Assembly (NCBI GenBank): GCA_949524905.1
Contig: CATINC010000013.1
Span: 124,001-188,000 of the forward strand
Reading direction: 5' to 3'
From: Opitutia bacterium UBA7350
GTDB taxonomy: Bacteria > Verrucomicrobiota > Verrucomicrobiia > Opitutales > Coraliomargaritaceae
Length of the DNA: 64,000 nt
Part shown: piece by piece, positions 1 to 64,000 of the stretch
Position numbering within the stretch: position 1 is the first letter of the stretch
How the letters are laid out: each line of letters opens with the position of its first letter
Position numbers and translations under genes: made by a program
The notes under the pieces: model-generated
What the model saw: only the letters and a program-made list of their open reading frames with translations
Databases searched by the model: none
What the model was told of the DNA's origin: nothing

Positions 1-46
1 GAACCTCAAAAGGGTTCCGCGGGTTCGAATCCCGCCTTCTCCGCCA
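1..46 (+). tRNA. tRNA-Ser, 3' part only (gene starts before the window)
   Basis: The window opens inside a tRNA. The bases visible are a long variable arm (GAACC/GGTTC pairing), a T arm with the GCGGG stem, TTCGAAT loop and CCCGC stem, an acceptor strand CTTCTCC, discriminator G and an encoded CCA at 44-46. A long variable arm with discriminator G73 fits serine; leucine tRNAs normally have A73. The anticodon lies outside the window, so the isoacceptor cannot be named. Confidence 0.88.
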
Positions 47-91
47 TTTGTTAACCGATTTCCTTCGATCCCACTAAGCGCGATTATTTAC

Positions 92-1663
92 ATGCGCAAC
101 TTGCTCCTGATTCTTTACTCACTCGGCCTTACGGTGAGCTTCTCGTCCTCCGTAGATGCGGCAGATGATTCACGACTCAAGATGTATTACGGACTCGCAG
201 AAGGTCATTATTCAAGTGGTAATTTTCCAGCAGCTGATAAAGTCATCCAAGAGATTCTCCGTCTCGACCCCAAGCATACGGGTGCACTTGAGCTCGAAAC
301 TCGCATCCTTTTAGAGCGTGACTCGGACATAAGAAATTCCGCACGCACAGAGGTCACCCTTCGTGCGATTGATGAGAGTCTTTCGCAAGCAGCAGACCTA
401 AGTTCCCTCGATACCGTAAAACTCCGCTTAGCGCGCGCGCGACTCCTGACCAGCTCCGGCGAAACTGAGGCGGCTATCCAAGAGCTCCAACAACTGACTC
501 GCCAATACCCTGACTACCTCGAGGCCACCCTCACCCTCGTCGCCCTTTACTCCGTCGCTAACCGTTGGCAATCCGTAGAGCAACTCATACCCACCATTGC
601 CGCACAACCTGCCCTATTAGACGTGGCACTCTATCTAGAAGGCCGCAGCGCTTTTGCGCGAGGTCGCATCGGTCGCGCTCGAGCAAAGTTTGAAGCCGCC
701 CTACAAAAACAACCCGCCCAGGCTAATCGCTTGAGCCCTTCGCTTTATTTTTACCGCAGTCAATGTCTCGATGCACTCAAACGGCCTGATGAAGCCCACG
801 CTGATCTTTTAAAAGCAATCGATTCCGACTACCGCCCCGAAAGCACCGAGGAAGCACTCACCGCCGCCCGCGCCCTCCTGAGGCACGGCGAACCCGCCCG
901 CGCCATCACCCTCCTAGAAGCCCTTACCCTTAACCAACTGAATACCAGCACCGATGCCTGGAACCTTCTGGGGCGCGCCCACCGGCAAGAAAACGCCATC
1001 GCTCTTGCCATCAGCGCCTTCAATGAATCTCTTCGCCTGCAGCCTGAACAAGCGGTCACGCTCGCGCTTCGTGCCGGTCTCCTTCGTCAAATAAATGACC
1101 TAGATGGGGCTCTGACCGATTACCAAAAAGCCATTCTCTTGGATGCTCAAAACCCTGCCCTTCGCTACGCCTACGGGCTCACTCTTCTGCAATACGGGCA
1201 AATTCCTGCCGCTGCTCAAGCACTCGATTTCGCCGCAGAGCTGCTACCAAAAGAAAGCGAGATTCGTCTCCTGTCCGCCCTCTTGCGGTTTACCCAAAAA
1301 GAGCATTCTCAGGCACGCCACTCCCTTGAACAATATTTCCTGCAGGAATCTCAACCCGCCACCACCGCCCATCAACTCGCTTACCTCCTTGAACTAAAAA
1401 CCGCCATCGGCGGAACCAGTGATTTTACTCGCTATTGCGAGGGTGAACTCAGCCGCAAGGAATTGCTCGACCTCGCTGGTCGCGCCTCTTCACCCCGCAC
1501 CGCCCGTCAACAAATTGCTGCCATCGCCTTCTTTATGGCCCACAGCCAACACACGCTCAAAGATCCAAGTGATCAAACTGAACTCCTAAAAATCGCAGCT
1601 GATAATGGTTCTCTATATCAACCCGAGGCACTCTGTGCCCGTTGGCTACTCGGTTTACCTTAA
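92..1663 (+). CDS. Secreted tetratricopeptide-repeat protein
   Basis: This 523-residue protein begins with a short basic stretch and a hydrophobic segment ending near AADD (about residue 24), which reads as a Sec signal peptide, so it probably acts in the periplasm or on the outer membrane. The rest is a run of TPR-like helical pairs, for example the blocks around residues 33-60, 110-150, 295-330 and 340-380 with the usual W/L/G/Y/A/P spacing. TPR arrays serve as protein-binding scaffolds; no catalytic domain is seen. It follows the tRNA by 45 bases and is followed by the rpsO leader. No Shine-Dalgarno sequence precedes the ATG. The partner and role are unknown. Confidence 0.8.
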   Translation: MRNLLLILYSLGLTVSFSSSVDAADDSRLKMYYGLAEGHYSSGNFPAADKVIQEILRLDPKHTGALELETRILLERDSDIRNSARTEVTLRAIDESLSQAADLSSLDTVKLRLARARLLTSSGETEAAIQELQQLTRQYPDYLEATLTLVALYSVANRWQSVEQLIPTIAAQPALLDVALYLEGRSAFARGRIGRARAKFEAALQKQPAQANRLSPSLYFYRSQCLDALKRPDEAHADLLKAIDSDYRPESTEEALTAARALLRHGEPARAITLLEALTLNQLNTSTDAWNLLGRAHRQENAIALAISAFNESLRLQPEQAVTLALRAGLLRQINDLDGALTDYQKAILLDAQNPALRYAYGLTLLQYGQIPAAAQALDFAAELLPKESEIRLLSALLRFTQKEHSQARHSLEQYFLQESQPATTAHQLAYLLELKTAIGGTSDFTRYCEGELSRKELLDLAGRASSPRTARQQIAAIAFFMAHSQHTLKDPSDQTELLKIAADNGSLYQPEALCARWLLGLP

Positions 1664-1762
1664 ATATAAGTCTCCCTTTTTACTTGCCCTACACCCTACA
1701 ATTGTATTCTTTCTCACACTTAGCGTAAGAGTGCGTGTTGTGAAGCGCTCACTCCTCAACTT

Positions 1763-1832
1763 CCTGCTATAGGCAGGTTCAACGGTTCCAGTGGCCTCTA
1801 GGCGACTGGATCGACCCCGAAAGCTCGGCGTC
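1763..1832 (+). promoter_or_regulatory. Structured rpsO leader: three consecutive hairpins, candidate S15 autoregulatory element
   Basis: Between the TPR gene and rpsO, three hairpins can be drawn by eye. The first is 1763-1777 (CCTGC/GCAGG). The second is 1788-1809 (CCAGT/ACTGG outside, GCC/GGC inside). The third is 1813-1832 (GAC/GTC outside, CCGA/TCGG inside). They end 27 bases before the rpsO ATG. In several bacterial phyla S15 represses its own mRNA by binding a structured leader, and these leaders differ widely in shape between groups. That this one works the same way is an inference. There is no poly-T run after any stem, so they are not simple terminators. Confidence 0.45.
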
Positions 1833-1859
1833 CAAAGTTGTGAACTAACATCCCATCAT

Positions 1860-2132
1860 ATGTCAGAAGATACTACTGTAGATAAAGAAGCCATCATTAA
1901 GGAATTCGGTGAAAATGAAAACGACACCGGCTCCTGTGAAGTTCAAATCGCGCTCCTAACGGCGCGTGTTAAACACCTCACCGAGCATTTGCGCACCCAC
2001 CGCAAGGACTTTCACTCCCGTCGTGGATTGATTGCCATGACGGCTCGTCGACGCAAGCTCCTCGATTACCTTAAACGGACCGACTTTAATCGCTACTCTG
2101 TGATTCTTGAGAAGCTTAAGCTCCGTCGCTAA
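1860..2132 (+). CDS. rpsO: 30S ribosomal protein S15
   Basis: S15 is a primary 16S rRNA-binding protein that nucleates assembly of the small-subunit platform. The 90-residue product matches the usual length of about 89. It carries family landmarks: [11 protein letters not shown] near residue 25, a central LTEHL..H.KD.HSRRGL stretch, and the C-terminal RRKLLDYL....RY motif. The frame stays open upstream to 1791, but the ATG at 1860 gives the family length, and the region before it folds as a leader. rpsO followed by pnp is a widely conserved order. A strong terminator follows 12 bases after the stop. Confidence 0.97.
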
Positions 2133-2144
2133 TTCCATCTTTCA

Positions 2145-2176
2145 GCCGGTTCCTGCACGTGCAGGTCCGGCTTTTA
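2145..2176 (+). terminator. Rho-independent terminator after rpsO
   Basis: A GCCGG/CCGGC outer stem encloses a CCTGCA-cg-TGCAGG inner stem, followed by TTTTATCTTTT. It lies between rpsO and pnp, so pnp transcription must depend on read-through or on a promoter between the terminator and 2301. Confidence 0.85.
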
Positions 2177-2300
2177 TCTTTTATAAGCATTCGCTGAAAT
2201 TTCACTTTTCGCAGGCCGTCCTTTTTCTTTGGGCGGCCGCGGCACCGAGGGTCCCATCCCCAAACTGCCGTGGATTGATACCCAAACAAAAAATAATAGT

Positions 2301-4469
2301 ATGAAACAGAAACATAACGTCAAAGTGGACGGCCTCGATATCGAGTTCGCTACAGGTACCCTCGCTGGCCTCGCCAGTGGCTCCGTCACGATCCGATCCG
2401 GAGATACTGAACTCTTCGTCTCCGCTACCGCTGCCTCCGCACTCCGCCCAGGGCAAGACTTCTTTCCCCTCACCGTTGACTACCGCGAGAAATTCTCCGC
2501 TGCCGGTAAATTCCCAGGAGGTTACTTCAAACGAGAAGGTAAGCCCAGTGAAAAGGAAATCCTTACCTCCCGTCTTTGCGACCGCCCTCTGCGCCCGCTT
2601 TTCCCTAAAGGCTTCATGAATGAAGTACAGGTCATTGGACTCCTCCTTGCTACCGACGGTGTCCACGAACCAGATATCCTCATGGTCAATGGTGCTTCCG
2701 CTGCCATGCTGATTTCTGACATCCCCTGGAATGGCCCCGTTGGATGTGTTCGGGTCGCACAGGTAGACGGTGAATTTATCACCAACCCCACCCATGACGA
2801 GATGCTCGATTCCGACCTCGACCTGATCTACGTGGGCAGCGAAAGCGAAATGATGATGATCGAAGGCTCGGCCGAGTTTATTTCAGACGAACGTTTCTAT
2901 GAAGCCCTTGAATACGCTCAAAATGCGATTCAACCCATCATTGCAGCCCAAAAAGAACTCGCCGCGACTGCTGGCAAAGCCAAAAAAGAATTTGCCCTCG
3001 TTATCACGCCGCCCGAAATTGCGGAATTCTGCGAGCAAGAGGCCGCTGAAAAAGTGAAGGAAGCCCTGGGTCACGACAGCTACACTGAACGTAAACTTGC
3101 AATCGAGGCAATCGCCAAGGAAACCACCGCTGCACTCGAAGATAAACTTGGAGCTGAAAATGTCGATGGTAACGACGTAGCTCGCGCCTTTGACGAAATT
3201 CAAGAAAAACTCTACCGCCAGAACATCCTCGAGACCGGACGTCGCGTTGACGGCCGTGGTGCGGATGACCTGCGCACAATTACTTGTGATACCGGAGTTC
3301 TGCCCCGTGTTCACGGTTCTGGTGTTTTCAACCGTGGTGAGACTCAAGCCTTGGTGATCTCCACGCTCGGCACCAGCCGCGATGTACAGGATATTGACGG
3401 TCTTACCGGTGGTGCTACCAGCAAGTCCTTCATCCTGCACTATAACTTCCCGCCTTTCTCAACGGGCGAAGCAGGACGCTTTGGCTTTACGGGTCGTCGT
3501 GAAATCGGACACGGTGCGCTCGCTGAGCGTTCCCTCCTCCCTATTCTTCCACCAGAAGACGAATTCCCATACGCCATTCGTGTGGTCTCTGAAGTCATGA
3601 GTTCTAACGGCTCCACATCCATGGCTTCCATCTGTGGGGGCTCCCTCTCTCTCATGGATGCCGGTGTTCCTATTTCGGGACCCTGTGCCGGCATTTCCTG
3701 CGGACTTGTTAGCGAGCGCGACGCGGACGGCAAGATCAGTAAGCACGTCATCCTTACCGACATCCTCGGTGCCGAAGACCACTTTGGCGACATGGACTTC
3801 AAAATCGCCGGTACGACTGAAGGTATCACTGGGTTCCAACTGGACCTCAAAATCCAAGGCCTACCCTTCGACATCACCCTCGAAGCCATCAAGCAGAACG
3901 CCACCGCCCGTATGAAGATCCTCGCCATTATGAGTGAGCACATGCCGGAAACCCGCAGCGATCTTCGTGAACACGCCCCGCGCATTCACACGATCAAAAT
4001 TGATCCTGAAAAAATTGGTGCGCTCATCGGCCCCGGTGGTAAAAATATTCGCCGTATTACCGAAATTTCCGGTGCTCAGGTGGACATCGACGACGATAAT
4101 AGCGGACGCGTTCTCATCTTCGCCACCGATAAAGAATCCATGGATCGCGCCATTCAAGAAGTTGATCTTTGCACCGCCGAAATCGAAGTCGGTAAAACCT
4201 ACCGCGGCATCGTGCGTGGCATCAAGGAATTCGGCGCTTTTGTTGAGTGTCTACCGGGCAAAGAAGGATTGGTTCATATCTCTGAACTTGCCGACTTCCG
4301 CGTCAACAAGACCGAGGACATCTGCAAACTTGGCGACGAAATGGTCGTCAAATGCATCGGCATTGAGAAGGGCAAGACCCGTCTCTCCCGCAAGGCCGCC
4401 CTCGAAGACGCTAAAGAAGAAAGCGGTGACGAGGCATCGGATGCAGCTGACTCCGAAGAAGAGGAATAG
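2301..4469 (+). CDS. pnp: Polyribonucleotide nucleotidyltransferase (PNPase)
   Basis: PNPase degrades RNA from the 3' end using phosphate and releases nucleoside diphosphates; it acts as a trimer, often in a degradosome. The 722-residue protein has the full family layout. A first RNase PH domain spans about 12-145, then comes a helical linker. The second, catalytic RNase PH domain starts near 313 with RVDGRG and includes [10 protein letters not shown] domain near 565-620 has the loop IGPGGKN, and an S1 domain follows at about 630-700 ([15 protein letters not shown]). The tail is very acidic. The ATG at 2301 is chosen because the upstream in-frame extension from 2229 is not PNPase-like. A terminator follows the stop. 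Confidence 0.97.
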
Positions 4470-4497
4470 CCCGCCACGCAACCCCATCAATTCATCA

Positions 4498-4527
4498 CGT
4501 CGCTCTTTAAAAAGAGCGGCGTTTTTT
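4498..4527 (+). terminator. Rho-independent terminator after pnp
   Basis: A ten-base stem CGTCGCTCTT/AAGAGCGGCG (one T-G pair) with a short TAAA loop is followed directly by six T residues, 28 bases after the pnp stop codon. It ends the rpsO-pnp block. Confidence 0.9.
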
Positions 4528-4559
4528 GTAACTGTATTTAAATTAAGCCGATTTCTTCT

Positions 4560-4589
4560 TTGCCAGTATCAAAACCCATCGATTATATT
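4560..4589 (+). promoter_or_regulatory. Possible sigma-70-type promoter for the esterase gene
   Basis: TTGCCA at 4560-4565 and TATATT at 4584-4589 are separated by 18 bases. Transcription would start at or within a base or two of the ATG at 4595, implying a leaderless message. This region is AT-rich, so chance matches are easy. Confidence 0.3.
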
Positions 4590-4594
4590 AAATT

Positions 4595-5497
4595 ATGTGC
4601 TCTAAAAAAAATATTCTTAAATTTTTTATTATAAATTTTGTTTTTGCCTGCATTGGTGGTGGCGCCCTCCATGCCCAAAACTATCCCCCAAAAATCTCTG
4701 GAGCTCAGGAATATGTCTACAAAACTGCTGACGGCTTTGATCTCCGAATTTGGGTCTTTAGCCCAAAACAAACCGATGCTAAAGTACCCGCCATGCTTTT
4801 TTTCTTTGGAGGCGGTTGGAATGGTGGTTCACCCACTCAATTTGTGAAGCAAAGCGAATATTTAGCGAAACGCGGCATGGTGGGCATCGTCGCTGATTAC
4901 CGCGTCAAATCACGCCAAGGGGTGCAAGCTAAGAGTTGCGTAGAAGATGCCCTCGACGCCTTGCGTTACGTGACTGTAAACGCTGATAAACTGGGCATTG
5001 ACCGCGACCGTATCGGAGTCGGTGGTGGTAGCGCAGGCGGCCACCTCGCAGCGAGTCTCGGCACTATTCATGTCAACGATCCCGCTGCTCCAAAGGCAAT
5101 GGCGCTCTTTAATCCCGCTACCATTTTGGCGCGCGTCCCATCAGATTTTGTCACGCTGCCACAATTTAAAGAACACCTGAATGCAAACGCCGAGCGCATG
5201 AAAACAAAAGCAAACGGACTTCGCGCCCGTTTAGGTGTAGAGCCCATTGAACTCTCGCCCTTTCACCATGTTGAGAGCACCACCCCACCGACCATTATTT
5301 TTCACGGCACCAATGACGCCACCGTTCCCTACGGAACTGCACTCCTTTTCGCGATACAATTAAAGGCCAACAATGTACCCGTGGATCTAAAAACCTATCA
5401 AGGTGCTGGGCATGGCTTCTTCAATCGTGAACCTTACTTCAGTCAAACTATCGAGCAACTGGATGCGTTTCTGCTTGCACTTGGTTGGCTTCAATAA
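4595..5497 (+). CDS. Secreted alpha/beta-hydrolase (acetyl-esterase/BD-FAE-like)
   Basis: The 300-residue protein starts with a signal peptide (hydrophobic stretch from residue 8, probable cleavage after HAQ near 28). The hydrolase fold follows: an oxyanion-hole region FFGGGW near 69-74, the nucleophile elbow GGGSAGGHLA near 147-156 (GxSxG), an acid region FHGTND near 237-242 and the catalytic histidine in GAGHGFF near 268. This pattern fits carboxylesterases related to lipases and xylan/feruloyl esterases, which cut acyl groups from polysaccharides or small esters. The true substrate cannot be read. Codon use at the 5' end is unusually AT-rich. It is convergent with the next gene. Confidence 0.8.
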   Translation: MCSKKNILKFFIINFVFACIGGGALHAQNYPPKISGAQEYVYKTADGFDLRIWVFSPKQTDAKVPAMLFFFGGGWNGGSPTQFVKQSEYLAKRGMVGIVADYRVKSRQGVQAKSCVEDALDALRYVTVNADKLGIDRDRIGVGGGSAGGHLAASLGTIHVNDPAAPKAMALFNPATILARVPSDFVTLPQFKEHLNANAERMKTKANGLRARLGVEPIELSPFHHVESTTPPTIIFHGTNDATVPYGTALLFAIQLKANNVPVDLKTYQGAGHGFFNREPYFSQTIEQLDAFLLALGWLQ

Positions 5498-5529
5498 ACG
5501 CCGTTTTTTGCCACAAAAAAGTTGGATCT

Positions 5530-6132
5530 CTAAAGGTTACGGAAGAAACCCACCGTCAGGTTGAGATCGTTAATTCCGCCATTACTGCGCGTCAGTCCCG
5601 CTTTTGATATATGACGAATCCCGGGGCGGATATCGAGGTATGTTTTCTCATTCAATTGAATCGTCATTCCCACCGAAATATTGTCGGAAAAAATGAAGCC
5701 ACTATCTTGGCGGTCGGGAGTACCCGAAACGTAATGCGGACCCACACTCAACAAGGTGTAAAACCCTAGAAAATCATCGAAAAAATTCTTTCTGAAGAGA
5801 AGGCCGAGGTTACAGCCGAATTCATAGCCTTTTTCCAGCTTACCAGAAGTCCCATGTCGAACGAATTTTGTAGTGTTATACTGCGGTTGAAGGAGGAACT
5901 CCATTGAGAATTTTTCTTTGCGACAGAAGGCATAGTAATACTGAAACTCATAAAACTTCACATCATAGGTGTAGGACTCGCCGACATCTATATTTTTGAT
6001 GCGTTGTTCTCCATAACCGCTCATGAATCCCCATCGATGCTTGCTGCCATCAAATATTTCATCGACCTGAGCATTCAGAATGCTCAATAGCAAAAATTTA
6101 AATAATAGTGTTATTTTGAAATATTTAATCAT
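5530..6132 (-). CDS. Outer-membrane PagL-like lipid A 3-O-deacylase / acyloxyacyl hydrolase family protein
   Basis: The 200-residue protein has a signal peptide (hydrophobic residues about 8-20, cut near NAQ) followed by alternating aromatic and polar strands as in a small beta-barrel, ending in FFRNL with a terminal aromatic-rich strand typical of outer-membrane proteins. Near the C-terminus RHISKAG resembles the PagL His-x-Ser catalytic motif. PagL normally has Asn after the Ser (Lys here) and a catalytic Glu 14 residues after the His (Asn here). PagL enzymes remove a 3-O acyl chain from lipid A. Given these substitutions, activity is uncertain. The gene diverges from the MFS gene. Confidence 0.6.
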   Translation of the reverse strand: MIKYFKITLLFKFLLLSILNAQVDEIFDGSKHRWGFMSGYGEQRIKNIDVGESYTYDVKFYEFQYYYAFCRKEKFSMEFLLQPQYNTTKFVRHGTSGKLEKGYEFGCNLGLLFRKNFFDDFLGFYTLLSVGPHYVSGTPDRQDSGFIFSDNISVGMTIQLNEKTYLDIRPGIRHISKAGLTRSNGGINDLNLTVGFFRNL

Positions 6133-6256
6133 ATATATATTTTATTTAAAAAATATAATTTATAAAGCAAAATTTTTTTTGATTTATTGTTATGAAATCA
6201 CTTCAGAGATTGTCAGATCGCCGGAGTTGAAAGACATTCAAATTTTCATAACCCGC
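6133..6256. promoter_or_regulatory. AT-rich divergent intergenic region
   Basis: This region separates the minus-strand PagL-like gene from the MFS gene. It contains runs such as ATATATATTTTATTT and a stretch of eight T near 6174, and must carry promoters for both sides. I could not single out convincing -35/-10 pairs. An in-frame extension of the MFS frame through here (ATG at 6080) is not protein-like and is not used. Confidence 0.35.
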
Positions 6257-7474
6257 ATGAGCACACCTAAGCGAAACGACACTGAAGCCACCTATTCCCG
6301 CGACAAGTGGCGTGCGCCCTTTCAGGGAATTTTGGAAGCGGGTTGGCAGGCATTTCCACTCCTCATTGCTATTCGTTATTTTGAAGCACCGGAAACTGCT
6401 AAGGCTTTCGTCGCAGGTGCGGGACCCGTGGGGTTTTTGCTGACTCCATTGACTTTATTTCTGGCAGCCAAACTATCCGCCCGCCCCAGTTTCGCCTGCG
6501 CAGTGGTCTTCAGCTTGAGTGCTATACTCGCACTAGGAGCGACTTTCGCAAGCACCCTCCTCATTTTCACGCTCTGTATCATCGCAAGCCAGATGGCAAT
6601 GGTACAACACGGGCCACTGATGGTACAGGTTTATACCGCAAATTACGGCGCACATGAACGTGGGCAGCGTGTGACAACACCCCTCATGTTGACTGCAGCC
6701 TTTTCAATAATCTTCGCCTGGCTAGGTGGAGAAATCCTCGACCTCCGTCTTTTAAATTACAAATATCTCTTTGCATTTATGGCTTGTTGCGCCCTGGCAT
6801 GTGCATTCGCGGTACGTGGCGTGCCAAGTTTGCCCCTCTCCACCCAACACGTTGGGAACCCTTGGCAAAGTTTCCGCCTGATCTGGAAAGACCGCCTCTT
6901 TGGTTTCATCCTGGGAGCCTGGATGCTCCTCGGCCTAGGAAACCTCATTACCCTACCCATCCGAGTAGAATACCTCGCCAATCCGGCCTTTGGCATCAAT
7001 GCCGACAATGCCACCATTGCCCTCCTCTTGGTCGTTATCCCGGCCCTCGCACGCCTTGTTTCTACAAAATTCTGGGGGCACCGCTTCGACCAACTCCATT
7101 TTGTCACCACCCGCAATAGCCTCAATTTTTGTTTCTTGCTCAGCATTGTCCTCTTTTTCTTTACCACTAATATTTGGCTCCTCGCACTTGCGATGGCCTT
7201 TCAAGGAATTGCCATGGGAGGCGGTAAAATCTTTTGGGGGCTCTGGGTTACCAAAATTGCCCCGCCAGAAAAAGCTTCTGCCTACATGAGCATTCATATG
7301 GCACTCACCGGATTTAGAGGAACACTTGCCCCATTCCTGGGGTATTGGGTCCTGACACAATCCAGCCCAGCAATCGTTGCCTGGACGGGCCTTGTCCTCA
7401 TCCTCGCAGCAATTTTTCTCTTTCAAACCCTGCGCGCCCACCCGCGCCTTACGCATTCGGCCCATGCAACTTGA
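6257..7474 (+). CDS. Major facilitator superfamily transporter
   Basis: The 405-residue protein has about twelve hydrophobic helices with a central cytoplasmic loop (around 195-215), the usual MFS length and shape. An N-terminal GILEAGWQAFPLLIAIRYF segment resembles transporters in which the first helix reads (G)xxEAxxxP. No sugar- or drug-specific signature is recognised, so the substrate is unknown. The start at 6257 is preferred because the product then begins just before the first helix. The last 11 bases overlap the start of the nuclease-helicase gene, suggesting coupled translation. Confidence 0.8.
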   Translation: MSTPKRNDTEATYSRDKWRAPFQGILEAGWQAFPLLIAIRYFEAPETAKAFVAGAGPVGFLLTPLTLFLAAKLSARPSFACAVVFSLSAILALGATFASTLLIFTLCIIASQMAMVQHGPLMVQVYTANYGAHERGQRVTTPLMLTAAFSIIFAWLGGEILDLRLLNYKYLFAFMACCALACAFAVRGVPSLPLSTQHVGNPWQSFRLIWKDRLFGFILGAWMLLGLGNLITLPIRVEYLANPAFGINADNATIALLLVVIPALARLVSTKFWGHRFDQLHFVTTRNSLNFCFLLSIVLFFFTTNIWLLALAMAFQGIAMGGGKIFWGLWVTKIAPPEKASAYMSIHMALTGFRGTLAPFLGYWVLTQSSPAIVAWTGLVLILAAIFLFQTLRAHPRLTHSAHAT

Positions 7475-9818
7475 GCCACTCGAACGCACGGTGCACCTCA
7501 GCGTGCGCGAACTCGCAAGTTTTCGTAATGCCCCACCGACTCAGCATAAAGGTGGCGGTGTCTGGCGCGCCGCTCTTGGACTAGAATGGCATCAAACCGC
7601 CGCTGAACAAACACAGATTCAATTTCCAGAAGCTAAAATGGAGGTTCCCATCCAAGCCATTTGGCGACACCGAGACTGGACCTTCCACGTTCAGGGCCGC
7701 ATCGACCAAGTTATCCCCATTAGCAAAGACCTAAGTATTTTACGCGAAGTAAAAACCATTCGCGCAAGCCTCCCCGCCCCCGTTGAAGAACTTGCTGCTC
7801 GTTATCCGCAACACCTCGCCCAAGTTGCGACCTACCTTGCCCTGGCTCAAGTCCTTCCCAAATTTAAAGCACTCACCCTTCGCGCGGAACTCGCATGGAT
7901 TGATATCGATACCGGAACGGTGCAAGTTCAAGCCCTTCAAGAAAACGACGCCGCTCGATTTACCGAGCAACTCGATGCCCTTATTCCTTTTCTTGAAGAC
8001 CGCCGCACGGCCCGCGGGCGTCTTCGTAAAGCAAAACTCAAAGCTCCTTTTAAAACCCTTCGCGACGGTCAGGCAGAATTTCAAACTGCCCTCAAAGACG
8101 CCGCTCTAAAGGCACCCACCCTCTTACTACAAGCGCCCACTGGATTTGGAAAAACAGGTCTTGTACTTGAACACGCCTTGCAATCTTTAGTCGATGGCGT
8201 TCACGAACGCCTCATCTTTTTGAGCAGCCAATCCACCGGACAGGTACAGACACGGATACAATTAGAAGCCATGCTTGGAGCGGGCTTGCGCTCAGTTCAA
8301 TTACGCAACCGCAGAGAACATCGTATCGAAAGCGCCGCTCATACCTGCACCGGTGATACCCGATGCGAGGATGACCTCATTGAACGCTGGCATGATGCCC
8401 ATCTACAACCAGAACGCTTCTTCCTATCCGGTAGTTTTGAATTAGAACATGCTAAGTCACTCGGCCGCGAAACCGGGATCTGCCCTTACGCCCTCACAAA
8501 AAGCTGCCTACCCTATGCCGAAGTTTGGATTGGCGACGTCAATTACCTCTTTAATCCCGCCAGTCGAAACGTCTTTGAACAAGCACATGGTTTTGATCCC
8601 GCGCGCACCTACTTAATCATAGACGAAGCCCATAACCTGCCGCGACGGGCCGCCGATGCCATGAGCCATGAATTACGAGCCGCCGAATGGCTCTTCGCGC
8701 TTGAAGCCCTAGAAGATGCCGGGGCAAAACGACAAGTCTTGGCAGTAGGACGAGCTTTGGCACAATGGATTGATCGACAAAAAACCGCCCAAGCACTACC
8801 CGCAAACAAACAATACGAAGCCTTAGACCTCTGTGAGGATTTTAGCCGTGGCTTTCGCGAAGCCCGTATCGATTACGCTGCTACCCCACCCTTTGCCCTC
8901 GAACTCGCTCATCGCATCCATGATCTCGCTCAGGCGCTTGCCAAGCCAGAAGATGAATACCTCGCCTGGTCACCTTCCGCTGGCATCCTACGAACAGAAT
9001 GCCTCAACCCAGCTCCTTGGATCGCACAGTGCCTCCAACCATTTGCACAAAAGATTCTCATGTCCGCCACACTGACGCCTTTTCCTGAATTCACGCAACG
9101 CTGTGGACTCCTACCTGACTCCCTACAAGTAGTGGAAGGGCATGCTCCCTGGCGTGATCAAGCTTGCCGAGTCGCGGTAGATACTCGCGTCGATACCCGC
9201 CTAAAAAATCGCCACCTTCATTTCGAAACGACCGCTCGTTCCATTGCGGCCTGCATTGCCAGTAGTCCAGGTGTTCCAGTTGCTGTTTTTTTCAGCGCAT
9301 ATCAATACGCCGAAAATGTTCGTGCCTATTTGGAGACCCTAGAGCCAAGTATACGCGCCCTTATTCAACCACGCGGTTTAAAACTTGCAGAACAAGAAAC
9401 ATTTATTGAGTCAGCCCTTCTTAGCGAAGACGCTCTTTTTTTGATCCTCGGTTCCAGCTATGCGGAAAGTATCGATGCCCTAGGCGGGCGCGTGCACACC
9501 GCCATCGTGGTTGGACCTGCTTTACCTGAAGTCAACTGCGTGCGTGAAGCTCGCATTGAGGCACATCCTACCAACGACCGTGAAAGCGCCTTCCGAGCGT
9601 GTTACCTCCTGCCAGGAATGCGGCGTATCCGTCAAGCTCTCGGGCGCCTTGTACGCGCCCCTGATCATCGTGCTACTATCCTCCTCCAAGGACGCCGCTT
9701 TGCCGAAGCTCGCTACCAGCAAGCCCTTGCAAAGGAATACCAAAGTGAGATCTTAATCGAAAACGAATCCCAACTACTCGACTGGCTTGCGGATCAACCA
9801 CCTGAGGATGTAAAATAA
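7464..9818 (+). CDS. RecB-type nuclease fused to an XPD/DinG-family iron-sulfur helicase
   Basis: This 784-residue protein joins two activities. Residues about 30-130 show RecB/Cas4-family PD-(D/E)xK nuclease marks in order: G39..H43, D81 (GRIDQVI), E95-V-K97, and a Q..Y pair near 120-124. From about 200 onward it is a superfamily 2 XPD/DinG helicase: Walker A APTGFGKT (224-231), DEAH (387-390), MSATLTPFPEF, and a final QALGRLVR motif VI. Four cysteines (C295, C301, C340, C348) are spaced like the XPD [4Fe-4S] ligands. Such helicases unwind DNA 5' to 3', so the fusion could process damaged or recombining ends. The start at 7464 overlaps the MFS gene by 11 bases. Confidence 0.82.
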   Translation: MQLEPLERTVHLSVRELASFRNAPPTQHKGGGVWRAALGLEWHQTAAEQTQIQFPEAKMEVPIQAIWRHRDWTFHVQGRIDQVIPISKDLSILREVKTIRASLPAPVEELAARYPQHLAQVATYLALAQVLPKFKALTLRAELAWIDIDTGTVQVQALQENDAARFTEQLDALIPFLEDRRTARGRLRKAKLKAPFKTLRDGQAEFQTALKDAALKAPTLLLQAPTGFGKTGLVLEHALQSLVDGVHERLIFLSSQSTGQVQTRIQLEAMLGAGLRSVQLRNRREHRIESAAHTCTGDTRCEDDLIERWHDAHLQPERFFLSGSFELEHAKSLGRETGICPYALTKSCLPYAEVWIGDVNYLFNPASRNVFEQAHGFDPARTYLIIDEAHNLPRRAADAMSHELRAAEWLFALEALEDAGAKRQVLAVGRALAQWIDRQKTAQALPANKQYEALDLCEDFSRGFREARIDYAATPPFALELAHRIHDLAQALAKPEDEYLAWSPSAGILRTECLNPAPWIAQCLQPFAQKILMSATLTPFPEFTQRCGLLPDSLQVVEGHAPWRDQACRVAVDTRVDTRLKNRHLHFETTARSIAACIASSPGVPVAVFFSAYQYAENVRAYLETLEPSIRALIQPRGLKLAEQETFIESALLSEDALFLILGSSYAESIDALGGRVHTAIVVGPALPEVNCVREARIEAHPTNDRESAFRACYLLPGMRRIRQALGRLVRAPDHRATILLQGRRFAEARYQQALAKEYQSEILIENESQLLDWLADQPPEDVK

Positions 9819-9884
9819 AATCATTGCCCTTTCAGCTTTAACCCGCCATCTAAAGAAAACTTTCTTTTCGATGTTCAACATTAC

Positions 9885-10844
9885 ATGAGTCAAAATTTAG
9901 ACTGGAGCCGCAAGGATCTCATAGACTTAAAACCGCTCAGCCGGGCGGAAATAGAAACTATTTTTAAGGCCGCTGCTTCTTTCCAAAAAGCGCTTCAAAA
10001 AAAGAATAAAAAACAACCCTACCTTGAAGGACGCACGGTAGTGAATCTTTTCCTCGAACCGAGCACCCGTACTCGCCTCGCTTTCGAAGCCGCCGCCCAA
10101 AACCTCTCTGCAGACACCATCACCGTCTCCGCCTCCGCCAGCAGCCTAACCAAGGGTGAAAGCCTTCGCGACACCGCGCGCAACCTCAAGGCACTCCAAG
10201 CGGATGTTATCATCATGCGCCACTCCGCTTCCGGCGCACCCAACTACCTGAGTAAAGTGGTCGATATCCCAGTCATTAATGCTGGTGATGGCTCCCATGC
10301 TCACCCAACTCAAGCCCTGCTCGACGCCTTTACCTTGATCGATAAATTAGGGCCACTTGACGGCAAAAAAATTACCATCCTCGGTGATATCCTTTTCAGC
10401 CGCGTCGCCCGCTCTAATATCATCTGCCTACAAAAACTAGGCGCAGAGGTCACCATTGCCGGACCGAGCACCCTCGTCCCTGAAGGCTTCAGCGCAATGG
10501 GCGTCCGGGTATGCCACGACCTACAACCCGCCCTCGAAAATGCCGATGCCGTGATGCTCTTGCGGATTCAGCACGAACGGCAAAGTTCCTCACACTTCCC
10601 TTCCATAGGCGAATACACCCGTATCTTTGGACTTAACAAAGCCCGCGCTAAATGGCTCAAACCGGACGCTCTCATCATGCACCCAGGGCCCATCAACCGA
10701 GGCGTTGAAATCGATTCCGAGCTCGCCGACTCCCCTCAATCTGTAATCCTGGAACAAGTCACCAACGGAATCCTTGTCCGCATGGCCGTCCTACACCTCT
10801 GCCACTGCCACCACCGCGGCTTGAAAATCAAACTGCCCGCATGA
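9885..10844 (+). CDS. pyrB: Aspartate carbamoyltransferase catalytic subunit
   Basis: This enzyme joins carbamoyl phosphate and aspartate to give carbamoyl-aspartate, the committed step of pyrimidine synthesis. The 319-residue length is normal. Signature motifs are present: the carbamoyl-phosphate loop EPSTRTRLAFE near 59-69, the mobile-loop SLTKGES, DGSHAHPTQALLDAFT near 132-147, and MHPGPINRGVEI near 265-276. It overlaps pyrC by four bases (ATGA), showing translational coupling. No regulatory subunit gene (pyrI) is nearby. Confidence 0.96.
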   Translation: MSQNLDWSRKDLIDLKPLSRAEIETIFKAAASFQKALQKKNKKQPYLEGRTVVNLFLEPSTRTRLAFEAAAQNLSADTITVSASASSLTKGESLRDTARNLKALQADVIIMRHSASGAPNYLSKVVDIPVINAGDGSHAHPTQALLDAFTLIDKLGPLDGKKITILGDILFSRVARSNIICLQKLGAEVTIAGPSTLVPEGFSAMGVRVCHDLQPALENADAVMLLRIQHERQSSSHFPSIGEYTRIFGLNKARAKWLKPDALIMHPGPINRGVEIDSELADSPQSVILEQVTNGILVRMAVLHLCHCHHRGLKIKLPA

Positions 10845-12145
10845 GCAACAATAACGACATTCTCTGGATCACAGGCGGACGCATCATTGATCCCGCCAAT
10901 AACCGCGATGAAACCGCCGATTTATATGCAGTCAAGGGCCTCCTAGTAGAAGCCTTAAGCGATGACCAAAAAGCAAACGCTCATAAAGTAGACGCCAGCG
11001 GTCTGGTAGTTTCACCCGGTCTGGTTGATATCCACGTCCACTTTCGCGACCCTGGTCAAACCCACAAGGAAAGCATCCGCAGCGGTTCTGAGGCCGCCGC
11101 CGCTGGCGGCTACACCTCAGTGGTCTGCATGCCAAATACCAACCCCGTCTGCGACAATGCCGGAACAATCCAACGCATCAACGATACCGTTCGACAAAAT
11201 GCAGTCATCCGAGTCCAGACAACTGGTTGTCTCACCATCGGAATGAATGGCGAACAACTCGCACCCACCGGGCAACTTAAGGAAGCGGGCATTGTAGCCG
11301 TTACCGACGATGGCAAATGCGTACAAAGCAACGAGATCATGCGTCGTGCCGTTGAGTACGCTAAAATGTTTGATTTGCCCGTAATGGACCATTGCCAAGA
11401 TGCTAGCCTCACTGAAGGCGCCGTGATGAATGAAGGCGAGTGGTCCCTCAAACTGGGCCTGCGTGGCTGGCCTAAAGCGGCTGAAGATATTATTGTAGCG
11501 CGCAATACGGTACTCGCAGAACTCACCGGTGCGCATATCCATATGCAACACGTCAGTTCCGCCGCCTCGGTTGATATCCTGCGGCAGGCGATCGCCCGAG
11601 GTATACCCGTCAGTGGCGAGGCCAGCCCACACCACATTGAATTTACCGATGCCTGCCTCAAAGACTACGACACCCTCTATAAAATGAATCCACCCTTGCG
11701 CGCAGATGCTGACCGTGAAGCGCTCATCAAAGGCCTCTGTGATGGTACCCTCGCCTGCATTGCCACCGACCACGCACCCCACACGCCCACCGAAAAAGAT
11801 CAAGAATTTGACTACGCACCCTTTGGAATCATTGGTCTTGAAAATGCCCTCGCAAGCACTCTCGAAACCCTCTACCACAGCGGGCGTTGCTCTCTCAACG
11901 AAGTGCTCGCTCTCATGACCTATAAAGGCGCTGAAATTTGCAAACTGAACGCAGGAACCCTCAGCAACGGTGCGCCTGCTGATATTTGCATCCTAGACCC
12001 CGAGGAAACCTGGACGGTTGATCCGGAACAATTCTTCAGCCACTCAAGCAATTGCCCTTGGAATGGCCGCAAGCTGCGTGGGCGCGTTAAAGGTACCTAT
12101 GTCGCAGGTCGCCAAGTCTTCGACGGAGACAAAATCACCGTCTAA
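10841..12145 (+). CDS. pyrC: Dihydroorotase
   Basis: Dihydroorotase closes carbamoyl-aspartate into dihydroorotate, the step after PyrB. The 434-residue protein is a type I (long) amidohydrolase. DIHVHFRDPGQTHKE near 63-77 supplies two zinc-binding histidines. MDHCQD near 182 and HMQHVSS near 234 supply others, and the catalytic DHAPHT is near 308. Whether the bridging lysine is carboxylated cannot be read. Its overlap with pyrB indicates a pyrBC operon, which the CPBP protease gene joins after five bases. Confidence 0.95.
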   Translation: MSNNNDILWITGGRIIDPANNRDETADLYAVKGLLVEALSDDQKANAHKVDASGLVVSPGLVDIHVHFRDPGQTHKESIRSGSEAAAAGGYTSVVCMPNTNPVCDNAGTIQRINDTVRQNAVIRVQTTGCLTIGMNGEQLAPTGQLKEAGIVAVTDDGKCVQSNEIMRRAVEYAKMFDLPVMDHCQDASLTEGAVMNEGEWSLKLGLRGWPKAAEDIIVARNTVLAELTGAHIHMQHVSSAASVDILRQAIARGIPVSGEASPHHIEFTDACLKDYDTLYKMNPPLRADADREALIKGLCDGTLACIATDHAPHTPTEKDQEFDYAPFGIIGLENALASTLETLYHSGRCSLNEVLALMTYKGAEICKLNAGTLSNGAPADICILDPEETWTVDPEQFFSHSSNCPWNGRKLRGRVKGTYVAGRQVFDGDKITV

Positions 12146-12150
12146 TCTTC

Positions 12151-13041
12151 ATGCCTCCTGAGCTCGATCTACCTGCGATTCTGGTATCGCTCCTATTTTT
12201 GGTTGCCCTCCTTAGCAGTCTGGCACTTTGGTTTGCACGCTGGCTTTACCCAAAGCAACCTATTCAAGAGCACGCTGCGCTCGCAGCATGGTCGATCGGC
12301 TGGATTAACTTTGGTATTTTTATCTGTTCCCTTTTAGTCGGCGTATATCTTTCTCAAGTTCTCGGTTTCAACGGTCTCACAAGTCTGGGAGTGCTGGAAA
12401 TAAATAAAGATAGCGAAGTGCTGACTCCTGAGCTGGCACTTGCATCGATCTTATTACTTCAGGGACCTATTCTTTTGGTAATTTATATCCTGCGTAATTA
12501 CTATCCCAATCAATTTTCCGGAGCCTTCGAAACTCGAATACTCCCTTGGCTCAAAGCTGCTCGTAAAACAGTTCCTATTTTTTTGCGCTTCCTGCCGCTT
12601 ATTTGGATCGCCAGCTTAGTCTGGAATTTCCTCCTCATGTGGCTACACTCTATTGGAATAGTAGACCACACCCCGCCCCAAGAACTCGTCGAGCTTTTCA
12701 GTCGTGGGGAGCAACCCTTCCTCATTGCGCTCATTGCGCTGACCGCTGTCTTTATGGCACCCTATGTTGAGGAAGTGCTCTTCCGTGGTTGCATTTATCG
12801 TTTTCTCAAAAGCAAAACCCTGATCCCTTTTGCCCAGTTCATCAGTGCCGTTATCTTTGCAGCTATTCACGGCAATTTATCCTCCCTCGGTCCACTCATC
12901 GTAGTCGGTATTCTCCTTGCCCATATTTACGAAAAAGAAGGTAGCCTCCGTATGGCGATTTGTTTCCACGCTTTCTTCAATGCCTTTAGCCTAACGCTTA
13001 TCATCCTCGCCAGTAATTCAGAAGTCGTCCCCATCCCTTAA
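12151..13041 (+). CDS. CPBP-family (type II CAAX) intramembrane metalloprotease
   Basis: The 296-residue membrane protein has about eight hydrophobic helices. It carries the three CPBP (Abi) motifs: EEVLFRG near 208-214, a histidine in AAIHG near 246 and a late histidine in CFHAFFNAFS near 272-281. These residues form the metal and catalytic site in homologues such as Rce1. Bacterial members cleave within membranes, and some act in bacteriocin immunity or regulated proteolysis. The substrate is unknown. Placement five bases after pyrC suggests co-transcription without an obvious functional link. Confidence 0.85.
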   Translation: MPPELDLPAILVSLLFLVALLSSLALWFARWLYPKQPIQEHAALAAWSIGWINFGIFICSLLVGVYLSQVLGFNGLTSLGVLEINKDSEVLTPELALASILLLQGPILLVIYILRNYYPNQFSGAFETRILPWLKAARKTVPIFLRFLPLIWIASLVWNFLLMWLHSIGIVDHTPPQELVELFSRGEQPFLIALIALTAVFMAPYVEEVLFRGCIYRFLKSKTLIPFAQFISAVIFAAIHGNLSSLGPLIVVGILLAHIYEKEGSLRMAICFHAFFNAFSLTLIILASNSEVVPIP

Positions 13042-13085
13042 AGCTTGGGATTGCAAACGACTCAGGGATTTGAAAGCTTCTGATC

Positions 13086-13973
13086 ATGTACAGTATGACA
13101 GGTTATGGTCGAGGAACCGCCAGCGACTCCACTCATGGTCTCACCGCAATTTTTGAATTGTCCGCAGTGAACCGCAAATCACTCGATGCCCACATCTACG
13201 CACCCCGTGAATGGAACGGCTTCGAGCAAACCTGCCAAGGATGGTTGCGTGAACAAGTCCAACGCGGGCGCATCCAAATTCATTTAAAGATCGAATATTC
13301 CAATACCATTCCCTCTGATTCAAAATTAAATTGGAGCGAAGCAAGCTTTGACGCCAGTATTCAACGTCTGCGTCAATATGCTGAAAAGAATGATCTCCCA
13401 TTTGAAATTTCAGGGGACTTTCTGCTAAACCTTGCAAAGACCCTTAAGGAAGAGGACGTCACTACCGATTGGCGCGATATAGAAGCTACCCTTAAATCTG
13501 CATTTCAAAACGCGCTTGATGACCTCAACACGATGCGGAAGACCGAAGGCAAAGCCCTTGCCAATGATTTACTTCAACAGCTCAAAGACCTTGAGGCACA
13601 ATGCCAGGGGATCGCCCAGCATGCCAAAGAAACAGTTGGACAACACCGTGACAACCTCCTGCAACGCCTCCAAAAACTAGGCCTCGAGTTAGATCTCGAC
13701 GACGAACGCCTCCTCAAGGAACTCGCTCTCTTCGCGGATCGCTCGGATATCAGCGAGGAAATCACCCGCCTCAACGCACACTTAGAGCAATTTCGAAGCT
13801 TCATTGGTTCCGATAAAGCACTGGGGCGAAAGATGGATTTTTTATGCCAAGAAATTCACCGTGAACTCAACACCACGGGTAGCAAAGCCAGTTCTATTGA
13901 GATCACCCGAGCCGTCTTAGAAGGCAAAAATATTCTCGAGCGGATTCGCGAACAGGTTCAAAACATCGAATGA
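13086..13973 (+). CDS. yicC: YicC-family endoribonuclease
   Basis: The 295-residue protein is a full-length YicC homologue. It opens with MYSMTGYGRG, the family's hallmark N-terminus, and ends with TTGSKASSIEI...LEGKNILERIREQVQNIE, the DUF1732 signature. YicC proteins (E. coli YicC, B. subtilis YloC) have been reported as RNA-cleaving enzymes affecting small-RNA turnover and stationary-phase growth. A weak CACGT/ACGTG hairpin with an A-rich loop lies just downstream (13990-14006) without a poly-T tract. Confidence 0.93.
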   Translation: MYSMTGYGRGTASDSTHGLTAIFELSAVNRKSLDAHIYAPREWNGFEQTCQGWLREQVQRGRIQIHLKIEYSNTIPSDSKLNWSEASFDASIQRLRQYAEKNDLPFEISGDFLLNLAKTLKEEDVTTDWRDIEATLKSAFQNALDDLNTMRKTEGKALANDLLQQLKDLEAQCQGIAQHAKETVGQHRDNLLQRLQKLGLELDLDDERLLKELALFADRSDISEEITRLNAHLEQFRSFIGSDKALGRKMDFLCQEIHRELNTTGSKASSIEITRAVLEGKNILERIREQVQNIE

Positions 13974-14041
13974 TAAGAACGGTCGCGGACACGTAAAAAA
14001 AACGTGCATGGCACTTATTTTTATCGCATTATAACCTGCAA

Positions 14042-14503
14042 ATGAGCGCAGAAGTATTACAGGCAGCCAAACCTTATCGCCCCGTTATTCAATTCTCGAT
14101 TCATGCCGACAACAAGGTCGGTCGTTTGAATGAGATCATAAGTTTACTGACGATACACGAGGTGCATATCATGGCCCTTTCGATTCTAGACACAACTGAC
14201 AGTTCTATCATTCGCTTAATTGTAGACTACCCCGAAGAAGCACAGAATCTTTTGGTAGAGCACCATTTCTCTTACGTACAAAGCGGACTCATTGCAGTCG
14301 AAATAGAGGATGAATCCCTTCTTAAGACCGTCACCGCTGCCCTTGTGCAGGCCGAGATCAATATACATTACGTTTACCCCTTCCTCGTGCGCCCGCACGG
14401 TCGCTATGCCCTTGCCCTGAGCTTGGAAGATAATGATCTCGCCGCCGAGACTCTCCGTCTCCACCAAATCAAGGTCATTGGGCAAAACGATATCGCTCGC
14501 TAG
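14042..14503 (+). CDS. Tandem ACT-domain protein
   Basis: The 153-residue protein consists of two ACT-like halves, about 14-75 and 80-148. The first contains [16 protein letters not shown], the usual ligand-binding turn of ACT domains. The second repeats the beta-alpha-beta pattern with [18 protein letters not shown]. Stand-alone tandem ACT proteins bind small ligands, usually amino acids, and act as regulators. No enzyme domain is attached. It runs convergently into lysS with a gap of only 14 bases. The ligand is unknown. Confidence 0.75.
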
Positions 14504-14517
14504 GCGTCGGCCTCAGA

Positions 14518-16095
14518 TTAGTCTCTTCCAGTACCGTCAGTATTTCCGCCTCTTGGCGCACTGTCGCCACCATCCCCACTTCCGTCTACACTTTCACCTC
14601 CAGTAGGATTCACTTCAACCACAGGACGCAAACTCGGGAAAAGAATCGTGTCACGAATACTCTCCGCGCCCGTTAGGAGAATTACTAAGCGGTCAATCCC
14701 CAGGCCCATACCACCCGCCGGAGGCATACCGTGTTCCAAAGCGGTGATGAAGTCCGTGTCCATGTCCTGCACTTCCTCCCCTACTTGTTCGAAGAACATT
14801 TGTTTTTGAATAACCGGGTCGTTTTGCTCGGAGTATGCTGGCGCAATTTCCTGCCCATTGATACAGAGTTCAAAAACATCAATGGTGCTGGGGTCTCCCT
14901 CTGTAATTTTAGCGAGCGGACACAATTCACGCGGTATATGCGTCACGAATGTGGGTTGAATCAGGCTGGGTTCAATGAGCTTTTCAAAGACATTGTTTGT
15001 GATTTCGTAATCCTCGAGTTCAGCATCAACTTCAATTCCCATCGCGCGAGCTTTCTCCAGTTTATCCTCGCGACTGTAACTGAACCAGTCGTCGTCCTTA
15101 GTCGCCTCTAAAACAAGATCTTTATATTTCGCTTCACGCCACTCACCCGCTAGGTTAATAAGGGTGCCATCTGGGCGTGCAATTTCTAGACCGCCGATCA
15201 CGCTTTGCGCCACGTGTTGAATCAAGCCCTGTGTAAGCCTCATCATCCCGCGGAAATCGCTGTATGCTTCATACAGTTCCAACATGGTAAACTCCGGGTT
15301 GTGACGCCGTGACAAACCTTCATTGCGGAAAACTCGCCCAATCTCAAAAACCCGCTCCTCTCCACCCACCAGGAGCCGCTTCAAGTACAACTCCAAAGCG
15401 ATCCGCATGTAGAAAGTACAGTCCAGCGCATTGAAATGGGTTTTAAAGGGCCGTGCAGCTGCACCACCAGCTACTCCCTGCAGTACCGGCGTTTCCACTT
15501 CTGTAAAATCTCGATCCCAAAGATACTCACGCATCGCCTTAATAATGCCTGCCCTTTGCTTAAAGCGCTGACGGGAATCGGGGTTAACGATTAAATCAAG
15601 ATAGCGTTGGCGGTAAATTTTCTCGTCGTCTGAAAGCCCTGCCCATTTTTCCGGCAAGGGACGCAGTGCTTTTGAAACCAAAGTATAGCCCGTCGCTCGC
15701 ACCGTGATCTCGCCCGTCTTGGTTTTAAAAAGCCGCCCCTCCACACCGATAATGTCACCTAAATCCAGTTTTTTAAAGTAGGCATTATACTCACCCTCCG
15801 GCAATTCGTCTCGGGTCACATAGGCTTGAATCTGCCCAGCACGATCCTGAATTTTGATAAAGCTAGCCTTACCCATGACGCGAAAAACGACGATCCGACC
15901 CGCCACTTTCACCAAGGATTGGGCGGCATCTTCCGCGCCTTCCACATAAACTGCAAGTGCTGCCTCGCTGGTGTGGGTCTGTTCGCAGTTAGCGGTAAAT
16001 GGATTGCGATCCTCCGCCTGTAATTGCTCCAGTTTCTGCTTTCGTACGGCGAAGAGATCGTGCGTGCCTTCGTGTTGTTTATTTTCCTGTGTCAT
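14518..16095 (-). CDS. lysS: Lysyl-tRNA synthetase (class II)
   Basis: LysRS attaches lysine to its tRNA. The 525-residue protein has an N-terminal OB-fold anticodon domain (about 60-170) and a class II catalytic core. Motif 2 reads FRNEGLSRRHNPEFTMLE and motif 3 GMGLGIDRLV near 467-476. After the usual C-terminal SLRP the protein carries about 34 extra residues rich in Gly, Asp and Ser, which look disordered and are not normal for LysRS. No frameshift is needed to explain them: the catalytic frame simply continues to the stop at 14518. Confidence 0.95.
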   Translation of the reverse strand: MTQENKQHEGTHDLFAVRKQKLEQLQAEDRNPFTANCEQTHTSEAALAVYVEGAEDAAQSLVKVAGRIVVFRVMGKASFIKIQDRAGQIQAYVTRDELPEGEYNAYFKKLDLGDIIGVEGRLFKTKTGEITVRATGYTLVSKALRPLPEKWAGLSDDEKIYRQRYLDLIVNPDSRQRFKQRAGIIKAMREYLWDRDFTEVETPVLQGVAGGAAARPFKTHFNALDCTFYMRIALELYLKRLLVGGEERVFEIGRVFRNEGLSRRHNPEFTMLELYEAYSDFRGMMRLTQGLIQHVAQSVIGGLEIARPDGTLINLAGEWREAKYKDLVLEATKDDDWFSYSREDKLEKARAMGIEVDAELEDYEITNNVFEKLIEPSLIQPTFVTHIPRELCPLAKITEGDPSTIDVFELCINGQEIAPAYSEQNDPVIQKQMFFEQVGEEVQDMDTDFITALEHGMPPAGGMGLGIDRLVILLTGAESIRDTILFPSLRPVVEVNPTGGESVDGSGDGGDSAPRGGNTDGTGRD

Positions 16096-16164
16096 AACGC
16101 AACATAGGTCTTTGTCGCAGTGGCGAGGGATGGCAAACGCAAAAAGTATGCGCTTATGAGAGTT

Positions 16165-18150
16165 TTATTCTAACCGCCGTAAAAACAACAAGCGCAAACT
16201 ATTCAAGCAAACCAGCGCAGAACTCCCTTCATGCGCCACCACCCCAACACTCAAGGGAATCATACCCCCAACTGCCGCCAAGGTCATCAATAAAACCGTC
16301 CCAAGCGCGATGGTCACATTCTGGCGAATCACTCGTGTGGCTTTTTCACTCAACGCTCGCGCTGCTAAAAAATGATCGATCTGATCACGCATCAAAACCA
16401 CCTCGCTTTGCTCTAGGGCGGCATCACTACCTCGTATTCCCATCGCCACAGAAACATAAGCCGCCGCTAAACCGGGGGCGTCATTCACGCCGTCTCCCAG
16501 CATCGCTACTTTGTAGCCACGATTAGTAAATGTTTCAATCTGAGCTACTTTATCCTCAGGTCGTAGTTCCGCCTTTACGGTCTCAATGCCCAGAACCTGG
16601 GCCACCGCCTCGGCAGTCTCCCTGCGATCTCCCGTGAGCATGACCGTTTGAATCCCCAAACTGCGCAACCGTTCCAAAATCCCGCGCGATTCCTTCCGGA
16701 CAGTATCCTTTAATAAAATCCGTGCCACCAAATCCCCACAAGAAACCCAGTTTTCAACCAATTCCGCAGAGGGTTCGGGAACGCCGCGTACGCGCTCAGC
16801 CATCGGTCCCTCAAGGAATAAGGCTCGCCTCCCCAAAAGGCAACGATTTGCCGCTCGGTAACCCTCAACCCCCATACCGCTCACCGCTCGAAAACCCTCA
16901 ATTGAATCCAATTCGAGTCCCTGCGCTTCTCCATATCGCTGAATCGCTTGTCCAATCGGGTGTGATCCCTGCGCCTCCAGCGAGTACGCCAATTGCGCTG
17001 CCTCTAACTCCCGACCCGGTGGAAAACTTTCGATCCGCGCTACTGACATCTCTCCTGTCGTCAAGGTCCCAGTCTTATCAAAACAGACCAAATCCACTTT
17101 TACCAATTTCTCAATCGCTACCCCGCCCCGAAATAAAATCCCATGCCGTGCACCCCAGGCGATCGCCGCTAAAATCGCTGAAGGAATAGAAAGCACTAAA
17201 GCGCAAGGACTCGCTACCACTAACAAGGTCATTGCTCGATAAAATGACGAGCGGAGCGACTCGGTAGTTTCAAAAGCAGGGATACCAAAACCCAACCACC
17301 AAATAAAAAACATCAGCATCGTCGCCACCAAGACCACGAGGGTATAGCCTGTCCCAAAACGATCGGTGAAACGCTGGCTTGAGGCTTTTAAATGCTGTGC
17401 TTTTTGAATGAGTTGCATCACCTTCTGTTGCGCACTCTCATCCACCCGTCGCAAGACCTCCGCCTCTACCGTTCCCCATAAATTTAAGGTTCCGCTATAC
17501 ACCGTGTCCCCAATCTGTTTTGCTACCGGATGTGCCTCCCCCGTCAGGGTAGATTCATCGGCTGCGCTTTCGCCGGAAAATACCGTCGCATCAACAGGAA
17601 AAATTGCACCGGGTTTTATTTGAATAAGCTCACCGGAAACAAGGGACTCAATCGGCACTTCAATAAAAATCCCCTCGGCATCGCGCCGTAAAGCAGTCTC
17701 TGGGGTATCCTGAAATAAACTGTCAATTTCCTTACGGGTGCGATCAAAAGCAAAGGCCTCCAGAGCACCCGAAAGGGAAAAAAGAAACAGAAGCAATACC
17801 CCTTCATTCCAAGCGCCAATCGAAGCAGCACCCAAAGCAACCGCTACCATCAAGAAGTGAATATCAAGCTTGCCCTTCGGCAGACTCACCCGCACGTCCT
17901 GCAAGGCATCCCAACCGCCTGCCAGCATCGACAATACATACAATAAAATCAGCCAAGCGCCGGATAAAAGCGCAGTCGTTTCCAGCAACCACGCCAAAAT
18001 TCCTAAGATCCCACACAGTAAAGCCAAACCACCCAGCATACGCCAGTCTTCTGTGGCAGCATCCACTTCGTACTTCTTCCCACCCTGCAAAAAATTAAGC
18101 AAACGTTCCTTCCAACAACTTCGATTGTCCATCTTTCGCTGCTTCATCAT
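16165..18150 (-). CDS. P1B-4-type heavy-metal-transporting ATPase (Co/Zn/Fe class)
   Basis: The 661-residue protein has all P-type ATPase landmarks: actuator TLTGEAHPV, phosphorylation site DKTGTLT near 358, hinge MLGDGVNDAPG near 550 and a heavy-metal-ATPase membrane layout. The metal-site helix carries SPCALV near 313 rather than CPC, and the last membrane pair carries HEGSS near 639. The SPC plus HEGxx combination marks the P1B-4 subclass (CoaT/CzcP/CtpD), linked to Co2+, Zn2+ or Fe2+ export. No N-terminal HMA domain is present, as is common in this subclass. It diverges from dinG across a short region with a perfect dyad. Confidence 0.88.
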   Translation of the reverse strand: MMKQRKMDNRSCWKERLLNFLQGGKKYEVDAATEDWRMLGGLALLCGILGILAWLLETTALLSGAWLILLYVLSMLAGGWDALQDVRVSLPKGKLDIHFLMVAVALGAASIGAWNEGVLLLFLFSLSGALEAFAFDRTRKEIDSLFQDTPETALRRDAEGIFIEVPIESLVSGELIQIKPGAIFPVDATVFSGESAADESTLTGEAHPVAKQIGDTVYSGTLNLWGTVEAEVLRRVDESAQQKVMQLIQKAQHLKASSQRFTDRFGTGYTLVVLVATMLMFFIWWLGFGIPAFETTESLRSSFYRAMTLLVVASPCALVLSIPSAILAAIAWGARHGILFRGGVAIEKLVKVDLVCFDKTGTLTTGEMSVARIESFPPGRELEAAQLAYSLEAQGSHPIGQAIQRYGEAQGLELDSIEGFRAVSGMGVEGYRAANRCLLGRRALFLEGPMAERVRGVPEPSAELVENWVSCGDLVARILLKDTVRKESRGILERLRSLGIQTVMLTGDRRETAEAVAQVLGIETVKAELRPEDKVAQIETFTNRGYKVAMLGDGVNDAPGLAAAYVSVAMGIRGSDAALEQSEVVLMRDQIDHFLAARALSEKATRVIRQNVTIALGTVLLMTLAAVGGMIPLSVGVVAHEGSSALVCLNSLRLLFLRRLE

Positions 18151-18211
18151 CTTAGCTTTAAGTTATCCGCCTTTCCCTAAACCCCAAGTCCAAATAAAAA
18201 GAATTCCCTCT

Positions 18212-18227
18212 ACGCTTTCCAAAGCGT
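18212..18227. promoter_or_regulatory. Perfect 7-base inverted repeat, candidate operator
   Basis: ACGCTTT-CC-AAAGCGT lies in the 102-base region between the divergent metal ATPase and dinG genes. Its size and symmetry would suit a dimeric repressor, perhaps a metal sensor, but no regulator gene is adjacent. Function is inferred from symmetry and position only. Confidence 0.4.
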
Positions 18228-18252
18228 TTATTTAGTGTTCCTTTATATAGCT

Positions 18253-20331
18253 ATGATCGGTCTCATTGAAAACAGTGGCAGTATCCCCAAGGCGGGTTAC
18301 CTTATGTCGCTGGTTGAATCGATCTTCAAAGAAGGCGGTCACCTCCAAGCCGCACTTCAACTCGACCACCGCACCCAGCAATATGCGATGGCACTCGCAG
18401 TTGCAGATTCCCTTGAATCCGGAAAGCCCCTCCTCTTTGAAGCAGGTACCGGCGTAGGCAAAAGCCTCGCTTACCTTATTCCGGGCATCATCCATGCCGT
18501 ATCCACAGAACGCCCTTGCGTTATTTCCAGTCACACTATCTCGCTGCAGGAACAAATTCGCAGCAAAGATCTTAAAATCTGTCGCGAACTCTTTAAAGCC
18601 GTTTCCGAGCTCAAATCATTTGCCGGCTTTAAAATTGCCCTCATGGTCGGACGCGGAAATTACTGCTGCACCACCCGACTCAAAAACGCTCTAAAAGACG
18701 CTCAAAGCGCCCAAGCTGACCTCTTCCCTAGCGATGAAAGAAATGACCTCATCCGCCTTGCTAAATGGTCGGCAGAAAGCAACAACGGGGTTATCCAAGA
18801 ACTATCCCCGCCGCCCCTTCCAAACGTCTGGGATGCCATCAATGCTGATAGTTCAACCTGTTCACGCAAAAACTGCGACCCCGCTAGCTGCTTCTACCAG
18901 CGCGCGCGCCAACAACTCCAGCAAGCCAATTGCGTCATCGTTAACCACAGTCTCCTTTTCGCCCTTATAAACGCCGGCATGCCACCAAGTGGCGATCAAC
19001 CAGGCATCCTCCTACCTGACGATTTTGTTATCTTAGACGAAGCGCACCGCATCCCCGCCATTGCCACCGATCACTTTGGTATCCACCTAAGTAACTACGC
19101 CGTCGATCGCGCCCTCAAACGACTCTACAATCCAAGAACTAAACGCGGAGCCTTAAAAAAAGAAGGTGACCTCTACGACTTTGCTGCCATTGAAGATGCC
19201 CTAGCCGCAAACCACGAATTCTTCAATTACCTCCACGATACCTTTCTCACCCAAAAAGCCGTACGCCGGCTTCACGAACCAGAATTTTGCGAAAACATCC
19301 TGAGTGGACCCCTTAAAGCAGTGGCAGAGCGCCTCGCCGCCCGCATTCAAAAAACCGATGACGAACGCCAACAAGACGAACTTCGCGACCACCGCAACCG
19401 CCTCCTCAGCTATGGCGAAGCCATCAATGGTTTCATTACCCTTGCAGAAGAAGGTCATGTCCATTGGCTCGAACGCGGCGGCAAAAAAAGCCAGACGATC
19501 ACCTTGCGCAGTGCCCCACTCGATGTTGCACCCGAACTTCGAGAAACACTCTTCAGCCGACACACCGCTGCCGTCCTAACCAGCGCAACCCTTTCAAACG
19601 GCAACAGCCTAGAACGTTTTCAAACACAGGTAGGCGCAGAAGCAGCAGAGGCACAATTGGAATCTTCCCCGTTTAACTACCCCGAACACACCCGTCTCTT
19701 CATTGCCCAAGACGCCCCCTTACCCAAACCCGGTGCAGGTCGGCTCGACCTCGACTACCTTGCAAATATGATTTGCTGGTGCAGTCGAAGAGTTGAGGGC
19801 GGTACGCTCGTCCTCTTCACCAGTCATTTCGACCTCCGCCAAGTCCATGAACGCTGTACCGATTTTTTCAAAAAAAATAAGCGACCGCTCTTCTGCCAAG
19901 GCCTCCATCACGGACGCTCCGAGCTCACCCGTCACTTTGCCGAAGCTGGAAACGGAATTCTCCTCGGAACCGATAGCTTTTGGACAGGCGTCGACGTTCC
20001 CGGCCCAGCGCTTTCCCAAGTAATCATCACACGCCTTCCATTTGAACACCCCGGTCATCCCGTCAGCGAGGCTCGCAGCGAACATTGCCGGATGCAGGGA
20101 GGAAATCCCTTTGCTGAACTTGCGATCCCCGATGCCGTCATGCGCTTCCGGCAAGGCGTCGGCCGCCTCATTCGCCAACACCGTGACCGTGGTAATATTG
20201 TAGTCCTTGATGCTCGCATCCTCACCAAACCCTACGGTCGTCATTTTTTAGAAGCACTTCCCATCCCCACCTACGAACGCTTTAATCGAAACAACCGTGA
20301 ATCCGTATTTGATAATGCCGCTTTCTCTTAA
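18253..20331 (+). CDS. dinG: DinG-family ATP-dependent iron-sulfur helicase
   Basis: DinG helicases unwind DNA, D-loops and R-loops 5' to 3' and help in repair. Counting from the ATG at 18253 the product has 692 residues. Visible motifs are Walker A EAGTGVGKS near 62, Fe-S-type cysteines (YCC near 137, CSRKNC near 203, SC near 212), DEAH near 261, SATLS, DSFWTGVDVPG and the motif VI FRQGVGRLIR. An ATG at 18304 and a GTG at 18235 are alternative starts; 18304 has a purine-rich AAGGCGGG upstream. It heads a block of repair genes on the same strand, and it is the second XPD/DinG-type helicase in this window. Confidence 0.92.
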   Translation: MIGLIENSGSIPKAGYLMSLVESIFKEGGHLQAALQLDHRTQQYAMALAVADSLESGKPLLFEAGTGVGKSLAYLIPGIIHAVSTERPCVISSHTISLQEQIRSKDLKICRELFKAVSELKSFAGFKIALMVGRGNYCCTTRLKNALKDAQSAQADLFPSDERNDLIRLAKWSAESNNGVIQELSPPPLPNVWDAINADSSTCSRKNCDPASCFYQRARQQLQQANCVIVNHSLLFALINAGMPPSGDQPGILLPDDFVILDEAHRIPAIATDHFGIHLSNYAVDRALKRLYNPRTKRGALKKEGDLYDFAAIEDALAANHEFFNYLHDTFLTQKAVRRLHEPEFCENILSGPLKAVAERLAARIQKTDDERQQDELRDHRNRLLSYGEAINGFITLAEEGHVHWLERGGKKSQTITLRSAPLDVAPELRETLFSRHTAAVLTSATLSNGNSLERFQTQVGAEAAEAQLESSPFNYPEHTRLFIAQDAPLPKPGAGRLDLDYLANMICWCSRRVEGGTLVLFTSHFDLRQVHERCTDFFKKNKRPLFCQGLHHGRSELTRHFAEAGNGILLGTDSFWTGVDVPGPALSQVIITRLPFEHPGHPVSEARSEHCRMQGGNPFAELAIPDAVMRFRQGVGRLIRQHRDRGNIVVLDARILTKPYGRHFLEALPIPTYERFNRNNRESVFDNAAFS

Positions 20332-20360
20332 ACCTTATTGCACAAATCCTTACCTTACCC

Positions 20361-20669
20361 ATGGCTAAATCCGAAATCTTCCGAGCTAAAGTCGAAGCTC
20401 AACCAAATAATATGCTCTTCCGTTTCAGCCTCGCTCAAGCACTCACCGAAGAAGGCCATTCCCTCGCTGCCATACCACACCTACAACGCTGCAGCGATTC
20501 GCGCGATGACTGGATGCTCCCCCGTATCCTTCTCGGCAAAGCCCTCCTCCAGAATGGGCAAACCGCCACCGCTAAACCCATCCTAGAAAAATCCCTGCAA
20601 CTCGCCATCGAGCAAGACCACCGAGAACCCGCCGCCGAGCTCCAAAAAATCCTCGCTGATCTCGACTGA
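20361..20669 (+). CDS. Small TPR-like protein
   Basis: The 102-residue product contains about two TPR-type helical pairs (roughly 8-40 and 45-80) with the pattern NNMLFRFSLAQAL..EG....AIPHLQRC. No signal peptide is visible, so it should be cytoplasmic. It sits between dinG and the AddB-like gene with short gaps (29 and 83 bases), in the same direction. Small TPR proteins of this type usually act as adaptors. Partner unknown. Confidence 0.75.
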   Translation: MAKSEIFRAKVEAQPNNMLFRFSLAQALTEEGHSLAAIPHLQRCSDSRDDWMLPRILLGKALLQNGQTATAKPILEKSLQLAIEQDHREPAAELQKILADLD

Positions 20670-20752
20670 AATTCCCCGTCTCTTCCGATATCAAAAAAAT
20701 CCAAGTGCTTTTACTTTCCTCCTACGCAGACCTACTCTAGATTTCTATCGTC

Positions 20753-23509
20753 ATGCCACAGCACTACCCTCTCGACTGGAATGCTCCCCTCATCCCTGCC
20801 GTTACCGCAGGGCTCCTTGAGCAAGCACAGAACAGCAGTCACGACCTCAGTCACCTCCTCGTACTTGTGCCAACCCGTCAGTCAGGAAGACGACTCCATC
20901 AAAGCCTCCAGCAAGCTCAGCCAGATTTAAAACTACCGCTCATCCGAACACCCGATGCCTTTCTATCGGAAACCCTTCCAGAACCTGCCCCTGCCGAAGA
21001 TCGCTCCGTTTTAGCAGCATGGTTCGCCTGTCTCAAAGACCTCCCTCTAGAGGATTTTCCCGCAGTCTTTCCCAAAGAGCCACCCACCACAACAGCTTGG
21101 CTTCTCTCGATGGCGCAAAGCCTTCTCCAACTGCGCCGTGAACTCGGCGAGATCGGACTCACCATCGAAGCCGCTGCCAAAAAAGCTGCCGAAGCAGAAC
21201 TGGAATCAGAACGATGGCGACAACTCACTCGCCTAGAACAACATTACCTCGACGCACTTGAGCAACGCAGACTCAGAGACCCCGTCATCGCGCGTCGTGC
21301 CGCCGCTGAAAATTTCCAAACACCCAAAGGAATCACCCATATCATCCTTGCTGCCTCTCCAGACCCACAGGCACTCCCGCTCCTTGCCCTCAACCAAGCA
21401 TCCGACAATCTTACCATCGAAGTCTGGCATTACGGCCCAGCAGAAGCCTTCGACACATGGGGGCGTCCACGCCCAGAATACTGGAATGAGCGTCCACTGG
21501 CACTTGAAGCTTGGGGCGTCCAATTCCAACCCTGTGCAGATCCCCAAGAAACCGCCACCACCCTTGCAGAAAGCGTGAGCGATAATCCAGAATCGCATTG
21601 CCTCGGCATTGTAGATCCAAGCCTTGTTCCCTTTGTCGAGCGCGCCCTCCATAAAAAAAATCTGTCGAGTTATGATCCGGAAGGTCAGGCACTGCACCTC
21701 GGAGGTTGCGGTCACCTCGCAGAATTATGGTGCCAATTCTCAGAGCAAGCTAGCCTACAAAACATCCGCTCGCTTATGCAGAATCCCCTCTGTTATCATT
21801 GGCTCGCGCCAGAAGTTTCCCCAGATACCCTCCTTAAAGAAATTGACGAACTCTTTGAAAAGCACCTCACCCCCGACCTCAAAACCCTCCTCTTTTTCTG
21901 CCGCAACCCCCACCTTGGCACCGCCCTCGAAAAAATAAAACGCCTTCGTGAAGAACTCCTCAAAGCAGATAATTTCCCTCAAGCCCTGAGCAAACACCTG
22001 CAAGCCTGTGCAGCGACAGCCCACGAGGCCATCCCCGTCGATTGGGAAAGCCTTAAGCTCTGCCTCGAAACCTGCGTAGAAGCAGCCGGGCAATTTCCGA
22101 AACTTTCCCCGAGCTTTCACCGCCTCGCCTTCAAGCAAGCCCTCCATCAAGGGAAGTCCTACCTCGAACGACCCGAGCACGCCCACAACCTTTTGGGTTG
22201 GCTAGAACTCCTCTGGAATGACGCCCCACACCTCGCCCTCGCAGGACTCAACGAAGGCATTGTCCCAGAAGCCACCCCAGGCAACACCTTCCTGCCAGAG
22301 TCCCTCCGAGAAATCCTTGGCCTCCGCACAGAAACACAACGTTTTGCCCGCGACGCCTACCTCCTCGAAGCCCTCTGCCGCCGACGCGCCCACAAGGACG
22401 GCAAAATTAACTGCATCATCCCACAAGCACTCGCCGACGCCACCCCCTTAAAACCCTCGCGTCTGCTCTTTCAAGCAGAGGACGCCCCCTTCCTCGAACG
22501 CATCCAAACCTTTTTTAAAACCAAGGATGCCGCTACACCGCCTGCGATCACTCACAACCTTCCCTGGCGTCTGCGCCCCCTACCCGACCTCAGCCTGCCC
22601 GATCATTTTTCTCCAAGCAGTCTGAATAATTACCTCAAGTGCCCCTTCCGTTTTTTCCTGCGACACGTCATGGAAATGCGCCCGCTGGAACTTGACGCCC
22701 GGGAACTCACCCCGTCTAGCTTTGGTAATTGCTTCCACGACGTTGTTGCAGAACTCAAAGGCCGTACCCTCGACCACAATCTCAAAGCCGAAACCTTCAC
22801 CCGAGAACTTCAGGATGCGACCGCCCAATACCTTCAAAAAAAGTATGGCAACCAACGCTCCTTCGCTCTTCGCCTCCAACAAGAAGCCCTCGATGGACGC
22901 ATTCAGGCCTTCGTTAACCGCCAACTAGAGACCATCGCACTACACGGATCCACCCGCATCGAGGCCACCGAAAAACGTTTTGAAATGACCCTCCATCACT
23001 CAAAAATTGTGGGCTACATTGACCGCATCGACCAGGGCGAAAACGGCACCACTCTTTTTGATTACAAAACCGCCGATACTCCCAAGACCCCCACAGTCGC
23101 ACACCTCATGCGTGCCAACTCCGCCAACGAACCCGCACACCTCCCACCCGAAGCTCAATTTGAACACAACGGAAAAACCCTGCGCTGGATCAACTTACAG
23201 CTACCCCTCTATGCCCTCGCTACCCGCGAAGAACACCCCAAAACCACACGCCCCCATCTCGCCTACATCAACCTCGCCAAAACACAGGAAAAATCAGCCT
23301 TCGATTATTGGGATGATTTCACCGAAGATCACCTCGAGTCAGCCCGTAACTGCAGCCTCGCCGTCATCCAAAAAATAAAAGCAGGTATTTTCTGGCCACC
23401 CAATCAAAACATCCGAAAAGAACAAGACGACTTCGCTCCGCTCTTCCCAGACGGGATCGAAAACACCGTCGATCCCGACGCCTTCAAATGCTACCGCTTC
23501 AAAACATAG
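20753..23509 (+). CDS. AddB/RexB-like recombination protein with C-terminal PD-(D/E)xK nuclease
   Basis: The 918-residue protein has a long N-terminal region resembling an inactivated UvrD-type helicase and a C-terminal RecB-family nuclease. The nuclease region begins near 622 (FSPSSLNNYLKCPFRFF), includes GNCFHDVV (the G..H element), then GYIDRID with FDYKTA (acid pairs and lysine) and a following NLQLPLYAL. AddB partners AddA in processing double-strand ends. The classical AddB C-terminal cysteine trio of the Fe-S cluster is absent; only one Cys lies near the end. It overlaps the AddA-like gene by 22 bases, so both are probably made together. Confidence 0.8.
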   Translation: MPQHYPLDWNAPLIPAVTAGLLEQAQNSSHDLSHLLVLVPTRQSGRRLHQSLQQAQPDLKLPLIRTPDAFLSETLPEPAPAEDRSVLAAWFACLKDLPLEDFPAVFPKEPPTTTAWLLSMAQSLLQLRRELGEIGLTIEAAAKKAAEAELESERWRQLTRLEQHYLDALEQRRLRDPVIARRAAAENFQTPKGITHIILAASPDPQALPLLALNQASDNLTIEVWHYGPAEAFDTWGRPRPEYWNERPLALEAWGVQFQPCADPQETATTLAESVSDNPESHCLGIVDPSLVPFVERALHKKNLSSYDPEGQALHLGGCGHLAELWCQFSEQASLQNIRSLMQNPLCYHWLAPEVSPDTLLKEIDELFEKHLTPDLKTLLFFCRNPHLGTALEKIKRLREELLKADNFPQALSKHLQACAATAHEAIPVDWESLKLCLETCVEAAGQFPKLSPSFHRLAFKQALHQGKSYLERPEHAHNLLGWLELLWNDAPHLALAGLNEGIVPEATPGNTFLPESLREILGLRTETQRFARDAYLLEALCRRRAHKDGKINCIIPQALADATPLKPSRLLFQAEDAPFLERIQTFFKTKDAATPPAITHNLPWRLRPLPDLSLPDHFSPSSLNNYLKCPFRFFLRHVMEMRPLELDARELTPSSFGNCFHDVVAELKGRTLDHNLKAETFTRELQDATAQYLQKKYGNQRSFALRLQQEALDGRIQAFVNRQLETIALHGSTRIEATEKRFEMTLHHSKIVGYIDRIDQGENGTTLFDYKTADTPKTPTVAHLMRANSANEPAHLPPEAQFEHNGKTLRWINLQLPLYALATREEHPKTTRPHLAYINLAKTQEKSAFDYWDDFTEDHLESARNCSLAVIQKIKAGIFWPPNQNIRKEQDDFAPLFPDGIENTVDPDAFKCYRFKT

Positions 23510-25983
23510 CCATCGCAGCCTCGGCGGGCTCAGGTAAAACCTACCAACTCACCAACCGCTTCATCTCCCTCTTGCACCACGCGGAGCAACCGGAACGCAT
23601 CATCGCGCTCACCTTTACCCGCAACGCCGCCGGGGAATTCTTTAACCAAATCATTCAAAAACTCAGCTCCGCCGCCGCCTCCCCTCAAGCCGCCGCCGAT
23701 CTTTCAGAAAAACTCAGCATCGAGGCAGATGCCCATCGCTACCGCAGCCTCCTCCGTCTCCTCGTGAGCCGCATGCATCGCCTCAACCTGCAAACCCTCG
23801 ATAGTTTCTTCTTCCGTATTGTCAGCGCCTTCTCCCTCGAACTCGGTCTCGCCGGAAATATTCAACTCCTCGATGCCAGCAGCGAACCCCGCCTACGCCG
23901 TGCAGTCTGCGATGCCCTCGTCCATAACCGAGGTGAACTCGACGAAGAACTCAACGAATTTTGGCAAGCCTTCAAGCAAGCCACCTACGGACAAGAAACA
24001 CGCAGCGTTGAAAGCACCGTCATTCAATTCATCGAACAACTTTACAGCCTCTACCTCGAAGCCCCCGACCCTGACTTATGGGGTAAAGAAAACAAAATCT
24101 GGCCCGATCCCAAATCCCGACCAGCAAATATCCAAAGCGATAAAACAATCGATTGGGCAAAACTCGCCACCAAACTCCGCACCGCCGCCCAAAACGAACA
24201 AGGACTCAGCCAAACTAAGCGGGGCTACTTCGAAGTCGCCGCCCAAATACTCCAAGACTACCCCTCCGATGGAAAACTAAACGCCCTCTTGAGCCACGCC
24301 CTCGCAGACGCCGAATCGCTCCGCCAAGGACACCCCTTCATCAAAGCCGGACGTGGACAGACTGAAATAAGCGCCCCCCTTCATGCCGCCCTCCTCGCCG
24401 GTATCGAAGCCATCACCACCCACCACCTCCAGCTTGCCCTGCAAAACACCCGAGGCGTCTACCGCATCCTTCAAGCCTATCACCAGCACTACGACCACAT
24501 CGTCCGCCGCCCCGGTCGCCTCAGTTTTGCCGACCTCACCCGCCTCCTCAGCCCCACCGAAGGCAGCGCCCTCCTCGCAAATCCCGACCCCACCGCCCGC
24601 CTCCTTCTAGAGTTTCGCCTCGATGCCCGCTTCGATCATTGGCTCTTCGACGAATTTCAAGACACCAGCCGTTCCCAGTGGGCCGTCGTTAAAAACCTCA
24701 TCGATGAAATTATCCAAGACGCCTCAGGAGAACGCTCGCTCTTCTACGTCGGCGATACCAAGCAATGCCTCTACCTCTGGCGCGGTGGTGACGACCGCCT
24801 CTTTCACGAAATCACAGAACACTACCACCCCGCCATCCAACTAGAAAACCTCGCCACCTCCTGGCGTTCTACCCCCGCCGTCCTCAAAGCCGTCAATACC
24901 GCCTTTAACGATATCCCCGCCATCGCCGAACGCTTCTCCCCCGCCGTCGCCAAACGCTGGGAAAAAGCCTGGGAATCCCACACCACCGCCTCCGATAACG
25001 CCCAGCTCAAAGGATACGCCGCTTGCTTCAAAGCAGAACAAACTGAAAACAAAAGCGAATGGGAACGCACCCGCGATATCCTAAAATCCCTCGATCCCCG
25101 CAAAAACAAAATCTCCGTTGCTTGCCTCGTCCGCAAAAACGACCACGCCACCGAACTCGCCGATTACCTCCGTGCCCAAATTCCCGGTCTCCCCGTGCAG
25201 ACCGGTTCTGCCATCCGCCCCGCCACCGACAACGCCGCCGGGGCCACCCTCCTTCAATTCCTCCGCCTCGCCGCCCACCCAGGCGATACCCTCGCCCGCC
25301 CATACCTCCAATGGCTCGATCACAGCACCCCCGGCGAAGCCCTCACCCAATTAGCACCCCAATTCCGCGAACGCTGCCACCTCAATGGCTACGCTCGCGC
25401 CACCGCATGGGCCGCAAAAAAAATTAAAGCCAAACTCCCCACCGAAGACCGACGCCACGCCCACCGACTCGAACGCCTCTGCGAATACGCCCGTGAATAC
25501 CAACACGAAAACGAACGCAGCCTCGACGGATTCCACACCTTCCTCACCGAACGCAGCACTAACGAAACCGAGGCCGGACAAGTCATCATCGAAACCATCC
25601 ACAAAGCCAAAGGCCTCGAATACGACGCCGTCATCTTCCTCGTCCCTGGCATCGCCGGCGCCACCGATCGACGCATCGCCCCGCGACGCGACCCCGACGG
25701 CAATATCCAATGGATCCTCGAACCCTTTAAAAAAGAATGCATGCAAGCCAACCCCCAACTCGCCTCCTTTCGAGAAAACGAACACCAACAAAGCGATTTC
25801 GGTAACCTCTGCATCGCATACGTCGGCATGACCCGCGCCCGACGCGCCCTCTACCTCATCCAACCCAGCGCACGCATCGAACAAAAATCCATCGCCGGAC
25901 ACCTACGCCAAACCTTCGGCGACGAACCCGATGAAAACGGCCTTCTTTGGGAAACCGGCCAAGCAGACTGGATTAGGAGTTGA
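23488..25983 (+). CDS. AddA/UvrD-like superfamily 1 DNA helicase
   Basis: The 831-residue protein has the full UvrD/RecB motor: motif I ASAGSGKTYQLTNRF near 11-25, motif II FDEFQDTSRSQW near 388, motif III YVGDTKQCLYLWRGGDDRLF, motif V ETIHKAKGLEYDAVI, and motif VI AYVGMTRARRALYLI. Unlike AddA and RecB it has no C-terminal nuclease domain, ending about 50 residues after motif VI. With the preceding nuclease protein it could form a two-subunit end-processing machine having a single nuclease. The start overlaps the upstream gene, supporting translational coupling. Confidence 0.85.
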   Translation: MLPLQNIAIAASAGSGKTYQLTNRFISLLHHAEQPERIIALTFTRNAAGEFFNQIIQKLSSAAASPQAAADLSEKLSIEADAHRYRSLLRLLVSRMHRLNLQTLDSFFFRIVSAFSLELGLAGNIQLLDASSEPRLRRAVCDALVHNRGELDEELNEFWQAFKQATYGQETRSVESTVIQFIEQLYSLYLEAPDPDLWGKENKIWPDPKSRPANIQSDKTIDWAKLATKLRTAAQNEQGLSQTKRGYFEVAAQILQDYPSDGKLNALLSHALADAESLRQGHPFIKAGRGQTEISAPLHAALLAGIEAITTHHLQLALQNTRGVYRILQAYHQHYDHIVRRPGRLSFADLTRLLSPTEGSALLANPDPTARLLLEFRLDARFDHWLFDEFQDTSRSQWAVVKNLIDEIIQDASGERSLFYVGDTKQCLYLWRGGDDRLFHEITEHYHPAIQLENLATSWRSTPAVLKAVNTAFNDIPAIAERFSPAVAKRWEKAWESHTTASDNAQLKGYAACFKAEQTENKSEWERTRDILKSLDPRKNKISVACLVRKNDHATELADYLRAQIPGLPVQTGSAIRPATDNAAGATLLQFLRLAAHPGDTLARPYLQWLDHSTPGEALTQLAPQFRERCHLNGYARATAWAAKKIKAKLPTEDRRHAHRLERLCEYAREYQHENERSLDGFHTFLTERSTNETEAGQVIIETIHKAKGLEYDAVIFLVPGIAGATDRRIAPRRDPDGNIQWILEPFKKECMQANPQLASFRENEHQQSDFGNLCIAYVGMTRARRALYLIQPSARIEQKSIAGHLRQTFGDEPDENGLLWETGQADWIRS

Positions 25984-26153
25984 AGGGTTTGGGTGGGTTG
26001 GCTTTGTGGTAGCGTTCTCGGCCGCCTTTTAAGCGGCAATAAACGCATGCGCTTATTTTTTATTTGTAGGTTATTTTATGTCAAATGTAAAATAATATAC
26101 ATAACATAAAGCAGGCATACCCTGGGCCTATCCTCAGATGAACTGCTGATGAA
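25984..26153. terminator. Convergent intergenic region with terminator-like inverted repeats
   Basis: Between the AddA-like gene and argH (tail to tail) three small stems appear. The first is GCCGC/GCGGC at 26021-26037. The second is an almost perfect 20-base palindrome at 26038-26057 running into a T stretch (AATAAACGC/GCGCTTATT). The third is TTATTTTA/TAAAATAA at 26071-26095 around a nine-base loop. The second, with its T run to the right and an A run to the left, could end transcription from both sides. No gene is seen here. Confidence 0.5.
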
Positions 26154-27554
26154 TTAAAGTCGCTCTGCCCAGTCTTTGATTTGCTCAGCGACGGTTTTGG
26201 GGCCGGGCATTCCGGTTGCTTCGCGGGCGGCGAGAGCACGGTCGAGGTCGAAGACTTGGGTCCAGTCGGCTTCGAGGGCTTCGTGGATTTTGGAGATTTT
26301 CTTTGGGGGTAATTCGTTCAGGGGGCAGGCTTCTTTTTCGGCGAGGGCGACGAGCTCGCCGACGGCATGGTGAGCTTCGCGGAAAGCGACGCCTTTTTGG
26401 ACGAGGTAATCGACGACGTCGGTGGCGAGGAGCATGGGATCGGTGACGGCGGCAGCGCAGCGCGCAATATCAGGTTCTATGCCGGGAAGACAGGCGGCGA
26501 GAACGTCGAGGATGAGAAGGCTCTGCTCGGCGGAATCAAAAACGGGGGGTTTGTCTTCCTGGAGGTCGCGGTTGTAGGTAAGGGGGAGTCCCTTGATGAG
26601 GGTGATGAGGGTTTGGTGGTTTCCGTTAAGGCGGGCGGCCTTGCCCCGGATGAGCTCGAAGGCGTCGGGGTTTTTCTTTTGGGGCATGAGGCTGGAGCCG
26701 GTGGTGAAAGCGTCGGGGAGTTTCACAAATCCGAATTCGGCGCTGCTCCACAGGATGCAATCCTCGGCGAGTCGGGAAAGGTGGAGTCCGATGGTATTGC
26801 AGGCGCCCGCAAAATCGAGGAAGGCGTCGCGGTCGCTGACGGCGTCCATGCTGTTTTCGGTGAGGCGAGGTTCGCCTTCAAGATCGGTGAAGCCGAGTTC
26901 GCGGGCGACAAAGGCGCGGTCAATGGGTAGGGTTGATCCGGCGATGGCACCGGAACCGAGGGGGCAGATATTGGCTTGTTCGTGCACCATGGCCAGGCGG
27001 TTGCGGTCGCGCTCAAGCATTTCTACGTAAGCGAGGAAATGATGTGCCATGGGGACGGGCTGGGCGCGTTGCAAATGGGTGTAGCCTGGAATGATGACGG
27101 ACTGGGTACGCTCTGCAAGGGCTAGGAGTTCGCGCATGGCGTTGGTGAGGGCATCGTAAAGGGCTTCGCAATGATCCTTAAACCAGAGGCGCATATCGGT
27201 GGCGACTTGGTCGTTGCGACTGCGGGCGGTGTGGAGCTTAGCGGCGGCGGGAACGCGCTGGGTGAGTGCTTGCTCGAGGTTCATGTGGACGTCTTCGAGG
27301 GCGGTGTCCCACTCAAAGTCGCCGGCTTCGATTTCGGTGGCGAGTTCGTCTAGGCCGGCGTGGATGGCGTCGCGTTCTGCTTCAGTAAGAATGCCGACAT
27401 GGGTAAGCATGGCGGCGTGGGCGCGGCTGCCTTTGATGTCGTAAAGGGCGAGTTGATGATCAAAGGAGACGGATTCCCCAAGGCGCAACATGAGCGCGTC
27501 GGGTCCCTCGCTGAAACGTCCGCCCCAGGTGGCCTGTGATTGCTTATCAGTCAT
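26154..27554 (-). CDS. argH: Argininosuccinate lyase
   Basis: ArgH splits argininosuccinate into arginine and fumarate, the last step of arginine synthesis. The 466-residue length is typical. Visible motifs are WGGRF near the N-terminus, [21 protein letters not shown]-like [13 protein letters not shown], and the fumarase/aspartase superfamily signature [12 protein letters not shown] near 288. The ATG at 27554 is chosen over an upstream extension (to 27728) because the family starts just before WGGRF and the extension overlaps the YyaL gene. The stop of that gene lies 38 bases upstream, same strand. Confidence 0.96.
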
Positions 27555-27592
27555 ACTATTAAAAATTGCGGTAATCCGACGGGTGGCAACGC

Positions 27593-29611
27593 TCAACTGC
27601 GTTTGAGGGGAGATAAGATTTCGGCAGGCTTTTCGGCGGGGGGATGGCAGGTACCGCCAAGGCAGAGTCGGCAAGCGGTGGTATGCTCCCCTTCTGCAGG
27701 GTCTGTTTCGATGAAGATGCGTTGCCAAGGGTATTCGAGGAGAGCGGCGCGGAGGGCTTTGAGATCGGCAGCGGGGCCGGCCTGTAGGTGGGCGATGCCT
27801 CGGGTCTCAGTGGCGAGGGCTTCCAAGCCGTGGGCGACGCCTGAAGCGACGCGAGCGGCGTAATCAGCATATATCGGGCGGGCGGTCTTAAGGGCTTCGG
27901 CATAACGGCTTTCGCCGGTCAGGGCATGGAGGGCTGAAAGGGCGTGAAGGAGACTGCTGTTGCCGGAGGGTTGAGCGTTGTCGAACCATTCCTTACGGCG
28001 TGTAACGGGTGTTTCGACACCTTCAGCGGTGAAGAAACAACCGGCGGCCTGTGGATCGGTAAAATCTTTAAGCGCTTGATCGAGGCAGATTTGGGCGCGT
28101 TGACGGTAGGTCGCGGAGGCACCCGGTTCGAGCCAGTCGATTTTTGATGCGACTGCAAGGAAGGCCTCAGCGGCGAGGGCGTAGTCGTGTAGAAAAGCCT
28201 CCACCGAACTGCCCGTACCTTCGTAATAAACCGAGTGCAGGCAAAAGGATTCCCCCTTTGGACGGAAAGCCTCCCATATAAAATCGGCAGCCCTGCGTGC
28301 GCACTCAAGCCAAGCAGCTTGGTTAAAATAAAATCCTGCTTCGGCGATGGCACGGATGGCAAGCGCGTTCCAGGCGAGGGAAAGTTTCGGGTCACGACCT
28401 GGAGCGGTGCGGGATTTTTCTCGGTGCAGGCGGAGGGTTTCTCGAGCAGATGCGAGGGCTTCTCGGCGTGCGAAGTCTGGCTCAACGAGGGCGGGGTTAC
28501 TCTTACCGTGCTCGAAGTTGCCTTCGTTCGTGATGTTATAAGCCGCACGTACTTCGCGGGATTGGGCGGGTCCGAGGACGGAGTCGACTTCCTCTGGATC
28601 CCAAACGTAGAAGCGGCCTTCTTCGCCCTCGCTATCGGAATCGAGCGCGGCGTAAAATCCCCCACCCGGCGCGGACATTTCACGCTCCAGCCACTCGATT
28701 GTTTCGGTGACCACGGCGGCGTAGAGCGGGTCTTTAGAATCGACCCAGGCACGGGTGTAGGCCTCGATGAGAAGGGCGTTGTCGTAAAGCATTTTCTCAA
28801 AGTGCGGAATGAGCCAATGGGCATCTACGCTGTATCGGGCAAAGCCTCCGCCGAATTGATCAAAGAGTCCTCCATGTGCCATCGCGCGGAGGGTGATCCC
28901 ACAGACTTCATCGATGCGCTCGGGGAGCTTCGGGTCGGCCTCGTGCAAGGCAGGCAGGTGACGGACACTGTTAAGAAAATTGAGCGTCATGGCGGCGGGG
29001 AATTTAGGTGTGCTTCCAAAGCCACCGTATTGGTCATCGTGATTGCCACAGATACCCTGTGCGGCTTTCACGAGCGCGTCGTCATTCCAGGCCGGGCCGC
29101 TCTGTTGGTTGGCGGCCATGATGTTCTTTTGGATCGCCTCGGCGTTCTCGAGGAGTTCGTCTTTTGAACGCGTGAAAAAATCCGTTATCCGCATGAGAAG
29201 CTGTGGCCAGGGGATGAGCCCGTTGCCCCGATCTTCTGGGGGAAAATAGGTACCGCCAAAAAAAGGTCGGCCATCTGGCAAACAAAAGACATTGAGCGGC
29301 CACCCGCCTTGGTGCTGGAGCATTTGGACTGCTTCCATATAGATTTGGTCGACATCTGGGCGTTCCTCGCGATCGACTTTCACGCAGATGAAATTGCGAT
29401 TCATGAGACCCGCAATGTAATCATCCTCAAAACATTCGTGTGCCATAACGTGGCACCAATGGCAGGCGGAATACCCAATGGAAACGAGCAAGGGTTTGTC
29501 TTCGGCGCGTGCTTGCGCAAGGGCGGCTTCGCCCCAGGGTTGCCAATGCACAGGGTTTTCGGCATGCTGGCGCAAATAAAGACTGTTGGAATTTTGAAGT
29601 TGGTTTGGCAT
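27593..29611 (-). CDS. YyaL/SPATA20-type thioredoxin-domain protein
   Basis: The 672-residue protein has an N-terminal thioredoxin-like domain (DUF255) with the family motif [10 protein letters not shown] near 45-54, preceded by [15 protein letters not shown]. An (alpha/alpha) barrel similar to glycan epimerases follows, with Gly-Leu-Phe-Asp-Gln and [10 protein letters not shown] blocks. The C-terminal CRLCLGGTC is the usual end of this family. The function is not established for the family; redox or sugar-related roles have been proposed. The ATG at 29611 fits the family start MPNxL; an ATG at 29623 is also possible. It diverges from mutL. Confidence 0.88.
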
Positions 29612-29709
29612 TGGGCAGGGCAAAGGTTTTAGAAAATCGCGCTCAGGTCAACCCATCCGCAAATTGACATTGCAGGTCTGGGCACAGCTTACAGAGTTGA
29701 AGTTTTAAA

Positions 29710-31485
29710 ATGCCCACCATTCGCGTATTATCTGACCGTGTTGCCAACCAAATCGCTGCTGGCGAAGTGATCGAACGCCCGGTGGCGGTGGTCAAGGAGT
29801 TAGTAGAAAATAGCATCGACGCAGGCGCAACGCGTGTGGAGGTGGAGTTTCGCGAAGGTGGTAAGTCTTATATTCGGGTCGAAGATAACGGATACGGCAT
29901 GAGCCCCGACGCTGCCCTACTCGCGCTGGAACGTCATGCCACAAGTAAGATTCGTGAGACTGCCGACCTCGATACCATCGCAAGTTTTGGATTTCGTGGT
30001 GAGGCTTTACCGTCAATCGCCTCGGTTTCACGCTTCAACCTGCGCACCCGAACAGAGGGTTCCGAGCATGGAACTGAGATTGTGGTAAATGGAGGCAAAC
30101 TCCTCGACCGCAAGGAATGTGGTATGCCGGTGGGGACGGTCATTGAAGTGGCGCAACTTTTTAACGCGGTACCCGCACGGAGAAAATTTTTAAAGGCGAC
30201 CAGTACGGAGACGGCACATATCACCTACAATTGTAGGCTCATCGCCCTCGCCCACCCTAAGCTTGCCTTTCGCCTGATGGAAAATGGTCGAGTGGTTTTT
30301 CAGTCACCTGCTTGCGAAACGCTCGGTGATCGCATTGGGGAAATCTGGGGTAAACGCATCGTGCAGGATCTTATTCCCGTAGCGGCACAGGATGCGGATC
30401 AAGGACTGCGTCTGACCGGTTTGACCGCTAAACCCGGAGTGGGACGCAGCACACGCCGCGAATTAATCACGCTAGTGAATCGACGACCGGTGGATAGTCG
30501 AACCTTGGGCTTTGCAGTTTTGGATGCTTACCACGGGCGTATTCAAAAGGGACGTTTCCCGCCAGCATTTTTATTTTTAGAAATCGATTCACGGGCGGTG
30601 GATGTGAATGTGCACCCTGCAAAACGCGAGGTTCGGTTTCGCAACGAAGGGACGGTGCGGCGTTTTGTATTGGAGGCGGTCGCGGATGCCTTGCAAAAAT
30701 TTGAAGGGGTCAAAGCACCGCTGCCAAAACCCGCGGCTGAGATCGAGACCAGGTCAATCCCGCAGCTCTCGCGCACTGTCCCAAAACCAACCCTTCCGGC
30801 AAAAGCGACACTTCCCCATGCGCCCTCCCAAGAACCCAGCCCACCGGAGGTTAATCCTTCGCAAACGCCTGATGCCCCTCTGGCGCCCATGCCGAAAAAG
30901 GCCGCCACAAAATTAAAGGACTGGGAATGCCTGCGGCTTTTCAAAAAACGGCTGGCACTCTTCGAAACGCATCGCGGTTTAGTGCTACTGGATTTACGGC
31001 GGGCAGATCAACGGGTGCGTTTCGAGCGGATTTTGTCGGGCAATACGAGCAGTGAATCCCAGCGACAGGCGCTCCTACTGCCGGTTCCTCTAGAACTGGA
31101 ACCACTGGCAGCGGAAGCCCTCGAACGCCAAAAGAAATTTCTGAGGGAACACGGGTTTGATATTGAGGCCTTTGGGCGCAATTTCTACCGGGTGGAATCA
31201 ATCCCCAACTGGTTACGGTTGGAGGATGCGGAGTCCTTCGTTCGTGATTTAATCGACTTGGTCCGGCGTGGTGGAAAAACGGCGAGCACGGTTCTTTGGA
31301 AACAAGTTGCCCAGCTTGCAGTCAAGGACAGCTACCGCAGCGGTGATGCCCTCAATACCCAACAAGCGGAACAAATCGCCGGGAAACTTTTAAACTGCGA
31401 CAACCCGCACACAGCACCCGATGGGAAGCCGACTTTTACGGAAGTGAGCTGGAAGGAATGGGAAGATCGCCTCGGCGGAGACTAA
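29710..31485 (+). CDS. mutL: DNA mismatch repair protein MutL
   Basis: MutL links mismatch recognition by MutS to strand incision. The 591-residue protein has the GHKL ATPase motifs: [11 protein letters not shown] near 31-41, EDNGYGM near 57-63, and ATSKI...[17 protein letters not shown] variable Pro-rich linker (about 345-395) leads to the C-terminal dimerisation domain. In nicking MutL proteins that domain contains DQHA(x)2E(x)4E. Here the corresponding stretch reads [12 protein letters not shown], so the His and one Glu are missing. The ACR and CPHGRP metal motifs also look degraded ([21 protein letters not shown]). Endonuclease activity is therefore doubtful. Confidence 0.95.
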
Positions 31486-31494
31486 GCCAGGGTC

Positions 31495-32904
31495 TTAGTT
31501 GGTACGTTTCATGCGGCGGCGTACCATAGCGTGCGCTGCTTCAGGAACCCAATCTTCCCAAGCATCGGAAGCCGATTCGATTTCCTTTAAAATAGTGCGA
31601 CCGGTCTTGCTTAAGAGGATGGGGTCACCCACTCCAATGGCGCGCACGCGTTTGTTCTGCATGAGGTGTTTGTAGAAAAATTGCCAATTATCAGGTGCTT
31701 TAAAATTATCGGCAGTGACGAGTTCTTTGCTGTGGGTGTTGTGCCAAGGGTAAACGTAAAGTTGGACGCGGTTTTTAAAGAGACGACCGAAGGATTCAAG
31801 TACCCCTCCGGATAGATTGGCGGACCACTTCCTCTTAAAGAGTTCATTGAGAAGTCCGATGCTGAGGATTATCCCAATGGGTGCTTCGCTGTAACGACTG
31901 AGGAAAGTGGCGATGCGATGAAACTCTGCACTGCTGGAAATAAGAACGGTTTTACCGAGTGCTTGTAGGGCATCGGCACGGTCGATAAATTCCTCGTGGT
32001 CGAGGGCGCCATCACGAAGGAGATTATTGGTGCTGATTTCGCACAACTCAACTGCGCGGTCGGCTTCCTCTTTTTGCAATTCAACATCAAAAACAACCCG
32101 AGCCTGGGAAACCATGTCTAGATGCAGTTTTAAGACGGGATTAAAACTACCGCGCAAAAGCAGAATGGGTCGGCCATATAAAGCGTCGGCCGCTTGCACA
32201 ACCTCACCGTTTTTATCAAACATGGCGGCATCGGTAAGCCCGCTTTGCACTAGTTGAAGAGCGCACAAGCGGTTGTCGACGTATCGGAAACCCTCGCCAC
32301 TGAAACGGAGCATATCGATTTCCACACTGCCCGGGCTGAGATTATCGGCAAGTGAGGCAACAAAATTTTCTAAGCTATCGCGGTGATAGAAAGCGGCGTA
32401 GAGGAGGTTAACGCCCACTTTGCCGAGAGCATCCATCTGTTCGGAGTTTGTTTCGTCAAGGAGGCGCAGGTGTAGGACGATTTCGACCGGTTCGCTTTGA
32501 GGCTTGAGCTGAAAGCGAACTCCGATCCAACCATGGCACTCGTCATTATCCTGATAACCACGCGCGCGTACGGTGTTACAAAATGAGAAAAAAGTGGTTT
32601 CTTTTCCGCGCTGTGATCCGAGGCGTTCCTCCAAAAGTTGGTATTCGTAGGCAAGCATGGAACTGAGGCGTTCCTGTGATACGTAGCGTTTTGCCTTCCC
32701 GTAGAGCACATCGCTCATCGTCATGTCATAGGCAGAAATCGTCTTAGCAACTGTGCCTGCACTTGCAGAGACCCGAAAGAAATAATTAGCCGTTTCCTGC
32801 CCGGCTCCAATTTCTGCAAATACCCCGTATATGGAAGCATCTAGATTCAGCGCGAGTGCTTTATCGTAGGTTGATTGCTTTTTCTTGTTTGAATTTGTCG
32901 GCAT
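31495..32904 (-). CDS. Conserved-looking protein of unknown function with a nucleotidyltransferase-like GSFNP motif
   Basis: I do not recognise a characterised family for this 469-residue protein. It has no signal peptide or membrane segment. Residues 243-264 read YGRPILLLRGSFNPVLKLHL, recalling the (G)SF(D/N)Px(H)xGH active-site loop of NadD-type adenylyltransferases, but the first His of the HxGH pair is not in place. A later Rossmann-like stretch is KTVLISSSAEF near 318-328, and the C-terminus is basic (VRRRMKRTN). It lies downstream of sufT on the same strand, with a sigma-54-like promoter in the gap, and is convergent with mutL. Homologues may carry unreliable transferred names. Confidence 0.6.
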   Translation of the reverse strand: MPTNSNKKKQSTYDKALALNLDASIYGVFAEIGAGQETANYFFRVSASAGTVAKTISAYDMTMSDVLYGKAKRYVSQERLSSMLAYEYQLLEERLGSQRGKETTFFSFCNTVRARGYQDNDECHGWIGVRFQLKPQSEPVEIVLHLRLLDETNSEQMDALGKVGVNLLYAAFYHRDSLENFVASLADNLSPGSVEIDMLRFSGEGFRYVDNRLCALQLVQSGLTDAAMFDKNGEVVQAADALYGRPILLLRGSFNPVLKLHLDMVSQARVVFDVELQKEEADRAVELCEISTNNLLRDGALDHEEFIDRADALQALGKTVLISSSAEFHRIATFLSRYSEAPIGIILSIGLLNELFKRKWSANLSGGVLESFGRLFKNRVQLYVYPWHNTHSKELVTADNFKAPDNWQFFYKHLMQNKRVRAIGVGDPILLSKTGRTILKEIESASDAWEDWVPEAAHAMVRRRMKRTN

Positions 32905-32935
32905 AGTCGGGAGTTTTATCCTGCAAATGCGGTAT

Positions 32936-32950
32936 GCATTTTACGAGCCA
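32936..32950 (-). promoter_or_regulatory. Candidate sigma-54 (-24/-12) promoter for the 469-residue unknown gene
   Basis: On the minus strand TGGCTCGTAAAATGCA matches the sigma-54 consensus TGGCACG-N4-TTGCA at all but two positions. The invariant GG and GC are correctly ten bases apart. Transcription would start near 32925, about 21 bases before the ATG at 32904. No rpoN or enhancer-binding protein gene is in the window to support it. Confidence 0.42.
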
Positions 32951-32972
32951 GAACGATCGAGGAGCCATCAAT

Positions 32973-33545
32973 TTACTCAAGACCCAGCTTGGCGCGACCT
33001 GCCTCGGAAATCATGTGGGGCGTCCATTCTGGCTCCCAAATAATTTCAACCTCTGCTCGGGATACTGCTGGCAAGGCTTCAATGCGTTGGCGAGCATCGT
33101 CGGCAATGACTGGCCCCATGCCACAACCCTGCGCCGTTAGGGTCATTTTGACTGCAATACCGTGACGACCGTCGGCTTCGGCTTCACCAATACTGAGGTC
33201 ATAAATCAGACCCAAATCGACGATATTAACCGGGATCTCGGGATCAAAGCATTGCTTCATGGCCTCCCACACAATTGCTTCGCTGAAAGGCTCCGCGGTG
33301 ATGTCGGCGTCCGCTTCAGCTTTGGAACTAGCAGCTTTTAGTTCGGCCGCCGCCGCCGCTCCAAGGGCGTCCCAGTCTTTGCTGGCAAGGCGGAAAAGTC
33401 CTGAATCAGTACGAATGGTCACCGTTCCGCCTAGTGCCTGAGAGATACTAGCGCGCGTGCCGGCAGGAAGGATCTCCTCCGTTCCTTCTGGTATGATTGT
33501 AGCGGTGGTTTCGCGCGTAAGGGTGAGATCTTGATCCATTGGCAT
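32973..33545 (-). CDS. sufT: SufT-type Fe-S cluster assembly factor (MIP18/DUF59 family with N-terminal extension)
   Basis: SufT proteins help mature [4Fe-4S] enzymes. The 190-residue protein has an N-terminal segment of about 95 residues found in the long SufT form, with LGGTVTIRTDSGLFRLASKDWDALG. The MIP18/DUF59 domain follows: CFDPEIPVNIVDLGLIYD near 108-125 and LTAQGCGMGPVIADDAR near 146-162, the latter holding the conserved Cys. A second in-frame ATG at 33539 is also possible. No sufBCDS genes are in the window. Several likely clients are, among them IspG and the Fe-S helicases. Confidence 0.85.
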   Translation of the reverse strand: MPMDQDLTLTRETTATIIPEGTEEILPAGTRASISQALGGTVTIRTDSGLFRLASKDWDALGAAAAAELKAASSKAEADADITAEPFSEAIVWEAMKQCFDPEIPVNIVDLGLIYDLSIGEAEADGRHGIAVKMTLTAQGCGMGPVIADDARQRIEALPAVSRAEVEIIWEPEWTPHMISEAGRAKLGLE

Positions 33546-33658
33546 GACATCAATGTGTGCGGGGTCATGGCGCTGTCAATGTCTGTCCTGTCGATGACCC
33601 GATGTGTGGTGTAATAAAACTTGCGATCGTCGCAAAGAGAGGACTTATGCTTATGGTA

Positions 33659-34858
33659 ATGTCAAAAGTCATTATAATTGGAGCTGGTGGAGTCGGTAAT
33701 GTAACTGCTCATAAATGCGCCCAAGTTCCCGAGGTTTTTAGCGAAATCGTGCTCGCTTCTCGCACCCTAGAAAAATGCGATGCCATCGCGGCGGATGTTT
33801 TAGCAAAGCAAGGGATTCAGTTGCGCACCCAGCAGATCGATGCGGATGATGTCGCCGCTACCACGGCCCTTCTCAAGGCTGAAGAACCGGCACTTCTGAT
33901 CAATGTGGCGCTACCCTATCAAGATTTACCCTTAATGGATGCTTGTCTTGCTGCCGGGGTCGATTACCTCGACACCGCTAATTATGAACCCCCAAATGAA
34001 GCAAAGTTTGAGTACAAATGGCAATGGGCTTATCACGAGCGTTTTCGCGACGCCGGATTAACCGCCTTGCTGGGATCAGGATTTGACCCAGGCGTGACCA
34101 ATGTTTTTTGCGCCTATGCCCTCAAGCATCACTTTGATGCCATTGAGACGATTGATATTCTCGACGCCAATACCGGCGATCACGGTTATCCCTTTGCCAC
34201 TAATTTTAATCCTGAAATCAACATTCGCGAAATTACCCAAAACGGGCGTTATTGGGAAGCGGGTGAATGGAAGGAAGTAGCCCCCATGAGCGTACATAAA
34301 GTGTATGACTTTCCTGTTGTGGGGCCACAAGACGCCTATCTTTTGTATCATGAAGAACTGGAATCACTCAGCCAAAATATCCCTGGATTAAAACGCATTC
34401 GTTTTTGGATGACCTTCTCAGAAAAATATCTCACCCACCTGCGCGTTTTGGAAAACGTTGGCATGACTGCGATTGAAGCCATTGATTTTAAAGGGACTAA
34501 AATCGCGCCGCTGGAATTTTTAAAGGCGGTGCTGCCTGACCCCGCTAGCCTCGGCCCACGCACTCGGGGTAAGACCTGTATCGGTTGCGACATCGTCGGT
34601 ATCAAAGATGGACAAGCAAAACGCATTTTCATCTACAATTCCTGCGATCACGAGGCCTGTTACCGAGAAGTTTCCAGTCAAGCCATCAGTTACACCACGG
34701 GAGTCCCAGCTATGATCGGAGCTCAAATGATCCTGCGTGGACTCTGGAAAACTCCGGGTGTCTGGAATATGGAAACCCGCGATCCCGATCCTTTCATGGC
34801 GGAACTGAAACTGCGCGGCTTAGCATGGGAAATTCTGGAACTTCCTGTAAATCAATAG
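33659..34858 (+). CDS. Saccharopine dehydrogenase family enzyme, probably carboxynorspermidine synthase
   Basis: The 399-residue protein starts with a Rossmann NAD(P) loop, VIIIGAGGVGNVTAHKCA, and continues with RTLEKC and GVDYLDTANYEPPNEA. GSGFDPGVTNVFCAY near 139-153 and the C-terminal IGCDIVGIKDG...YNSCDHEACY block are shared with carboxynorspermidine/carboxyspermidine dehydrogenases. Those enzymes reductively join aspartate semialdehyde to diaminopropane or putrescine in polyamine synthesis. The decarboxylase partner (nspC) is not in the window, so the call rests on sequence likeness. An ATG six bases upstream (33653) has better spacing to the AGAGAGGA ribosome-binding site at 33635-33642. 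Confidence 0.82.
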   Translation: MSKVIIIGAGGVGNVTAHKCAQVPEVFSEIVLASRTLEKCDAIAADVLAKQGIQLRTQQIDADDVAATTALLKAEEPALLINVALPYQDLPLMDACLAAGVDYLDTANYEPPNEAKFEYKWQWAYHERFRDAGLTALLGSGFDPGVTNVFCAYALKHHFDAIETIDILDANTGDHGYPFATNFNPEINIREITQNGRYWEAGEWKEVAPMSVHKVYDFPVVGPQDAYLLYHEELESLSQNIPGLKRIRFWMTFSEKYLTHLRVLENVGMTAIEAIDFKGTKIAPLEFLKAVLPDPASLGPRTRGKTCIGCDIVGIKDGQAKRIFIYNSCDHEACYREVSSQAISYTTGVPAMIGAQMILRGLWKTPGVWNMETRDPDPFMAELKLRGLAWEILELPVNQ

Positions 34859-34892
34859 TTTTCTATACAAATATAGGCCTTTTCTCTAATTC

Positions 34893-34920
34893 TTGACTTA
34901 TTGACTCAAAAACCTATGTT
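34893..34920 (+). promoter_or_regulatory. Possible promoter of cysH
   Basis: TTGACT at 34893-34898 and TATGTT at 34915-34920 are 16 bases apart. The predicted transcript start (about 34927) is within three bases of the ATG at 34930, so the message could be leaderless. A second TTGACT at 34901 has no matching -10 element. Confidence 0.4.
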
Positions 34921-34929
34921 TAGGGGTTG

Positions 34930-35652
34930 ATGAGTTTAGAAATAGTGAGTCTAGACAAAGAAAAACTTGCGCCTTTGGAACAGGCTTCTGCGACCGAGCG
35001 GGTGCGTTGGGCCTATGAGCAATTTGGGTCGGGCTTGGTGTTGAGCACAAGTTTTGGGGTACAAAGTGCCGTAATGCTGCATTTAGTAAATACCCTCGTA
35101 CCCGGCATTCCAGTTATCTTTGTAGATACGGGCTACCTTTTTCCTGAAACATACCGCTTTGCAGAGGAACTCCGCAAACAGCTCGACCTCAATCTTAAGA
35201 CCTATCATCCGCTCACATCTGCGGCATACCAAGAGGCCGTCCACGGAAAATTATGGGAACAGGGACTCGCAGGTCTGGAGCACTACAACCGTATCAATAA
35301 AATCGAACCAATGAATCGAGCGGTTAAGGAACTGGGCGCTCAGGCCTGGCTCTCCGGTCTCCGCCGCCAGCAATCCTCCACTCGCCTCGAACGCCCGATT
35401 GCTCAAAAACAAAACAAAACCTGGAAAGTTTACCCAATCCTCGATTGGTCTGACCGCGACATTTACCAATACCTCAATGAAAATAAACTTCCTTATCACC
35501 CACTTTGGGATCAAGGATATGTTTCCGTTGGGGATTGGCACAGCACAACTCGTCTATCTGCAGGAATGCAGGCCGAGGACACCCGTTTCAACGGACTCAA
35601 ACGCGAGTGTGGTTTACACGAACCCACCGGCGGGACTGACTATCAAATTTAG
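34930..35652 (+). CDS. cysH: Phosphoadenylyl-sulfate (PAPS) reductase
   Basis: CysH reduces activated sulfate (PAPS or APS) to sulfite for cysteine synthesis. The 240-residue protein has [14 protein letters not shown] near 39-52 (substrate loop), [26 protein letters not shown] and the catalytic C-terminal ECGLHE. The paired cysteines (CC...CxxC) that bind the [4Fe-4S] cluster in APS reductases are absent, so this is predicted to be the thioredoxin-dependent PAPS type. The ATG at 34930 is preferred to the TTG one codon upstream. No other sulfate-assimilation genes are close by. Confidence 0.92.
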
Positions 35653-35713
35653 ATTGAGCCGCGCCTCTAACCTTGCTCCCTAGGCTGCTACAGTTCTAGA
35701 TAGGAGATCTTCC

Positions 35714-36457
35714 ATGCATCAGGAATCTACAAAAAACCAGCCCCGCCACATTGCGATCATTATGGACGGAAACGGGCGCTGGGCAAAAAAGCACGGCTTG
35801 CCGCGAATCGAAGGACACCGTCGAGGTGCGCAGGCGGTGCGTCAGTGCCTAGAGGCCGCTCGTGATCATGGACTGCGTTACCTCACCTTGTACGCCTTCA
35901 GTGTAGAAAACTGGGATCGCCCCGAGGAAGAAGTCCACGCCCTGATGGATTTGCTCGACCAATTCCTAAAGGAGCAAATCCACCATATGCTCAAGCATAA
36001 GATTCGTCTGCGTGTCATTGGTCGCTACCACGAGCTCCCGAGCAATATTCAAAAACGCCTACGAGAAGCCGAAGAACGCAGCGCCGAATTTACAAAATTT
36101 ACGGTTGGCTTAGCCTTGAACTATGGTTCCCGAACCGAAGTGGTCGATGCTGCCCGTGCGATTGCTAAAGCAACCCAAGCCGGCACGGTCGATCCCGACC
36201 GCTTGGACTATGCCCAATTTCGCGACTTCCTCTACACCGGTGATATGCCAGATCCCGATCTCGTGATTCGGACTTCTGGAGAATCCCGCCTCAGTAATTT
36301 TCTACTCATGCAATCCGCCTATTCTGAAATTTATTTTAGCGAGGTTCTCTGGCCCGACTTTGACCGCTCTAGTTTTGAAGCTGCCTTAGAAGATTATGCC
36401 CAACGTGAACGACGCTACGGAAAAACTTCCGAACAATTGCAAACGCCCGCCTCTTAA
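35714..36457 (+). CDS. uppS: Undecaprenyl diphosphate synthase (cis-prenyltransferase)
   Basis: UppS extends farnesyl diphosphate with isopentenyl units to the C55 carrier used for peptidoglycan and O-antigen synthesis. The 247-residue protein has the family blocks IIMDGNGRWAKKHG near 16-29, GHRRGAQAVR, YAFSVENWDRP, and LVIRTSGESRLSNFLLMQ near 188-205. It has an unusually clear ribosome-binding site (AGGAG, 35703-35707). It heads the uppS-cdsA-dxr-rseP-ispG operon, with gaps of 1-20 bases between all five genes. Confidence 0.97.
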   Translation: MHQESTKNQPRHIAIIMDGNGRWAKKHGLPRIEGHRRGAQAVRQCLEAARDHGLRYLTLYAFSVENWDRPEEEVHALMDLLDQFLKEQIHHMLKHKIRLRVIGRYHELPSNIQKRLREAEERSAEFTKFTVGLALNYGSRTEVVDAARAIAKATQAGTVDPDRLDYAQFRDFLYTGDMPDPDLVIRTSGESRLSNFLLMQSAYSEIYFSEVLWPDFDRSSFEAALEDYAQRERRYGKTSEQLQTPAS

Positions 36458-36477
36458 TTCCCTTTTCCTAACTGCAC

Positions 36478-37311
36478 ATGCAAAAACGTTTCTTAAGTTT
36501 CACGCTGCTCTGGCTCGCTATCATACTAGCACTGACCTGCTTCGGTTCACATGGTGCCGTACTCCTTGTCACAATCGTTGCCCTGATGACGCAACTGGAA
36601 TTGTATCGACTGCTCCAAAAGATGGGAGTGCAGCCACAAGCGACCCTTGGGCTCCTGTGCGGAGCAGTCATTCTACTTGGGACCTACTACCTCCCGGGGC
36701 TCAATAGTGGCATCGAATTATTCCTGCTGAGTTATCTCATTATTGCTTTGACCATAGCCTGTGGAGACCAATCAAAAAATGGGCTTTCCAACACCCTAGG
36801 GACCCTCTTTGGGTTGACCTACGTTCCCTTCCTCCTGCATTTCCTACTTCTGACGATGCAACACGCCGAATCAGTCGGCCTCGGGAGCAGTAGCGGGATC
36901 TACCTCGGAATCTGGCTCATCACCGTTGCTAAAGCCAGTGATGTCGGCGGGCTCCTCTTTGGCATGTTTATTGGTAAAACACCGCTCTCTAAAATCAGCC
37001 CCGCCAAAACTTATGAAGGTGCGCTTGGGGGAATTTTTACCTCAGTCCTCATCGGACTGGGCTTGCATTTTTTCTTCCGTCCCGATGCCCTCCAAGCATT
37101 CACCTATGGACATGCCGCCCTCTTTGCTATCCCGATCGCCATAAGCGCCATCGCTTCTGACCTCGTGGAATCTGCCTTTAAGAGAACCGCTGGAATTAAG
37201 GATTCCGGGCAGATCATCCCCGGCATTGGCGGATTTTTTGATCTCACTGACAGCCTCATCCTAAGCGCTCCACTCGGCTACCTTCTCTTTAAATATTCCT
37301 TCTTCTGCTAG
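36478..37311 (+). CDS. cdsA: Phosphatidate cytidylyltransferase
   Basis: CdsA makes CDP-diacylglycerol, the precursor of bacterial phospholipids, in the inner membrane. The 277-residue protein has about eight membrane segments and the conserved C-terminal region KASDVGGLLFG...KISPAKTYEGALGG. The family signature is recognisable as SAFKRTAGIKDSGQIIPG. Where the signature usually has His-Gly-Gly and Asp-Arg-x-Asp, this protein has Ile-Gly-Gly and Asp-Leu-Thr-Asp. Position between uppS and dxr supports the assignment. Confidence 0.92.
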   Translation: MQKRFLSFTLLWLAIILALTCFGSHGAVLLVTIVALMTQLELYRLLQKMGVQPQATLGLLCGAVILLGTYYLPGLNSGIELFLLSYLIIALTIACGDQSKNGLSNTLGTLFGLTYVPFLLHFLLLTMQHAESVGLGSSSGIYLGIWLITVAKASDVGGLLFGMFIGKTPLSKISPAKTYEGALGGIFTSVLIGLGLHFFFRPDALQAFTYGHAALFAIPIAISAIASDLVESAFKRTAGIKDSGQIIPGIGGFFDLTDSLILSAPLGYLLFKYSFFC

Positions 37312-37320
37312 TTCCATTTT

Positions 37321-38487
37321 ATGACCGATTGTATTCGCAAGAAAATCGTCCTGCTAGGCGCAACCGGTTCTATCGGCAGCAATACCCTACAAGTGCTACG
37401 AGCGCACCCTGACCAACTTGAATTGATCGGTGTTTCCGCTCAGTCAAACGACCGTAAGCTCGCGGAGATCTGCTCTGAATTTAAAGTTCCATATGCAGTT
37501 TTAACGGATGAAAAGGCCTATGAAAAAGCCCAAGCCGAAAAGGTCTTTGATAGCTCCACTCGCCTCGCAGGCGGCAATGACGCTCTCTCCGAACTGGCGG
37601 GACTCCCCGAGGCGGATCTCGTGCTCGTCGCAGTCGTTGGTGCCTGCGGGTTGCAACCAACCTTGGCCGCCATAGAAGCTGGCAAAGATATCGCCCTCGC
37701 CAACAAAGAAGCCCTTGTCCTCGGAGGCGCTTTTGTCATGGAGCGCGCCCGCGAAAAAGGCATTCGTTTGCTGCCGACCGATAGCGAACACAACGCTATT
37801 TTTCAATGCCTTGAGGCACAACCCACCACCCAGCTTGATCGTATTATTCTAACGGCTTCGGGTGGACCGTTTCGCGACACACCGCTTGCAGAACTCGAAA
37901 AGGTTACCCCCAGTGATGCGGTGCAGCATCCTAACTGGTCAATGGGGCACAAAATCTCGGTCGACTCAGCTACCATGGCAAACAAAGGTCTTGAATTAAT
38001 CGAGGCACATTGGCTGTTTGGTCTGCCGCCCGAACAACTTCAAGTGGTCATCCATCCCCAGAGCATCGCCCATTCCTTCGTGCAATTCATTGACGGCTCC
38101 ATCCTTGCTCAAATGAGCCCGCCCTCTATGACCTTCCCCATTCAACATTGCCTGCTCTATCCTGAGCGTGCCCCAGCGGTTGAACCGACGCTTGATTTTC
38201 AACAAGCCTTTCAACTCGAATTTTGCCCACCAGATCCGCAACGTTTTCCCTGCTTGGTACTCGCATACGATAGTTTGCGGAACGGAGGCGGAGCGCCCGC
38301 AGTTTTTAACGCCGCTAACGAAATTGCGGTTGGACGTTTTCTAAGCAATGAACTTTCCTACCCAGCAATACCTCATTTGATAGAGGCCGTTTTGGAACAA
38401 TTGGCTGCAAGATCCGTCCCTGATATGGACTCCCTCCTCGCTCTTGATGCAGAAGCTCGCCAGCGTGCTCACGATTTTAAACTATAA
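37321..38487 (+). CDS. dxr: 1-deoxy-D-xylulose 5-phosphate reductoisomerase
   Basis: DXR converts deoxyxylulose 5-phosphate to methylerythritol 4-phosphate with NADPH and a divalent metal, the first committed MEP-pathway step. The 388-residue protein has the NADPH loop LGATGSIGSNTLQVL near 11-25, the NKEALVLGG segment, PTDSEHNAIFQCL (metal and substrate site), TASGGPFR, and HPNWSMGHKISVDSATMANK near 201-220. It shares the operon with ispG, the penultimate enzyme of the same pathway. Confidence 0.97.
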   Translation: MTDCIRKKIVLLGATGSIGSNTLQVLRAHPDQLELIGVSAQSNDRKLAEICSEFKVPYAVLTDEKAYEKAQAEKVFDSSTRLAGGNDALSELAGLPEADLVLVAVVGACGLQPTLAAIEAGKDIALANKEALVLGGAFVMERAREKGIRLLPTDSEHNAIFQCLEAQPTTQLDRIILTASGGPFRDTPLAELEKVTPSDAVQHPNWSMGHKISVDSATMANKGLELIEAHWLFGLPPEQLQVVIHPQSIAHSFVQFIDGSILAQMSPPSMTFPIQHCLLYPERAPAVEPTLDFQQAFQLEFCPPDPQRFPCLVLAYDSLRNGGGAPAVFNAANEIAVGRFLSNELSYPAIPHLIEAVLEQLAARSVPDMDSLLALDAEARQRAHDFKL

Positions 38488-38495
38488 AGACTCTC

Positions 38496-39932
38496 ATGAA
38501 TCTAATTCTCAATTTCTGGTTCATTCTCATTGCGGTATTCGTGCTGGGTTTCTCAATTTTTATACATGAACTAGGACATTTTATTGCCGCCCGCAAACGC
38601 GGCCTCATCGCCGACCGTTTTTCCATAGGCTTTGGACCGCGACTTTTTGGCTGGCATTATAAAGGCACCGATTTTCGAGTCTCCCTCCTTCCGCTCGGCG
38701 GATATGTCTCCCTTCCGCAACTCGCTGATATGGGTCGAGTAGAAGGCGCACAAGACGGATCCAGTGAGCCTTTGCCGCCGATTTCGTACGCAGATAAAAT
38801 GATTGTTTCCGTCATGGGAGTGGTCTTTAACTGTCTGCTCGCATTGCTGATTTCGTTAATTCTGTGGGGAGTCGGTCGGGAAGTCATTAATTCCACCGAA
38901 GTTGGGCATGTCGCCCAACAAATTGTCAATTCTGAGAACCAAATTGTACCTGGACCTGCCTTTACTGCCGGACTACAAACGGGGGATACCATCACCGAAA
39001 TCGACGGGCAGAAAATTCACGACTGGATGCAATTTCAGAGCGCACTGGTGACTGGGACTGGACGCACCGACGACGGGCGCCCGATGTTACAATTAGGAAT
39101 TCTTCGGGATAACAACCCCCTTGAACTCAAAATCTATCCTGCCTTAGTTTCGCGGGAATCAATCCGCTACATTGGCATCGAGCCCGCTTCCGACGACGGC
39201 GCAGCTCCTATTATTACCCTCCTTGAAGAAAATATGCCCGCCCTCGGGGCAGGCTTAAAAGTGGGCGACCGCCTTATGGAATTAGATGGTGAAGCCATCA
39301 TTTCAGGCGGCTTTCTTAAGACTTACCTGAGCCGACATGGTGATCGAAGCATTGATGTAACTGTAGACCGCAATGGGCAACGCCTGACCCTGCCCGTGCA
39401 ACCGCGCATCAAAACCGAAAATAACGAAACCACCGCCCGCTTCGGATTCGCATATAGTTTTCCTTATAAGACCGAACGGATTCACTACAGCCCCATTGCT
39501 CAAATCAAACGCTTTGTCGCCACTATTGGGCGCACCTTCTACGCTTTGGTAAACCGTGATTCTGACGTCAAAATGCGAAACATGAGTGGTCCGGTAGGGA
39601 TCGTGCACGGGCTCACCCATATGGCACGAAGCGGACTCATGGAGATTCTATGGTTCACGGCCTTCATTAATATCAACCTTGGATTGATAAATCTCCTCCC
39701 AGTTCCCGTACTCGATGGAGGGCATATGCTCTTTGCTACCATCAGTAAAATAATTGGCCGCCCGCTTCCACGTCGTTTCATTGAGAGTCTACAAGCTGCA
39801 TTTGTCATGCTCTTGCTTGGATTTATGCTCTATGTGAGTTTCTTTGATCTTGAGCGAGTCGGCCTAGACACTGGACTCATCAAGGATCCGGAGCCTGTTG
39901 CCGCTGAACCCGCTCATCTGGCTCAACCATAA
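38496..39932 (+). CDS. rseP: RseP-type intramembrane site-2 metalloprotease
   Basis: RseP cleaves membrane proteins within the bilayer, such as anti-sigma factors and leftover signal peptides. The 478-residue protein has the zinc site HELGH near 24-28 in the first helix, the second zinc element LLPVPVLDGGHMLF near 402-415, and about four membrane helices. Two PDZ-like domains lie between (around 140-200 and 235-300; GLQTGDTITEIDG and GLKVGDRLMELDG). Its position in the isoprenoid/phospholipid operon is conserved in many bacteria. The ispG ATG follows one base after its stop. Confidence 0.95.
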   Translation: MNLILNFWFILIAVFVLGFSIFIHELGHFIAARKRGLIADRFSIGFGPRLFGWHYKGTDFRVSLLPLGGYVSLPQLADMGRVEGAQDGSSEPLPPISYADKMIVSVMGVVFNCLLALLISLILWGVGREVINSTEVGHVAQQIVNSENQIVPGPAFTAGLQTGDTITEIDGQKIHDWMQFQSALVTGTGRTDDGRPMLQLGILRDNNPLELKIYPALVSRESIRYIGIEPASDDGAAPIITLLEENMPALGAGLKVGDRLMELDGEAIISGGFLKTYLSRHGDRSIDVTVDRNGQRLTLPVQPRIKTENNETTARFGFAYSFPYKTERIHYSPIAQIKRFVATIGRTFYALVNRDSDVKMRNMSGPVGIVHGLTHMARSGLMEILWFTAFININLGLINLLPVPVLDGGHMLFATISKIIGRPLPRRFIESLQAAFVMLLLGFMLYVSFFDLERVGLDTGLIKDPEPVAAEPAHLAQP

Positions 39933-39933
39933 A

Positions 39934-41988
39934 ATGACCGCACCCGCGACATATTGCGCTTCACGTTTTCAATCCCAGCGTCGCTTAAGCCGCGAAGTAA
40001 GCATTGGCGCGATCGCTATAGGCGGAAATCAACCCCTGCGAATACAGTCGATGACTACCACCTCCACGCAAGACGTTGCCGCAACGGTGAAGCAATCCCT
40101 CGCACTCGCTGAAGCAGGTTGTGAAATTGTACGCATCACCGCACCCAACAAAAAAGCCGCCGAAGCCCTCGGCCCCATTGCCCGTGAATTGCGTGCCGCC
40201 GGTTGCGAAGTGCCTCTAGTCGCCGATATCCATTTTCTTCCCAGTGCTGCTATGGAAGCCGCAAAACACGTTGAAAAAGTCCGCATCAATCCAGGTAATT
40301 ACGCCGACAAAAAAAAGTTTGCGGTTCAAGAATACAGTGAGGATGACTACGCTGCAGAATTAGAACGCTTACACGAAGCCTTCAGTCCGATCGTCTTGCG
40401 ATGCAAAGAATACGGACGCGCCATGCGCATCGGCACAAACCACGGTTCTCTCTCCGATCGAATCATGAATCGATACGGCGACACTCCGCTCGGGATGGTT
40501 GAGAGCGCTCTAGAATTTATTCGTATTGCAGAAAGTCACGGCTTCCAAGACATCTGCCTTTCCATGAAAGCAAGTAATCCCAAGGTTATGGTAGAGGCCT
40601 ATCGCCTAGCGGTAGCCCGCATGGACCAAGAAAAGATGAACTACCCACTTCACTTGGGCGTCACTGAAGCTGGAGATGGCGAAGATGCCCGTGCAAAAAG
40701 TGCCATTGGAATTGGCAGTCTTCTATATGACGGACTCGGTGACACCATTCGGGTCTCCTTAACCGAGGATCCCGTTTACGAAATCCCAGTCGCCCGAGAA
40801 CTTGCCGATAAAGCCATGCAACTTTGGGCAAAAGACCTCCACACGGAAACGGTGAGCCCTGCGCAGGACGCGATCAATCCATACGAGTTTACGCGCCGCC
40901 CGACCAAAGCTATTACTCTGAACAAAGACTGCCGTATGGGCGGTGATGCTGCGCCGGTTGTCATTATAAAGACCCAGCACGCTATCACTGAAACGCAAGC
41001 GATTATCGAATCAGTTTGTCGCACACAAATGAGCCAAAAAGACAGCGGCATCGAAGGCTTGCTCATAAAAATTGAGAGGCCCGAATCGCTGGCCGCTTTT
41101 GCGAAGCTCTACCAAGGATTAGAAAGTGTCCTAACCACCTGCTTCCTAGAATTGAGCGATGTCATCGATCTTTGTGACCTAGAAGCCTTTGAGTGGCCTA
41201 CAAGGAACTTGTGCGGAATAACCCTGGTGCAAACCCTTCATGCGGAGGATGCATTTTATGCCGCCCAGTTACACCTGTTTTGCCGTAAGCACGGTTTTAA
41301 TTTCGCCCTCGATTGCAATGCGGAGGATCTTGAGGACGGCCTTGGAGAAAGATTAAAAGCAAATGGACCCGAAGCTTTGCTGCTCAGTTGCGGAGCTGGA
41401 TGGAATGCGAGACTGCACCCGCTCGGAAGCTATCGCGCCCTCGCCGAAGCGGCAGAAAAATATCTCCCGCAGGTGCCTCTATGGATTCGTAATACCGCCG
41501 CAAACACCCTCAGCCCAAAGGATTATTTCAGTGATCGCTTACTTGAAAGCAGCATCCTGAGCGGGTCGCTCCTGTGCGATGGCCTCGGCGACGCTATCAG
41601 CATCGAAACGGAACCCCTCATCGAAAAAGCGAATGTCCTCGCGTATACTATCTTGCAAGGTGCGCGGGCGCGCATTTCGAAAACAGAATTTGTAGCCTGC
41701 CCAAGTTGTGGACGCACGCTGTTCGATCTACAAGAAGTCACTCAAAGCATCCGAGCACGCACCCATCATCTCAAAGGGGTCACCATTGCCATTATGGGAT
41801 GTATTGTAAATGGCCCTGGAGAAATGGCCGATGCTGACTTTGGCTACGTCGGCGGCGCACCCGATAAAATCAACTTATACGTCGGTCGAGCATGCGTGGA
41901 ATATAACGTCCCCGCAAGCGATGCGCTCGACCGCCTGATTGAATTGATTAAAAGCCACGGCAAATGGGTTGAACCCGATGCCGTTTAG
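39934..41988 (+). CDS. ispG: 4-hydroxy-3-methylbut-2-enyl-diphosphate synthase, long form
   Basis: IspG reduces MEcPP to HMBPP in the MEP pathway using a [4Fe-4S] cluster. At 684 residues it is the long type with a large insertion between the TIM barrel and the cluster domain, as in plants, chlamydiae and Bacteroidetes; the E. coli type is near 370. Landmarks are [17 protein letters not shown] near 28-44, [14 protein letters not shown], the cluster cysteines in CPSCGR near 588 and [16 protein letters not shown] near 622. The ATG at 39934 is used; an earlier ATG at 39898 lies inside rseP. The stop overlaps rdgB, which runs the other way, by four bases. Confidence 0.95.
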
Positions 41989-42581
41989 TGGACTGCTGCG
42001 AGAAAATCCCGCAGTCCCTGAATCGCCCGCGAGCGATGGCTTAGCAGCCCTTTGACCGCCTCGCCTAATTCCCCAAAGCTTTTCTGGTACCCCTCTGGTA
42101 TAAAAATTGGATCGTAGCCAAAACCTTGATTCCCTCGCGGTTCTTTTGCAATCGCACCCTCGCAACTGCCCTCAAAGAAATGGGTTTTCCCTCCACCAGT
42201 GCGTAGGCAGAGGACACATCGGAACCGCGCCGAGCGGCGTGAAGATTCTACGCCGTAAAGCGAAGTAAGGAGCTTGTTGAGATTGGTGGCATCGTCTGCA
42301 TTCGTACCGGCATAACGTGCAGAATAAACCCCTGGCGCACCATCAAGAAAATCAACTTCCAGACCCGAGTCATCCGCAAGTACATAGGCCCCCAGTGGCG
42401 CAAGGGCAGATACAGCATCCGCCTTTAATTTTGCATTGGCTTCAAATGTTGTCCCATTTTCCTCTACTGTAGGCATCCCACCCACCACGGCGGCAGAATC
42501 AACCTGCTGGCTTAAGCCCGATAGTAGTTGTTCAAATTCGAGCACCTTGTGGGCATTGCCGGTAGCGATGATGATTTGCAT
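41985..42581 (-). CDS. rdgB: XTP/dITP diphosphatase (RdgB/HAM1)
   Basis: This enzyme removes damaged purine nucleotides (dITP, XTP) from the pool by hydrolysis to monophosphates. The 198-residue product is normal in length. Motifs are [13 protein letters not shown] near 3-15, the metal and base site [24 protein letters not shown] in two blocks, [15 protein letters not shown] and SHRSRAI near the end. It follows ribD by seven bases on the minus strand and ends four bases inside ispG. Confidence 0.95.
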
Positions 42582-42588
42582 AGTTTAA

Positions 42589-43677
42589 TTACTTTGTTAG
42601 CCAGCCGCGAACTAGCTGATCGACACCATGATTTTCTTTGCGCAAATCCTCTAGTTGGTAAGGACCGGTGAGTGTATAAGGGGAAGCTTCCGGAGATGCT
42701 CCCGGCGCGATGTAATGAAAGAGGTAGTCCACCTCACCTTGCGCGAGAAGAGCCGCACTCAAGGTTGGTCCGGGTTCAAGGTAGATCCCATAAAGTTCTT
42801 CTTCTACGCAACGTTCACGAAAAGCGGCCCAATCCAATCGTCCGTCGGGATGTGGTAATTCCCAAAGCGTTGTGCCGCGCTCATTGTAAGCGGCCACACC
42901 ATTGATTCCGGGGGCGCAAACAACAATCGTCGCCTCAACAAATGCATCCTTAAAAATCTTTAAGTCCTTTAAGGCTTTGGCGGTTTTTAAATTTCGGTCA
43001 AAAACAAAGCGTCGAGGGGATTGCTCCGGCAGACTTGCCTGCCGGACCGTAAGGGCGGGATCGTCGCTGAGAGCAGTATTGGCACTCACCCCAATCGCAG
43101 GAAAATATTGCCGCCAACGCATAACATCCAATCGTGCCTCTGCCCCCGTTACCCAGCGCGCCTCACGTTCCGATGGAGCGAACTCACCCTCCCCAGTTGT
43201 GGCAATCTTCGCCGCAATGAGCGGCGTTTTTTGGGTGATCCAATGCTTAAAAATTAAATTTAAATCGGTGCTCTCTGCAGCCAACACCCCATTGACAACT
43301 TCGACGCCTGCCGCCCGTAAAATCTGCAAACCTTTCCCAGCATGAACCGGGTTAGGATCGTCTGCACCTATGACCACGCGTCGAAAACCCGCCTCTAGTA
43401 TTGCCGAGGTGCAAGCACCGGTACGACCATGCGTTGAGCAGGGTTCAAGGGTCACGTACAATGTAGCGTCCTTAGCCGGTGCTCGCCCAAGCTCATTTAA
43501 AGCTTCAACTTCAGCATGTGCGGCACCATCAGCACGATGCCAACCTTCCGCCACAACAGCGTCGGATTCAACAATGACCGCGCCCACTAAAGGATTAGGA
43601 TGTGTTTGCCCCCAAGCTCGACGTGCCAAATTCAAGGCGTGTCGCATCCATTTTTGATCGGTGTAGTTTTCAGGCAT
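42589..43677 (-). CDS. ribD: Riboflavin biosynthesis protein RibD (deaminase/reductase)
   Basis: RibD carries out the deamination and reduction steps that follow GTP cyclohydrolase II in riboflavin synthesis. Counted from the ATG at 43677 it has 362 residues. The N-terminal cytidine-deaminase-like zinc domain shows HPNPLVGAVIV, HAEVEAL near 52-58 and PCSTHGRTGAC near 79-89. The C-terminal reductase domain (about 150-362) begins with KTPLIAAKIATT but is divergent later on. An upstream ATG (43704) would overlap the metallo-hydrolase gene, so 43677 is preferred, ten bases after that gene's stop. Confidence 0.92.
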   Translation of the reverse strand: MPENYTDQKWMRHALNLARRAWGQTHPNPLVGAVIVESDAVVAEGWHRADGAAHAEVEALNELGRAPAKDATLYVTLEPCSTHGRTGACTSAILEAGFRRVVIGADDPNPVHAGKGLQILRAAGVEVVNGVLAAESTDLNLIFKHWITQKTPLIAAKIATTGEGEFAPSEREARWVTGAEARLDVMRWRQYFPAIGVSANTALSDDPALTVRQASLPEQSPRRFVFDRNLKTAKALKDLKIFKDAFVEATIVVCAPGINGVAAYNERGTTLWELPHPDGRLDWAAFRERCVEEELYGIYLEPGPTLSAALLAQGEVDYLFHYIAPGASPEASPYTLTGPYQLEDLRKENHGVDQLVRGWLTK

Positions 43678-43687
43678 GCGCGATGAC

Positions 43688-44323
43688 TCAATTAGGTCGG
43701 ACAAAAGGATTCCCTGCCTTTTCAGCGGCTACGGAAGTTGTCGGGCCATGCCCGGGGTATAGGGTAGTTGTTTCCGGCAAGGTATAGACCTGAGATTGAA
43801 TCGAACGCTCTAGCAGTGAAAAATCCCCACCGGGTAAATCATAACGACCTACGCTGCCCGCAAAAATAACATCTCCAACAAAGGCAGCTTCCAGAGCTGG
43901 CGCATAAATCAAAATATTACCCGGGCAATGCCCTGGCACGTGACGCACTTCCATGGGCGATCCTAGAATTTCTAAACTTTGTCCATCCTCTAACCAATGC
44001 GTAACAGTAACCGGATTTAAGTCCAATCCCGGCACAGCATATGAAGCCATCCTCGACGGCGCATCCAATAAGGGACGGTCATCAGCGTGACCATAAATTG
44101 GAATCCCTGCAGTTGCGAAAGCGTGGGCATCGATGATATGATCCCAGTGACCATGTGTTAGTATAAGGCCCTCAATGGTACAGTCGTGCTTGGAGGCAAG
44201 ATCGCTTACCCATGAGTAAGCACGCTGCGGTGCGTCAATGACCCAAGCGGACTTTTGTGCAGTATCTATAAGGGTAATCGCATTCGTGCCGATGGGCGGT
44301 AATTCTTGGACATGTATTTCCAT
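43688..44323 (-). CDS. Metallo-beta-lactamase-fold hydrolase (glyoxalase II-like)
   Basis: The 211-residue protein has the complete dinuclear-metal set of the fold: THGHWDH near 58-64, the histidine in VPGHCPGN near 132, the aspartate in FVGDVIF near 150 and the last histidine in YPGHGP near 194. YcbL/GloB-type members hydrolyse thioesters such as lactoylglutathione. The short length without a C-terminal substrate domain matches YcbL-like enzymes rather than full glyoxalase II. The ATG at 44323 gives the family N-terminus. It leads the minus-strand run MBL-ribD-rdgB. Confidence 0.85.
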   Translation of the reverse strand: MEIHVQELPPIGTNAITLIDTAQKSAWVIDAPQRAYSWVSDLASKHDCTIEGLILTHGHWDHIIDAHAFATAGIPIYGHADDRPLLDAPSRMASYAVPGLDLNPVTVTHWLEDGQSLEILGSPMEVRHVPGHCPGNILIYAPALEAAFVGDVIFAGSVGRYDLPGGDFSLLERSIQSQVYTLPETTTLYPGHGPTTSVAAEKAGNPFVRPN

Positions 44324-44420
44324 TTTGAATAATAATGAATGGCTTGTAAGAGCTTTCAACCCAGAAGCGTCGCTCTGCACTTGCTAATTCCTCGTCCCTG
44401 TAATTATTTTAAATTTAGGT

Positions 44421-45320
44421 ATGTTTCATTCTCTCCAGCCGAGCAAAAACCACTTTCAAGTTATTTTACTTTGCTTGTACCTCCTGTCGTCGATGCCGCT
44501 GCAACTATTGAGCGAGGAGCCGATCACCATACCCACCTTGCATGAAAGTATCGATCAATCCTTTAAATTACTGAACCAAGGTAATACCCAAAAAGCGCTC
44601 GAAAGCTTTCAAATCATTTTGGAAACGGATCCGGGTAACCTACAGGCTCAACTGGGTCAGGCTATGATTTATAATAAACTTGCACGCTACCCAGAAGCCT
44701 TTGCGGCATACAATCGCCTGACCGAGCAACTCCCCACGAACTCGTTTGCTTGGAATGGCCGCGGGTTAGCTGCTTTTAATCTTGGGAAATTTGATGCCGC
44801 TCTCGATTCCTTTTGCTTTGCCAGTGAAATGACTCCCACAGGATATCATTACGAATCACTAGCCTGGACTTACATGTGCCGCGGTGAGTTTGATTTGGCC
44901 GCCCAAAACGCCAAGCGGGCAAACTTGCTCTACACCCGCGATGGCGAATACACGCTCTACCCCTTATTACTAGCGTATTTTGCTCACCTCGAAGCAGGCG
45001 ATCTTGAAAGCGCCCAAAAGACCCTAAACTACAGCCTTTCCAATCTTCTTCAGACTGGCTGGCCTCTCCCAGTATTAGACTTTCTTGTGGGTAAAACGGA
45101 TATCGCCGAACTCATCAGTCATATTAAAAATTCCGCCCAAGAAACTGAGGTGCATACTTACCTAGGATTGTATTGGCGCGCACAAGGTGATTATGCAATC
45201 GCTACGCGGCATCTTGATTGGGTCCGTAAACAAGGAGATCCTTCCGTATTTGAATTTGTACTTGCTCGGGCACTTCCAAAGAATTCTGAGTACACCGCAT
45301 TGATGCCCAAAGTTCGCTAG
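44421..45320 (+). CDS. Secreted TPR protein
   Basis: The 299-residue protein begins with a signal-peptide-like hydrophobic stretch (about 13-30, cleavage near LLSEE). TPR units follow from about 40 to 160 (for example QSFKLLNQGNTQKALESFQ and FAWNGRGLAAFNLGKFDAAL) and again around 250-290, as in NlpI-like periplasmic TPR proteins. No enzymatic motif is seen. It is divergent from the metallo-hydrolase gene and ends four bases from murJ, which is convergent. Confidence 0.78.
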   Translation: MFHSLQPSKNHFQVILLCLYLLSSMPLQLLSEEPITIPTLHESIDQSFKLLNQGNTQKALESFQIILETDPGNLQAQLGQAMIYNKLARYPEAFAAYNRLTEQLPTNSFAWNGRGLAAFNLGKFDAALDSFCFASEMTPTGYHYESLAWTYMCRGEFDLAAQNAKRANLLYTRDGEYTLYPLLLAYFAHLEAGDLESAQKTLNYSLSNLLQTGWPLPVLDFLVGKTDIAELISHIKNSAQETEVHTYLGLYWRAQGDYAIATRHLDWVRKQGDPSVFEFVLARALPKNSEYTALMPKVR

Positions 45321-45324
45321 TCGG

Positions 45325-46884
45325 CTAATCCGCTTTTTTTAGCAAGCGACGCAACAAATCGCCCAAGTCGCGCATACCCTCAAAGCGGAGAGCCATGAGG
45401 CAAAGACCGTAAACAAGCACTCCACCGGGAATCAGCAACAGCACCACGACAAAGGAAGCTGATTTTGAATCCAACCCCATACCTGCGGGAACACCCCTCA
45501 GGAGGAGACAGAAAAGCCCCATTAAGATCCCCGATAAAATAATTTTTACTACGGGCAAGTACAAAGTCTGGAGCTTCAAACTGGAATGCCTATGCCGGAT
45601 TCCATTCAACAAAAGTACCGACTGGATAAGCGCCGCAATGACATTTGCCCAAGCCAGGCCCTGTTCTCCAATCCAGGACATCAAAGCCAGTGCTAGCACA
45701 AGGTTTACCAAAAGACACACCACTGCAATACGGACAGGAGCGCGCATCTCTTTATCCGCATATAGGCCCCGTGTCGCAAACGTTGCTAGAGAATAAAAAG
45801 GTAAACCTAAACCATAGATCGCAACCAATGGAGCCGTTCGCAGAACATCATTGACCTCAAATGCCTGCCATTGAAATAAGGCTACCAGGATCGGATTAGC
45901 TAAGACCGCCAAACCGATACCCGCAGGAATTGAAACTGACAAAACTAAAATCATCCCCGATAAAAAACGCTCATTAAAAATATGCCCCCGACCTGCTGCA
46001 CGAGCGCGCGCCATCTGCGGGAAAAAAACCGCCACGACCGCAAAAACAAAAATACCTAGGGGCAATTCCATTAAACGGCCGGACATATAAAGCACTGCAG
46101 CAGCGCCTTCATTTAGACCAAATGCCAAAAGCCGAGAAATCAGGATATTGACCTGCAAGACTGCCGCACCCAACAAGCTCGGCAGGAGCAAGTGCCATAG
46201 TTCACTCATTTCCTGGGTATGCGTATGCGTTCGTTGGAGTCGCCAACCTGCCCGCTTCAAATCGATCAAGGGTAGCGATAACTGCAAGAGGCCACCGAGC
46301 AAAACTCCACCACATAGGCAGTAAACCAATGCGGTCTTACTCTCAAACCAGAGACTGCCTAAGATCAAGGCGGCAATCATACACAGATTTAGCAACATGG
46401 GCGCACTCGCCGCTATGAAAAACCGCCCGAGCACATTGAGAGCCGCCGTCACCAAAGCAGCGAGGCAAATGAAAAATGTATATGGCAACAAGTAAACTGC
46501 CAAACCCGCACTCATCTTCCAACGACCCGTTAGTAAGTCGCACTCAGTAAGCAACTTAAAGAGAACCATTCCACACAGCACTAATGCCAAGAGTGTCCAG
46601 CACATACGTAGAAAAATACGGTTAAAAAATGCAAATGCACCTATTTGCCCGCCGCGTTCTAGTGAACCAGAGAAGACTGGAACAAAAGCCGAAGTTAAGG
46701 CTCCTTCTCCCAGTAAACGCCTAAAAAGATTGGGAAGTGTAAAAGCTAAAATAAAAGCTGAACTCCAGACGCCTGCACCCAATGCGGCAAAAAGAACAAC
46801 ATCCCGTACCAAGCCCAGCACCCGCGATCCAATCGTGGGCAAACTCACCGACGCAATCTTTCTAAGTTCTTTCAAAGCAGACAT
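45325..46884 (-). CDS. murJ: Lipid II flippase MurJ
   Basis: MurJ moves lipid II across the inner membrane for peptidoglycan synthesis. The 519-residue product (ATG at 46884) has about fourteen membrane helices and the MVF-family opening IGSRVLGLVRDVVLFAALGAG with FRRLLGEGALTSAFVPVF near 58-75. Basic residues of the central cavity (the Arg in the first helix, RR in FRRLLGEG) are kept. An upstream in-frame ATG (46923) gives an unlikely polar leader. It diverges from pta. Confidence 0.94.
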   Translation of the reverse strand: MSALKELRKIASVSLPTIGSRVLGLVRDVVLFAALGAGVWSSAFILAFTLPNLFRRLLGEGALTSAFVPVFSGSLERGGQIGAFAFFNRIFLRMCWTLLALVLCGMVLFKLLTECDLLTGRWKMSAGLAVYLLPYTFFICLAALVTAALNVLGRFFIAASAPMLLNLCMIAALILGSLWFESKTALVYCLCGGVLLGGLLQLSLPLIDLKRAGWRLQRTHTHTQEMSELWHLLLPSLLGAAVLQVNILISRLLAFGLNEGAAAVLYMSGRLMELPLGIFVFAVVAVFFPQMARARAAGRGHIFNERFLSGMILVLSVSIPAGIGLAVLANPILVALFQWQAFEVNDVLRTAPLVAIYGLGLPFYSLATFATRGLYADKEMRAPVRIAVVCLLVNLVLALALMSWIGEQGLAWANVIAALIQSVLLLNGIRHRHSSLKLQTLYLPVVKIILSGILMGLFCLLLRGVPAGMGLDSKSASFVVVLLLIPGGVLVYGLCLMALRFEGMRDLGDLLRRLLKKAD

Positions 46885-46985
46885 CCTTTTATTCAACAAA
46901 AGGTCATTCCTCCCTAAGCACAATGCTATCCTTTAAGCGACTTAGCTTTTGTACGCACAAAATAAGCCCAAATATTTTCTTCAGT

Positions 46986-47000
46986 TGGCATACAGCTTGC
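46986..47000 (+). promoter_or_regulatory. Candidate sigma-54 (-24/-12) promoter for pta
   Basis: TTGGCATACAGCTTGCC matches the TGGCACG-N4-TTGC consensus with the invariant GG (46987-46988) and GC (46999-47000) at the required spacing and only C-to-T and G-to-A deviations between them. The predicted start, near 47012, is 24 bases before the pta ATG at 47036. Sigma-54 promoters need an activator; none is encoded nearby. Confidence 0.45.
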
Positions 47001-47035
47001 CTATTAGAAGAAAAACTGCCAATCCTTACCAGCGT

Positions 47036-48103
47036 ATGCCATTAATAACCAATTTAACAGAAAGACTGAAACGCCATCCCAAGCGCGTTGTTTTTCCGGA
47101 AGGTGCAGATGAGCGAATCTTGCAAGCTGCTCGTATGTTTACTGCGAAAGAACTGGGTATTCCCATCCTGCTAGGAGACCGCGCCGAGATAAAGAAAAAC
47201 GCCACTACCTTGAATATTAACCTTGAGCATATCCGTATCGTCGAGCCGCGTCGCAGTGATGAATACGAAAGCTTCGTAACGAAATTTCAAGGTCTTCGCC
47301 GCTTCAAAGGCTTAAGCGATAAGGAAACCGAAGCCTATTTGGATAATAATAATTACTTTGCGACCCTCATGCTTGCTACGGGTCAAGCGGATGCCATGCT
47401 CTCCGGAGCAACCGTAACTGCTTCCAGTGCCCTTCGTCCTCTCTTGCAAATTATCAAACGGCAGGAAAAAGCAAGTAGCATTTCCTCTCTGAATATTTTT
47501 GACTTACAGGAACCTGAAACCGGAAAGGATCGTGTCCTTTTCCTCGGTGACTGTGCCGTCATTCCCGATCCCGACAGCGCTCAAATTTGCGACATTGCCA
47601 TCAAATCCGCCGCTCTCGCTTACCACCTCACCAACAAAAAACCACGCGTTGCCCTCCTCAGTTACACCAGTAAAAGCATTTCTAGTAAAAATGCAGGTGT
47701 TGCCAAAATGAAAGCCGCCACCGAGCTTGCCCGACAAAAAGCAAAGATATTTGATATTCCCATGGAAATCGACGGCGAGCTTCAAGTCGACGCTGCCTTA
47801 GATCCCTTTGTTGCCGAAGCCAAAAAGCTTGAGGGCTCTGTTCCTGGAAAAGCAAATGTCCTTATTTTTCCAGATCTCCACTCCGCAAATATCGCCTCGA
47901 AAATGGTGGATGTTCTCACACGCGCACGCACTTATGGCCCAATCCTGACAGGCCTCACCCGCCCGGCGGCAGAAATCAGCCGTGGCGCCACCGCCAACGA
48001 CATCTTTGGTACCGCTGTGATGATTGCCTCTCAAGCAATCAACCACCAACTCTTATACCCCACAGATGGCGATACCCTCAATGCAGATGTCACGGTGCTC
48101 TAA
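47036..48103 (+). CDS. pta: Phosphate acetyltransferase, short form
   Basis: Pta interconverts acetyl-CoA and acetyl phosphate. The 355-residue protein is the catalytic PTA_PTB domain alone, with RVVFPEGADERILQAAR near 17-33, the ATGQADAMLSGATVTAS segment, and the conserved VALLSYTSKSISSKNAGVAKM and NVLIFPDLHSANIASKM blocks. The N-terminal AAA_26/DRTGG regulatory half of the long E. coli-type Pta is missing here but encoded by the very next gene. The ATG at 47036 is chosen on family length, and the upstream extension overlaps the promoter. No acetate kinase gene is seen. Confidence 0.93.
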   Translation: MPLITNLTERLKRHPKRVVFPEGADERILQAARMFTAKELGIPILLGDRAEIKKNATTLNINLEHIRIVEPRRSDEYESFVTKFQGLRRFKGLSDKETEAYLDNNNYFATLMLATGQADAMLSGATVTASSALRPLLQIIKRQEKASSISSLNIFDLQEPETGKDRVLFLGDCAVIPDPDSAQICDIAIKSAALAYHLTNKKPRVALLSYTSKSISSKNAGVAKMKAATELARQKAKIFDIPMEIDGELQVDAALDPFVAEAKKLEGSVPGKANVLIFPDLHSANIASKMVDVLTRARTYGPILTGLTRPAAEISRGATANDIFGTAVMIASQAINHQLLYPTDGDTLNADVTVL

Positions 48104-48108
48104 GCAAT

Positions 48109-49290
48109 ATGGCGAAAGCAAAGCAGTTCCTACGTGAAGCCGACGATACCGAACTAATCCGTGCGCCGCGCAATACGACCACTAAGCGGATTTTTATCGC
48201 GGCTACCCGCATGAATGATGGCAAGACCACCACCAGTCTTGCCCTTTTCGCCGCCCTCCGCACCCGCACCCCAAAAGTCGGTTTCATCAAACCCGTGGGT
48301 CAGCGCTTTATTGAGATAGACGGTCGACAAATCGATGAAGACTCCATCCTGCTGGATTCGATCTTTCAAGTAGATGTCCCCATTGAAGCGATGAGTCCCA
48401 TCTCGATTCACCCCACCTTTACTCGAGAATTTCTCGACGACCCTGACGAAAAAAATAAAATTCAGATCGATCATATGTGCCGTGGCTTCGACCGCGCTGC
48501 CTATGAAAAGGATTACGTCATCATCGAAGGTACAGGGCATGCTGGAGTGGGGTCCGTTTTTGATATGTCGAACGCAGACGTAGCTCAGCGCTTAAATGCC
48601 AAAGTTATTATCGTTACCAGCGGAGGCATCGGAAGGCCCGTCGATGAAATCGCATTGAACCAAAGCCTTTTCCGTCAATCCGGCGTAGAAGTCATCGGAG
48701 CCATCATTAATAAAGTCCTACCTGAAAAAATGGATGACATCCGGCACTATTGCGGTTGCGCGCTGGAGCGCATGGGCATTCCTTTGCTTGGTTGTATCCC
48801 AGAAGTAGCGCAGTTGAGCGTTCCTAGCCTTCAACAGGTCGCTCGTGAAATAGACGCTCACTGGATCAACGGGCGTGAAAGTAATGAAAACAGCCGCTTT
48901 GAACGAGTAATTATAGGTGCCATGGCAGCAAAAGGGATCGTCGAGTATCTCGACCCCGGCATTTTGATCGTTACCCCTGGCGATCGTGAAGATATCATTC
49001 TTTCTATCATCGCTGCGGAAGGGCACGCAAAAAAACGCGCCGTTGCTGGTCTGGTTTTAACACGCGGTGTTATGCCCCACCCAAAACTAATGAAAATGAT
49101 TCAAGAGACTCACATCCCTGTTATTCTATGCGAACAAGAAAGCTATGAAGTCGCCTCTAAAATAAACAATATGACCGTTAAAACACTTCCATCCGACGAA
49201 GATAAAATTTCGATTATCAAAAGCCTGATCACCGATAACGTCGACCTAGACGCCATCCAAAGTGCTTTTGGTTCGCAATCCGCATCCTAA
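48109..49290 (+). CDS. AAA_26 (BioD-like) plus DRTGG-domain protein, separate regulatory half of Pta
   Basis: The 393-residue protein has an N-terminal P-loop of the dethiobiotin-synthase type (ATRMNDGKTTTSLALFAAL near 32-50, IEGTGHAGVG near 141-150, VTSGGIGRPVDE). A C-terminal DRTGG-like domain includes IIGAMAAKGIVEYL and LIVTPGDREDIIL. In enterobacterial Pta these two domains precede the catalytic domain in one chain and mediate allosteric control. Here they follow pta after five bases, so the likely role is to regulate the short Pta in trans; a real dethiobiotin synthase is less likely. Confidence 0.82.
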   Translation: MAKAKQFLREADDTELIRAPRNTTTKRIFIAATRMNDGKTTTSLALFAALRTRTPKVGFIKPVGQRFIEIDGRQIDEDSILLDSIFQVDVPIEAMSPISIHPTFTREFLDDPDEKNKIQIDHMCRGFDRAAYEKDYVIIEGTGHAGVGSVFDMSNADVAQRLNAKVIIVTSGGIGRPVDEIALNQSLFRQSGVEVIGAIINKVLPEKMDDIRHYCGCALERMGIPLLGCIPEVAQLSVPSLQQVAREIDAHWINGRESNENSRFERVIIGAMAAKGIVEYLDPGILIVTPGDREDIILSIIAAEGHAKKRAVAGLVLTRGVMPHPKLMKMIQETHIPVILCEQESYEVASKINNMTVKTLPSDEDKISIIKSLITDNVDLDAIQSAFGSQSAS

Positions 49291-49325
49291 CAAAACGCAG
49301 AGGATCCAATTGCGGTGCACTCAAC

Positions 49326-49345
49326 TGTACAAAAGATTTTGTGCA
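49326..49345. promoter_or_regulatory. 20-base dyad upstream of the 1153-residue unknown gene
   Basis: TGTACAAAA-GA-TTTTGTGCA forms nine-base arms with a single T-G mismatch. It lies in the 126-base gap before the preferred start at 49417. It could be an operator, or a hairpin in the mRNA. If translation began at the GTG at 49315 this region would be coding, so the dyad mildly favours the later start. Confidence 0.35.
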
Positions 49346-49416
49346 TGAATCATGCTAAACAAACCGAAGACTGCTTTAAATTTATTTCAAATCCACCAAT
49401 GAAGGAAAAGGACGCC

Positions 49417-52400
49417 ATGAAAACTGATTTTAAAACACAACTGGGACTCGACCCAAAAACTGCGGAATCCACTTTCGACCAAGCTACCTTACTAGATTAC
49501 GTCAATCTAAAGCTTAGCTCCATTGGGCAACCGACTTACGGAGCACTGAGTGAGTCAAAATTCTACGACCTAAACCACTCCCTTCTTGCCAGCTACCAAG
49601 AAAAAGCCAGGCTCTTGGCAGATTACCTCCCTCCCTGCGATCAACGCATCCAAAACTTTCTATTAGAATATTTTAGCGACCTTGACTCCGAGGAAATTCC
49701 GCAACTTCCGGGTCAAACGCTCATTCTCGATCGCCACGGAGTCGCTCGCACGCTCTCACTCCCAGCCGGCAGTGATCATTTCAGCTCCGATATTATAGAT
49801 TCTTACCGCATCCAACAAGGCGTGCTCCATAATCCCAAAAGTGATCGCCGCACCACCAAAGGAGTCTTTCATGTTGGCGAAGGAGGCTTACCGATTCCCA
49901 ACGACAAAAAAGCAGTACCCAAACTCGCGGCTGCTCGCTTGATCACCAAAGCGCTCAATCCACCGGCGGCACTCCGACAACTACCTTTCCTCGCCCAAGA
50001 AGCGCAATCGGCCGCGTCTTGGGTTTCCCTGTTATTACGTCCCGTTGTTATTCCAGAAGTTGAGGGATTTATCAGCGAAAAACGCCTTGAGGTTCGCTTT
50101 TTTGCTCCAGGTAATCTTGTGAGTAATCTCGACTTCGTTGAATCCATTTTTGGCAACGGCGGCGACCCTTTCCTTGCGAAAAATGATGCTGGCCTCGATC
50201 CGGAGCACTGGACCGGTCACTCGGGTTGCGTAATTCTCGCCCCTCATCTCGTCGGGACGACTAAAAAAGAATTAGGACTCCCAAAAAGATCTGAAGCGAC
50301 CGAACGCCAAATACGCGACGGCATGTGCTGGGAAAAGGAAGATGAACTCTACAATGATGGCGGTGCCTTTAAAATCACGTGTCGAGACACCACCGGACAG
50401 GTAGTCACTGCAATCGCTGACAACTACTTTGGTTATTGCAAAAAAGAAGTGAAAACCCAAATCGGATTTTCCGCCAACCTCCATGGTCTTGCCGAAGAAG
50501 AACATGCAGGCGGCACCCTTGCCTTTACGGGTTACGACCTAGGCGAAGATTTCAACCTCAGTCGTTTCTTCCCGCAGGTAGACCAAACTTTTGATGGGCT
50601 AGTTGCTCGCATTATCGATGCTATAGAACTCCAACCGGAGGGCTATGCGATTGATAAAAATTATCCTGATATCATTTACATCCCCGAAGACGCTCACATT
50701 GAACTCAACAATCAAACCATAAGCTGGGAAAAAGACGGTCAGGCTCAAGAGATCAAGCTCTTACCACGCCACAGCTATGTACTGCCCTCGGGTTATAAAG
50801 TCGAAATGCTCAAACCAGCCGCCGGTCGTCGCTGGCGACTGGTAGGATACACTGCCGAAAGCCGCGTCTGCCATAAACCCAGCACCGTCTCCGGTGGCGG
50901 TAAATCCGAAATCTCTAAATCGATTTCCGACGCTATCATCAGTGGTCCGGTCTTTGTAAGCGATTTCGAAAAGGACTTTACCCTTGCGCAAACCATCATC
51001 GAACGTAACTACAGCGACCGCTTTCGTGACCTTTACGAAGAAAAACCACCCAGTCGCCCACTCCTTTCAAGCGAGCGATCACTGGGCTCTGTCATCAAGT
51101 TACTCACCCCCTCCGAAACGACCTACAGCGACGACTACAACCAATGGCTCGAGTCGATTCCTCAACACGTCAAGGAGCTCGTCCTCATTATCAAACGTTT
51201 CTACAAAAAAGACTGGGGCAAGGACTGGCATCATCGCTTCAGCGTGGACCTTATCAATGGTGCCCCCGGTAACATCCTTCGCTATCGAGGAACGCCCATG
51301 GTCACGCAGTACCTGCGCGTAGGCTACACTAATAACGGCTCTTGGCGTACTTTCGGATTGCGTAAAGACTTTATGCCCGCCGCCAAAATTTCTCTCGAAG
51401 ATGATATCACCGCATCGGTAGTTGTCCCAAGTGAAGCCATTAAGCACCTCCCCGTTGGTTGGACGGCTCCCTCTGCAAAATTCGTTCACAATTGTGAGTT
51501 CCGCTTCTTTCAACGTCCCGATGACGCCATCATTCGAGGGTACGACACCCAAGCAGAAATCGACCTGAGTTCCAGCGGCAGCTTCTTGAGTAATTACGAA
51601 CCCCTTGAACGCGAACACGCCCACAAAGAAATTGAAGATGCTATCCGATTCGAGCAATACACCCCTCCCATGCAGGAACTTATTCGCTCCTTTCACCAAG
51701 CCAACAGTGGCGACTACTACGCCACTAATGCCTTCCCACGAATAGTTGACGGTAAGCCCACCAAGAATCCACGCTATCTCCAAGTGCGCCCCGACCTCCG
51801 CGATATCCGCGCCACCTATCTTGCCGATATGAGCACCCGCCTCTTCCGCAGGCAGGATCTGGATTCACAGCTTATCCGCCCGGTGACCTCCATCCTTCCG
51901 GGTCGTCGCAACAACCCTGCCGAACCAGAAGCCGGTGTTAAGCCGCTGTGTACCTTTAATCCCATCCATTACATGGAGCTCCCTGAGCTCTTTATGGAAT
52001 TCATCGCCAGTATCACCGGAAAATCACCCTCCACCACCGGAGCCGGCTCAGAAGGCGCACTCACAAAGGCTCCTTTCAACGCCTTGCCGCCTATTTACGA
52101 CCTAAACAACGCCCTAGTTGCCTTTCTTGCGACTGAGCAACCCGCCTTCATCACAGCTGCCGCCTACGTCGGCCCTCATTATCGGGTTGATCACGACATC
52201 AGCCTCCTCGTTCCCGAAATTTGGTGCCGGCTTCGTCCCGAAGAAGCCGACCCACAATGGCTCATCGAACACGACTACCTCGATAAAATTGAAGATTTCG
52301 AACATGCGGGCAAAATTGTCAAAGCAAGCCGTTTGGGTTACCGAATCAATTCGAAATTTGTCCGCATCTTTTTTGCACGTGTCTTTAATAATCCTGACTC

Positions 52401-52878
52401 CGTACTCACCGAGGAAATGCTGAAGCCGGAACTACAGGACATGGATAACTTCGTCGAAGGAATGGAAACCATTCTCGCTGCCCACCGTGAAGTCGCCCAA
52501 AATTATTTCGCAGACGGATCCGTTGAGCTCGCCTGTCCACCCCTGCGTGCGCTCCTCCACATCATGGCTCATGGCGAGTATGAAGGAAAAAGCATCGAAG
52601 ACCCAGAGCTACGAGCTATGTTCAGCCGTGAGGTAATGCTCAAAAGTGATTGGTACCAAGAACGCTTGCAAAGCCAGCAAGAACACGATGTCCAAGCCTG
52701 GAAGAAACACGTGCAATACCTAGAGCAATTCCTTGAAAAAGAAAGTCACCGCACGATCGCGGCTGAACTCCACCTCGAAGAACGCCTGCGTGCTGCCAAG
52801 GATCGCTTAGAGCACGTCCACCTTCCAGAATACCAGAAAGAACTCTGCGGTAGCATCGGGCGCCAGCCTATTGATTGA
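49417..52878 (+). CDS. Large protein of unknown function (1153 residues)
   Basis: I do not recognise this protein. It has no signal peptide, no membrane helix and no P-loop. It looks like a globular enzyme, with motif-like blocks such as GVFHVGEGGLPIPNDK near 152-167, TGHSGCVILAPHL near 267-279, NYFGYCKKEVKTQIGFSANL near 328-347, AEEEHAGGTLAFTGYDLGED, and LPRHSYVLPSGYKVEML. The dense Cys/His/acidic content of the 260-380 region would suit a catalytic site. The ATG at 49417 is chosen because GGAAAAGGA (49402-49410) sits just upstream; a GTG at 49315 is the longest alternative. It follows pta and the DRTGG gene, which hints at central carbon metabolism. Confidence 0.7.
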   Translation: MKTDFKTQLGLDPKTAESTFDQATLLDYVNLKLSSIGQPTYGALSESKFYDLNHSLLASYQEKARLLADYLPPCDQRIQNFLLEYFSDLDSEEIPQLPGQTLILDRHGVARTLSLPAGSDHFSSDIIDSYRIQQGVLHNPKSDRRTTKGVFHVGEGGLPIPNDKKAVPKLAAARLITKALNPPAALRQLPFLAQEAQSAASWVSLLLRPVVIPEVEGFISEKRLEVRFFAPGNLVSNLDFVESIFGNGGDPFLAKNDAGLDPEHWTGHSGCVILAPHLVGTTKKELGLPKRSEATERQIRDGMCWEKEDELYNDGGAFKITCRDTTGQVVTAIADNYFGYCKKEVKTQIGFSANLHGLAEEEHAGGTLAFTGYDLGEDFNLSRFFPQVDQTFDGLVARIIDAIELQPEGYAIDKNYPDIIYIPEDAHIELNNQTISWEKDGQAQEIKLLPRHSYVLPSGYKVEMLKPAAGRRWRLVGYTAESRVCHKPSTVSGGGKSEISKSISDAIISGPVFVSDFEKDFTLAQTIIERNYSDRFRDLYEEKPPSRPLLSSERSLGSVIKLLTPSETTYSDDYNQWLESIPQHVKELVLIIKRFYKKDWGKDWHHRFSVDLINGAPGNILRYRGTPMVTQYLRVGYTNNGSWRTFGLRKDFMPAAKISLEDDITASVVVPSEAIKHLPVGWTAPSAKFVHNCEFRFFQRPDDAIIRGYDTQAEIDLSSSGSFLSNYEPLEREHAHKEIEDAIRFEQYTPPMQELIRSFHQANSGDYYATNAFPRIVDGKPTKNPRYLQVRPDLRDIRATYLADMSTRLFRRQDLDSQLIRPVTSILPGRRNNPAEPEAGVKPLCTFNPIHYMELPELFMEFIASITGKSPSTTGAGSEGALTKAPFNALPPIYDLNNALVAFLATEQPAFITAAAYVGPHYRVDHDISLLVPEIWCRLRPEEADPQWLIEHDYLDKIEDFEHAGKIVKASRLGYRINSKFVRIFFARVFNNPDSVLTEEMLKPELQDMDNFVEGMETILAAHREVAQNYFADGSVELACPPLRALLHIMAHGEYEGKSIEDPELRAMFSREVMLKSDWYQERLQSQQEHDVQAWKKHVQYLEQFLEKESHRTIAAELHLEERLRAAKDRLEHVHLPEYQKELCGSIGRQPID

Positions 52879-52943
52879 GCGACTTTGCTTTTTTTAAAAC
52901 TTCGTGCTTCTCAAAGAGAGTGCACTCGCTAAGGATAAAAAGT

Positions 52944-53870
52944 ATGCAGCGCATCGACTACCAAGGCTGGGAATTACACCGCTGGAATTGTGGCCCCTCC
53001 ACGTTCCTTGCGGATCCTGAGAAGGGTGCGCGCCTTATGAACTGGAATGTTCGTATGTCAGATGGTACTTATCGCGACGTCATTTACTGGCCCGAAGACG
53101 CTAACTTTGACGATTTCACAAAGGTGCGCGGCGGAAATCCTATTCTATTTCCTTTTGCGGGACGCACACTCCATAAGGGACGAACCGGGCAATGGAAGGC
53201 TCCGGACGGGGAAGTGAGACCGATGCCGCAAAATGGATTTGCGCGGGGCGCGGCCTTTGAGCTCATTCAGTCCGACAAACAGGGATTTATCGCGGAACTA
53301 CGGCCCGATGCCACGATGAAGGCGAGCTATCCCTACGATTATGCCTTTCGGGTAAGTTATACCTTTAAAGATTTATCCCTACAGGTTTTACTTGAGTTAG
53401 AAAACCGTGACACCCAAGCCCTTCCCTGGTGCGCAGGGCATCATTTTTATTTCGCCCTACCCTGGCATCCCGGTCTCACGCGGGCGGACTATCGCTTTGA
53501 GGCGCCCGCAAAACAATGCTGTAAGCTCGGCTTAGACGGAGCCTTGCAAACCCTTCCCAAAGGCTGGGCGGAGATCAATGATTTTGCTCAGGACGGACTC
53601 CCTGACCAGATTTTTACGAAACTCAAAGGTGATTGCTTTCGTTTCGGCCCTCGCGGAGGCGAAGAAGATATCAGTATCCGAATCCTTCCAGATTGTCCCG
53701 CGGCCTCGGCAAACAACGCCTTTGTTCTCTGGACCGAGGGCAACGAGAGCCCCTTCTTTTGCGTAGAACCTTGGATGGGACCCCCAAACGCCGCAGGGCA
53801 CGAGCGCGGCCTCCATCATGTTGCCCCAAACGAAACAGCAAGCTTTGGCGTAGAAGTAAGCTTGGTCTAA
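52944..53870 (+). CDS. Aldose 1-epimerase-family (galactose-mutarotase-like) protein
   Basis: The 308-residue protein has the beta-sandwich pattern of aldose 1-epimerase/YeaD-type proteins: GARLMNWNVR near 28-37, GGNPILFPFAGRT near 66-78, GFARGAAFEL near 100-109, then LPWCAGHHFYFAL (with a catalytic-type His) near 173-185 and FFCVEPWMGPPNA near the end (catalytic-type Glu). Such enzymes interconvert sugar anomers, or act on hexose 6-phosphates. A TAAGGA ribosome-binding site lies at 52930-52935. The in-frame extension back to 52875 overlaps the previous gene and is not used. Confidence 0.82.
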   Translation: MQRIDYQGWELHRWNCGPSTFLADPEKGARLMNWNVRMSDGTYRDVIYWPEDANFDDFTKVRGGNPILFPFAGRTLHKGRTGQWKAPDGEVRPMPQNGFARGAAFELIQSDKQGFIAELRPDATMKASYPYDYAFRVSYTFKDLSLQVLLELENRDTQALPWCAGHHFYFALPWHPGLTRADYRFEAPAKQCCKLGLDGALQTLPKGWAEINDFAQDGLPDQIFTKLKGDCFRFGPRGGEEDISIRILPDCPAASANNAFVLWTEGNESPFFCVEPWMGPPNAAGHERGLHHVAPNETASFGVEVSLV

Positions 53871-53928
53871 GCGCACAAAAAAGCCCAACACGGCGGTCGA
53901 GCTTTAGTAAAATATACGAGGACTGGGC

Positions 53929-54180
53929 CTAATAGTCCTTGAGGGTAATTAAACCCCAGAGGAGTGTTAGCCGATCGCCTGAATATTCCTTTTGAGGACT
54001 TACCTCATCTGAAGAAATTGCAAGGGTCGTCGGAGAAATTGGCTGATGGCTGTCTTGTTCGTATTCAAAGACACCCATAAGGCTGATCTGTTTTCTCCCG
54101 TCGGCGTCAGGATTCAAGCTGCAACCGGAAAAAACGAGGGTGGCTAATGCAAGTATGGGGGTAATATGTCGTGTTTTCAT
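53929..54180 (-). CDS. Small lipoprotein of unknown function
   Basis: The 83-residue product starts with a basic pair and a hydrophobic stretch ending in the lipobox VFSGC (Cys near residue 19), so it should be lipid-anchored. The mature part is short, polar and without recognised domain (ends in LTLLWGLITLKDY). The ATG at 54180 is preferred to the upstream frame start at 54231, which would bury the signal. It lies downstream of yebC on the same strand. Confidence 0.65.
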   Translation of the reverse strand: MKTRHITPILALATLVFSGCSLNPDADGRKQISLMGVFEYEQDSHQPISPTTLAISSDEVSPQKEYSGDRLTLLWGLITLKDY

Positions 54181-54231
54181 GCTGATTGAAATGTGATGCC
54201 CTGCCTTTGAGCTGGCAAGTATTTTGTGCAC

Positions 54232-54981
54232 CTAGCCGAGTTCCTCGATGAGGGCGTCTTCGAGTTCCATATTGTGATGAACCGCTTTGACGTCTTCGAG
54301 TTCGTCGAGTTTCTCAACGAGATGTAGGACTTTACGAGCCGTGTCCTTATCCACGACCGGCACCATGACGTTGGGGAGGTAGGCGAGTTCAGAGGAAACC
54401 GTCTCGATTCCCTTATCTTCTATGGCTTGAGAGACGGTATCGTAGTCGGCGAGTGAGCAGATGACCTCGAAATGATCGTCTTCGTTTTTGATATCTTCGG
54501 CGCCAGCTTCGAGGGTGATCTCCATGAGGCTGTCCTCGTCCGTCGCGCTCGCCTCAATGATGAATTGCCCTTTGCGGTCGAATTGAAAGGCGACCGCGCC
54601 AACTCCGGCGAGATTGCCACCGTTTTTACCCATGGTGCTACGGACTTCCGAGGCAGAGCGATTTTTATTATCGGTGGTGACTTCTACAATGATTCCAACT
54701 CCTGCGGCGCCGTAGCCCTCATAAAGGTTTTCTTCATAAGTGACGCCGGGGAGCTCGCCGGTGCCTTTTTTGATAGCGCGCTCAACATTATCGGCTGGCA
54801 TGTTTGCGGCTTTGGCTTTGGCGATGCAAGTTCTCAGGCGAGGATTGAAACCGGGATCACCTCCCCCACTGCGAGCCGCCAGGGTAATGTCTTTGCTGAG
54901 AACGCTGAAGAGTTTGCCGCGTTTGGCATCGGCGGCACCTTTAGCGCGTTTGATGGTGGCCCATTTACTGTGTCCGGACAT
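54232..54981 (-). CDS. YebC/PmpR-family protein (translation or transcription regulator)
   Basis: The 249-residue protein is a standard YebC homologue: it begins MSGHSKWATIKRAKGAADAK, has GGGDPGFNPRLRTCIAKAKAANMP near 39-62 in two blocks and the YEGYGAAGVGIIVE segment near 107-120. Family members were first described as DNA-binding regulators; more recent work on YebC proteins ties them to ribosomes and proline-rich translation. It is monocistronic or paired with the lipoprotein gene downstream, and is separated by 58 bases from the yidC stop upstream. Confidence 0.93.
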   Translation of the reverse strand: MSGHSKWATIKRAKGAADAKRGKLFSVLSKDITLAARSGGGDPGFNPRLRTCIAKAKAANMPADNVERAIKKGTGELPGVTYEENLYEGYGAAGVGIIVEVTTDNKNRSASEVRSTMGKNGGNLAGVGAVAFQFDRKGQFIIEASATDEDSLMEITLEAGAEDIKNEDDHFEVICSLADYDTVSQAIEDKGIETVSSELAYLPNVMVPVVDKDTARKVLHLVEKLDELEDVKAVHHNMELEDALIEELG

Positions 54982-55039
54982 TTTTGGATAGGAAATTCAG
55001 AATATGTACAAATTTAAAGGAGCAAAAAGGCAGGCGCAA

Positions 55040-56872
55040 TTATTTCTTTCGGCGAGGTTTAGTGCGAGGACTTCCACCAGAACCTGATTTGGGACCACTG
55101 GCTGCCGGCAAGGGTTTGAGCGGTTCATCGGGGCGACTATTGGTGATTTTTTGCTGAACGATCGTGAGGATGTTTTGAACGGTCCAGTAAAGCACTAAAC
55201 CGGAGGAGAATCCATATAGGAAAATTAGAAAAACAAAGGGAAGAAATTTAAAAATCTTCTGCTGCATGGGATCAGCGGTCGGGTTCACCGGCATCATACT
55301 CATCTGCAAGTACATCGTGATCGCCATCAGAAGAGGCAGTAAATTAATAGGAAAACCTGCAACCTCTGTAATCGTATCTGGCTGGGAAAGGTCGCTGATC
55401 CAGAGGAAGGACTCGTAACGGAGCTCGGAGGCGGTCCGAAGCATATAAAAGAGCCCCAGGAAAATCGGCATCTGAATAATCAGCGGCAAGCAGCCAGCAA
55501 CCGGATTGACCTGATGCTCACGGAAGAGCTTGATGGTCTCCTGCTGCATTTTTTGCGGGTTGTCCTTATACTTTTCTTTAAGCTCCGCCATGGGACCCTG
55601 AATGCTGGCCATACGTTTCTGTGAGCGGCTTGCTTTGGCGGTAAGTGGCCAGAAAATAAGCTTGATGCAGATGGTCATGATGACAATCGAGAGTCCCCAG
55701 TTGGGAACCACCGCATGGATGGCATACATGAAAGCGAGTAGCAGTTTACTTATGAAGCTCAGGAAGCCGAACTGCATTACAAGGTCCTTATCATCACCTA
55801 AAGATTGGAGACGTTTGAATTCCTTCGGGCCAATAAAATATTCAAATTCGAACGATTTCGAATCTCCAGCCGGAACAATTCCAAAAGCGTAGGCTGCACT
55901 ACCCGTTATGCCCGTTCGGGAAGCGACCTCGCCAGCAATTGCAGGTGCTCTTCTAACCTTGTTTATGACCAGGCTTTCCGCATCCGCTGTGCGAGAAGAG
56001 AGGATGCCTGCAAAAAATTGATTTTTAACCGAGGTCCATTTAAGCGGCATGCCGGTATCGATGATGATTTGTTCCTTTGGCGCAGAGGCACCCACTCCAA
56101 GAAAGCCGTTACTCCCAGTGAGCTTAGAGACCGCAACAAATTTTGCCTTATCTCCATTAAAGTGACTTACATTGATATAGCTCTGCTGCATCTTGCTCTC
56201 CGAAAGGGGACGCATAGTACCTAGATTAAGAAAGAGGTTAGAAAACGCCTTAGCTTTTGCACCTAGGTTTTCAAAACGGGTAGTGTGCTCGACTATGTAG
56301 GGATCTCGCTCGTTTTCAGTCGCGGAAGTCAGCGAGTAAGTGCGATAGATGCGAAGCTCTGGACCGGCCTGCAATACAAAGGTGATGCTCTCAGCCGAAT
56401 GCGAGTCAACCGCATAGGCCATATCAAATTCGCGGATGGAGCCGTCGCTATTGGGCAATCCCAAACCAAGTGCGGGCAAATACCCATTTTCATTAAAAAC
56501 GTAATCGTCTCGCCCATCATTTTTTGTCTGAAGGAAATTCACCCGACGGATGCCGCCACCACGGTTGGTGAATTCAACTTCGATATGGTCATTGGCAATG
56601 GCAATGATGGATTCGGGGACGGTGGCTTCAATAGTAGCGGGAGCTTCTTCTGCCTCGAGGTCGCGGGTCATCAAATCCAGCATTTGTGCAGCCTCAGAAT
56701 CTTCATCTGATGGAGCTTGCTGGTTGGTAGCATCTGTCGCACGATTATCAGCTGCCTGAACAGTGGTTTCGATTTGAGGGCTTAGGACACGTACCTGGGT
56801 GGATTGCCAAAACATGACAAAAAATCCGCCGCCGAGTAATAGTAGGCCAATGATTGTATTTTTCTTATCCAT
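55040..56872 (-). CDS. yidC: Membrane protein insertase YidC
   Basis: YidC inserts and folds inner-membrane proteins. The 610-residue Gram-negative form has an N-terminal anchor helix (about 8-24), a periplasmic beta-sandwich domain (about 95-360) and the conserved five-helix core, with QMPIFLGLFYMLRTASELR near 468-486. The cytoplasmic tail is basic and rich in Pro, Ser and Gly, ending KPRRKK, which could contact ribosomes. It is the last gene of the rpmH-rnpA-yidD-yidC operon and overlaps yidD by eight bases. Confidence 0.96.
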   Translation of the reverse strand: MDKKNTIIGLLLLGGGFFVMFWQSTQVRVLSPQIETTVQAADNRATDATNQQAPSDEDSEAAQMLDLMTRDLEAEEAPATIEATVPESIIAIANDHIEVEFTNRGGGIRRVNFLQTKNDGRDDYVFNENGYLPALGLGLPNSDGSIREFDMAYAVDSHSAESITFVLQAGPELRIYRTYSLTSATENERDPYIVEHTTRFENLGAKAKAFSNLFLNLGTMRPLSESKMQQSYINVSHFNGDKAKFVAVSKLTGSNGFLGVGASAPKEQIIIDTGMPLKWTSVKNQFFAGILSSRTADAESLVINKVRRAPAIAGEVASRTGITGSAAYAFGIVPAGDSKSFEFEYFIGPKEFKRLQSLGDDKDLVMQFGFLSFISKLLLAFMYAIHAVVPNWGLSIVIMTICIKLIFWPLTAKASRSQKRMASIQGPMAELKEKYKDNPQKMQQETIKLFREHQVNPVAGCLPLIIQMPIFLGLFYMLRTASELRYESFLWISDLSQPDTITEVAGFPINLLPLLMAITMYLQMSMMPVNPTADPMQQKIFKFLPFVFLIFLYGFSSGLVLYWTVQNILTIVQQKITNSRPDEPLKPLPAASGPKSGSGGSPRTKPRRKK

Positions 56873-57176
56873 TAGAGCAGTTGTTGAAATGTGTTGTAGG
56901 CTTGTCCGAGGAGCAAGTTTTCAAATCGGGCACAGGGTCCAGGCCACCGGGATGCCAGGGATGACAGCGTAAGATCCGGCCAAGTGCGAGCACCAAACCT
57001 CGCAGAAAACCATGTTTAAGGAAGGCATCACGAGCATAGGCGGAACAGGTGGGATGAAAGCGACAACCACAGGAAGACCCGAAGAGAAAATATTTAAGAG
57101 GAGAGAGCAAAATTTGATATCCTCGCACTAAAAGCGCTGCGACAAGCGCCACTAAAGAGACATGGGCTTTTTTCAT
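56865..57176 (-). CDS. yidD: Membrane protein insertion efficiency factor YidD
   Basis: The 103-residue protein has an N-terminal amphipathic/hydrophobic segment with RGYQILLSPLKYFLFG, the family Cys pattern (CGCRFHPTCSAYARDAF near 36-52) and the HPWHPGGLDPVP motif near 74-85. YidD assists membrane insertion together with YidC. It overlaps rnpA by four bases and yidC by eight, in the classical operon order. Confidence 0.95.
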   Translation of the reverse strand: MKKAHVSLVALVAALLVRGYQILLSPLKYFLFGSSCGCRFHPTCSAYARDAFLKHGFLRGLVLALGRILRCHPWHPGGLDPVPDLKTCSSDKPTTHFNNCSNG

Positions 57177-57520
57177 AATGCGGAAATCTTTTGGTAAATC
57201 TCACAAAAGCCTGTTTCTAGCTCCTTGTAGGAGACCGAGTCAAAGTTGGATCGCAGGACAATCACCAGATCAATTCCATTCGGGAAGTTGGCTCGATATT
57301 TACGAAAAAGATTACGAATGAGGCGCTTACCGTAATTGCGCTTAACCGCATTACCCACGCGACGACTGGCGATGACACCGAGGCGAGGTGCTTGCTCTGC
57401 GGAATTTTCATGCTGCAAGTACTGAGCAATGAAAAATCCGCAGTGGATTCGAGTACCTTGACTGCGGACTTGCTGAAAATCGCTTCGTGAGCGCAGTCGT
57501 TGATGCGCTGGGACAGCCAT
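57173..57520 (-). CDS. rnpA: Ribonuclease P protein component
   Basis: RnpA binds the RNase P RNA and helps cut the 5' leader from pre-tRNAs. The 115-residue protein has the family marks RSRSDFQQVRSQG near 10-22 and the RNR-like helix VKRNYGKRLIRNLFRKYR near 58-75, with GIDLVIVLR after it. It begins 20 bases after the rpmH stop. Confidence 0.95.
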   Translation of the reverse strand: MAVPAHQRLRSRSDFQQVRSQGTRIHCGFFIAQYLQHENSAEQAPRLGVIASRRVGNAVKRNYGKRLIRNLFRKYRANFPNGIDLVIVLRSNFDSVSYKELETGFCEIYQKISAL

Positions 57521-57540
57521 AACGACGACCGTGTGCCCGC

Positions 57541-57675
57541 TTACGCAGCAAGACGGTGGCGACCTTTGGCGCGACGAGCAGCGAGGACTTTACGACCGGC
57601 ATGGGTAGCCTTACGGGCGCGGTAGCCAAATTTACGGGCGCGACGGATCTTGGAAGGACGAAAAGTGGGTTGCAT
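57541..57675 (-). CDS. rpmH: 50S ribosomal protein L34
   Basis: This 44-residue gene was read directly from the sequence. The product starts [20 protein letters not shown] and ends GRHRLAA, with the L34 core [20 protein letters not shown], very rich in Arg and Lys. L34 is a late-binding protein of the large subunit. It is the first gene of the rpmH-rnpA-yidD-yidC operon, and a good promoter lies 38 bases upstream. Confidence 0.97.
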
Positions 57676-57712
57676 GACGAATGTAACGTTTTAGTGGTTG
57701 GAAAAACGCCAA

Positions 57713-57741
57713 ATAAAAGCGGCCGGGCGCAGGACTGTCAA
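57713..57741 (-). promoter_or_regulatory. Sigma-70-type promoter for the rpmH operon
   Basis: On the minus strand a perfect TTGACA (57736-57741) is followed after 17 bases by TTTTAT (57713-57718). Transcription would start near 57706, about 30 bases before the rpmH ATG. It lies between the end of the glucosylglycerate operon and rpmH, which points to a separate transcript for the ribosomal operon. Confidence 0.6.
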
Positions 57742-57774
57742 GGTAACAAAGCAGGGCTCCTGAGAGCGTGTAGC

Positions 57775-60741
57775 CTATGCATTTGTGATCCATAAAGCGG
57801 CATAAGGCGGGATCTCAACTGTCTCACAATCGGCTCCGTAAGACGCCCCCGTAAGAAGATCACGCCAATTATCGGTGCTGATGAGGTTGAGTTCTCGCAA
57901 GGCCACTGTTTGGGTTTGGTTTGAAATATTATTGATCGCAAAAATGCTTTGGTGACGGTCACTACTTTCCCGCCAAAAGGCAAAGAGCTGATCCCCAAGG
58001 TGAAGGGTGAGCTGAGTAGCATTAGGATGAAAGGCAATCTGTTGCTTGCGGATGGCAATCCGCCGTTTGAGCTCATAAAAAATTTGGTGATGGTGACTCT
58101 CAGAATCATCTAATTTCTCCATTAGACGGTCGAGTTCCCACTGGTGGCGGTTGATAGAACGGGCATTTCCGGTGGCCGCCTGCCGTTCGGTATCATTTTC
58201 GGTAGCCAGCATGCTGTGGATATAGAAAGCAGGGATTCCCTCGAGTGCTAGAAGGATGGTATGTGCGCACAAGTAACGCTCAACCTGCAGGCGATCCGGT
58301 CCCTCGGAAATAGTACCCCGCAAGGCATCAAAAAGGCTGATGTTGACTTCATAAGGAGTCTCTCGCCCATCGGGATTAGTGCGTTTTGAAATTGTTCCGC
58401 CATAGGATTTGAGGGTCTCCAGTAGTGCGGTTTGCTCTGTATCAGAAATAAGGCCCTCCAGCGGACGCACTCCGATCCCATCATGCGAGGCGATAAAATT
58501 CAGGTAACTGCGCCCTCGCCGGGCGGGCGGCATCGACATCATCCAACTCTTCAGGAGCGTCGAGTCGCCTTTAAGAAGAGCATGAATGAGTAAAGGTGGG
58601 AGCGAGAAATTATAAATCAAATGCGCCTCGTTGTCGTTACCGAAATAGCTGAGGTTTTCGCGGTTGGGCACATTGGTCTCGGTGATCAAGACCGCTTCGG
58701 GTTCGAGGTTTTCTAAAATCAGACGAAGTAGTTTAATAATTTCGTGGGTCTCTTTTAAGTGCACACAACTGCTTCCGGAGCGTTTCCATAGAAAGGCGAT
58801 CGCATCGAGACGAAAATATTTTATACCTTTTTCGACTAAAAATTTAAGAATGCTAATGGCTTCATAGAGCACTTCTGGGTTCGCGAAGTTTAAGTCTATT
58901 TGGTCATGACTAAAGGTGCACCAAAGGTTTTTTGTCCCATTAATTGTTTCTACTGTACGCAGCAAGGGACTGGATCGCGGGCGCACCACCGAGTCCGTAT
59001 TGAAATCCGCCTCAACTTCAAAAAAGTAGCCCGTGCCAGGAGATTTACCGGCGCAATAATTTTTAAACCATTCAGATTCTTGGGAGCAGTGATTGATTAC
59101 CAAATCTGCCATTGTTTCAAATTGAGCATTAAATTCCTCAAAGGCTTCCCAGTTACCCAGTTCGGGATTAACTTTCAGATAATCAATCACCGAGAATCCA
59201 TCATCCGAACTATATGGGAAAAACGGCAAAACATGAAGCGTGGTGATGGTCTGGCTTAGGTGCTTGCTCGTAAATCGATTGAGTGTTTTAAGCGGCGCCT
59301 CCCCTTCGCGAGTGATGGTATCGCCGTAGGTGATTAAAATGGTATCGGCCTCTGTCCATTTATTTTGCCCGCGCGAAAGGACGGGATTTTGATGCCCAAA
59401 ACTAGCGATGCTGAGTATTTTATCGGTTATGGCGGCGCAATCCCCGCTTGGATATAACTCATTGAGATGCTGTTGGATTGCTTGACGAATCTTACTGCCC
59501 TTAGCGGCGGGTTGCTTTTTGGGTTTAAAAGTATCCATATCCTCTTCCACTGCCTCGATGAGTTGATTTTCGATATCAGGCACCGCCGAGCGAACGCGCT
59601 TCCAACTCGGAATAAAGGGCGTGTCGGTCGGTTGATTGAGAAATTGATCCCCCGCGCGAATGATACTCTCAGAAAATACCTCCACCGATTGCATTTCCTT
59701 ATGCCGGTCATAGCTGAGTCCGTTCATGGTCGCATCATTTTCATAACTATCAATGAGATCAAGCGCAGTGCGGTAATAGGCAGCCTTAATGGTACGAATC
59801 TGCGCACTGGAAAAGACTTCGCCATAAGTAGCGAGCTTGCGGAAAAGCGACTTCGAAATATCCGTGCTCATTTTTGCGAGGCCGCGATCGGCATCGCTCG
59901 CAGAGAGATCTTGGTGTTTGTGGTCGTAGAAATTTGCTATATCCACTTGGCAAATTTTATTCTTCTGATGGTTGCGATACATTTCAGACAGCATACCCAT
60001 CTCTAAACCCCAATCCGAAGGAATGCGGATGTCCGCCACGATGTCGCGGTTAAAGGCAAATTCACCCGAAAGGGCATATTTAAAACTATCCATGTATTCG
60101 AGATAGTCGTTTTCGCCGCAAATTTTCTTAAGAGCGAGGAGCAAGGGGGTAATTAGCAAACGACAAACACGACCATTCATGCGGTTCTCGGCAATCCTTG
60201 AGTAATAACCCTTGCTGTAGCTGAAATTAAGACTGGGATTGAGCACCGGGTAAATAAGACGGGTGAGCATCTCGCGATTGTAGGTGACGATGTCGCAATC
60301 GTGAATCGCAATGACCTGAGAGCGTTTACGGGCGAGCATATAACCGAGGAGATACCAAACATTGCGGCCTTTGCCTTCGTTCATAGGCGCTAGGTTAAAG
60401 GATTGCAGGGTAGCATCAATCGCTCGCAAACGAGGCCCTCCATTCCAGAGAATTTTGACTTCTCCAGGTAACCGACCAAAAAATTCAAGGGCATAGCGGT
60501 ATTGATTTTCGTCTGCTTGATCCAAACCAATCACAATTTCTTCGAGGTAATCCATTTCGCTGAGAACATCGATTATGTTTGGAAGGGCTGCTCCTTCCAA
60601 TTCTGAGTAAAGCGAGGGCAAGATGAGCCCAACCGGTTTTTCTCGCGAAAGTTTAAAAACTTCCTGCTCAAGGTTTTCTGGCGAGCGGGTCGCCAGATTA
60701 TGGAAATTGGTAATTGTTCCGCTTTGATGAAAGTCACTCAT
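57775..60741 (-). CDS. Bifunctional glucosyl-3-phosphoglycerate synthase / GH13_18 glucosylglycerate phosphorylase-like fusion
   Basis: The 988-residue protein joins two enzymes. Residues 1 to about 400 resemble the 400-residue type of glucosyl-3-phosphoglycerate synthase: a GT-A fold with the metal motif HDCDI (D148, D150), KGYYSRIAENRMNGRVCRLL and ALSGEFAFNRD. It should transfer glucose from an NDP-sugar to 3-phosphoglycerate. After a Lys/Pro linker (about 403-417), residues 420-988 form a GH13 subfamily-18 phosphorylase with nucleophile D646 (FRLDA), acid/base E688 (ITETNVPN) and D754 (ASHDGIG). IKYFRLDAIAFLWKRSGSSC resembles glucosylglycerate phosphorylase/YcjM-type enzymes more than classical sucrose phosphorylase. 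It is the last gene of a three-gene operon. Confidence 0.85.
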   Translation of the reverse strand: MSDFHQSGTITNFHNLATRSPENLEQEVFKLSREKPVGLILPSLYSELEGAALPNIIDVLSEMDYLEEIVIGLDQADENQYRYALEFFGRLPGEVKILWNGGPRLRAIDATLQSFNLAPMNEGKGRNVWYLLGYMLARKRSQVIAIHDCDIVTYNREMLTRLIYPVLNPSLNFSYSKGYYSRIAENRMNGRVCRLLITPLLLALKKICGENDYLEYMDSFKYALSGEFAFNRDIVADIRIPSDWGLEMGMLSEMYRNHQKNKICQVDIANFYDHKHQDLSASDADRGLAKMSTDISKSLFRKLATYGEVFSSAQIRTIKAAYYRTALDLIDSYENDATMNGLSYDRHKEMQSVEVFSESIIRAGDQFLNQPTDTPFIPSWKRVRSAVPDIENQLIEAVEEDMDTFKPKKQPAAKGSKIRQAIQQHLNELYPSGDCAAITDKILSIASFGHQNPVLSRGQNKWTEADTILITYGDTITREGEAPLKTLNRFTSKHLSQTITTLHVLPFFPYSSDDGFSVIDYLKVNPELGNWEAFEEFNAQFETMADLVINHCSQESEWFKNYCAGKSPGTGYFFEVEADFNTDSVVRPRSSPLLRTVETINGTKNLWCTFSHDQIDLNFANPEVLYEAISILKFLVEKGIKYFRLDAIAFLWKRSGSSCVHLKETHEIIKLLRLILENLEPEAVLITETNVPNRENLSYFGNDNEAHLIYNFSLPPLLIHALLKGDSTLLKSWMMSMPPARRGRSYLNFIASHDGIGVRPLEGLISDTEQTALLETLKSYGGTISKRTNPDGRETPYEVNISLFDALRGTISEGPDRLQVERYLCAHTILLALEGIPAFYIHSMLATENDTERQAATGNARSINRHQWELDRLMEKLDDSESHHHQIFYELKRRIAIRKQQIAFHPNATQLTLHLGDQLFAFWRESSDRHQSIFAINNISNQTQTVALRELNLISTDNWRDLLTGASYGADCETVEIPPYAALWITNA

Positions 60742-60750
60742 GGCAGTCGT

Positions 60751-61587
60751 TTAAGTAGTAGCGATGGATAGTTGGGTGGTAAGAAATTCTAAAACCGAGG
60801 CACCCCAGCCCACTGGGCCCGGAGCCTCCGCTGTGCAATAATCAGCGCGTTTTAATTGGAGCGTTCCGCGCTTAGGATTTGGGATGACAATTGCGGCATC
60901 GGCAACTTCCAACATGGAGCTGTCATTTGGGCTGTCTCCAATCGCAAGGGTTTTCCATTTTAAATCGGGATTACGGGCTTGGTAACACTGGAGCACGCGT
61001 GTGAGCGCAGAACCCTTACTTTGCCCTGCCGGCATGAGATGCTGAAAATGCCCGCCACGAACCAGGACAATTCCCTCCTTTGCCAAGGCTTCACTAAAAG
61101 CCTCTAAATCCTTGGATGAACTTTCCCAAAGAATAGGCTCGGTACTGTGACGATCCAGTGCCGCCTCTGCTTGTTTGCGATTTAGATGCAATAACCCCAT
61201 TAACTGCTCGCTTTTCATTTCAGAAAAACCCTTGTAACTATAGCGGTGCTTACCGCGCAGGTTTTCGGCAATACTCAAGAGTTCACTTCGCTTCATTCCG
61301 CAGGATTTTACTTGATAGCTTCCTGCCGCATATCCTCCGCCTTCCACGAGATCTGCCTCTTGTGGGTAAGCCAATACCGTCCCATTTTCTGCGATAATAG
61401 GTGCCAGAGGATCCATGACTGCCGCCAACGGTAACATCTCAGCCAGGGTCTTGCTCGAATTCAGAATCAAAGGAACCCCTAGAGCCCGAATCGCTTCTAA
61501 GGCCGGCTCGGCTTCACGCCATTGATACGATGCATCCAGCAAGGAGGCATCCAAATCCGTGTAAATCAACCATGCCGTCTTAGCCAT
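60751..61587 (-). CDS. Glucosyl-/mannosyl-3-phosphoglycerate phosphatase (HAD-IIB)
   Basis: The 278-residue protein is a HAD phosphatase of the MpgP/GpgP type. The nucleophile motif is YTDLDASLLD (D11, D13), motif II is LNSSKTLAEM near 41-50, ENGTVLAYP sits near 67-75, and motif IV is AIGDSPNDSSML near 217-228. These enzymes remove phosphate from glucosyl- or mannosyl-3-phosphoglycerate. Next to a GpgS domain, the glucosyl substrate is the natural reading. It overlaps the kinase gene by eight bases and precedes the fusion gene by nine. Confidence 0.85.
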   Translation of the reverse strand: MAKTAWLIYTDLDASLLDASYQWREAEPALEAIRALGVPLILNSSKTLAEMLPLAAVMDPLAPIIAENGTVLAYPQEADLVEGGGYAAGSYQVKSCGMKRSELLSIAENLRGKHRYSYKGFSEMKSEQLMGLLHLNRKQAEAALDRHSTEPILWESSSKDLEAFSEALAKEGIVLVRGGHFQHLMPAGQSKGSALTRVLQCYQARNPDLKWKTLAIGDSPNDSSMLEVADAAIVIPNPKRGTLQLKRADYCTAEAPGPVGWGASVLEFLTTQLSIATT

Positions 61588-62479
61588 GATCCTGAAGCAC
61601 CAGACGCTCTGCCTCGTGCTGTTCGTTTAAGTCAATTCGTGCATCCACTCGGGTCGGCATTTCTGCTAACATCCATCGAGTCAAGCGCTCATAATGCATG
61701 ATAAAGCGCTCCACCTGAGCATCATTCATCAAACCTTCATACTCTGCCCCAGAAGCCGCCAGATGCTCACGCAGTTTACGCTCCTGCTTTTTTCGCCATT
61801 GAAGAATGCATTCAAAGCCCGGTGCTTTTAGCAGCACCCGCTTAGGGAAAAGCGAAAAAAAAATTTGATACTCCATGCTTAATTGTTGATTCACGTATTG
61901 GCGCCACACTCCATCTGCATCTAAATCTCGCTCCAGAACATTGAGAGGTTCTGCAAGTGAGGCTTCCGGTTCCGGCACAGCACCCACACACCAACCTTCC
62001 AGAATCAGGATATCCACCGGTGCGGTGATGCGATGCCACAAGGCGCGCGGCGCACGGTCATCATTTTCTTTTTTAAAAATAGGGGAATGCAGTGTTGTAG
62101 GTTCATTTTTCAAACAGTGGTTTGCAACATCCATGCCAATCCCAATGTCATGTGTCCCCGGCACACCCCGTGTCGCCAACAAAGGATGTACCCGATTACC
62201 TAAATCTTCACGCTCTGCCCGGGTTAGATAAAGGTCATCCAGCGAAAGCACAAAGACTTTCAGCCCGTGATAACGGCTCAAATAATCACTTAAAAATGCC
62301 GCCAAGGTCGATTTTCCAGTCCCCTGCCCACCATTCAAGGCCAAACCCAGCGATCCCCCGGCAGCACGCTGCCAAACCGCCACCTGCTCCGCAAGTGGCT
62401 CATAAGCCTCTCGCACGACCGACTTAAAAGATTCCGGCAAACGATGGGACTTAATAAAATCGGGGACGAGGGCATTCAT
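61580..62479 (-). CDS. P-loop kinase of the D-glycerate 3-kinase (GLYK) type
   Basis: The 299-residue protein has a Walker A loop NGGQGTGKST near 49-58, then LSLDDLYLTRAERE near 79-92 and RGVPGTHDIGIG near 104-115, as in plant and yeast GLYK-type kinases related to phosphoribulokinase. LEGWCVGAVPEPEASL near 160-175 matches the family's LEGWxxG element. It would phosphorylate glycerate to 3-phosphoglycerate. It is the first gene of the glucosylglycerate operon. The substrate is inferred from family and context. Confidence 0.8.
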   Translation of the reverse strand: MNALVPDFIKSHRLPESFKSVVREAYEPLAEQVAVWQRAAGGSLGLALNGGQGTGKSTLAAFLSDYLSRYHGLKVFVLSLDDLYLTRAEREDLGNRVHPLLATRGVPGTHDIGIGMDVANHCLKNEPTTLHSPIFKKENDDRAPRALWHRITAPVDILILEGWCVGAVPEPEASLAEPLNVLERDLDADGVWRQYVNQQLSMEYQIFFSLFPKRVLLKAPGFECILQWRKKQERKLREHLAASGAEYEGLMNDAQVERFIMHYERLTRWMLAEMPTRVDARIDLNEQHEAERLVLQDHG

Positions 62480-62496
62480 TGGTATGCCGCCTACTA

Positions 62497-62527
62497 TGCA
62501 GGAATCGAACCAAAAACAAATCCTGCA
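62497..62527. promoter_or_regulatory. Inverted repeat in the divergent promoter region, candidate regulator site
   Basis: TGCAGGA at 62497-62503 and TCCTGCA at 62521-62527 form perfect seven-base arms around 17 bases. The pair lies 18 bases upstream of the glycerate-kinase gene and about 90 bases upstream of the AraC-type gene. Centre-to-centre spacing of 24 bases is a little over two helical turns, suited to a dimeric activator. Confidence 0.4.
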
Positions 62528-62619
62528 CTCCTTTGCCTATAAATGCCGAATGGTAATCAAATTTAATTTAGTTGCGCGTGCTAAAAAATTTTGCTGCAGT
62601 ACCTGTGGTAACTCAAAAG

Positions 62620-63537
62620 ATGGATATTTCTACACCTAAAAAAGATCAAGATACTAATAATTATCCTAACTTTATTTCGGAAAATGTCCTCGAAGGGCGT
62701 TACTATGTTCACGAGCCTGTTGCGCAAGGAGAAAGCGGATTTCGAGTCATTTGTGCAGGCATGGAGGTCTGTCAAAAGACCTACCGTATCGACCGTAAAA
62801 ACTTTGATTACTATGCGATCGAATTCATCGCAAATGGAAATTGCAAACTTGAATTAGACGACAAGAAGTCTGAGATCGGTTCGGGTTGTTGCTTTATCTA
62901 TGGACCCAATACACCGCATAAAATCTTCTCCGTGGGCGACAAGCCACTAAAGAAATACTTTGTGGATTTTGATGGCTCTAATGCGCTGGCTCGGATGCAT
63001 GAATTTAATCTTAAGGAAGGTGATATGTTCTATGTAGGAAACCAGCGCTGGGTGCAGGATATTTTTGAACAATTCATCGAAAGCTCAGAACTCAAAAGAA
63101 GTACCACTCGTGCATTAGTCGAACAACTTCTAAAACTACTTTTTGTTCGCTTACTGATTGATCGAGAAACACCGGGTAAACTTCAGTCCTTCTCAAACGA
63201 GACTTTCACTCGTTGCTGGCGCTTCATTTATGATAATTATCTGGATATCAATACGGTTGCCGAAATTTCAGATGCCTGTGCGGTGAACAAAGTTTATATC
63301 GCACGTCTTTTCAAACGCTACGCCAACGAGACCCCATTTCAGCTGCTTACTCGCCTAAAAATCAAACACGCTGCCAAGCTAATTTTAGGTGAAAACCTAC
63401 CGGTTAAACAGGTTGGAGCTTTTGTCGGCTATAGCGATCCTTATCACTTCTCAAGAGTTTTCAAACGGGTCATTGGAGTATCACCTAAACATTACGCCTA
63501 TCTAATCAAACGCGGCGCCATTCCCCTCCCCAAATGA
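62620..63537 (+). CDS. AraC-family transcriptional regulator
   Basis: The 305-residue protein has an N-terminal cupin-like sensing domain (about 25-150; ELDDKKSEIGSGCCFIYGPN, PHKIF) and a C-terminal pair of helix-turn-helix motifs. The first is around 210-245 (INTVAEISDACAVNKVYIARLFKRYAN). The second is around 260-300 (VKQVGAFVGYSDPYHFSRVFKR), ending in GVSPKHY. AraC regulators of this form usually bind a sugar or other small ligand. It diverges from the glucosylglycerate operon and may control it; the dehydrogenase gene to the right is an alternative target. Upstream TTG (62572) and GTG (62578) codons are less likely starts. Confidence 0.88.
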   Translation: MDISTPKKDQDTNNYPNFISENVLEGRYYVHEPVAQGESGFRVICAGMEVCQKTYRIDRKNFDYYAIEFIANGNCKLELDDKKSEIGSGCCFIYGPNTPHKIFSVGDKPLKKYFVDFDGSNALARMHEFNLKEGDMFYVGNQRWVQDIFEQFIESSELKRSTTRALVEQLLKLLFVRLLIDRETPGKLQSFSNETFTRCWRFIYDNYLDINTVAEISDACAVNKVYIARLFKRYANETPFQLLTRLKIKHAAKLILGENLPVKQVGAFVGYSDPYHFSRVFKRVIGVSPKHYAYLIKRGAIPLPK

Positions 63538-63572
63538 CCTGCGACAACGGCAGGGTAACGAGTGCGTCCCAC

Positions 63573-64000
63573 TCAAACCTTCAGCTCTTCATCAAAACAG
63601 ACCGCAACTTTACCGCACTTACCTGAAGCCATTAAGGAATAGGCTTCGTCCACTTGATCAATTTCAAAGCGATGGGTAATTAAGTCGGCCGGATGTAAAT
63701 TCCAACGTACCAGACGCTCAACTAATTTCATCATACGCCAGGTCGAGGTTACCCATGAACCGTAGAGTGTTTTTTGATCATGAATCATGTCGGGAGAAGG
63801 ATTAAGCTGCATAGGTCCGCCCTCCCCAATCATAACCATCTTTCCCCATTTTCGGGTCGCTCGTAAGGCCATATTTCGCGCACTGTGATGCGCCGAGCAC
63901 TCCACTGCCCGCTCAACTCCGTGACCATTTGTAAGCTTGCGGATGTCTTTCTCGTTGTCCTCACCCGCTAATAAAACCTCATCAAATAATTTTAAATCTT
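63573..64000 (-). CDS. Zinc-type medium-chain alcohol dehydrogenase, C-terminal part (truncated by window edge)
   Basis: The reading frame is open from 64000 down to the stop at 63573, giving the last 141 or so residues of an MDR-family dehydrogenase. The visible stretch includes the end of the Rossmann domain (NGHGVERAVECSAHHSARNMAL, KWGKMVMIGEG) and the C-terminal catalytic-domain strands (LITHRFEIDQVDEAYSLMASGKCGKVAV). The zinc-site residues and NAD loop lie beyond the window, so the substrate class cannot be named. It is convergent with the AraC-type gene, 35 bases away. Confidence 0.88.
   Translation of the reverse strand, partial: DLKLFDEVLLAGEDNEKDIRKLTNGHGVERAVECSAHHSARNMALRATRKWGKMVMIGEGGPMQLNPSPDMIHDQKTLYGSWVTSTWRMMKLVERLVRWNLHPADLITHRFEIDQVDEAYSLMASGKCGKVAVCFDEELKV

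Follow-up and report, generated by a model that had tools for sequence, protein, structure and literature searches.

The window, a stretch of 64,000 nucleotides from Opitutia bacterium UBA7350, carries on its minus strand three adjacent genes: one for a protein like glycerate kinases, one for a phosphatase of the GpgP type and one for a fusion protein of 988 residues. Its source genome measures 1.67 Mb (estimated completeness 99.97%), and the window's nearest named relatives among the best 80 records are uncultured Verrucomicrobia MAGs. PDB and NCBIfam matches of the locus proteins were far above chance, and the following features were assigned:

61580..62479, minus strand: predicted glycerate-kinase-like protein (GLYK type), 299 aa; solved relatives 6ckg and 7xpc, Walker A motif GGQGTGKST
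60751..61587, minus strand: predicted GpgP-type HAD-IIB phosphatase, 278 aa; TIGR01486 above cut-off, MPGP relatives in the PDB
57775..60741, minus strand: fusion gene, predicted GpgS-like synthase plus glucosylglycerate phosphorylase (GGaP), 988 aa; one open frame, the same in 28 family members
59530..60741, minus strand: GpgS-like GT-A domain, residues 1-404; full-length NF040724 match of 375 bits, fold nearest to GpgS in the PDB
60289..60303, minus strand: HDCDI, residues 147-151, putative DxD metal and nucleotide motif; identical in 28 fusions
59494..59529, minus strand: linker, residues 405-416; low pLDDT, least conserved, placed where unfused relatives have their stop/start junction
57778..59493, minus strand: predicted GH13_18 glucosylglycerate phosphorylase domain, residues 417-988; family matches and tree placement
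58804..58806, minus strand: putative nucleophile D646, in FRLDA; kept in all fusions and in YcjM
58672..58683, minus strand: TETN, residues 687-690, with putative acid/base E688, a GGaP fingerprint; kept in 28/28 fusions and in YcjM
58480..58482, minus strand: third triad residue D754, in ASHDG
58348..58350, minus strand: loop-A Glu798, a GGaP fingerprint (Gln in sucrose phosphorylases); PYE in 28/28 fusions and in YcjM

A sequence-only reading of this DNA had described three packed genes, the HDCDI motif, the D646/E688/D754 triad and two opposing enzymes on one polypeptide. When re-derived, the coordinates were exact, with an 8-base overlap between the kinase and phosphatase genes and a 9-base gap between the phosphatase and fusion genes; the triad residues were found where that reading had placed them, and the single open frame is present in the window and in 28 family members.

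The best solved relatives of the kinase are the D-glycerate 3-kinases 6ckg (3e-15) and 7xpc (3e-14), and the protein carries the P-loop GGQGTGKST. It had no Pfam match, and general kinase models matched it weakly, all under their cut-offs. These relatives and the motif point to a glycerate-kinase-like protein of the GLYK type. The phosphatase scored 186.7 bits against TIGR01486 (the MPGP family), above the subfamily cut-off of 164.75, and also has MPGP relatives in the PDB.

The N-terminal half of the fusion matched the glucosyl-3-phosphoglycerate synthase profile NF040724 over its full length (residues 3-404) with 375 bits. Because this lies below the curated equivalog cut-off of 700 bits, we label the domain GpgS-like only, and NDP-glucose, rather than another donor, is its presumed substrate together with 3-phosphoglycerate. 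The predicted structure of the domain (pLDDT 89) had mycobacterial GpgS enzymes as its top PDB matches (TM on target up to 0.75), with Rubrobacter MpgS close behind. The GpgS of Mycobacterium tuberculosis uses a DxD pair, Lys114, Glu232, His258 and a GRV acceptor loop (PMC2581804); in a profile alignment the equivalent residues would be D148/D150, K124, E247, H276 and G190-R191. H147 and all of these residues are invariant among 32 homologues of the domain. The features of GpgS-type retaining GT-A enzymes (DxD, ion-pair Lys and Glu, metal-binding His and acceptor-loop GRV; PMC2581804) are all found in it. The domain thus resembles mycobacterial GpgS (GT81) and the NF040724 family in fold, catalytic residues and full-length profile match, but its identity to solved GpgS enzymes is only about 20% and the NF040724 cut-off is missed.

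Residues 417-988 match GH13 phosphorylases, and the D646, E688, D754 triad is intact. The sequence-only reading had considered that this half might cluster with sucrose phosphorylases. In a tree of the domain, from which the outgroup rows L159 and L161 were left out, it grouped instead with Escherichia coli YcjM and was split with support 100 from two candidate sucrose phosphorylases found in the window's order, both carrying an LYQ or IYQ loop. GGaPs are diagnosed by (T/S)ETN at the tip of beta strand 5 and by a loop-A Glu in place of Gln, and the loop-A motif of sucrose phosphorylases is N(L/V)D(I/L/V)YQ (PMC7178133). Here loop A reads ETPYEVN, which departs from the latter motif, and both GGaP fingerprints, TETN and PYE, are present in 28 of 28 fusions; the score against the sucrose phosphorylase model TIGR03852 was 181 bits, below its cut-off of 334. 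The grouping with YcjM, loop A and TETN lead us to reject a sucrose phosphorylase, and family and fingerprints together identify the domain as a predicted glucosylglycerate phosphorylase (EC 2.4.1.352). YcjM, itself a GGaP of GH13_18, shares TETN, the loop-A Glu and the triad with the second half of the fusion but is encoded by a stand-alone gene inside a transport and sugar-oxidation operon.

We surveyed 273 genomes of the order and found the fusion as one uninterrupted frame in 28 genomes, each a separate species and all in the window's family. Its structure model shows two ordered domains with a low-confidence joint (pLDDT below 50 at residues 409-414), inside the stretch near 403-417 where a linker had been proposed from the letters; the linker is the least conserved stretch of the protein. 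Among the closest pairs compared, non-synonymous change was low in both domains and synonymous change was near saturation, which argues that both are constrained at the protein level. In a comparison covering all but the last four loci, four fused genes had no in-frame start codon within the 42-codon junction, so that free GGaP cannot start there; internal restart as a general source of free GGaP is ruled out by these genes. The genus of the window has a Met at residue 402, downstream of a purine-rich stretch, and some free GGaP may be made there by internal initiation.

A phylum-wide sample of Verrucomicrobiota added fused copies in families f29, f49 and f59. Among the best 80 named records, fused copies came from MAGs labelled Puniceicoccaceae, BACL24, Kiritimatiellaceae, Luteolibacter and Verrucomicrobiales, among others. 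No fusion was seen outside Verrucomicrobiota in the loci examined, which for named records were the best 80; in the genomes searched, the fusion is specific to many Verrucomicrobiota. In the Gammaproteobacteria, SAR11, other Alphaproteobacteria, Marinimicrobia and Bacteroidota among these 80 records, gpgS and ggaP are separate neighbours. In many unfused pairs, ggaP starts in the same frame 0 to about 15 codons past the gpgS stop (TAA-ATG in SAR11, TGA-ATG in Zhongshania), a share that is not an unbiased estimate since the best-80 ranking favours in-frame pairs. The linker of the fused form sits exactly at the place of this stop and start. A tree built from both domains (83 rows) requires one change for the fused proteins, so that a single loss of a stop codon can explain the data. 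Luteolibacter (L075) was basal to the fused proteins (support 83, or 100 without L075), and their sister was an unfused pair of the same class (L143, support 90).

Verrucomicrobiota share the order kinase, phosphatase, synthase, phosphorylase with marine Gammaproteobacteria, whereas two Marinimicrobia records have the kinase downstream. When neighbouring genes were clustered, the four enzymes formed the only widely recurring block around the compared loci, and no conserved regulator or transporter accompanied them. The AraC-type gene that adjoins the window's cassette was unmatched next to the cassettes of the other compared loci. A second fusion, of kinase and phosphatase, was found in Pseudoalteromonas, in Methylophaga and in the Verrucomicrobiota families f49 and f59; well-supported branches force three independent changes. 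Families f49 and f59 carry both fusions and encode the four activities in two proteins.

In many fused members of the window's family the cassette kinase is missing, not only from beside the cassette but from the rest of the genome as well. Most of them have a glycerate kinase of the unrelated family PF02595 at another place; genomes that do have the cassette kinase are without PF02595, except for one broken copy (G434). The MOFRL glycerate kinase (PF05161) was absent from 25 of 25 genomes tested. Neither the cassette kinase nor PF02595 was found in three fused genomes, two of them less than 80% complete and the third G124. The pattern resembles a non-homologous replacement of glycerate kinases, a reading that it supports rather than decides because members that have no cassette can carry PF02595 too and because the kinase-bearing members of the window's family have small genomes.

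Genes for nitrate assimilation were found beside some of these loci. In two genomes (G079 and G206) an operon with nirA, a ferredoxin-type subunit and nasA follows the fusion; in a third (G100) the remainder of the same operon lies after the fusion, at the start of a contig; and parts of it lie beside the fusion in three more family members. A few Gammaproteobacteria have NrtA-like or NasA-like genes close to the cassette, and no such operon was seen beside the fusion in the window itself. The neighbourhood recurs without being general, and a link to nitrogen is possible.

All together, we consider it probable that the locus is a glucosylglycerate synthesis-and-recycling cassette, with four activities on three genes, in which a fusion that arose once by stop-codon loss has a fixed-dose effect. 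Glucosylglycerate is a nitrogen-free compatible solute. The GpgS-like domain would join the glucose of NDP-glucose to 3-phosphoglycerate, and the HAD phosphatase would remove the phosphate to give glucosylglycerate; the GGaP domain would then convert glucosylglycerate and phosphate to glucose 1-phosphate and D-glycerate, and the kinase would return glycerate to phosphoglycerate. Profile, PDB, motif and tree evidence agree with the four assignments of the sequence-only reading and support the closed set of synthesis, breakdown and salvage that it had placed in one operon; the switchable osmolyte or carbon store that it also proposed is a hypothesis. The shared gene order, and the way in which the cassette kinase and PF02595 largely exclude one another across family members, also speak for such a cassette. 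The sequences show the fusion itself, its motifs, its family placement, its conservation and its origin, whereas we infer what the substrates are, that the compound serves as an osmolyte and that dosage is affected. The fusion originated as a single event in an ancestor within Verrucomicrobiota, when the stop between adjacent in-frame gpgS and ggaP genes was lost; about a dozen intergenic codons became a flexible linker, leaving both domains, as predicted, catalytically intact. The likely outcome is that the first synthetic enzyme and the degradative one are kept at a 1:1 dose and in the same place. With the dose fixed, the level of glucosylglycerate would be set by 3-phosphoglycerate, phosphate and NDP-glucose and not by relative expression. 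Direct channelling through the fusion alone is unlikely, because the fused domains catalyse the first and third steps and the phosphatase step intervenes.

A serious rival, which we hold to be quite possible if short of probable, is that the fusion is functionally meaningless: one harmless stop loss, later inherited and passed around the phylum. One such loss would be enough, the linker is poorly conserved and the joined domains are not sequential, all as expected of a neutral origin. However, deeply separated families have retained the fused form, unreversed in every complete fused copy seen, and kinase and phosphatase were fused three separate times in the same cassette, which suggests that joining is tolerated or useful. 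It is also conceivable, but improbable, that the GGaP domain runs in reverse, making glucosylglycerate from glucose 1-phosphate and glycerate, so that both halves of the fusion would be synthetic. Cellular phosphate favours breakdown, and the cassette kinase would remove the glycerate; both speak against this direction, even though GGaP is reversible and has a high affinity for D-glycerate (PMC11009771). Slightly less probable still is a sugar other than glucose, the same arrangement of steps then serving mannosylglycerate or another glycosylglycerate: the phosphatase family takes its name from mannosyl-3-phosphoglycerate, and the synthase domain is structurally close to Rubrobacter MpgS, but the best fold matches are GpgS enzymes, and both the GGaP fingerprints and the position beside YcjM in the tree indicate alpha-glucosides. 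An assembly or sequencing error hiding a stop codon, against which the sequence-only reading had cautioned, has nothing found in its favour and is refuted, because the 28 genomes of the family keep the same uninterrupted frame and it recurs in other families and independent assemblies.

In the favoured reading of a recycling cassette, families f49 and f59 form a special case. Because it is neighbouring genes that were fused, each of their two bifunctional proteins holds alternating, non-consecutive steps of the cycle (first and third; second and fourth), and every intermediate has to pass to the other protein. One speculation, to which we give little weight, is that the two bind each other as a ring-like complex in which phosphoglycerate, glucosylglycerate and glycerate are kept in local circulation. 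If so, the cycle would be in the course of condensing into one physical unit in Verrucomicrobiota, and cells could shift between storage and release of glucosylglycerate without new protein.

The cassette itself is already known. GGaP genes have gpgS, gpgP and a glycerate kinase gene as neighbours (reviewed in PMC7178133 after Franceus et al. 2017), and Synechococcus PCC 7002 encodes GPGS, GGAP and GPGP on the consecutive locus tags A2021-A2023 (PMC10873239). The same activities are encoded together there, but the descriptions treat synthase and phosphorylase as two proteins, whereas here they form one chain. That GGaP may regulate the glucosylglycerate pool has likewise been published (PMC7178133, PMC10873239). 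The closest fusions of osmolyte enzymes are GgpPS of Marinobacter and other bacteria, a glucosylglycerol-phosphate phosphatase-synthase whose gene adjoins a phosphorylase gene (PMC10873239), of GH13_18, and the fused mannosyl-3-phosphoglycerate synthase-phosphatase (NF011072). Both join two consecutive synthetic steps, in contrast to the synthetic and degradative enzymes joined here. Bifunctional synthetase/amidases, such as glutathionylspermidine synthetase/amidase, make and break a metabolite with one chain, but by other chemistry and with other families, and the two activities of the present fusion are separated by a phosphatase step. No description of a synthase-phosphorylase fusion was found in the searchable literature, a search that the original GGaP paper fell outside; within the literature searched, only the fused architecture is apparently undescribed.

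The pair may be useful for the production of glucosylglycerate. More generally, the cassette raises the question of how cells that make and break the same osmolyte avoid a futile cycle. Holding the opposing activities in one chain would keep their dosage constant and shift this question to allosteric or substrate control, which is approachable with one purified protein. Close relatives still have the two genes unfused, so that comparing natural fused and split forms should make the effect of the fusion measurable.

In the window, the rnpA-yidD-yidC gene block comes immediately downstream of the glucosylglycerate cassette, and the kinase gene is adjoined by a divergent gene for an AraC-type regulator:

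55040-57520, minus strand, rnpA-yidD-yidC gene block
62572-63537, plus strand, AraC-type regulator gene

No counterpart of the regulator gene was found next to the cassette in the other loci compared; in the window's own genus, contig ends hide this position. Several genomes from the window's family have a nitrate-assimilation operon (nirA, a ferredoxin-type subunit and nasA) downstream of the synthase-phosphorylase fusion, at these positions within each locus:

L040, 9775-15425
L041, 10082-15750
L047, 1424-7129

A few Gammaproteobacteria also have NrtA- or NasA-like genes close to their cassette.

In three fusion-bearing genomes (G124, G247 and G271, the last two less than 80% complete), searches for the cassette kinase and for the unrelated glycerate kinase family PF02595 found neither.

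In other families of the window's order (loci L032-L036 and L048-L050), the phosphorylase is unfused, and a different short gene (about 330 aa), distantly GpgS-like, lies a few kb away on the opposite strand; glucosylglycerate genes here follow a second layout, distinct from that of the cassette. In Shewanella sp. KJ10-1 (L126, 6234-7978), the phosphorylase gene is apparently split into two frames, possibly by a frameshift.

Kinase and phosphatase can also be joined. In Pseudoalteromonas and Methylophaga (L061, L084, L085, L103), they share one frame of about 597 aa, with synthase and phosphorylase as separate genes; this joining took place separately from that in Verrucomicrobiota. There, two families (L148-L152; genomes G404, G434, G462, G482 and G447) carry the kinase-phosphatase fusion (about 576-597 aa in L148-L152) together with the synthase-phosphorylase fusion. 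Thus, two proteins hold the entire four-step cycle, and its steps alternate between them.
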